In this document: positions 1 to 27,051 of the stretch, one piece after another
How the letters are laid out: each line of letters begins with the position of its first letter
Position numbering within the stretch: the first letter of the stretch is position 1
Origin: a virus
Length of the DNA: 27,051 bases
Strand: one strand, 5' to 3'
IMG/VR virus record: IMGVR_UViG_3300022562_000186
Span: 1 to 27,051 of that record
Notes under the pieces: generated by a model
Database searches by the model: none
The model's input: the letters and a program-made list of their open reading frames with translations, nothing else
Told to the model about the DNA's origin: nothing
Translations under genes and position numbers: made by a program

Positions 1-3000
1 ATAAGGGGCTTTGAATGCGCTTTTTTCTGCCAACTCCTTCGCTACCTCTCTTTCCATTTTTAGCTTGCGCAATGGCTCTAGCTGGCTTCTGGCTTTCCAT
101 GATTGACGCTCTAATGCTTTTAACATCCCTCTGGTCGTGCGAGAATCATTCTTGAAATCTACCATGACCTGCTGCGGAATTTTATCTTTAATCCATTGCG
201 CGGCATCCCACGCCATCTCGCGCAGGAATTTATTCCTTTCTTTTAATTTATGACGTTTTGGAATGTCGTAGAATTTTCTTTGCAAATCAACGGCAATAGA
301 ATCATTACGAAAATCAATATCGTAGATCCATTGCATCTCGTTCCTCATGTGATTGAAAACGCTAGAAGTATTAGCTCTATTTGCATATTCAATCAAACGA
401 TTCATTGATTCATACATCAATCCATAGCGCGCCAATTGCGCCGAATCTATTGAATTTTTAATTTTCTCAGCGTTAAGTCTTTCCCATATTCTTACTTCTG
501 CCGCAGAACCATCCTTAAGAGCAATTAATGCCTTTTTAACCGCATCAGTAAATTTTTTATCCGACGATCCTCCGCGAGCGAAATCCTCCTCTTCTTGTAT
601 CGCATGCTGTAATTCGTGCAATAGAATCTTTTTGAATTCATCATTAGGAACCTTATCGCCGATAGTTATCATTTTCTCTTTTGGATTGAAAGTCCCTCCA
701 GTTCCACTTTCTTCTGATACTTTTAAATCAGCCAATAACGGATAGGCGTCGAATAGAGCATTATGCTCAAGAATGTCCGAAACTGAAACGTCCCTTCTTT
801 TCAAATCAGCTCTTTTAAAATCGTCTTTTATTTTTGATTTATCGTCACTAATTTCAAATCGCCATTTACGATCTGCGCCCCTGTGCCACCCGGTTTTCTG
901 TCGAATTACTGATTGACTTTTACCTAATCTCTCCATTTCAATAGCCAGAGAAAATTCCTTCTCGTTTGCTGTCCATGCTCCAATACCGGCAAATTGGAAT
1001 AACTTCATCTGTTCAGGCGCTTTACCTTGCCCGGTAAGCGTCATATTCTTGGGGATTCCTTCACGCACGCCGCGCAACCCGGCAGCTTCTCTGGCCTTTT
1101 TGTCCGCCTTCATATTAGAGTCGGCTTCGTCTTTACCGGGCTTTCCTCCTCTTTCGGCAACACCAAACGAGAATCCTATGCCGTGTAAAGATCCTTTGGG
1201 GCTAGAAACCCCTTTTGCCTTTAATATTTCTTGGGCGGCTTTCGCCTGTTGAACAAGCAGATCCTTGTCATTTCCAAGCATGTAGAACTCATCGCCAGAA
1301 ATATGATAGGCATTATCAGAAACCTCGTGGAGCGCATTAGCGACAGTCTTTAAAAGCTCATCCCCGGTACTCTGACCAAGGAAATCATTCACGGATTTTA
1401 AGGCGTCCACGTCGAGACTAAGGACAACCTTAGCGTCTGGCAGATCCTCATTAAACGCGCGCCTATTGTTCAGACCTGTAAGTTCATGGCCATAAATTGC
1501 TGCATACTGCTCCTCTGGCGACATTGCGGCAATCTTTTCTCGACGGGCGATATCCTGGCGGCGCTCTCCTATTCTCCGCCCTGGCTCAGCTCGCCCTTCT
1601 CCTCGACGCTCCCCTTGGCGCTGCGTCACTTCTGGTTTGATTCTGGCTTTCAACTCATTTTCTGACGGGATAACTTTTGGTGTCGGTTTCGCGGGAGACG
1701 CATACCCCTCAATCTGTGTAGGAGATTCTGGCCCCTGGAATTGCAGACCAAACCGACTATAAACTTCTTCTGGAGTGATCCCTAATTTATCAGCCATCGA
1801 AGTAGCAAAAGCCTTATGTAGAGCCGCATACTTTTCAGCTACTTGCGGAGTAAATCGACCAGTTGAAACGATTTGCTGCTTCACGTTCTCGGCGACCTTA
1901 TTCGCCGATTTTTCCATGGCAACCCGTCGCTGGTCTTGTTCCAGGGCCTTTGACGCTTCTTTCGCAAAAGTCTCCTGACTTTCTTGTTGAAAAGCTTGCG
2001 CCTCACTGACTGTAAGGCCGTCCTGGTCATTTCTAACAATATCAGCCAGTTCAGAATAATATTCAGGGAAGTAAGTAAAAAAATCCGCTTTAGGGATGAC
2101 AACATCGCTCCCCGCATTAAGGCTATCGACGATGCTAGCCGCTGTATCTGGAGATTTTTCTTCGATCTTTGATAGCAAGTCCGGTTTGCCTTGGAAGAAT
2201 GCCGCGGCGTCGTTCGGCGCGATGTAAATATTATTTTCTGCTCCTAAGTTTTTCTCAACAAAATCCTTGAACACTTCCGGAGAATTTTGTCGTAATTGTG
2301 AGGCGGTGGCCGAGGTGACAGCCTCATCTATCCTTTGAATATCATCAAGTGATTGATTAGCTTTGTGCTTTGCCGTTTCGTATTTCGACAACGCGGCCGT
2401 AGGCGCGCCCATGAGAGCGCTCTGCACAAGAGTGGCTATTAATGTTTGATAGGCGGCTCCTGGGCGCTCCTTCATATATTGGCCCCAGGTCTTGTCGGGG
2501 TTTGCAATAGCGGTATCAACCGCATCCTGGGTGAATGTTGCTATCTGTTCTCCGACTATCTCTCTGCCGACATATCCAGCAAGAAGCTTCTTAATCCCTT
2601 CTTTGCCAAACTTGTCAACGACGTATCCCATCGGTAATTTTTCGGTAACTACTTCTAGCGTCCCCTCTAGACCACCACCCAGCAATGCCTCTCCGGACGT
2701 TGCTCCCCTGGACTTATATTTTCCATAAGATTGCGTCTCGGTCATCATGCCGGCAGATGCAAGCATAGGCGTAGGGCTCTTGGTTAGAATAGAAGCAGCG
2801 AACCCTGGAGCTTGCTGGATTGTGCTAACCACCCCGCTATAGGCAGCTCCGGCAGTCGCAGATTTGAATTGCGGATCAGTCAACAACTCATCCGTTACTG
2901 CTGCATCATATTTCTGCATCGCATCCTTCGCCATGCGGTCGTAACCCATAAAATCCGCATATTGCATTCTAATCCCCTGGCGAGTCTTTTCTAGCCCGCG

Positions 3001-3402
3001 CGGGAATGACTTAAGCAGCCCCTTCACTGTGTTCATAAAAGTCCCCTCTGGCTTCGATAGGGGCTTTAGTGAGTGCTCAGTTTTGAATAGATTATTCACG
3101 TCGCTATGGGCTAACTTAGCGAATTCTGGATCAGAGAATTTTTCTCGAAGCACTGGGGAAGATTTCAGAACGGCTTCAATTTCCTGGTTCCTCTGGCGGC
3201 GCTGTATCTCCTGGGTATTTCGCTCTATAACATCATCAGGCAGCCCGGTTGCATTTCGAATATTTCGAATATTGGAATATCTTTCCGGGTCGGTTTTGGT
3301 GGCAATGTCAATAATATTCCTAGACTGTTGCTGATTCCGCGCGGCCTCATCAGCGAAATATTTATCTAACGCGTTTATATTTTGCCGGTCATTATCAGCC
3401 AT
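1..3402 (-). CDS. Large internal virion (gp16-position) polyvalent protein with GGDEF and HExxH domains, partial
   Basis: The frame is open without a stop from an ATG at 3402 to the window edge, giving 1134 residues with the C-terminus missing. The start has AAGGAA about 10 bases upstream and overlaps the previous gene by 28 bases. Visible order: a charged helical N-terminus; a hydrophobic, Gly/Ala-rich region (about 175-340) that could be membrane-active; a helical region with an Arg/Glu-rich linker ending near 630; a GGDEF domain (about 636-790) with HELTGLNNRR at 639-648, D664, N672, D681 and SGDEF at 702-706; then a domain with TGWHRGADRKWRFEISDD (837-854) and the zincin motif HELQH at 929-933 followed by an ARGG segment, as in the LPD domains of phage polyvalent proteins. 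Its place after gp14- and gp15-like genes matches T7 gp16, an ejected internal core protein. The T7 transglycosylase domain is not seen in this part. Family-level calls come from motif recognition; injection is inferred. Confidence 0.85.
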   Translation of the reverse strand, partial: MADNDRQNINALDKYFADEAARNQQQSRNIIDIATKTDPERYSNIRNIRNATGLPDDVIERNTQEIQRRQRNQEIEAVLKSSPVLREKFSDPEFAKLAHSDVNNLFKTEHSLKPLSKPEGTFMNTVKGLLKSFPRGLEKTRQGIRMQYADFMGYDRMAKDAMQKYDAAVTDELLTDPQFKSATAGAAYSGVVSTIQQAPGFAASILTKSPTPMLASAGMMTETQSYGKYKSRGATSGEALLGGGLEGTLEVVTEKLPMGYVVDKFGKEGIKKLLAGYVGREIVGEQIATFTQDAVDTAIANPDKTWGQYMKERPGAAYQTLIATLVQSALMGAPTAALSKYETAKHKANQSLDDIQRIDEAVTSATASQLRQNSPEVFKDFVEKNLGAENNIYIAPNDAAAFFQGKPDLLSKIEEKSPDTAASIVDSLNAGSDVVIPKADFFTYFPEYYSELADIVRNDQDGLTVSEAQAFQQESQETFAKEASKALEQDQRRVAMEKSANKVAENVKQQIVSTGRFTPQVAEKYAALHKAFATSMADKLGITPEEVYSRFGLQFQGPESPTQIEGYASPAKPTPKVIPSENELKARIKPEVTQRQGERRGEGRAEPGRRIGERRQDIARREKIAAMSPEEQYAAIYGHELTGLNNRRAFNEDLPDAKVVLSLDVDALKSVNDFLGQSTGDELLKTVANALHEVSDNAYHISGDEFYMLGNDKDLLVQQAKAAQEILKAKGVSSPKGSLHGIGFSFGVAERGGKPGKDEADSNMKADKKAREAAGLRGVREGIPKNMTLTGQGKAPEQMKLFQFAGIGAWTANEKEFSLAIEMERLGKSQSVIRQKTGWHRGADRKWRFEISDDKSKIKDDFKRADLKRRDVSVSDILEHNALFDAYPLLADLKVSEESGTGGTFNPKEKMITIGDKVPNDEFKKILLHELQHAIQEEEDFARGGSSDKKFTDAVKKALIALKDGSAAEVRIWERLNAEKIKNSIDSAQLARYGLMYESMNRLIEYANRANTSSVFNHMRNEMQWIYDIDFRNDSIAVDLQRKFYDIPKRHKLKERNKFLREMAWDAAQWIKDKIPQQVMVDFKNDSRTTRGMLKALERQSWKARSQLEPLRKLKMEREVAKELAEKSAFKAPY

Positions 3403-5045
3403 GCTCTAGCTATTCCTTTCTCAGTTACAGGTATGCCGCTATCCATCATTCTGCGGATTAAATAAACGCGGTCTTTTTCAGGGATATCGTTTAATTTGAC
3501 CTCCTTCCCTTCGACTTCAACATAGGCGCCTTCTAGCTCTTTAGGCGTTAGAGTGGATACAGGCTTTTCCGGGTCAGTAAACCATTCATCAACAAAGACT
3601 TTGTTTTCCAACATCTTATCCATGATCTCGTTGAGTTTTTGGTCGTCCGGTTTCTTCCCGGTCTTTGCTTGGTATGCTGCTATCTCATTGTTTAAATTGG
3701 AATAAAAAGAAGCTATAGCCCTCCCTTGATCATTGTTTTTGTCGGTATTTTTGGGGTCAAGCCCCGCCTGCGCGATCTTTCTCTTTGCTAGTTGAGATTG
3801 AGATTCGATGTAGTCTATATTCTCCGGCTTGGTCTGCAATTCCATCATTTGCTTAAGCTCGGATTTATTCAGATATGGCTGATACTTAAGAAGATTTTGA
3901 TTCTTAAATTGCGCGGGGTCGTCTTTTGCCATGCGAATTAAATCGTAGTAAACACCCCAATTCGTCTCTGTTTTCTGTCCGGACTTTTCTCTTTCGGCAT
4001 AAGCATGCAAGGACTCACGCTCTTTGCCATCCATCTGCTCCAGTGTGGTTAGTGGTATCTTGTTAAAATCGCGTGATTGAGCGTAGATAGTCCAGGCCGT
4101 GTTCGCAGCTTGGTCATAGTTGTCTTTTCGTAGCTGGTCCTTTTCGCGGAACCGATCTCGTATACTTGCGACAATTGCATCCTCTTGGTCGCCTTTGTAT
4201 TTCTTTCTGGCCTCTGCAAGCGCTTGCGCCTCAGTCAAGTTTCTATTCATCGCATCGTCGGCGACGGTTTGGGCTAATATCTTGTCATCGCTTTTCTTTA
4301 TCAGATTTTCCAAGGCCGCGTATTTATCGGCCTCAATCTGTGATTTGGATTGTTTATAGTATTCCTTAGCATATTCAGGGTTATCAGAATCAATCGCTTG
4401 CGCTATAACGGTTTCGTGTATCGCAGAGGTAGCCTGCAATTCCTTCGCCTTTGCGAAATCGCTTGACCACCCCTCATGATCTGCCTGGTCGGCAATGAGC
4501 CTCTTGGTGCGCTCTACTGACAACGCCACATCTCCAGGCTTATTCCAATTAGCCCCTGCGTTTTGAACTTCTATTGCTCGACCACCCTCAAGAACCTGTT
4601 TCGCATAAACGTCCTTCTCCTTCTGGATGTGGTTTATTAGATTATTACCATATTGCAAACGAGAAACATCAGCGCGGCCGCGAAAAAATTGCCGCTGCTG
4701 GTCGTTATCTAGCTTGCTCGAGATCTCATCGGCTGCCTGATTAAACTTCTCCAGATAGCTTTTATACACTGGCTTGCCGGCTACCTGGCCAGCCTTTAGG
4801 CGCTCATACCCGTCATCTCCGGAAGTGAAATCGATTGATTTTTGCTGCAATTGGTTGAATGCGTCCTCGGCGCGTAGCTTGTCGTCGCGATACTGAACTT
4901 TATCAATGGCAGCCGCGAACTCAGATATCCCCTGGCCTATAGACCTAGCCCCGCTGCCAACATCAGGCGTGCCAAAATTAGCCGGGCCAACAACACCCGG
5001 AGTCGGCCTACCCCCGAAATCCTCGATATTCGGTAACTTAGCCAT
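3375..5045 (-). CDS. gp15-like internal virion protein
   Basis: 556 residues starting MAKLPNIEDFGG. The ATG at 5045 is preferred over an in-frame candidate at 5105, because it makes an 8-base ATGGCTAA overlap with the stop of the gp14-like gene, a common phage coupling arrangement; the Shine-Dalgarno is weak (GGTAGTGG). Apart from a Gly/Pro-rich N-terminus the protein is almost wholly charged and helical, with many Lys, Glu, Asp and Gln, no membrane segment and no recognisable catalytic motif. Size, composition and position between a gp14-like and a gp16-like gene fit the T7 gp15 ejection core protein, which forms the middle part of the tube that carries DNA across the periplasm. No direct sequence match to T7 gp15 is claimed; the role is inferred from synteny. 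Confidence 0.75.
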   Translation of the reverse strand: MAKLPNIEDFGGRPTPGVVGPANFGTPDVGSGARSIGQGISEFAAAIDKVQYRDDKLRAEDAFNQLQQKSIDFTSGDDGYERLKAGQVAGKPVYKSYLEKFNQAADEISSKLDNDQQRQFFRGRADVSRLQYGNNLINHIQKEKDVYAKQVLEGGRAIEVQNAGANWNKPGDVALSVERTKRLIADQADHEGWSSDFAKAKELQATSAIHETVIAQAIDSDNPEYAKEYYKQSKSQIEADKYAALENLIKKSDDKILAQTVADDAMNRNLTEAQALAEARKKYKGDQEDAIVASIRDRFREKDQLRKDNYDQAANTAWTIYAQSRDFNKIPLTTLEQMDGKERESLHAYAEREKSGQKTETNWGVYYDLIRMAKDDPAQFKNQNLLKYQPYLNKSELKQMMELQTKPENIDYIESQSQLAKRKIAQAGLDPKNTDKNNDQGRAIASFYSNLNNEIAAYQAKTGKKPDDQKLNEIMDKMLENKVFVDEWFTDPEKPVSTLTPKELEGAYVEVEGKEVKLNDIPEKDRVYLIRRMMDSGIPVTEKGIARAWLIMTGKI

Positions 5046-5520
5046 AACCACTACCGCTACTAGGAACTGGCGGCTTCTTATATTGCGCGTACATACTTCC
5101 ACCAAATGATAGCGCAGACCCGATCATTCCTTTGCGGATACTGCTTGCTTCTTGTTCGCCTGAATACTCTGCCATGGCGCCTTCGAATTTTATTTTCTTA
5201 GCTTGCTCCTCGGCGTCGTACATGGCAACGGCGGCCCTATAGGCGCCCTCTCCGTATATATCTGCAACAATCTTGTTTGCTGACTGGTCGCCCGATCTCC
5301 CTCCGGCTGCAGCAACAGCAAGCGCCCTTGACGCTATTATCTCGGCATTCCTACGTTCCTCAAGCATAGCCCTTTGACCGGCTGCGATAGTTTGCTGCGC
5401 CGCTTTATCGGCATACTGTCTGCGCATGCGCCCCATAAGCGCAGCCATTTTTGACTGCTGATATTGACCATAGAGGTTAAACGCCTCTCCTGCTCCCATT
5501 AATATCGCTGCTGCTGCCAT
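5038..5520 (-). CDS. gp14-like internal virion protein
   Basis: 160 residues. The N-terminus is small and hydrophobic (MAAAAILMGAGEAFNLYGQY), followed by a long Ala/Gln/Arg-rich helix (about 20-70), an AAAGGRSG turn, a second helix and a hydrophobic SALSFGG near the end. This pattern closely resembles T7 gp14: hydrophobic start, long helix, Gly-Ser turn, 'G.AYRA' helix. In T7 gp14 is ejected first and forms a pore in the outer membrane. The start at 5520 has AGGTAA about 6-7 bases upstream. It lies 7 bases from the tail nozzle gene and overlaps the gp15-like gene by 8 bases. I am confident that it is an internal virion protein and less sure of the exact pore role. Confidence 0.8.
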   Translation of the reverse strand: MAAAAILMGAGEAFNLYGQYQQSKMAALMGRMRRQYADKAAQQTIAAGQRAMLEERRNAEIIASRALAVAAAGGRSGDQSANKIVADIYGEGAYRAAVAMYDAEEQAKKIKFEGAMAEYSGEQEASSIRKGMIGSALSFGGSMYAQYKKPPVPSSGSGYG

Positions 5521-5527
5521 AAATTAC

Positions 5528-8422
5528 CTAGAATTTATCATGTGTTTCAATGGAAATAGCCAAACTTAATACTGTGCAAGGTCGCGGAGATTGCGCCTGC
5601 AAGCATACTCTTGAATCAGAATTCCAGCTCCCGTTAAAGAAAAATGCTTCTTCGTCATACGCCGCATGAACTGTATCCGCGGCAGTAGCTACCTCGTCCT
5701 CGACTAGCGGTAGATTATCCAAGCTATCAAAATCAGGCCCGTAGGTAATTCCTTGGTAATGAGTATTATATAGTATTAAGCCTATGTTGTTTATGCGTTT
5801 CTTTTGGTTCATAGCTGTACCAAGGCCGGCTGCGTAAGCGAGTTTCGTTGATTTCCATTTGGCGGTGTAGGACAACCCAACCGCCCCATTAGCTACCGCT
5901 ACGCTTGCAGTTATAGCGCCGCCAGAGACAGTGTAGGAACCAAGATCCTTGCCGTCTGCCCATAATACTACTGTCTCGCCTTCTAAATGACTTAATCCGG
6001 ATACCGTGGTAGATGCGGTCTGTGAGAATGTTATAAATGAGTCCATTTGTCGGTTTACGGTCCCGCCTTGACACTGAGACTCAAGCGCCATTTTCTCCAG
6101 ATAGCGTACAGTTGCTCCGTTTATCGTTCTCCGAACAACATAGTAAACAGCGTCTTCGCCGTCTCCGGTGGCTCCTGGAAGAATCACAACATCTTCCACT
6201 TGGCCGTTTGTCGTGAACTCGGTCCAGCAGAGAATATCTTCTTTTTGATCGTAGATTAGTATCGCTGCCGTACCATCAGATCTAACGCAGTGAATTCTTG
6301 TGTCTGGCTGCCTTTGAACTGCAATATGAGAGAATCCGACTCCCCCGGCATTTGGGTAGAACAAGGTTAGATCATGTGATCCATATTCGAAATCATCGGA
6401 GTTATAGACCATCTCGAACAGCCTCACTCCTCCCTTCTGAACAAAAATGCCAGTCTTATCAATCTTCACCGCCGCAACAGCAGCCGATCCTTGTGTCGAT
6501 ATGTCCTTGATATTGAATCTAGATGTTGTTAATGGCTCGTCATCGCCATTAGACCTGCAAACGAATTCAGAGCCTTCGCCGCCCATAAGTAGTCGGCGCA
6601 AAGGAAGGAGCCAGTTGATAGTATCCACAGGTCCAGAGCCTATAGAGCTGGCAATTGGGGCAGAGTCTCCGACCGTGTCCTCATTAAATCCATAGTAAGA
6701 GTCACTGACAGATAGGTCTATATGGTCTTTCCCAGCCCATGCAATCCGCCCCTCCACTAGGGCGACACTGGTCGGCCACCCGCGGCGGTCGCTCCATCTT
6801 CCCTCGTTCCATGCGTCCGTCGCTGTAGTGGCCCCAAGATCGGTAATAACTTCCGCACTAACAACGGTTTCAGATGTGTAATCAGTGATCCTGACAATTC
6901 CGTCTATATTCCCGAGCGGGTAGTCTAGAGTTAAGGAAACTGGTCCTTCTGACGTGGCTGTTCCGTCTGATACGTAGGCCGTAAACCCGGAAGTGTCTAC
7001 CCCTAGACTAAACGTAGTCGCGCTAAGAACGGTAATTGTGTACGAATTACCATTGACCTCTGTCATTCCAACCACCCCGGCCATGCCGACAACTTCCCCA
7101 GTGGTGAAGCCATGCGCCGCCGATGTCGTGACAACGCCTGGGTTTGCCTGGGTTATATTGGTGACGACGGCAGAGCTAAAGTTTGCCGTATCTACGCCGA
7201 TTCTATACCAAGCGATCTGGTTGTCTAGCCCATCGTCATAGGCGACAGTGGCATTCGTAGTGTATGTTGTCGCCGTCTCCCATGGTCCGGTAGAAGCGGT
7301 TAATGATCGCTGGAGAGTTACCGTCCCGGACCAGATGCCAGACCTAGTGACAGTAAAAATTCTGCTCGTTGTGACCCCGGTCACTCGGATAGTGCTAGTC
7401 CAGGAGCCGCCAGTGCTTACGCTCGCGGTTACTGTTTGACCGTCAGAAGTGATTCTGTACAGAGTGCCGACGCTTGTCAGCTTGAAAAGCTTTTGCGAAG
7501 CTGTAAGGGTTATATTCCCAGTCAAGGCGCTAGGAGTTATCGTTGTAGCCGTGAGATTGATATCGCGGAAAGGCCCATCAGTGGTTTCGTACTTAACAAC
7601 GGACCATGAAGTGGTAGAACGACGTTCGATTTTATACTGCTGACTTCCCCACGCTATAAACACAATATCGCCTGACTGGTCGTATCTGATATTTGGGAGA
7701 TCCGCAGCCGTGAACGGGGAGACGATTGTCATCGTACCAGATGATTCCAGCGCGCAAGAATCAACCAAAACCTGGCGTTTCAGGTTTGAGGAAAATTGTA
7801 TGAAGAAATTAGCCGAAGTCGGCGTGAAAGAAAGTGAATGATACCCGGTGTCAAGGGTTGTCTCGGTAATATAATCATCAGTTCCAGCCGCAGACCCGCA
7901 TCTACAAATAACCGGACCTCGTTGGATGTGTATCGCCAAAGCGTGTTCTGTCCCAGATTCATTAACTGCAACAGATTGATACCTCTTGGCGTAATTAGTT
8001 CCATCGCCAGTAAGGCCCAAATAACCGCCAGTCACCCATGCGGAAGTGGCGCCAGCATCATCGTCATCCGTCCAGCTTGTAACGTCTGTATCGAAACCAC
8101 TGTTTGCAACCGTTGCCGTAACGGCTGATCTTGTTACTAGGGAGTCATTAACCCACACGCGGCAAAGTAGATTGGTCAGCTCGATCAGTGCGGCATCAGA
8201 TGAAGAAAAAATAAAAGGTATATATTTTGCGGAGTTATTAGATGCGGTCGCCCCTATGTATCCATGTCCTGGACGAAGCATCATAGACCCAAGAGCCCTT
8301 GGGCGGAAATTCAGATAGGTTTCTGCTGATAGTTGCAGTCTCTCTAAATCAGTGCGCGCTAAAGCGAGAGGGCTTACAAGCCCCCGGTTAAAGCTGAATA
8401 GACTGATATTCTGCTTTGGCAT
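5528..8422 (-). CDS. gp12-like tail tube/nozzle protein with inserted sugar-binding-like and FCCH-like domains
   Basis: 964 residues. The N-terminus has the sequence pattern of podovirus nozzle proteins: FNRGLVSP, then LSAETYLNFRPRALGSMMLR, then PGHGYIG (10-56). A beta-rich segment at about 105-230, beginning ANSGFDTDVTSW, looks like a jelly-roll carbohydrate-binding module. At about 421-495 a segment with ITQANPGVVTTSAAHGF and GVVGMTEVNG matches the E1 FCCH-like beta repeat often seen in podovirus tail proteins. The nozzle fold resumes around 535 (WSDRRGWPTSVALVEGRIAW). The start at 8422 has AGGAT about 9 bases upstream. T7 gp12 is about 790 residues, so the inserts account for the extra length. 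It forms the end of the short tail together with the gp11-like protein encoded just before it. The sugar-binding role of the insert is inferred from pattern only. Confidence 0.88.
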   Translation of the reverse strand: MPKQNISLFSFNRGLVSPLALARTDLERLQLSAETYLNFRPRALGSMMLRPGHGYIGATASNNSAKYIPFIFSSSDAALIELTNLLCRVWVNDSLVTRSAVTATVANSGFDTDVTSWTDDDDAGATSAWVTGGYLGLTGDGTNYAKRYQSVAVNESGTEHALAIHIQRGPVICRCGSAAGTDDYITETTLDTGYHSLSFTPTSANFFIQFSSNLKRQVLVDSCALESSGTMTIVSPFTAADLPNIRYDQSGDIVFIAWGSQQYKIERRSTTSWSVVKYETTDGPFRDINLTATTITPSALTGNITLTASQKLFKLTSVGTLYRITSDGQTVTASVSTGGSWTSTIRVTGVTTSRIFTVTRSGIWSGTVTLQRSLTASTGPWETATTYTTNATVAYDDGLDNQIAWYRIGVDTANFSSAVVTNITQANPGVVTTSAAHGFTTGEVVGMAGVVGMTEVNGNSYTITVLSATTFSLGVDTSGFTAYVSDGTATSEGPVSLTLDYPLGNIDGIVRITDYTSETVVSAEVITDLGATTATDAWNEGRWSDRRGWPTSVALVEGRIAWAGKDHIDLSVSDSYYGFNEDTVGDSAPIASSIGSGPVDTINWLLPLRRLLMGGEGSEFVCRSNGDDEPLTTSRFNIKDISTQGSAAVAAVKIDKTGIFVQKGGVRLFEMVYNSDDFEYGSHDLTLFYPNAGGVGFSHIAVQRQPDTRIHCVRSDGTAAILIYDQKEDILCWTEFTTNGQVEDVVILPGATGDGEDAVYYVVRRTINGATVRYLEKMALESQCQGGTVNRQMDSFITFSQTASTTVSGLSHLEGETVVLWADGKDLGSYTVSGGAITASVAVANGAVGLSYTAKWKSTKLAYAAGLGTAMNQKKRINNIGLILYNTHYQGITYGPDFDSLDNLPLVEDEVATAADTVHAAYDEEAFFFNGSWNSDSRVCLQAQSPRPCTVLSLAISIETHDKF

Positions 8423-8428
8423 TCATGG

Positions 8429-9067
8429 CTATCCTATTAGATTTCCTCTACTTCCATTATCTCTGCTTGATCTGCCGTATCGGCTGCGCCCCCAGTTTCC
8501 TGGCGCCGGGAATTGCTGTGGAGTATTTGCGGCGTCTAATGATTTCGCCTTTCTGAGGAAATCGTTCATTTTCTTTTCGACGCTATCTCTCTTTTTCTCG
8601 TCTCCAGTTAATTTTGTGATGATTTCGCTTGCGAAATAGGCGGCGGCGAAATTAGTGAAACTCTCCGGCCATATCGTTAAATCGTTGCCGTAAGACGTTC
8701 CATCAGAGACATACTGGACATAGATCTGGTCTATTGAGGCGTACCAGTAGCCATTGAGATCACTGTAGTTAATTAGCGGATTTTTAAAGAATTCGTCGCT
8801 ACATACACCGCAAGTCTTAACGAAATCAGAGGGCTGCTGGAATGCTCGATTGTACCCAAACTGCGGCGTAACAGACGTATCGTAATCAAACCTCACGTAT
8901 CTACTACACCAATTCCAAAAGCCCTGCTCTAGACAATATTTCACCCCGCCCTCGCTCCACACCGCGTCTAGAAGTCTGCGCGGCTCACGCTCCTCCGTTA
9001 ATGAGGACAAAGAACGCTCCCCGCAGTAACGTAGAGCCTTATTGTAGAGCTTGAGACGGTCTGTCAT
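8429..9067 (-). CDS. gp11-like tail tube/adaptor protein
   Basis: 212 residues. It begins MTDRLKLYNKALRYCGERSL and continues through EEREPRRLLDAVW and FWNWCSRYVRF, the typical opening of tail tubular protein A (T7 gp11, 196 residues) and related gatekeeper proteins. A late helix (AAAYFASEIITKLTGDEKKRD) is also typical. The C-terminus is Arg/Gly/Ser-rich (GRSRYGRSSRDNGSRG). The protein is expected to form the ring between portal and nozzle. The ATG overlaps the stop of the preceding gene as ATGA (9064-9067), which implies coupled translation. The nozzle gene follows 6 bases after its stop, the usual gp11-gp12 order. Confidence 0.88.
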   Translation of the reverse strand: MTDRLKLYNKALRYCGERSLSSLTEEREPRRLLDAVWSEGGVKYCLEQGFWNWCSRYVRFDYDTSVTPQFGYNRAFQQPSDFVKTCGVCSDEFFKNPLINYSDLNGYWYASIDQIYVQYVSDGTSYGNDLTIWPESFTNFAAAYFASEIITKLTGDEKKRDSVEKKMNDFLRKAKSLDAANTPQQFPAPGNWGRSRYGRSSRDNGSRGNLIG

Positions 9068-9597
9068 TTTGTTATTACCTTAACGTATTCAGCAAGAGCT
9101 AACTCGGCCATATCCTTAGACGGTATTTCGGACTTGATGATTGCGGAATCTGACTTGCGAATAATGCTCCATTTCAACTTTGTGCCCTTATATTGGATAT
9201 AAAATTGATTTTCGCGATACTGTAAATCTGGAACCGCCGTTAAAGCATTCTCTAAATCGATAAAGAAGATTTCCCTGACTACCGCCCAATTGCTACCAGC
9301 GGTAATCACAACCAATTCCGCAATGAATTTCGCGTCATCAGTGGTGACTCTGAGCCGGGAGAAAGGCCGTAACTGTCTGGCAACGTGCGCCCAGAATTCT
9401 GGACGGTTGATATCTTGGCGAGTAACGCGACTTTCTGCGGTTACAAAATAATCTAGCGCGACGGACTCGCTTAATTGCATGCGACTATTGACAACGCTAG
9501 GGGCTTCTTTGGGAGCCTCTACCTTGACGGGCGTCACCTGCGGTTTATGATCTGCGCCCTCGACAGGGGCTTGCTCTGCTTTTAATGCTTCTGCCAT
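9064..9597 (-). CDS. Phage protein of unknown function between capsid and tail genes
   Basis: 177 residues with no confidently recognised family. The first 35 residues are Pro/Ala/Lys-rich and probably disordered. A mixed alpha/beta part follows (about 45-177), with FWAHVARQLRPFSRLRV and FYIQYKGTKLKWSI. No signal peptide or membrane segment is seen. The start at 9597 has a near-perfect GGAGGAACC before the ATG. It is the first gene after the terminator at 9615-9640, so its transcript either reads through that hairpin or starts nearby; no clear promoter is visible. Its place just before the gp11-like gene suggests a virion or assembly role, but that is inference from position only. Confidence 0.8.
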   Translation of the reverse strand: MAEALKAEQAPVEGADHKPQVTPVKVEAPKEAPSVVNSRMQLSESVALDYFVTAESRVTRQDINRPEFWAHVARQLRPFSRLRVTTDDAKFIAELVVITAGSNWAVVREIFFIDLENALTAVPDLQYRENQFYIQYKGTKLKWSIIRKSDSAIIKSEIPSKDMAELALAEYVKVITK

Positions 9598-9614
9598 GGT
9601 TCCTCCAATGGTGC

Positions 9615-9640
9615 AAAAAGATGGGGCTCCGGAGAGCCCC
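9615..9640 (-). terminator. Rho-independent terminator after the capsid cluster
   Basis: On the minus strand a perfect 7-bp stem, GGGGCTC/GAGCCCC with a TCCG loop (9623-9640), is followed by AT and CTTTTT down to 9615. It begins 6 bases after the stop of the 115-residue gene. It probably lowers expression of the tail genes relative to the capsid gene, like the terminator after gene 10 in T7. Confidence 0.85.
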
Positions 9641-9646
9641 TAGTAC

Positions 9647-9994
9647 TTAGGTAGATACAACGATGTGAGAGGCGAGGGTCGCGCCAGAAGTCGATACGGT
9701 TTTTACTGCCGCCATATAGACTTTCGGGTTTGACGCCGCCGTTGAGTAAGATACGCCGAGAACCAAATCTCCAGCCTGCATGCCTAAGCGCTTGCCATCG
9801 GTAAAAAAATTAGAGGCGATGACAGCCGTACTGGTGTGCGTCGATGAATAGAAAAACACCGCGCCGCCCTGTAGCCGCTGAGTGGCTGCTGCACTAGATA
9901 AAGCACTAGATGCAGCTAGGCCGCCCATACGCGGGATTAGGCACTTAGCCGGATTCGTGACGGAACTTGCGGCAGTAGAACTTTTATAAGCCAT
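9647..9994 (-). CDS. Small Ala/Ser/Thr-rich virion protein, candidate capsid decoration protein
   Basis: 115 residues. The N-terminal half is rich in Ala, Ser and Thr (MAYKSSTAASSVTNPAKCL, then SSALSSAAATQRL). A beta-rich second half contains KRLGMQAGDLVLGVSYS and ends SGATLASHIVVST. There is no signal peptide. The start at 9994 has GGAGGAATGACAA before the ATG, a strong ribosome binding site. It lies 13 bases after the capsid gene and is followed by a strong terminator, so it is in the most highly transcribed unit. Composition and position fit a capsid decoration or head-fibre protein; no specific family is recognised. Confidence 0.75.
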   Translation of the reverse strand: MAYKSSTAASSVTNPAKCLIPRMGGLAASSALSSAAATQRLQGGAVFFYSSTHTSTAVIASNFFTDGKRLGMQAGDLVLGVSYSTAASNPKVYMAAVKTVSTSGATLASHIVVST

Positions 9995-10007
9995 TTGTCA
10001 TTCCTCC

Positions 10008-10856
10008 TTATTCGTAAGCTGTGCCATCAGCTGTGACTACAACCACACCGCTATTCTGCATTAGAATAGCGCCCATATCCATCGAGCAACGCGCGAAGGA
10101 ATACCCTTGCTCCTCGTTGTATCCAATCACATTCTGCATACCTGCTTTATTAGCGGCATGGCCGATTGAGTTTTTGTGATACATGAAGGATTTACCGCTC
10201 GTTGTACCCTGGCCAGGAAGGTTCGGATGCTCGATAACCAGCGCATTCCGCCAGCGATAAGCCATCGGTTTGTCGCGCCAAGAAGCATCTTGGCCAGCAA
10301 ACGGACGCATATCTACATAGTCAGCCTTAGCGAATTCCGGAGCTTCTTCCAGATAAGCTAAGAAAGCCGGTTGGCAAAGGAAGGTAATATTGCCATCCCA
10401 TGGAACGCCAGCATTAGACAGCTTAACGCGGCTACGCTGGAATAATTGCACGCTAGGCGTACTGGTAGAACCGCCGACAGTAATAGTGCCACCATTTAGC
10501 GTGGTGATAATGTCATCGTCGATCTTCCGGTTGATAACCGCCATCGTAGTATCCTGCATGATGGCACGTTGGTTGCCTTGAGAAGCAAAAACGTTGAAAT
10601 CTGTCTTGCGGACCAAATCATGCCACTCTTGCAGAGTAGCCGTATATTGGTTGTTATTGTCAGCACGCGCCGCAATAAGTCCGTTGGCTCCGCGAGTTTG
10701 AGCAGTCGCACCTCCAGAATCAGCTACCAAGAAAGTGGCTTTATTGCCCTTGATAACGGCCTCTGTCGTAACGGTATCACGAAGAAGTGATTGCCGCTGC
10801 TCGAACCCTTTAACGAACTCTTGACGGTACTGAATTTGGAATGCTACATCACTCAT
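10008..10856 (-). CDS. Major capsid protein
   Basis: 282 residues. Helical N-terminus MSDVAFQIQYRQEFVKGFEQ, then LLRDTVTTEAVIKGNKATFLV, a Gly-rich loop, EWHDLVRKTDFNVFA, and a long helix leading to RKIDDDIITTLNGG. The later part has the spine-helix and A-domain style of HK97-fold capsids (VPWDGNITFLCQPAFLAYLEE) and ends GVVVVTADGTAYE. It is similar to the capsid proteins of a group of podoviruses that share this gene order. The start at 10856 has AGAGGA about 7 bases upstream. Its position directly after the scaffold gene, with a 178-base leader and a terminator one gene later, is typical for a highly expressed capsid gene. Confidence 0.85.
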   Translation of the reverse strand: MSDVAFQIQYRQEFVKGFEQRQSLLRDTVTTEAVIKGNKATFLVADSGGATAQTRGANGLIAARADNNNQYTATLQEWHDLVRKTDFNVFASQGNQRAIMQDTTMAVINRKIDDDIITTLNGGTITVGGSTSTPSVQLFQRSRVKLSNAGVPWDGNITFLCQPAFLAYLEEAPEFAKADYVDMRPFAGQDASWRDKPMAYRWRNALVIEHPNLPGQGTTSGKSFMYHKNSIGHAANKAGMQNVIGYNEEQGYSFARCSMDMGAILMQNSGVVVVTADGTAYE

Positions 10857-11034
10857 CAGTATGTCCTCTTATCTTGTTTAGGGTTAAGTGCTTTCCCTCG
10901 GGGAGTCTTGACGGAAGTTTGCCGGGGAGTCTCTTTGGAGGACCGCCGCCCTTCCATCCAGGGCCAGTTCAAGCGTTTGTTAATCAATAAAAATATAATT
11001 TGTATAGCTTCTGTTCAATATCGCTTTTGCGTGA
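10857..11034 (-). other. 178-base leader between scaffold and capsid genes
   Basis: No gene is seen here. On the minus strand it is AT-rich first, with a weak promoter-like pair (TTGAAC at 11018-11013 and TATATT at 10997-10992, spacer only 15 bases). A GC-rich part follows: a hairpin GCCCT/AGGGC at 10948-10964 and two copies of AGACTCCCCG (10932-10923 and 10908-10899) 14 bases apart. There is no T-run, so the hairpin is not a terminator. It may be a structured 5' leader or processing site for the capsid message. Confidence 0.4.
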
Positions 11035-11970
11035 TTATTTCTCCTTCACTTTAATACGCTCACGTGCAGAAATTAAATCTCGGTATCTCTGTTGCATTTT
11101 CTCGTTGTCGCTGTATTCCTTGGTCCCCATCTTAGCCTCAATTGCCTCAATCTCATCGGCCAGCGATTGCGCAGCATTCCCGCCACTATTGGGCACAAGC
11201 GTAGTAATCGGGTTAATCTGAAACGCCAAATCAGCGAGATAGGCAGCTATTTGTGGGTTAGATCCGAGCGGGTTGCCATCAGGGCCGCGACTATTGAGAA
11301 AATAGTCCTTCATTCCTGCCGGTCCTGTGTCTAAAAGCCCGTGAATCATATTGATATTTCGCCGGTAATCGTTACCCCACTCGGCGCGCATTTTGTCTTC
11401 AAAAGTCTGCTGCGCTTCATGATCAGCTTGAGCGTCGAACTCTTGCGCCTGCTGATCTTGTGCTTTCAGGAACTCGACAAAATCATTGGCGTATTGTTTG
11501 GGGATATTTTTCCCCAAGGCATATTCGCCGAGTGCATTAATAAATTCTTGATCCTGCTCCTGTATTCCATCGAACCCGTAAGCCGACGCTTCTGTCGGTA
11601 TGCCATTCTGCTCGCGCCAGGCATTCTTTTCATCGTCGGTCCCTTTTTCCGGGAAGGGGTCGGTAGATTTATATTCTCCAGAGCTAAGCTTTTGTTTTGT
11701 GGCTATAAGACCATCAAAAGCCGCAGACGGAGAAGCGTAACGGCTGAGCTGACTAAGTTTCTTCTCATCACCGCCAGCATACAATTCGCGCCAGTTGTCC
11801 GGCCAATTACTTGGGACGCTAGCAGCTTTACTGTCATCGGCAGCGCCAACTGCACCGCCGCCACCACTATCTACTGCCGACGAATCATCGCCGGCTTGGT
11901 CATCCTCAACCACGGCGGCGGCTTGGTTGTGTTGTATTTGCATTAAACGCCATTTAAGACTTCGTTTCAT
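11035..11970 (-). CDS. Capsid scaffolding protein
   Basis: 311 residues, very acidic and charged. The N-terminal 60 residues are low-complexity (Asp, Gly, Ala, Ser) and are followed by SNWPDNWRELYAGGDEKKL, a segment seen in podovirus scaffolds. Helical repeats rich in Gln, Glu and Asp (FLKAQDQQAQEFDAQAD) come next, and the end is basic (YRDLISARERIKVKEK). The start at 11970 has GGAGGAAAGAAG before the ATG; an internal Met at 11943 lacks a good site. It overlaps the Bbp19-like gene by 17 bases and precedes the capsid gene, the T7 gp9-gp10 order. Scaffolds guide procapsid assembly and then leave or are degraded. Confidence 0.82.
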   Translation of the reverse strand: MKRSLKWRLMQIQHNQAAAVVEDDQAGDDSSAVDSGGGGAVGAADDSKAASVPSNWPDNWRELYAGGDEKKLSQLSRYASPSAAFDGLIATKQKLSSGEYKSTDPFPEKGTDDEKNAWREQNGIPTEASAYGFDGIQEQDQEFINALGEYALGKNIPKQYANDFVEFLKAQDQQAQEFDAQADHEAQQTFEDKMRAEWGNDYRRNINMIHGLLDTGPAGMKDYFLNSRGPDGNPLGSNPQIAAYLADLAFQINPITTLVPNSGGNAAQSLADEIEAIEAKMGTKEYSDNEKMQQRYRDLISARERIKVKEK

Positions 11971-12229
11971 CTTCTTTCCTCCGAATTTCGGTCACATTGA
12001 CCTTTAACATTGTTACAATCTCCAACCCAACCGCACGCTTGCCCTCGGCAAATGCTGTGGCATGGGTATCGCCTGGTATGTACGACATATCGTAAGTGTG
12101 ACAGACTGAATTAATCAGCCACGCCAGGGCTTGTTTTTGTTGATTATCGCTAGCTACTCCGTCCTCGATAGCCTGGAATGCTTTCATTATGTAAGAAGGA
12201 GCCTTAGACGGCTGCTCTGGCTTGCGCAT
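11954..12229 (-). CDS. Bbp19-family small phage protein
   Basis: 91 residues. The core (about 30-75), ALAWLINSVCHTYDMSYIPG then DTHATAFAEGKRAVGLEIV, resembles the small protein family named after Bbp19 of Bordetella phage BPP-1 (pattern: helix, 'PGD...A...EGRR..GL'). It is found between portal and scaffold genes in many podoviruses. The start at 12229 lies inside the end of the portal gene (26-base overlap), with AGGAGACGCTGCA before the ATG. The molecular function is not established to my knowledge; a role in head assembly is inferred from position. Confidence 0.78.
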   Translation of the reverse strand: MRKPEQPSKAPSYIMKAFQAIEDGVASDNQQKQALAWLINSVCHTYDMSYIPGDTHATAFAEGKRAVGLEIVTMLKVNVTEIRRKEDETKS

Positions 12230-13829
12230 TTGCAGCGTCTCCTAGATTCTTAGCCACCTCTGAACTCTGTTGCATGCGCTCCATGTCGGCCTGTTGTGCC
12301 GCCGCTTCTTGATTCTGACGCTCGGCCGCCATAACTTCATCCTCTGTGCGCAGCCACTCGGAAGGTGTTTTTACGCCTAAAAGGGAATCGCGCAAAGCTT
12401 TCTTAATATCCAGCATAGCCAGAGTAGAGCCGTCAATACTGGCGGCCTCAGCAAGTAATTGTTTTGCCTCAAGGAATTTTTGCCCCTTCTGTCTGTCGAT
12501 AGCTTCATGAAGCGGGGATTGGAACACGAATTGGAACTGCTTTCCACTCAGTGACCTTGGCATATTATCGCGCGGATTGCCAAAAGCCCCAGCCCTCATC
12601 ATCTTGGAGTACGTTAATTCACAAATCCCGCCGTTGTATTCCATTTCCATAGGCTCGAAAATAGGTGCAGCCTGACGTATATACTCCTGGACTCTCTGGC
12701 CGACCTCAAAGGCCGTCATCTCAGGGCTCTGCTGTGGTAACGATAGGCGGTCGAGGTAAAATGCCGAGCGAATAATCTCGCGCTGGTCCGCTTTCATTTC
12801 CATTCCATAAGGGATGCCACGGAGATCTTGAGCTAATGGGCGTAATGCCTCCCCCAGTCTTTCGTCATATTCGTTATCAACCCAAGTAATCCCCCCGGCA
12901 TATATAGACACGTCGCTCTTAACTGTGTCGGCAACGGCGACTAATGGCGGGTTAACTGCCTTCTCACCGGCCTCTAGCAGCGAAAGGGTCATAGCCTGGA
13001 TCAATCTTGCGTCCGGCAGCGCGGTGATCGCCGCTGGGGAATAGGCGTATTGAGAACCAGATACAGTTTGCCAGCGCGGAACCACATAATCCATTTCCCA
13101 TACAGGAATGCACTCTATTTCTGAATCATTGTCGCAATCAAGGAAAATTGACCAGTAAGGCCGGGTCATAGAATCTTTATCGTAATAATTTGCTTCGCAA
13201 ACAATGTGATAGACTTCTATTTTGTCGAACGGTGCCATCCGTGATCGCTCTTCTACTTTGCTGCTCACTCTCCCTGGGAACAAGTTATTTAATTGGCGCG
13301 CGGTTGGCTTCCATCGACGAACAAAAAATCCTATATTCCCCTCTTCATTCTCCATCCAAGCACAGTCTCTTAGGTGCCAGGATTGATACAAGAGCCCGTC
13401 TGCGTTACGATTCAGCCTGGTTGTAATCACAGCCTGGCCAAAAGTCGCAAAATCATGGTCCCCTTCCTTGGTCGCGCGGGTAAATTGTGTGCGCTTTTGG
13501 TACATCTCTTGGCGCATTTTCTTAGATACCCACTCAAGGTACTGCTTGCCCTCAGTATCGATATAGTCGCCTTCCATTGGCGCCATCTCAAACCATTCAA
13601 TCTGTCTAGGGCGGAGCATCGCCCCGAGCTGATTTCCTAAATCCCTTCTCGTTAATACTGGGTATGAATCATACAGATAGTCTGCGAACTCCTGCCCTAC
13701 AGATCTTTCTATTGTAAAATCAGCTCTTTCCGGGTAAAAATTTTCACTAAGCTCCTGCCAAAGAGACAGGAGCATGCCGCGATCATTAAGAAGCTGACCT
13801 GCCTGTTCTTTGAGCTGCTTAATATTCAC
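12204..13829 (-). CDS. Portal (head-to-tail connector, gp8-like) protein
   Basis: 541 residues. It opens LKEQAGQLLNDRGMLLSLWQ then ELSENFYPERADFT, the standard start of the podovirus head-to-tail connecting protein family (T7 gp8, 536 residues). Further typical parts are RRDLGNQLGAMLRPRQIEWF, the middle region with FFVRRWKPTARQL, the segment with SAFYLDRLSLPQQSPEMTAF, and a Gln/Ala-rich C-terminus. It forms the dodecameric ring at the capsid vertex through which DNA is packaged and ejected. The start is GTG at 13829, supported by AGGAG 8 bases upstream and by a GTGA overlap with the previous stop. It is encoded after the terminase and before the scaffold, as expected. Confidence 0.92.
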   Translation of the reverse strand: MNIKQLKEQAGQLLNDRGMLLSLWQELSENFYPERADFTIERSVGQEFADYLYDSYPVLTRRDLGNQLGAMLRPRQIEWFEMAPMEGDYIDTEGKQYLEWVSKKMRQEMYQKRTQFTRATKEGDHDFATFGQAVITTRLNRNADGLLYQSWHLRDCAWMENEEGNIGFFVRRWKPTARQLNNLFPGRVSSKVEERSRMAPFDKIEVYHIVCEANYYDKDSMTRPYWSIFLDCDNDSEIECIPVWEMDYVVPRWQTVSGSQYAYSPAAITALPDARLIQAMTLSLLEAGEKAVNPPLVAVADTVKSDVSIYAGGITWVDNEYDERLGEALRPLAQDLRGIPYGMEMKADQREIIRSAFYLDRLSLPQQSPEMTAFEVGQRVQEYIRQAAPIFEPMEMEYNGGICELTYSKMMRAGAFGNPRDNMPRSLSGKQFQFVFQSPLHEAIDRQKGQKFLEAKQLLAEAASIDGSTLAMLDIKKALRDSLLGVKTPSEWLRTEDEVMAAERQNQEAAAQQADMERMQQSSEVAKNLGDAANAQARAAV

Positions 13830-14287
13830 CCCAGGGACTCCTGATTGCTAAGAATACTAGACCCACGCGCTCCTCGGCGATTTGCTCTTTGGCGCCGACG
13901 GGCAACCATTGAGAGGGCTTCGTCTGGAATTGGCATAGGAGTGGGCTCAGGAATCGGCGGCGGGGCTTCTTCTGGCTGCGCTTGTACATTCTTCTGGATG
14001 CCTCTTTTTGCGGCTCCAACTACGCCTCTGTCCCCTGCTCGTTTCACTTCCTCCTCGGCCTGTTTCCCAGCCTCGATTACCACTTTACGGCCTTTCACCT
14101 CAGCCCTCGACGCTTCGTTGGTAATAGATGTAATAGGGTGTGTGTACCCAGACTTAACTCCACTAGCAACCTCTCGCCCGAGAGCCTCGACTTGAGCGCC
14201 AGCGCGCCTAACTCCTCTACCGACGCTGCGGGCGGCTCCCTCTACGCTGCGACCAGCACGTTTAAGTGCCCTTCCGATACCAAACAT
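13826..14287 (-). CDS. Small basic phage protein between terminase and portal
   Basis: 153 residues from the ATG at 14287, which forms TAATG with the terminase stop and has GAGGAGAAGAAG upstream; an in-frame Met at 14374 inside terL is less likely. The N-terminus is a basic amphipathic repeat (RALKRAGRSVEGAARSVGRG), the middle is Glu/Lys-rich, a Pro-rich spacer follows (PPPIPEPTPMPIP), and the end has RRRQRANRRGARGSSILSN. The C-terminal 'RR..GR.STIL' type motif is common in small proteins located next to portal or terminase genes in podoviruses. The function is unknown; DNA or capsid contact is possible from the charge. Confidence 0.72.
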   Translation of the reverse strand: MFGIGRALKRAGRSVEGAARSVGRGVRRAGAQVEALGREVASGVKSGYTHPITSITNEASRAEVKGRKVVIEAGKQAEEEVKRAGDRGVVGAAKRGIQKNVQAQPEEAPPPIPEPTPMPIPDEALSMVARRRQRANRRGARGSSILSNQESLG

Positions 14288-15879
14288 TATCTTCTTCTCC
14301 TCTTGCTTAATATGACCTTTGGCGATGTCCCGCCCATTTTTTGATTGCGCTGCGTTTCCTTTATACCAGCCCATTCTATCGCAGAATCAATCTCTTTGGG
14401 ACCATAGAACCAACACATCATCACTGCGTCCCCGTCGTTTGTTGACCTGCCCAACCGTTTTCTCACTTCCTCTTTAGACTCAGCAATAATTACCCCGGAC
14501 TGAACTTTGAAGTGCGGAGCCGTTAGGTCTGCTAATAATTTCCTGCCCGGAGGTAGAAATATTGGACTACCGCCAGGCTGCCCTGGGTCAAGCGCCTCTC
14601 TCAACCCCCAGAGTGCAGCCGTTCTTGTGTTTCTAAACTTTAACTTCCCGGACCGTCTGTTTGTCCCTTCGCTGCCCATGTACCCCTTGGTTTCTATCCC
14701 ATTACTAATCAACCGCTCATACAGTGCATTACCATATCCACCACCAAGATCGACAGTCACTAGCGCCTCATTAGATCTATTAGCAACAACATGGCCCGCG
14801 GAGGTTTGGCCTTGCGAGTGCTTGGGGATCTCCTCGCCCGGAATCTCTATCAGCGGCGAGAACCAGCCATCGTACCTTGACGAGATGACCATTGGGTCAT
14901 TCCCTCCCCCGGTGCAGTCCACGCCCATCGCGCACATCGGCACATGAGACTCCGGTCTTTCTGGCCTCCATCTTTGCTGGGCTAGCCTTACCCACTCAGT
15001 TGGGATAATCTGGTCTGGATCGTCCTTAAAATCCGTCCTGAACCCACCCAGGAGTAAATCGCGGATAGATCCCATGCTGTCTAATTGCTTCTCATACCCG
15101 GTCCCAACAAGAAAAGGGTTGTCATTGAGAGAAGCCGGAATATAGGTGTATGATCGTGGAGTAACGTATTTTCCGAACTCCTCGACATAGACCGGATCAG
15201 GGCCATCAACCCACACTTCCTTGTCATTCTTATTGACATAAGCCCAGCGTAATTCGCCAGGTTTCGCCGGGTTAATGAACTTCTCATCCAGCCATGGGGC
15301 AAACATCTCAGTGACCCATAACCCCTCGGCGTCTAGCGCTGGATTAGTTGCCAGCACGACGCGCTTTCTTTGATTCGGATCATCGGCATTACGCAACCAG
15401 CCCATCAAGAATCTAATCTGTATCTCAGCGAATTGTGTCGCTTCGTCGATACCAATGAAATCGTGCGGGTTACCTTGCCAGTGCTGCTCGTCGCCAACCC
15501 TCGATGCCGCACCAAAATCAATAACCTTGTTGCCGCGCTTTAACTTCGGGGGCGGGGAGCCATTAAACCCATCCTTCCCCCCATTAAACTTAACAGCTTC
15601 TTCGATGATGTGGCCAAGGTCGGTATACTGCCTGCGCATGATTAAAGAGCGCCTATGCTCCTCGAAGGCTAACCCGAGAAGCAGAGAACTTTTGCCCCCG
15701 CCAGGCTCCCCTCCGTAAAGCAGGATATCAGCCTCAGAGTAGTAAGCCTCAGTCTGTGGGCCGGGCGAGGGAATCCACACGCGGTCTTTCGTCGCTTCTA
15801 CCGCAGTCTCTATCAGTTCCCTTCTCCTCGCTTCTGGCAATTCTTTTACCTTGGCTATTACTTCATCGAGCAGAGTCAT
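14287..15879 (-). CDS. terL: Terminase large subunit
   Basis: 530 residues. It pumps DNA into the procapsid and cuts the concatemer. The ATPase part has Walker A GGEPGGGKS (56-64), Walker B IGIDEA (142-147, with D145 and E146) and the coupling motif LATNP (176-180). The nuclease part has the expected acidic positions: MGVDCTGGGNDP (D321), VTVDLGGG (D377) and STNDGDAV (D482, D484). Length is normal for the family. The start at 15879 overlaps the previous gene as ATGA; the nearest good Shine-Dalgarno is somewhat far, so translation is probably coupled. It is followed by the basic protein and portal genes. Confidence 0.95.
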   Translation of the reverse strand: MTLLDEVIAKVKELPEARRRELIETAVEATKDRVWIPSPGPQTEAYYSEADILLYGGEPGGGKSSLLLGLAFEEHRRSLIMRRQYTDLGHIIEEAVKFNGGKDGFNGSPPPKLKRGNKVIDFGAASRVGDEQHWQGNPHDFIGIDEATQFAEIQIRFLMGWLRNADDPNQRKRVVLATNPALDAEGLWVTEMFAPWLDEKFINPAKPGELRWAYVNKNDKEVWVDGPDPVYVEEFGKYVTPRSYTYIPASLNDNPFLVGTGYEKQLDSMGSIRDLLLGGFRTDFKDDPDQIIPTEWVRLAQQRWRPERPESHVPMCAMGVDCTGGGNDPMVISSRYDGWFSPLIEIPGEEIPKHSQGQTSAGHVVANRSNEALVTVDLGGGYGNALYERLISNGIETKGYMGSEGTNRRSGKLKFRNTRTAALWGLREALDPGQPGGSPIFLPPGRKLLADLTAPHFKVQSGVIIAESKEEVRKRLGRSTNDGDAVMMCWFYGPKEIDSAIEWAGIKETQRNQKMGGTSPKVILSKRRRR

Positions 15880-16163
15880 CGGATTATATTCGTTTCCTCT
15901 CTGATTCGCGCCACTTCTAGCTTGTCAGGCTTCTTGGAGAGCTTAGCCCTAACCAGTATTAGAAAACAGATAGCTAGCATCACTCTTACAACAACCCAAT
16001 GAAGCGCTGGATTGTATGAATGCAAATAACGCAGACAAGCCCATGTAAAGGCGCATACTGCGACAAAATAACACGCGCCTATTGCCTTGCTCATAATCTC
16101 GATACGCCTTTGCTTAGTAATCGCTTTGTCAATTCCTTTTGCTATTTTAGGCTGGTAGCTCAT
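15876..16163 (-). CDS. Two-TM small membrane protein, holin candidate
   Basis: 95 residues. A basic N-terminus is followed by TM1 at about 28-46 (AIGACYFVAVCAFTWACLRY), a short loop (LHSYNPALH), TM2 at about 56-72 (WVVVRVMLAICFLILVRA) and a charged tail (KLSKKPDKLEVARIREE). Two membrane spans with a charged tail, just before the large terminase, match the place of lysis genes in T7-like phages, so a class II holin is possible. There is no endolysin or spanin next to it in the window, which weakens this. The start at 16163 overlaps the previous stop as ATGA, with AGGAG 9 bases upstream. Confidence 0.7.
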   Translation of the reverse strand: MSYQPKIAKGIDKAITKQRRIEIMSKAIGACYFVAVCAFTWACLRYLHSYNPALHWVVVRVMLAICFLILVRAKLSKKPDKLEVARIREETNIIR

Positions 16164-17029
16164 GGCTTCTTACTCCTGCCTGGCTTCTTACGTGGCGCTT
16201 GCTTCATCATCTCAGCTTCCGCCTCCGCCTTCGCTATATCGGCCGGCATTTGCTCAGAAAGATCGACGGGTACGCTTGCAATCTGCCCCATATGCGGCAT
16301 ATTGAACTTGTCTCTACGGGCATTCATATTTCCGTTCCATGTATTTTGCACCCATTTCATATCATCCATGACGCCGCGCAAGAAGGCCGACTCCTCACTT
16401 GCTATTCGCAGGCGATTCTCTGCGTCTGCGATGCGCCCTTGGATTTCCTGCATTCTGGCCTTGGTCTTAATAAACGCATGGTTGTACTCACAAACTCCGT
16501 ACAATGGCGGTGGCGTGAATAAATCCGACTCGAAAGGAGCAGTAACCTGAATTCCCTGGCTCACAGCTATCTCAGCCATCCGGATGCACCCCATCTTTTG
16601 GGAAAAGTATTCTTCATTGGCGGCCATATCAATGCCATACAGCGCTATTTGCGTAGGCTCCTGCTCAATAGCCATCGCCATCATCCAGGATACAGTAGAG
16701 TTAAACCAATAAGGACCATACTTGCCGACCAGCTCCTCCACAGGTAACTCAATATTATTTTTTAAAGAGCTTACCGGCTCAGATGTAAACACCGGCACTT
16801 CTAAACTTTCAAGCCAGGCGCGATACTCGGCGCACATATTCGGGTAGTTCCCATATCGGTGTAACTCAAACCAGCCATCGAATCTCTTATCGTATCCATG
16901 CTGTACGGCTGTTGCCCACACCGATGGGCTAACGCCCCAGATCGTCCAGTCATCGCTACCAAAAGGCGCGTGCATGGTCGAATGCGGAGCGCTGCCCACG
17001 ATACAAATTTTCAGCGGTTTCTCGCTCAT
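16160..17029 (-). CDS. DUF115/GT42-like Rossmann protein, possible glycosyltransferase
   Basis: 289 residues. The N-terminus LKICIVGSAPHST (6-18) and DDWTIWGVSP look like a nucleotide-sugar-binding Rossmann turn, followed by WFELHR (53-58). NSTVSWMMAMAIEQEPTQIA with LYGIDMA (110-136) resembles the core pattern of GT42 sialyltransferases and DUF115/Maf proteins, where a helix leads into 'YLSGIDFY'. A probable coiled coil lies at about 183-225 and the C-terminus is strongly basic (PRKKPGRSKKP). The start at 17029 has AGGAGGAAATGGA before the ATG. Proteins of this type sit near terminase genes in many phages that have no sugar pathway, so a role here as pseudaminyl transferase is only a hypothesis, although the Pse genes a few kb away make it attractive. 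Confidence 0.75.
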   Translation of the reverse strand: MSEKPLKICIVGSAPHSTMHAPFGSDDWTIWGVSPSVWATAVQHGYDKRFDGWFELHRYGNYPNMCAEYRAWLESLEVPVFTSEPVSSLKNNIELPVEELVGKYGPYWFNSTVSWMMAMAIEQEPTQIALYGIDMAANEEYFSQKMGCIRMAEIAVSQGIQVTAPFESDLFTPPPLYGVCEYNHAFIKTKARMQEIQGRIADAENRLRIASEESAFLRGVMDDMKWVQNTWNGNMNARRDKFNMPHMGQIASVPVDLSEQMPADIAKAEAEAEMMKQAPRKKPGRSKKP

Positions 17030-17056
17030 TCCATTTCCTCCTACAGAATGAAGTGA

Positions 17057-17485
17057 TTAAGCTGCGGTTACAGTTCCGTGACTAGCAACCAGTTTCCACG
17101 CGGCGGTACTCAGCGACACCAAATGGGCAGCGGCGCCAACCCCTTTCAAGGTAATACTGGTTCCTGCGGCGCCGGCAGTCGAAATAAGCACGCCGGATGC
17201 AACGGTGACCTTATGGACCTTGGTCGATGTGGTCGTGGTGCCAATCTTAACCTCTAGGCCGGCATGAGGCGCGGCGGAGAGAGTCCAGTTCTTGGAGCTG
17301 GTAGATTGCACAGTGTGAATGCCATAGGGTAGTAATGCGGTAGCGGTCGTGGACGCTGTTGCATTGGTTACAGTTTGAACATTCTGCTTAAACCCTGCCA
17401 GAAAATCGTCGTGAGTTAAACCAAGTCTCAGGCCATGCTTGGAAGTCCTGATCTTGCCCCTGATTGTACTAAGTGACTGCGCCAT
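17057..17485 (-). CDS. Ser/Thr-rich beta protein, candidate virion surface protein
   Basis: 142 residues. After a basic start (MAQSLSTIRGKIRTSKHGLR) it is dominated by Thr, Ser, Ala and Val in alternating beta patterns (TNATASTTATALLPYG, KIGTTTTSTKVHKVTV, GTAGTSITLKG-like stretches). No family is recognised, and there is no signal or membrane segment. The start at 17485 has AAGGAGATCACAC before the ATG, a strong site, suggesting good expression. It is grouped with two other beta-type, Ser/Thr-rich genes upstream and the DUF115-like gene 27 bases downstream. A capsid decoration or fibre role is inferred from composition and neighbours. Confidence 0.72.
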   Translation of the reverse strand: MAQSLSTIRGKIRTSKHGLRLGLTHDDFLAGFKQNVQTVTNATASTTATALLPYGIHTVQSTSSKNWTLSAAPHAGLEVKIGTTTTSTKVHKVTVASGVLISTAGAAGTSITLKGVGAAAHLVSLSTAAWKLVASHGTVTAA

Positions 17486-17522
17486 GTGTGATCTCCTTTA
17501 TGAGTTGCTGTTGCGGCGGAGT

Positions 17523-18104
17523 TTACGTCGAAGTAGAGCCGACAGATAGATGCGGCTCATACCAATCCAGCGTCATAGCGACAGTGCCAATCAGCCCGGA
17601 TCTGTTTATCGCTCTCAGAGCGTATGTGTATGATGTTGATAAATTTAATTCGCCTACTAAATCGCCTATCGAGCCTCCACCAGCATTGCCGCCAGCGCCG
17701 CCAGGTAAAAACTGTGCCGGGTACGGGCTACCCCAGGTTGTCGAAGTCCACGTGGATGCCGACACAAGGGCGGAAGTTCCCCACCTTACTGTAGCTTGAG
17801 ACTGCTTAACCGTGTGTCCGCTTTTGTTTTGTATCGTAGCCGTTCTTGCTGTAGTGCTGGCCGATGTAGTCGCGCCTCTAAACAATTGAACGTCTGCATC
17901 TCCGCTGGCAGCTACCCCGAATCTTATATGCATCTCCCCGCCTGGCTTAATTAAAATGACGCCAGATGCGTTATCAGCCAGTCTGGTAGAAACTTCGCTC
18001 CACGCATGGCCAGATACGAAAGATTGCCCAGCATGCGTGCGATAATGGTTTGGGCTGATTACAACTGGCCAGCCGTATTCTTCGTCCTTGGGAGTGGTTG
18101 CCAT
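17523..18104 (-). CDS. Beta-rich Ser/Thr/Gly-rich protein, candidate virion decoration or fibre protein
   Basis: 193 residues. It begins MATTPKDEEYGWPVVISPNH and continues with beta-rich, Ser/Thr-heavy stretches (FRGATTSASTTARTATIQN, ALVSASTWTSTTWGSP), a Gly-rich loop (FLPGGAGGNAGGGSIGDLVG) and a fibronectin-like pattern LSTSYTYALRAINRSG near the end. The loop could be a flexible link between two beta domains. No family is recognised. The ATG shares one base with the previous stop (TAATG), with GGGGCTGG upstream as a modest ribosome binding site. It is probably part of the same structural subset as its two neighbours; this is inference. Confidence 0.72.
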   Translation of the reverse strand: MATTPKDEEYGWPVVISPNHYRTHAGQSFVSGHAWSEVSTRLADNASGVILIKPGGEMHIRFGVAASGDADVQLFRGATTSASTTARTATIQNKSGHTVKQSQATVRWGTSALVSASTWTSTTWGSPYPAQFLPGGAGGNAGGGSIGDLVGELNLSTSYTYALRAINRSGLIGTVAMTLDWYEPHLSVGSTST

Positions 18105-18469
18105 TAACCAGCCCCATAAAAATGTGCGAACACCCTCACCTTAGCGCCTGCTACCGTTGACAAGGCAATAGCGGACAGCTTAGAAGATGAAGATTTACCT
18201 GTTACCTGAAAAAGTAAATCTCCTTGCGCGGAGATGGTAAATTGCCTGCTTACTTCGCCAGTGGAAGTCCCGACTGTAGTGCTTACTCTGGTGACAGAGC
18301 TGGATTCTAGATTGATATAAGCGTTACCGCTAGCAAGAATCCGCACCATACTAACCTGAGTGCTCGGGTAGTTAACTGCTGCGGCGGCTGTGGTGGCCAT
18401 CAATACCGCGGAATACTCCGGGAGCAGATACGCATTTTGTCTTGGGTAGAGCTTTCCTACTGGCTTCAT
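18104..18469 (-). CDS. Small beta-rich protein, candidate virion component
   Basis: 121 residues from the ATG at 18469 (MKPVGKLYPRQNAYLLPEYS). That start is preferred over an upstream TTG at 18496 because it has AGAGAG upstream and overlaps the stop of the 44-residue gene. The protein is beta-rich with many Ser/Thr (SSSVTRVSTTVGTSTGEVSR, TGKSSSSKLSAIALST) and ends with VRVFAHFYGAG. There is no signal peptide. It couples directly to the 193-residue gene through TAATG. No family is recognised; the shared composition suggests the three genes make related surface proteins. Confidence 0.7.
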   Translation of the reverse strand: MKPVGKLYPRQNAYLLPEYSAVLMATTAAAAVNYPSTQVSMVRILASGNAYINLESSSVTRVSTTVGTSTGEVSRQFTISAQGDLLFQVTGKSSSSKLSAIALSTVAGAKVRVFAHFYGAG

Positions 18470-18600
18470 TGATTCATCTCTCTCTTGGGTTTCCAACCTG
18501 TACGCCGCAAAGCCCCGTAGACATAGGCATTCTTACGCTCTTTGCTCCAATTCTTCCCGCTAACCTCTTTCTTTAGCTTCCGTTCAAGTGCTGCCGGCAT
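18466..18600 (-). CDS. 44-residue phage protein
   Basis: A short coding frame running from the ATG at 18600 to a TGA at 18466, beginning MPAALERKLKKEVSGKNWSK and continuing with RKNAYVYGALRRTGWKP. It starts on the TAATG of the DUF5681-type gene and ends on the ATG of the next gene, so it fits exactly into the coupled chain. 'KERKNAYVYGALRRTGW' resembles a common small phage protein pattern ('W...RK.AYVYGTLRKTGW'), which may be a small DNA- or RNA-contacting basic protein. Function unknown. Confidence 0.75.
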   Translation of the reverse strand: MPAALERKLKKEVSGKNWSKERKNAYVYGALRRTGWKPKREMNQ

Positions 18601-18938
18601 TAGTGCAGTTCCTTTGTCTCGGTTTCATCCTCATTGGTTGGCTTGGTTAATATGAACGCTACCTTGCGCGCTATCTCTTTGTCGCTTAAGTGCTCGAACA
18701 AATCCTCGCCATCCTTACCTGTGATTTCTGTCATCTGTATTGGCTTACCATGGCCGCGATCCAATATTGCGCAGGCTGCCTGGACTCTTGACGAGGGAGG
18801 GGCATCTTTATTCTTCATTATTTCTACAAGAGTATTCAACGCCGCCTCTGTTTTCTCTTGGGCTAACTCACGTAATCTATGGACTTGTTTTGGTCTGCCG
18901 CCCGGATTACCTGATTGACCTTTAACAAACTTCGCCAT
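18600..18938 (-). CDS. DUF5681-type protein, terminase small subunit candidate
   Basis: 112 residues. The N-terminus KFVKGQSGNPGGRPK (3-17) is the signature of the DUF5681 family. A helical part follows with RELAQEKTEAALNTLVEIMK and SSRVQAACAILDRGHGKP, which resembles the helical domain found in small terminase-like proteins. Family members often sit at the head of phage packaging modules and several are taken to be small terminases, which recognise the packaging start. Here it is the first gene after the promoter at about 19045 and is upstream of terL. The start at 18938 has GGAG 7 bases upstream. The terminase role is likely but not proved by sequence alone. Confidence 0.8.
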   Translation of the reverse strand: MAKFVKGQSGNPGGRPKQVHRLRELAQEKTEAALNTLVEIMKNKDAPPSSRVQAACAILDRGHGKPIQMTEITGKDGEDLFEHLSDKEIARKVAFILTKPTNEDETETKELH

Positions 18939-19044
18939 GCATCTGCTCCAATTCTGTTCTCAGATACCGCCTATTAATCAATATCAGAGCCAAAGTATCA
19001 CCATATAAGCATAAAATAATACTAATATTCTGGAATTTAAAGAC

Positions 19045-19075
19045 ATTATACGCTAACGCTTAAGCGTCATTTGAA
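19045..19075 (-). promoter_or_regulatory. Candidate late promoter with overlapping palindromic operator
   Basis: On the minus strand a perfect TATAAT (19050-19045) lies about 107 bases before the start of the DUF5681-type gene, in an otherwise gene-free stretch (18939-19059). The -35 box is weak (candidates are AATGAC or CAAATG just upstream). The spacer is filled by the perfect 12-bp palindrome ACGCTTAAGCGT (19056-19067). This palindrome also overlaps the stop codon of the helix-turn-helix gene, so that protein is a natural candidate for binding it. Confidence 0.5.
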
Positions 19076-19380
19076 AACGCCTTCTGGAAGAGTTTAACTA
19101 AATATTGGATTTGCTTGAGTCCGCCAGATTCGGCGATTCTTTGAATGGTTAGGTCTTCACCGCAGCATCTACAATGCAAGGCCAGAAGAGAGCGCCCACT
19201 TGACTCCATTGGCTCTGACCCGTCTCGCCATCGCTGCGCCGTGCTCCATGGGACGCCTACTAGATTAGCTATATCTGAGTAAGACCTGCCTGTTAGAATA
19301 ATATCGTCGATGATTTGCGGCCAGTTTAATTTTACCGGGTAAATGTACTCGTTAAACTTGAACTTATACAACTGGCTCAT
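19060..19380 (-). CDS. Helix-turn-helix protein, probable regulator
   Basis: 106 residues. A helix-turn-helix is visible at about 31-53: TGRSYSDIANLVGVPWSTAQ then RWRDG, with the usual 'IA...GV..ST...W' spacing. A CCGED motif with nearby Cys and His (LALHCRCCGEDLTI) might bind metal. The start at 19380 has GAGGGAAG before the ATG and lies inside the end of pseI (17-base overlap). The gene ends inside the palindrome of the next promoter, so the protein is a good candidate for controlling entry into the packaging genes. A small terminase is an alternative, since these also carry N-terminal helix-turn-helix domains; the neighbouring DUF5681-type gene makes this less likely. Confidence 0.7.
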   Translation of the reverse strand: MSQLYKFKFNEYIYPVKLNWPQIIDDIILTGRSYSDIANLVGVPWSTAQRWRDGSEPMESSGRSLLALHCRCCGEDLTIQRIAESGGLKQIQYLVKLFQKAFSNDA

Positions 19381-20314
19381 CTTCCCTCACTGATCTTACA
19401 AGCCTTCGCCCTATAAATGAGTTTAGGTGCCTAGGGTGCAGCCCATCGTTTGGCCGGCATACCTTGAGATGGTCGCGCCTTACTACCGTCCCCACTGGTA
19501 GATCCTTAGCGAAATGCAAGGAAGGCCGTAATTCGAAGCTGGCCTCCTCCCCTGGCTTAACCCCATATGTCGGCCTACCTATTCGCTCCTCGGCTTTCCG
19601 TATGGCGTGAACCATTGTCTCAAACTGCTCGGGAAGTAACGCAAACTTCCCGTCTACTCCACCCCTATCCAGGCAAATATGCTTTTCTATCACATCGGCG
19701 CCCATGTATGTGGCAATAACAGGTACTTGGTGCGTCTTAGTATGATCTGAAATCCCTACGTCCGTTCCATACTTCATAAGATCTATCATTGTTGCTAGAT
19801 TGAAATTATCAGAATCGGCCGGATAAGCGCTTACGCAGTGGAGCAACGTCAAAAAAACACCGTTCACAACATCGAGCGCGGATACTATCTCGCCCTCTGT
19901 GGCCATGCCTGTAGATAGAATTATTGGCCTTTCTGTGTCAGCAGTTACCTGCAATAATTCGTAGTTTATTATATCAAAACTAGATATCTTGTACAAAGAA
20001 CAGCCAATTGTCTCCAGAAATTCAACGTCGCGCGGGTGAAAGGGGGTAGAGAACGGGGTTAGCCCCAGCTCCTTTGCGTAGCTGAATAGCTCTCTGTGCC
20101 AAGCCTTCGGAGTATGCGCTTTTCTGTATAACTCGTGGGTACTTTTGCCTGCCCACGGACCAGTTTTTATCCTAACGTTAGTTGATAGGCGCTCTGGCTC
20201 AAACGTTTGAAATTTAACCGCATTGGCGCCTGAATCAGCGGCGGCCTTGATTAGCTGCATGCACTTCTCAAACGATCCGTCGTGAGAGCCTGATATTTCA
20301 GCGACTATTAGCAT
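19364..20314 (-). CDS. pseI: Pseudaminic acid synthase (PseI/NeuB family)
   Basis: 316 residues. The enzyme condenses a 6-deoxy-hexosamine with phosphoenolpyruvate to make a nine-carbon nonulosonic acid. The TIM barrel shows VAEISGSHDGS (4-14), VKFQTFEPE (33-41), LYKISSFDI (108-116), ILSTGMAT (132-139), HCVSAYPA (159-166), GISDHT (187-192) and EKHICLDR (210-217); H191 and H212 match the metal ligands of NeuB. The SAF (antifreeze-like) domain is at about 262-316, with LRPSLHFAKDLPVG and VCRPNDGLHPR; 'GLHP' fits the PseI branch better than NeuB. It is about 30 residues shorter than usual, mainly at the N-terminus. The start at 20314 has only a weak ribosome binding site. The exact sugar, pseudaminic or a relative, cannot be fixed by sequence alone. 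Confidence 0.88.
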   Translation of the reverse strand: MLIVAEISGSHDGSFEKCMQLIKAAADSGANAVKFQTFEPERLSTNVRIKTGPWAGKSTHELYRKAHTPKAWHRELFSYAKELGLTPFSTPFHPRDVEFLETIGCSLYKISSFDIINYELLQVTADTERPIILSTGMATEGEIVSALDVVNGVFLTLLHCVSAYPADSDNFNLATMIDLMKYGTDVGISDHTKTHQVPVIATYMGADVIEKHICLDRGGVDGKFALLPEQFETMVHAIRKAEERIGRPTYGVKPGEEASFELRPSLHFAKDLPVGTVVRRDHLKVCRPNDGLHPRHLNSFIGRRLVRSVREDEPVV

Positions 20315-20368
20315 TAATTTTCACAATTCATCTGGTTTGGGGCGCCCGTATTATATAACATATTTTTC

Positions 20369-21037
20369 CTACAGATTGGGGTCCGCGGCCACTACTTGGG
20401 CTTGACTGTCTTTCGGTATAGGGTAATTGATCCCGTTTAGTTTGGCGTACTTATATTCAGCTAGCGCCCAATCCTCTGGTGTATTAATATCCTGAAAATT
20501 TTCTACCGGACACATAATCGACCATGGGCCATGGATGGGAATCTCGCTTTTCCACGAACGGCCATAGCCGAAATAGAAGTTGCCGGCATCATGTAAAGGA
20601 GTTCCAGTTGAGAACGAGAAGCACATCTTGCGATTCGAGTAGAGTAATTGGCGGCCTCTACGAAGATCTTGCAGACTCAGGAGTGGAGATGTTGCATACA
20701 GGCAGCAAACCAAAGTTTCATCGGTAGGCAGCAATGCCGGGGAGAATATCGCCGCCTCTTCTAAATGCCTAATTGCATCCCTGATGACCGCTTGCGTCGT
20801 TACATCGTTATGGGCCATTGCGTTGCTTCTTGGTATTACATCGGCGCCATACTCTGTTGCTATTTTTGCAATCTCCTTATCCTCGGTTGATACGTAAACT
20901 TTATCGAACAGGCTACTATTCTTCGCGAGATCAATAGAATAGGCTATGATCGGCTTCCCGAAGAAGTCCTTAATATTCTTGCGCGGGATTCTGCCTGATC
21001 CGCCTCGCGCAGGGATTATGCAAACTGAGTCTAGCAT
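20369..21037 (-). CDS. pseF: CMP-nonulosonate cytidylyltransferase (PseF-like), internally shortened
   Basis: 222 residues. It activates the nine-carbon sugar with CTP. The nucleotide-binding start IIPARGGSGRIPRKNIKDF (7-25) is clear, as are YVSTEDKEIA (48-57), VCCLYATSPLL (110-120), HDAGNFYFG (149-157) and the metal-site stretch FQDINTPEDWALAEYKY (181-197). 'HDAG.FY.G' is the mark of PseF enzymes. Compared with PseF as I recall it, about 30-35 residues that normally lie between CFSFS (139-143) and HDAG, including the Arg-Gln-Asp substrate loop, are missing. The ATG follows directly on the preceding stop (TAAATG). It may be a compact functional enzyme or one impaired in sugar binding. Confidence 0.85.
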   Translation of the reverse strand: MLDSVCIIPARGGSGRIPRKNIKDFFGKPIIAYSIDLAKNSSLFDKVYVSTEDKEIAKIATEYGADVIPRSNAMAHNDVTTQAVIRDAIRHLEEAAIFSPALLPTDETLVCCLYATSPLLSLQDLRRGRQLLYSNRKMCFSFSTGTPLHDAGNFYFGYGRSWKSEIPIHGPWSIMCPVENFQDINTPEDWALAEYKYAKLNGINYPIPKDSQAQVVAADPNL

Positions 21038-21226
21038 TTAATCTATCTCAAATATAAGCTTACAGTTGTTGCAGTAGGTTTTTGTTGCATCTACATAGTT
21101 GCCAGGCACTATCGTCTGCTCTCCGCAATTTGGACATATTCTTGCAAAATGACCTGTCATCCACATGGTAAAGATAACCGAGCATGGTATACCGGCCATC
21201 ACAAGGATTGCGACTATGCCAGCCAT
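21038..21226 (-). CDS. Small membrane protein with zinc-ribbon
   Basis: 62 residues from the ATG at 21226, chosen because it forms TGATG with the preceding stop and has GGAA upstream; an in-frame Met at 21259 lies inside the previous gene. One membrane segment (about 2-24, AGIVAILVMAGIPCSVIFTM) is followed by a zinc-ribbon-like pair CPNC (31-34) and CNNC (52-55) and a short tail. It is enclosed in the sugar cassette, directly before pseF. A small anchor or adaptor is possible; no family is recognised. Confidence 0.68.
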   Translation of the reverse strand: MAGIVAILVMAGIPCSVIFTMWMTGHFARICPNCGEQTIVPGNYVDATKTYCNNCKLIFEID

Positions 21227-21537
21227 CAGAATATTTCCGAAAATATAATATCGACACACTGTTGCGCGATGTATCCTGGGAGCTTTCCCTTAGCTATCTC
21301 ACCCCTGATGACGTGAGTTAGGCGAGTTACCATCTTGCCGTGAATCTGGTCGGCTAGTTTTGCGGCGTTAGGTTTCCCGCTCATAATCGCTGAGTTGGCT
21401 TTCTTTGCGATCTCTTCCGCGATACGGTAGGCCATTTCTGAGTGCATTGATACCTCAGTGACAGGCTTATTAAAGCCAATGACCACCATGCCCTCATTCA
21501 TTTGAATGTCCATATTAATATCTGGCTCTCTGCTCAT
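21226..21537 (-). CDS. Unknown small phage protein inside the sugar cassette
   Basis: 103 residues. A Met/Asp-rich N-terminus (MSREPDINMDIQMNEGMVVI) leads into one beta turn (GFNKPVTEVSM) and a mostly helical remainder (SEMAYRIAEEIAKKANSAIM, ending AQQCVDIIFSEIF). There is no catalytic motif, signal or membrane segment. It is not PseH, which is a GNAT acetyltransferase of about 170 residues, nor PseG, which is about 270. It overlaps the aminotransferase stop by 4 bases (ATGA) and the next gene by one. It may be a general phage protein caught among the sugar genes. Confidence 0.7.
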   Translation of the reverse strand: MSREPDINMDIQMNEGMVVIGFNKPVTEVSMHSEMAYRIAEEIAKKANSAIMSGKPNAAKLADQIHGKMVTRLTHVIRGEIAKGKLPGYIAQQCVDIIFSEIF

Positions 21538-22166
21538 TGGAATACCTTAAATTTTGATAAGTCTGGATAATCGTCGTTTGGGATCGGGTCGTTGTGTTTT
21601 GGCAATACTGAGAGCTTGTGGAGTAATCTTGCGGCTACATCCGGAGACATATAGCAATGATACCCTATCATGTCAAAGTTATCGTCTTTCGGCGCTACTC
21701 CCTCGGTCCTACCATCAAAGCGCGCTTTACGGAACCATTTATCCGCTTCCGGATCATCATGGAGGATAGCGCCGCCCTGGGTGTCTCCTAGGATTTTGGT
21801 GGTATGAAAAGAAACGCATTGGAATTGTCCCTTTTTATACATTCCAGATGTAAATTTTCTAGCGCTATCCCATATAGGAGCCGGGAATAATTGATACTCC
21901 CCGAGCCATTCTTCATGATCGTTAAAACAAACTTGCCCGCCAGCATGTATTATACTCTGAGGAACACTGACGTAAGTTCTTGACGGGATCATTAAATCGT
22001 TTTTTCGTCCTGGCGGCCAATAGCAGACTTTTACATGATTAAAAAAATACTTGCATGACAGTAATATTGCCATCGTGCAGCTATTTACCGTTACCGCATA
22101 AGGCGCGCCGGTGTACTCGCATAGCGCCGCCTCGAAATCCTTCACCACGTTAAACGGAGATTTCAT
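21534..22166 (-). CDS. Shortened DegT/PseC-like PLP aminotransferase
   Basis: 210 residues. It belongs to the DegT/DnrJ/EryC1/StrS family, whose members transfer an amino group to a keto-sugar nucleotide using PLP. Visible motifs are FEAALCEYTGAPYAVTVNSC (11-30), MIPSRTYVSVPQSIIHAGG (59-77), APIWDSARKF (96-105; D100 is the PLP ring contact), VSFHTTKILGDTQGG (118-132; K124 is the Schiff-base lysine) and GYHCYMSPDVAARLLHKL (168-185). The family is usually 360-390 residues; here about 30 N-terminal residues and nearly the whole C-terminal domain are absent, with no sign of a frameshift into the next gene. GGGAG lies 8 bases before the start. It sits right after pseB, where pseC is expected. It may be a minimal enzyme or inactive. 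Confidence 0.78.
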   Translation of the reverse strand: MKSPFNVVKDFEAALCEYTGAPYAVTVNSCTMAILLSCKYFFNHVKVCYWPPGRKNDLMIPSRTYVSVPQSIIHAGGQVCFNDHEEWLGEYQLFPAPIWDSARKFTSGMYKKGQFQCVSFHTTKILGDTQGGAILHDDPEADKWFRKARFDGRTEGVAPKDDNFDMIGYHCYMSPDVAARLLHKLSVLPKHNDPIPNDDYPDLSKFKVFQ

Positions 22167-22225
22167 TCACGGCTCCCTTTGTCCATCTGCTTGAATTCAT
22201 TGGTTACTTGGTGATGATTAGACAT
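22163..22225 (-). CDS. Possible 20-residue coupled leader frame
   Basis: An ATG inside the last codons of pseB (22225) opens a 20-residue frame, MSNHHQVTNEFKQMDKGSRE, ending with a TGA that overlaps the ATG of the aminotransferase (ATGA). It fits the coupled pattern of the operon exactly and could carry ribosomes across the gap, but such a short frame may also be chance. Confidence 0.3.
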   Translation of the reverse strand: MSNHHQVTNEFKQMDKGSRE

Positions 22226-23057
22226 GGGCTAGCATCCCCGCCAATTCTTGCACTGACAATCGTCTGGCTATATCACTAGAATTCCCATCTGCCATAGACT
22301 CGTGCAATTTCTCATAACTGCCGAGTCCGGTCTTGACATAATTATTTATCCCCATAGCCATCGCAAGATCGCCGAGACGGTAAGCTGGTAGTTTTGGGAT
22401 TACCGGATTAGCCGGCATTGTTACGATTGTGTCAATAACCAAGCCAACTGCTTCGTGCATATACATCCAGAACCGCGTGCATTCTGGGTCGGTTACCCGG
22501 ATCTCTCTCTTATTCGCAATTGCGTCTCGCCAAACAGGAATAACGCTTCCAGTCGATCCGGCCACGTTCCCGTATCGTGTTACGGCGAATCTTGGTCCTC
22601 TTACACCGTACATATTATTAGAAGCCAGAAAGAGCTGTTCCGCCAAAGCTTTAGAACATCCGTATGGGCTGATAGGTGCATATGCCTTATCTGTAGAAAG
22701 GAACACAACGCTTTTCACGCCGTTGTACACCGCAGCGTCGATCACATTCATAGACCCTATGACATTAGTGTTTACCATTTCACTAGGATTATACGCACCG
22801 ACTTCGATCCGCTTCAAAGCCGCGGCGTGAATAACTATCTCTATCCCATTCATAGCCACTTTGAGGCGTTCTTTATCTCGCACGCAGCCAACAAAGAACC
22901 TCAGGCGAGGGTCGTTACCGAACTGCGTCCTCATTTGCGCCTGTTTCCATTCGTCTCGCGAGTATATGCAGATGCGGTTGTAGATATTATTGTCGAGAAG
23001 ATATTTGACGAAAGCCTGGCCAAAAGCGCCGACTCCACCAGTGATTAGTATACTCAA
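22218..23057 (-). CDS. pseB: UDP-GlcNAc 4,6-dehydratase/5-epimerase (PseB-like SDR)
   Basis: 279 residues. The first enzyme of pseudaminic acid synthesis: it turns UDP-GlcNAc into a 4-keto-6-deoxy sugar. The Rossmann turn ITGGVGAFG (5-13) binds NADP; YSRDEWKQAQM (32-42), HAAALKRIEVGAYNPSEMV (77-95), STDKA (121-125) and YGCSK (132-136) are typical of the PseB/FlaA1 group, as is RYGNVAGSTGSVIPVW. GSYEKLHESM near 246-255 is the usual 'GEKLHE' loop. Family length is about 330, so this is shorter at the C-terminus. The start is TTG at 23057, supported by a perfect AGGAGG six bases upstream and no nearby ATG. It is the first gene of the sugar cassette, just after the terminator at 23090-23111. Confidence 0.88.
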   Translation of the reverse strand: MSILITGGVGAFGQAFVKYLLDNNIYNRICIYSRDEWKQAQMRTQFGNDPRLRFFVGCVRDKERLKVAMNGIEIVIHAAALKRIEVGAYNPSEMVNTNVIGSMNVIDAAVYNGVKSVVFLSTDKAYAPISPYGCSKALAEQLFLASNNMYGVRGPRFAVTRYGNVAGSTGSVIPVWRDAIANKREIRVTDPECTRFWMYMHEAVGLVIDTIVTMPANPVIPKLPAYRLGDLAMAMGINNYVKTGLGSYEKLHESMADGNSSDIARRLSVQELAGMLAHV

Positions 23058-23089
23058 GGTTCCTCCTGGCTTGTGCCAGCCTAGTAACT

Positions 23090-23111
23090 AAAAAAGCCCG
23101 CCGTAACGGGC
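23090..23111 (-). terminator. Rho-independent terminator before the sugar cassette
   Basis: On the minus strand GCCCG-TTACGG-CGGGC (23111-23096) is followed by six T (23095-23090). It ends 33 bases before the TTG of pseB, leaving hardly any room for a promoter of the cassette downstream. The pse genes must therefore be reached by read-through or antitermination, or the hairpin acts as an attenuator. Confidence 0.82.
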
Positions 23112-23124
23112 ATATAACGTGAAG

Positions 23125-23157
23125 TTTATACGCAATCCATTGACTTGTCTATTGCGT
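23125..23157 (-). promoter_or_regulatory. Candidate promoter and operator dyad upstream of the attenuator
   Basis: On the minus strand TAGACA (23151-23146) and TATAAA (23130-23125) are separated by only 15 bases, so the promoter call is weak. The 7-bp inverted repeat ACGCAAT/ATTGCGT at 23130-23136 and 23151-23157, centres 21 bases apart (two helical turns), overlaps it as an operator would. Confidence 0.3.
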
Positions 23158-23186
23158 GTCCCTGGAGATATGGACCACCTCCCGAT

Positions 23187-23426
23187 TCAGCGTTGCTGAT
23201 AATTCCTTTCTTGACATTGTGTCGTTATCGATAATTCTATAAATTTTTTTAATTCTTTAATAGACTCTGTCGCTGATAATTGATATTTCCCAGCCTTTCC
23301 AATATGACTATTGGGATTACGTACTCCAGTTTCATATGCATTCAATACCCGCTTAGCCCACTTTACAGCCTCACAGTACCCACCCCGATCAATTACAAAC
23401 TGTATCCTATCCCTCTCATTACTCAT
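23187..23426 (-). CDS. Unknown phage protein
   Basis: 79 residues from the ATG at 23426, which has AAGGTGA about 6 bases upstream; an in-frame GTG at 23435 overlaps that site and is rejected. The sequence MSNERDRIQFVIDRGGYCEA then VKWAKRVLNAYETGVRNP reads as a helical, charged, soluble protein with a Gln-rich end. It has the look of small conserved phage proteins with no known role. It is the last gene before the terminator, 75 bases on. Confidence 0.68.
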   Translation of the reverse strand: MSNERDRIQFVIDRGGYCEAVKWAKRVLNAYETGVRNPNSHIGKAGKYQLSATESIKELKKFIELSITTQCQERNYQQR

Positions 23427-23480
23427 AATTATCACCTTATCGGTTATGGCCCTAGTTTATCGCCTTACTTCACATAGGCG

Positions 23481-23705
23481 CTAAGGCCGTCTTGAATTTA
23501 GTAAAATTTTATTAATCATCTCCAGATCCCGTGGGGGAATAACCAGACTAGCCGGTTTATTTAAAACTCTACCTAATTTTTCCTTAACCCGGTTTAGTTG
23601 CTCGTACGAAACGCTAGAATCATTAAAATCGTTATTCTTTGCGAATTGCCCCCAAAAATCCTTGCTCGCTCGCTTCTGCGGGATATAAGAAATTTTACCT
23701 GGCAT
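23481..23705 (-). CDS. Unknown small basic phage protein
   Basis: 74 residues starting MPGKISYIPQKRASKDFWGQ. The ATG at 23705 has AGAGGAAATATA upstream; a longer frame from 23759 would run into the tRNA gene and is rejected. The protein is basic and helical (SYEQLNRVKEKLGRVLNKPA) and ends MINKILLNSRRP. No motif is recognised. It lies 19 bases after the tRNA-Thr gene and is separated from the next gene by 54 bases, in which I see nothing. Confidence 0.65.
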   Translation of the reverse strand: MPGKISYIPQKRASKDFWGQFAKNNDFNDSSVSYEQLNRVKEKLGRVLNKPASLVIPPRDLEMINKILLNSRRP

Positions 23706-23724
23706 TATATTTCCTCTCTTAGTT

Positions 23725-23798
23725 TGGAGCCGGTAGTAGGATTCGAACCTACATATCACCGCTTACAAGGCGGTTGCTTTCCAATTAGCTATACCGGC
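23725..23798 (-). tRNA. tRNA-Thr (anticodon TGT)
   Basis: 74 bases on the minus strand with all arms visible: a perfect 7-bp acceptor stem GCCGGTA/TACCGGC, D arm GCTA...AGC, anticodon stem ACCGC/GCGGT around the loop CTTGTAA, T arm GTAGG-TTCGAAT-CCTAC, and an encoded CCA end. The loop gives anticodon TGT, threonine. The discriminator base is T rather than the usual A of bacterial tRNA-Thr. It may help translate ACA codons; no integrase or attachment-site duplication is seen beside it. Confidence 0.93.
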
Positions 23799-24004
23799 GA
23801 ATTGGGTGCGCGAGGCCGGACGCTACGACGGCTCTTGCCTGGGTTTCTTACGCTGTGCGTACCAGATCACGGAACTCAGTACCGTGCGTGTTCGCTTTCC
23901 ACGCCGCTCGCGCATAGTTGCCGCTACTCTCCCGGCTGGTCACGGTTAGCGTTTTTACCGTTGTACGCTCATCGAGGGTGTCTCGATCCTAAGGTGTTCA
24001 TTTA
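23799..24004 (-). other. GC-rich gap with hairpins and a start-less open frame
   Basis: About 206 bases without a convincing gene, clearly richer in G and C than the flanking genes. Hairpins visible on the minus strand are ATCGAG-ACACC-CTCGAT (23987-23971), ACGGT/ACCGT (23961-23942) and CACGG/CCGTG around 23867-23885. A 46-codon frame is open from 23988 to a TAA at 23848 and reads protein-like (SRESSGNYARAAWKANTHGT then EFRDLVRTA), but it has no ATG and only an internal GTG at 23943 without a ribosome binding site. It may be a gene remnant or a structured RNA. Confidence 0.45.
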
Positions 24005-24349
24005 TTATGATAAATTATTAAAATCTTTAAGAACCAAATAGTTCCCGGAAAAGGTTTTCTCAGACCAAAACCGACATGAATTAATTTTACCATTGTCGGC
24101 ATGATTAAATGTAATCATATCCCCTTCGCCTTTCCATAAAAACCGACACCCTGTTATGCGAAAATTATTAGCTGATTGTATTGTGATCGGCGTGTGAAAA
24201 ACGAATTTCTCGCCAACAACATCGCCAGTCTTTAATAACCGAATGAATCTCTCCTCATCAGTTTCCAGTAGCTTCAATTTAGCGAACGCCGGAACAGCGA
24301 TGGTCAGTGGCGCTACTCCGAGTATTTTTAAAAAACTTCGTCTATTCAT
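24005..24349 (-). CDS. Tat-signal protein, possibly a beta-helix fragment
   Basis: 114 residues. The N-terminus MNRRSFLKILGVAPLTIAVP with AFA (21-23) is a classical twin-arginine signal: RRSFLK, a hydrophobic core and an Ala-X-Ala cleavage site, so it should be exported folded across the inner membrane of a Gram-negative host. The mature part (about 24-114) includes VVGEKFVFHTPITIQSANNF, ITGCRFLWKGEGDMITF and INSCRFWSEKTF, a repeat like one or two coils of a right-handed beta-helix. The start at 24349 has AGGTGAG just upstream. It is short for a beta-helix enzyme, so it may be a small binding protein. Unusual for a phage early region. Confidence 0.75.
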   Translation of the reverse strand: MNRRSFLKILGVAPLTIAVPAFAKLKLLETDEERFIRLLKTGDVVGEKFVFHTPITIQSANNFRITGCRFLWKGEGDMITFNHADNGKINSCRFWSEKTFSGNYLVLKDFNNLS

Positions 24350-24420
24350 ATCTCACCTGTCATGTTTTTAGAGGATTTTACTCGATTAAATCTTCAGCTC
24401 ATAACTGGGCCATTTGATAA

Positions 24421-24666
24421 TCACATTTCTTGCACATTATAACCCTCTTGTTTCCATCTCTTGGCTGCGTTTAATATCCTATCACTTGGGCGCCATGTCT
24501 CATCCATGATTCCTTTAATAAATCTATTATAAGAGATAGCGTCCATTTTCTCCTGCTGGATTAACCATTGTAATTTCTCGTAATTATGGTTTGCATCATG
24601 CCACATCTGCGGGATTATCAAAAATAAATAAATAATACATATCGACGCCATAAAAATACTAATCAT
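24421..24666 (-). CDS. Small N-anchored membrane protein
   Basis: 81 residues. A single hydrophobic segment (about 2-20, ISIFMASICIIYLFLIIPQM) anchors the protein; the rest is charged and helical (HDANHNYEKLQWLIQQEKMD, ending WKQEGYNVQEM). The start overlaps the ninG-like stop as ATGA (24663-24666). It has the shape of an i-spanin or an anti-holin-like protein, but there is no lysis gene next to it, so no role is assigned. 71 bases follow before the Tat-signal gene on the left, with nothing recognisable in them. Confidence 0.68.
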   Translation of the reverse strand: MISIFMASICIIYLFLIIPQMWHDANHNYEKLQWLIQQEKMDAISYNRFIKGIMDETWRPSDRILNAAKRWKQEGYNVQEM

Positions 24667-25073
24667 AAACCCTTTTCCTCTCGAATCTTCTCGATTTCGT
24701 CTTTGTATTTCTGTTGTAATTCAAGAACTTCGTTTCGATAATATTTCTTTGTAACGTGCTTTATTCTTTCCAGTTCCTCAACAAATTCCCTGCCATACTT
24801 ATCCTGCATGTAGAGCGTGTAAGCAATCATATTGCCGCGCAAAGGACCGTTACATCTAGCGCACTGTGGGTTAATGTTTTCCTCCATGAGTTTAGTAGCC
24901 GTCCACTTTCGCCCGATAAAATGCCCGCCTTGCATTTCATCCCAAGGCTTAACAAGCCCGCAAGTAACACAGGCACAATGGCCGTTTTTGTCCGCTGCCC
25001 TAAGCCTAGTCAGCTTTTGCAGTAATACCGCCGCCGCCTCGACTTCCTGGGCTATGGTTTTTTTCTTAGCCAT
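24663..25073 (-). CDS. ninG: NinG/Rap-like recombination nuclease
   Basis: 136 residues from the ATG at 25073, which gives an ATGGCTAA overlap with the previous stop; a TTG at 25085 is the alternative. The zinc and active-site pattern is clear: CACVTCGLVKPWDEMQGGHF then IGRKWTATKLMEENINPQCA, with RCNGPLRGNMIAY after it. This is the NinG family (lambda Rap), which cleaves Holliday junctions and D-loops during phage recombination. The two CxxC pairs and the GGHF histidine are intact. The C-terminus is a charged helix. It lies among early genes, as in lambda-like nin regions. Confidence 0.88.
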   Translation of the reverse strand: MAKKKTIAQEVEAAAVLLQKLTRLRAADKNGHCACVTCGLVKPWDEMQGGHFIGRKWTATKLMEENINPQCARCNGPLRGNMIAYTLYMQDKYGREFVEELERIKHVTKKYYRNEVLELQQKYKDEIEKIREEKGL

Positions 25074-25248
25074 ATTTGATGTCAATTACGTCAGCTTTCA
25101 GGCAATAGAATATATCGCTAAATATCTCCTTACCATCCTCACGGTCAATCGTCCCGGCAATTGCCATAACTTTATCGTTCTCCGCGATTAGATACTCGCT
25201 AGAATCCCTGACACAAGGTTTTTTAAGCTTTTTCTTGATTTCGCTCAA
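25066..25248 (-). CDS. Unknown 60-residue phage protein, start uncertain
   Basis: The frame from a TTG at 25248 gives MSEIKKKLKKPCVRDSSEYL then IAENDKVMAIAGTIDREDGK and ends LKADVIDIKYG, a mixed alpha/beta charged protein without a recognised motif. No ribosome binding site is seen before the TTG. The frame stays open for 16 more codons upstream and reads WYDHFACYGEYS there, but has no ATG, GTG or TTG. Either the TTG is used or the true start is a rarer codon. It overlaps ninG by 8 bases. Confidence 0.55.
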   Translation of the reverse strand: MSEIKKKLKKPCVRDSSEYLIAENDKVMAIAGTIDREDGKEIFSDIFYCLKADVIDIKYG

Positions 25249-25306
25249 TGAGTATTCGCCATAACAAGCAAAATGGTCGTACCACTTGACGGAGACTTAT
25301 GGATAT

Positions 25307-25516
25307 TTAATCTTCTTCGTAGCCATTCAATAACTCATTCTTAAAGGATTCCATGAGGTAAATTATATCCCGAACGGTCATCCCATCGGAACCGTAAGCA
25401 AGCGAGATACCTTCCTTGTCAAATCCTAATATTAGAACATCAGAATATTTATCTTTAGCATGCTCTAGCGCCTCGTCTGGCGTTACCGATGGATGCAACT
25501 TAATGACATTGCTCAT
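25307..25516 (-). CDS. Unknown phage protein
   Basis: 69 residues starting MSNVIKLHPSVTPDEALEHA at 25516, with GGGAG five bases upstream; longer versions of the frame lie inside the previous gene. It reads as a compact alpha/beta fold: helix, LILGFDKEGISLAYGSDG as a beta hairpin, then MTVRDIIYLMESFKNELL as a helix. This pattern occurs in small phage proteins of unknown role. It overlaps the previous gene by 17 bases. The 58 bases that follow before the next gene hold nothing clear. Confidence 0.7.
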   Translation of the reverse strand: MSNVIKLHPSVTPDEALEHAKDKYSDVLILGFDKEGISLAYGSDGMTVRDIIYLMESFKNELLNGYEED

Positions 25517-25835
25517 AAATCTCCCAACCTGGCGCGTTATGGTCGAATCTCGGGAACTCGACATGAACGCCGAATTTTGCCGAGATATGCCTATCAAGTA
25601 TCGCATAGATTTCGTTCAAATCCGAGGTTTCCAGCTCGGTTGTGGACTTCTTTTTCAGGACTATTTCCTGAATTGGACGCCACAGAAACTCCTTCGCCAT
25701 ATCCTTATTCCAAGGAATTTCAATATCCTCCTTGAGCGTGCGCTTCATGTCGTATCCGGCATTGTTTAGGGCTTCGGATAGCAGCTCTAGATAGAGATGC
25801 AGGGCTTTGTTTTGGGTTAATGTTCTTTGCGTCAT
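25500..25835 (-). CDS. Conserved phage protein, distantly NinB-like
   Basis: 111 residues from the ATG at 25835 (ATGA overlap with the previous gene, AGGGTGG upstream). RTLTQNKALHLYLELLSEAL then NNAGYDMKRTLKEDIEIPW and FLWRPIQEIVLKKKSTTELE form a pattern common in phage early regions. The TQNKALH start recalls the 'DQNRKLW' start of NinB (lambda Orf), a recombination mediator, and NinG follows three genes later, which would fit. The similarity is weak, so I leave the function open. Confidence 0.75.
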   Translation of the reverse strand: MTQRTLTQNKALHLYLELLSEALNNAGYDMKRTLKEDIEIPWNKDMAKEFLWRPIQEIVLKKKSTTELETSDLNEIYAILDRHISAKFGVHVEFPRFDHNAPGWEIYEQCH

Positions 25836-26080
25836 TTCTGCCACCCTTTAAAATATTTAACCAACATCACCCTCAAAGCCTTGAGATCGACCCCAGCCCG
25901 CTTTCCATACTCCTGTACACAATCTGCCAGACTACCAACAAAAAGCCCTTCACGACCTTGCCATAGCTTGTAAATAACATCCTTACCACAATACTGCTTC
26001 GATATGTTATGTACGGCGTCCAGCCTCACAACATATTGCTCGATCTGTGGATATCGACCGCTCTTATTGCCCTTCGGCAT
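25832..26080 (-). CDS. Unknown phage protein
   Basis: 82 residues, MPKGNKSGRYPQIEQYVVRL at the start, then DVIYKLWQGREGLFVGSLAD and a helical end (LKALRVMLVKYFKGWQK). It is basic and likely soluble. The 'I.Q.V.RL......IS...G' segment could form a small DNA-binding helical fold but no turn is clear enough to call. The start at 26080 has AAAGGGCG upstream and lies in the end of the preceding gene (17-base overlap). No family recognised. Confidence 0.68.
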   Translation of the reverse strand: MPKGNKSGRYPQIEQYVVRLDAVHNISKQYCGKDVIYKLWQGREGLFVGSLADCVQEYGKRAGVDLKALRVMLVKYFKGWQK

Positions 26081-26363
26081 GAATATCGCCCTTTAAACTT
26101 TCCAGCGACCAGCCCTCGCCGCAGGATTGCAGCGTGTCGGGGTTAATTTTCCTAAGTGATGTCTCGCTCCACCACTGGGCGCCATTCACCGGGCCGAGGA
26201 TGCCGATATCATAACCCCACTGCGGCTCCATGTGACGCACTCCGTTTACCTCATACCGGCAAAACTTTTTCGCTAGGACCTTGACTTTAACCCACTGGTA
26301 TTCTGGGAAATTAGGGCTGACTAGCCAGCAATCTTCGCCTACTTCGAATTTTGAGTAGTTCAT
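26064..26363 (-). CDS. Unknown phage protein
   Basis: 99 residues. The first half is beta-rich and aromatic (FEVGEDCWLVSPNFPEYQWV then KVKVLAKKFCRYEVNG), like a small SH3-type or tudor-like barrel, and the end is helical (TSLRKINPDTLQSCGEGWSL). No catalytic motif, signal or membrane segment is present. The start at 26363 has GAAGGGTGAA directly upstream, a rather close site. It follows one base after the stop of the previous gene. Barrel-like fold is a guess from pattern. Confidence 0.68.
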   Translation of the reverse strand: MNYSKFEVGEDCWLVSPNFPEYQWVKVKVLAKKFCRYEVNGVRHMEPQWGYDIGILGPVNGAQWWSETSLRKINPDTLQSCGEGWSLESLKGDIHAEGQ

Positions 26364-26364
26364 T

Positions 26365-26568
26365 TCACCCTTCCTCGCCTAAAATCTCCAATGAAAGTTC
26401 TATCGGTCTGGGTTTTGTTGTTATTAACTGAAATTGCTCGAAACTTAGACCAAATAAATCATATGCGCCATCGACGAAAATTGTTGCCCATATTGAATAC
26501 CCTCTACTGTTTCTCACGCCAAGATGTATTGTGTCTCTATCAGTTTCATTCCGCCATATATATATCAT
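26365..26568 (-). CDS. Unknown phage protein
   Basis: 67 residues from the ATG at 26568 with AGGAAAGGTGAA upstream; a longer frame from 26628 lies in the preceding gene and lacks such a site. MIYIWRNETDRDTIHLGVRN then GYSIWATIFVDGAYDLFGLS reads as a small beta-rich soluble protein with an acidic end (LSLEILGEEG). No family is recognised. Confidence 0.65.
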   Translation of the reverse strand: MIYIWRNETDRDTIHLGVRNSRGYSIWATIFVDGAYDLFGLSFEQFQLITTKPRPIELSLEILGEEG

Positions 26569-26593
26569 TTCACCTTTCCTCTCGCTATCTGCT

Positions 26594-26938
26594 TTATTTT
26601 CTAGGCTCGTACATAACAGCCCTACCATTTATCTCTCTAGCGCCGTCCATTCCAGCACCAATAGCTTTTCCTTCGCAATGTGCGCATAAAATCATGTTGG
26701 TGTCGATTTTCGAATACATTTTACCTTTACCAAGAGACCCGATATTACCACACCAGAAAGTAACTGAAATATGACTTCGTTCTCCAGTCCTTTTTAAATA
26801 GTAGGACTGAGAACTTCTAATCCTATGTACATATTTCCCGGCACTAGATTTATAAAATGGCAGCGCGTATCTAATTGGGCGACTAAATATCCCACCTTGA
26901 AATCCAACTTCTTTTTTTATTTCAAGTTTTATTTTCAT
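26594..26938 (-). CDS. Unknown phage protein with zinc-binding-like cysteines
   Basis: 114 residues. The first half is basic (MKIKLEIKKEVGFQGGIFSR then KYVHRIRSSQSYYLKRTGER). The second half has FWCGN (61-65) and LCAHCEGKAIGAG (84-96), which could make a small zinc site like that of other phage zinc-ribbon proteins. The start at 26938 has GAGGCAGCA before the ATG. It may bind nucleic acid; no family is recognised. Confidence 0.68.
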   Translation of the reverse strand: MKIKLEIKKEVGFQGGIFSRPIRYALPFYKSSAGKYVHRIRSSQSYYLKRTGERSHISVTFWCGNIGSLGKGKMYSKIDTNMILCAHCEGKAIGAGMDGAREINGRAVMYEPRK

Positions 26939-26959
26939 TGCTGCCTCGGGCTATCTGCT

Positions 26960-27051
26960 TTAGTTGCTCTCTGTATTTATCGACCCGCGAGCCAGTTTCT
27001 TTAGCTCGGCGAACTTAGAAATCCCTTCCTCCTTCGTAACGGATTTATATT
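26960..27051 (-). CDS. C-terminal end of a gene cut by the window edge
   Basis: A frame open to the right edge ends with a TAA at 26962-26960 and gives YKSVTKEEGISKFAELKKLA then RGSINTESN, a charged helical tail. Too short to identify. It stops 21 bases before the next ATG, matching the tight spacing of the other genes here, and the two other minus-strand frames are blocked by stops. Confidence 0.5.
   Translation of the reverse strand, partial: YKSVTKEEGISKFAELKKLARGSINTESN

What the first reader, a model, noticed from the sequence alone, without database searches (positions are those of the whole stretch)
1200..1500. Complete GGDEF (diguanylate cyclase-type) domain inside a phage ejection protein
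In the gp16-position protein, residues about 636-790 carry the whole GGDEF pattern: LTGLNNRR, LSLDVDALKSVND, GDELL, SGDEF and a late FSFGVA plus ADSNMKADKKARE. D664, N672 and D681 have the same spacing as the metal and guanine contacts D327, N335 and D344 of PleD. The first Gly of GGDEF is Ser, a change I recall as tolerated in some active cyclases. Where the inhibitory RxxD site would be, the sequence is EVSD, so product inhibition should be absent. An injected, unregulated c-di-GMP or related second-messenger enzyme would be a new way for a phage to change host motility, biofilm state or nucleotide-based defence at the moment of entry.
Basis: partly seen in the sequence, partly recalled or inferred. 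Interest (0 to 1): 0.88.

Follow-up and report, generated by a model that had tools for sequence, protein, structure and literature searches.

The report
Phage ejection protein carrying cyclase domain
This podovirus-like phage carries, inside a large protein that is probably injected into the host with its DNA, an intact-looking enzyme domain of the type that makes the bacterial signal c-di-GMP; the domain is real and its active site is strictly conserved in dozens of related phages, but such injected signalling domains were already proposed in 2017, so this is a well-supported new example rather than a new kind of system.

Summary
A 1134-aa minus-strand protein, cut off by the contig end, carries a GGDEF domain at residues ~636-784 (window ~1051-1497; Pfam E 6.7e-13). 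It is predicted with high confidence (pLDDT 92.8), and the best PDB matches are diguanylate cyclases. Upstream lie capsid, tail, internal-virion and transglycosylase genes in BPP-1-like order, so ejection is likely but not shown.

Dozens of viral relatives sit mostly inside giant polyvalent proteins. The metal, guanine and catalytic residues are essentially invariant, also in copies found without using the motif concerned. SGDEF, first thought a tolerated change, is the family signature. The RxxD inhibitory site is missing in nearly all. Relative to Pseudomonas phage AF gp16, the domain is a clean ~230-residue insertion between a conserved scaffold and an LPD23/zincin module: a swappable cargo.

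Most likely it is an active diguanylate cyclase without classical product inhibition, delivered at entry, perhaps freed by the zincin. Catalysis, product and delivery are inferred. Iyer et al. 2017 already proposed GGDEF in injected polyvalent proteins, so this is a new member of a known kind. Newer observation: an inorganic pyrophosphatase domain often lies beside GGDEF in relatives (11 of 16 co-occurrences within 100 residues), not in this window.

The parts
1..3402 (-). large polyvalent, probably ejected protein P0001 (1134 aa seen, C-terminus cut by contig end)
   Evidence: order of upstream genes like BPP-1 bbp14-bbp10
1705..3402 (-). N-terminal ejection scaffold, residues 1-566; 28% identical to Bbp10 of Bordetella phage BPP-1 over 566 aligned positions
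3058..3318 (-). LPD22 (large polyvalent protein associated domain 22), residues 29-115
   Evidence: E 2e-14
1006..1704 (-). cargo insertion, residues ~567-799, absent from the homologous Pseudomonas phage AF gp16
1051..1497 (-). GGDEF domain, residues ~636-784 (Pfam match 641-771 = 1090-1482)
1411..1413 (-). D664, first metal Asp (PleD D327 position)
   Evidence: 64/64 in large viral copies
1387..1389 (-). N672, guanine contact (PleD N335 position)
   Evidence: 64/64
1360..1362 (-). D681, guanine contact (PleD D344 position)
   Evidence: 55/64 D, 6 N, 3 T
1285..1299 (-). SGDEF motif, residues 702-706 (family signature YHISGDEF)
   Evidence: G703, D704, E705 in 63/63; kept in copies found without this motif
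1315..1326 (-). E693-V-S-D696 in place of the RxxD inhibitory site
   Evidence: R..D at these positions in 1 of 64 large copies
1099..1101 (-). K768 (phosphate-binding Lys, PleD K442 position by alignment)
   Evidence: 62/62; alignment to DgcR
829..999 (-). LPD23, residues 802-858
   Evidence: E 7e-17
487..720 (-). putative zincin metallopeptidase (DUF6782), residues 895-972, HELQH at 929-933
   Evidence: E 2.5e-6, just over cut-off
3375..5105 (-). virion transglycosylase/endolysin-like protein (phrog_10475)
5038..5520 (-). internal virion protein (phrog_418)
5528..8422 (-). tail protein (phrog_376) with an E1_FCCH-like insert
8429..9067 (-). tail (tubular) protein (phrog_394)
10008..10856 (-). 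major capsid protein
12204..13829 (-). portal / head-tail connector

Best explanation
The domain is a catalytically competent diguanylate cyclase carried as swappable cargo in a T7-gp16-like large ejection (polyvalent) protein. The protein is packaged in the virion and enters the host with the DNA. The adjacent zincin probably helps to release the cargo, two GGDEF units meet (several copies enter together), and GTP is turned into c-di-GMP without RxxD product inhibition. This gives an early pulse that alters host physiology, surface receptors or nucleotide-based responses before phage genes are expressed. Shown here: domain, fold, conserved active site, missing I-site motif, gene order, cargo-like insertion. 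Inferred: packaging, ejection, zincin release, dimerisation, catalysis, product and effect.
For: Pfam GGDEF over cut-off. AF2 pLDDT 92.8; Foldseek best PDB hits are diguanylate cyclases (4urg, SiaD, DgcB, WspR, DgcZ, PleD). Profile search matches PleD 1w25 at 5.5e-15. Active site nearly invariant over 64 large viral copies, not an effect of pattern selection: 44 of the 45 copies found only through DxDxLKxxND cover the motif region and all keep GDE, and the 7 found only through YHISGDE keep D664, N672 and D673. The invariant Asn argues for guanine: N/S recognition of guanine/adenine in Cas10 and GGDEF enzymes (PMC12657218). Gene order capsid, tail, tail, internal virion protein, transglycosylase, giant protein as in BPP-1; eight relatives share scaffold and upstream genes. 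Clean insertion against phage AF gp16. Zincin next to cargo fits the cleavage model of Iyer et al. (PMC5512222). Pyrophosphatase domain beside GGDEF in relatives fits an enzyme that releases pyrophosphate.
Against: No biochemical or virion data. SGDEF is not always active (VCA0965 A-to-S lost activity). The R446 position of PleD is not plainly conserved (K+3 Arg instead of K+4). The RxGGDEF Arg is His. No dedicated dimerisation segment was identified. D681 varies to N/T in 9 of 64 relatives. The zincin match is only just over its cut-off.
Confidence: 0.58

Rival explanations
1. The domain is a nucleotidyl cyclase or transferase, but its main product is not c-di-GMP (linear pppGpG, a hybrid cyclic dinucleotide, or an unusual linkage) and it acts as decoy, agonist or GTP sink towards nucleotide-based defences.
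For: Divergent family signature (YHISGDEF; C-terminal K..RE..G.R..RG..P) not seen in canonical cyclases. Related palm enzymes make other cyclic dinucleotides (PMC12657218). Iyer et al. suggest interference with host nucleotide responses (PMC5512222).
Against: Both guanine contacts are kept here (N672 64/64; D681 55/64), so GTP is the expected substrate. Hypr-type cGAMP synthases replace the Asp by Ser (own knowledge), not seen here.
Confidence: 0.17
2. The domain does not catalyse but binds GTP or c-di-GMP as a sensor controlling the ejected protein, for example the zincin.
For: About a quarter of GGDEF domains have a degenerate motif and some are receptors (PMC3974145).
Against: Receptor GGDEFs typically lose catalytic acids or keep the I-site; here the acids are invariant and the RxxD is lost.
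Confidence: 0.12
3. The domain is an active cyclase but works in the producing cell (late in infection or from a prophage) rather than at entry.
For: Related standalone GGDEF genes in Yuavirus and Vojvodinavirus lie outside the structural genes; Bordetella lysogens carrying such a phage make more biofilm (PMC8471281).
Against: Here the domain sits inside a protein of the virion-gene block, on the ejection scaffold.
Confidence: 0.1

Closest known systems
GGDEF-bearing phage polyvalent proteins (Iyer et al. 2017, PMC5512222)
   Same: GGDEF beside LPD domains and a zincin in a giant protein thought to be injected
   Different: Here placed in a BPP-1-like podovirus, with active-site conservation, I-site loss, fold and a cargo-slot comparison worked out; the paper names the domain only briefly
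Yuavirus/Vojvodinavirus standalone GGDEF proteins (YuA gp44, MP1412_43, CN1)
   Same: 34-38% identical domain, same (R/H)xSGDEF-type motif and C-terminal signature; nested with the phage family in the tree, with moderate support
   Different: ~155-aa separate gene next to an antirestriction gene, not fused to an ejection protein
Bbp10 of Bordetella phage BPP-1 and gp16 of Pseudomonas phage AF
   Same: Same place in the virion-gene order and homologous scaffold; AF gp16 shares LPD23 and zincin
   Different: No GGDEF at the same place
Canonical diguanylate cyclases PleD, WspR, DgcB
   Same: Fold, D327/N335/D344 and catalytic acid positions, Lys442 position
   Different: SGDEF instead of GG(D/E)EF, no RxxD I-site, no sensory or receiver domain

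Membership tests
GGDEF domain family (PF00990) | profile match over curated cut-off | tested here: met
   49-52 bits against 23.8
GGDEF domain family (PF00990) | palm-like fold of diguanylate cyclases | tested here: met
active diguanylate cyclase | metal and guanine residues D327, N335, D344 and catalytic Glu of PleD | tested here: met
   D664, N672, D681, E705 present and conserved
active diguanylate cyclase | strict GG(D/E)EF | tested here: not met
   SGDEF; active precedents ECA3270 and probably MbaA, counter-example VCA0965 A-to-S
active diguanylate cyclase | c-di-GMP synthesis from GTP | not testable with these tools
   needs a purified protein assay
RxxD product-inhibited cyclase | RxxD five residues before the motif | tested here: not met
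   E693-V-S-D696
phage polyvalent protein | several unrelated domains including LPDs and a processing peptidase in one large protein of a phage | tested here: met
   LPD22, GGDEF, LPD23, DUF6782 zincin
T7 gp16-like ejected internal virion protein | gene position after tail, internal-virion and transglycosylase genes | tested here: met
T7 gp16-like ejected internal virion protein | presence in virion and entry into the cell | not testable with these tools
   no virion proteomics for a homologue found in the held papers
Hypr GGDEF (cGAMP synthase) | Ser in place of the PleD D344 Asp | tested here: not met
   D681

The most novel reading that the evidence does not exclude
A widespread phage-specific family of SGDEF cyclases without product inhibition is injected as interchangeable cargo of ejection proteins, often coupled to a pyrophosphatase domain that pulls the reaction forward, and sets off a c-di-GMP (or related) pulse in the host within the first minutes of infection, before any phage gene is expressed.
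Probability: 0.35. Interest if true: 0.78.

Novelty: new member of a known kind. Interest (0 to 1): 0.5.

Why it matters
If active and injected, it would let a phage rewrite a host second-messenger pool at entry: shutting motility, changing receptors (superinfection exclusion), or interfering with nucleotide-based immunity. The proposal of Iyer et al. has, as far as I found in the held papers, not been tested. The conserved family, the defined cargo boundaries and the InPase-GGDEF pairs give concrete constructs with which to test it.

Tried and rejected
Chance match: rejected by profile score, fold and dozens of conserved relatives. Motif conservation as a search artefact: rejected by the cross-check. 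Enrichment of InPase among GGDEF proteins as such: left open; InPase is common in polyvalent proteins and only 1 of 80 sampled InPase frames has a GGDEF, and no unbiased background was obtained (the LPD38 scan found only its own contig), so only adjacency was tested. The N-terminal scaffold scan found nothing and the LPD23 scan two loci. Joint AF2 model of InPase-GGDEF: pTM 0.51, read as two modules on a flexible linker, no inferred interface. Literature searches for virion proteomics of Bbp10 or AF gp16 led nowhere.

Full report
Observation. The window is a 27,051-base viral record with its main genes on the minus strand. The last gene, 1-3402 (-), is open for 1134 residues and runs off the contig. 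Pfam gives LPD22 (29-115), GGDEF (641-771, 49.2 bits, cut-off 23.8), LPD23 (802-858) and, just over its cut-off, a DUF6782 metallopeptidase (895-972) with HELQH.

Fold and active site. AF2 with 25 aligned sequences gives pLDDT 92.8, pTM 0.86 and a GGDEF-type order of helices and strands. Foldseek against the PDB returns GGDEF proteins throughout the top 50, mostly diguanylate cyclases. A profile of the family finds PleD (1w25) at 5.5e-15. Against viral predictions the two best hits are an unnamed 1143-residue protein and the standalone GGDEF protein of Bordetella phage CN1.

Family. Scans of viral contigs found 28 and then 80 loci, and genome contigs 17. Most viral copies sit in frames of about 640 to over 5000 residues; a few are ~155-residue separate genes, as in Yuavirus. 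In 64 non-redundant large copies, D664, D666, N672, D673 and G680 are invariant, K669 is 63/64, G703-D704-E705 63/63, K768 62/62, D681 55/64, H700 56/64 and S702 53/64. Because the scan patterns contained some of these residues, I checked each motif in copies found only through the other: the conservation holds. SGDEF is thus the family signature. The RxxD inhibitory motif is absent at the aligned positions in 63 of 64 large copies. A tree separates the phage family from bacterial YHISGDEF proteins (90/78, moderate) and places the Yuavirus genes inside it, with moderate support.

Surroundings and cargo slot. Upstream genes are portal, capsid, two tail proteins, an internal virion protein and a transglycosylase-like protein, the order of BPP-1 bbp21 to bbp10. 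Residues 25-554 match Bbp10 at 28%. Pseudomonas phage AF gp16 aligns with the scaffold (347-560) and directly afterwards with LPD23 plus zincin (800-987), so the GGDEF region is a clean ~230-residue insertion. Eight relatives share both scaffold and upstream genes; many other large copies lie on unrelated scaffolds, so the domain moves among ejection and polyvalent proteins.

Pyrophosphatase neighbour. In 16 of 65 large GGDEF proteins an InPase domain (PF18823) is present; in 11 it lies within 100 residues of GGDEF, on either side. Random placement gives 1.8 (none of 20,000 reached 11); placement limited to the cargo-rich region gives 4.4 (p 0.0006). Related proteins are not independent, so these p values are optimistic. 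This fits removal of the pyrophosphate that a cyclase releases. The visible part of the window's protein has no InPase.

What is known. Iyer et al. 2017 (PMC5512222) reported GGDEF domains in polyvalent proteins and proposed that they make cyclic nucleotides in the host, and that the peptidase cuts the polyprotein. YuA's standalone GGDEF is noted in PMC10333796, and a related Bordetella phage gives lysogens with more biofilm (PMC8471281), without proof that the GGDEF gene is the cause. SGDEF enzymes can be active, but not always.

Verdict. The new points are the family-wide active-site evidence, the cargo-slot boundary and the InPase-GGDEF adjacency.

Noticed in passing
L055, L063, L069, L040, L060, L043, L044, L059, L102, L103, L081 (large ORFs): Inorganic pyrophosphatase domain (PF18823) directly before or after the phage GGDEF domain in 11 of the 16 proteins that carry both; a possible functional pair.
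   Followed up: partly
window 5528-8422 (-): Tail protein contains an E1_FCCH-like domain (PF16190, E 8e-16), a domain named from ubiquitin-activating enzymes.
   Followed up: no
window 21534-22166 and 22218-23057 (-): Aminotransferase-like and nucleotide-sugar epimerase-like genes next to each other in a phage of this size, suggesting a sugar-modification function.
   Followed up: no
L002 (MP1412) 7983-8944; L003 (PaSz-4) 7983-8958: Standalone GGDEF gene of Yuavirus is followed directly by an antirestriction gene (KlcA type in MP1412), hinting at a counter-defence role.
   Followed up: no
L120, L128, L129, L131 (Sulfurimonas and kin), L123-L126 (Oribacterium): Bacterial proteins of roughly 160-660 aa with the same YHISGDEF octapeptide but outside the phage clade in the tree.
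   Followed up: partly
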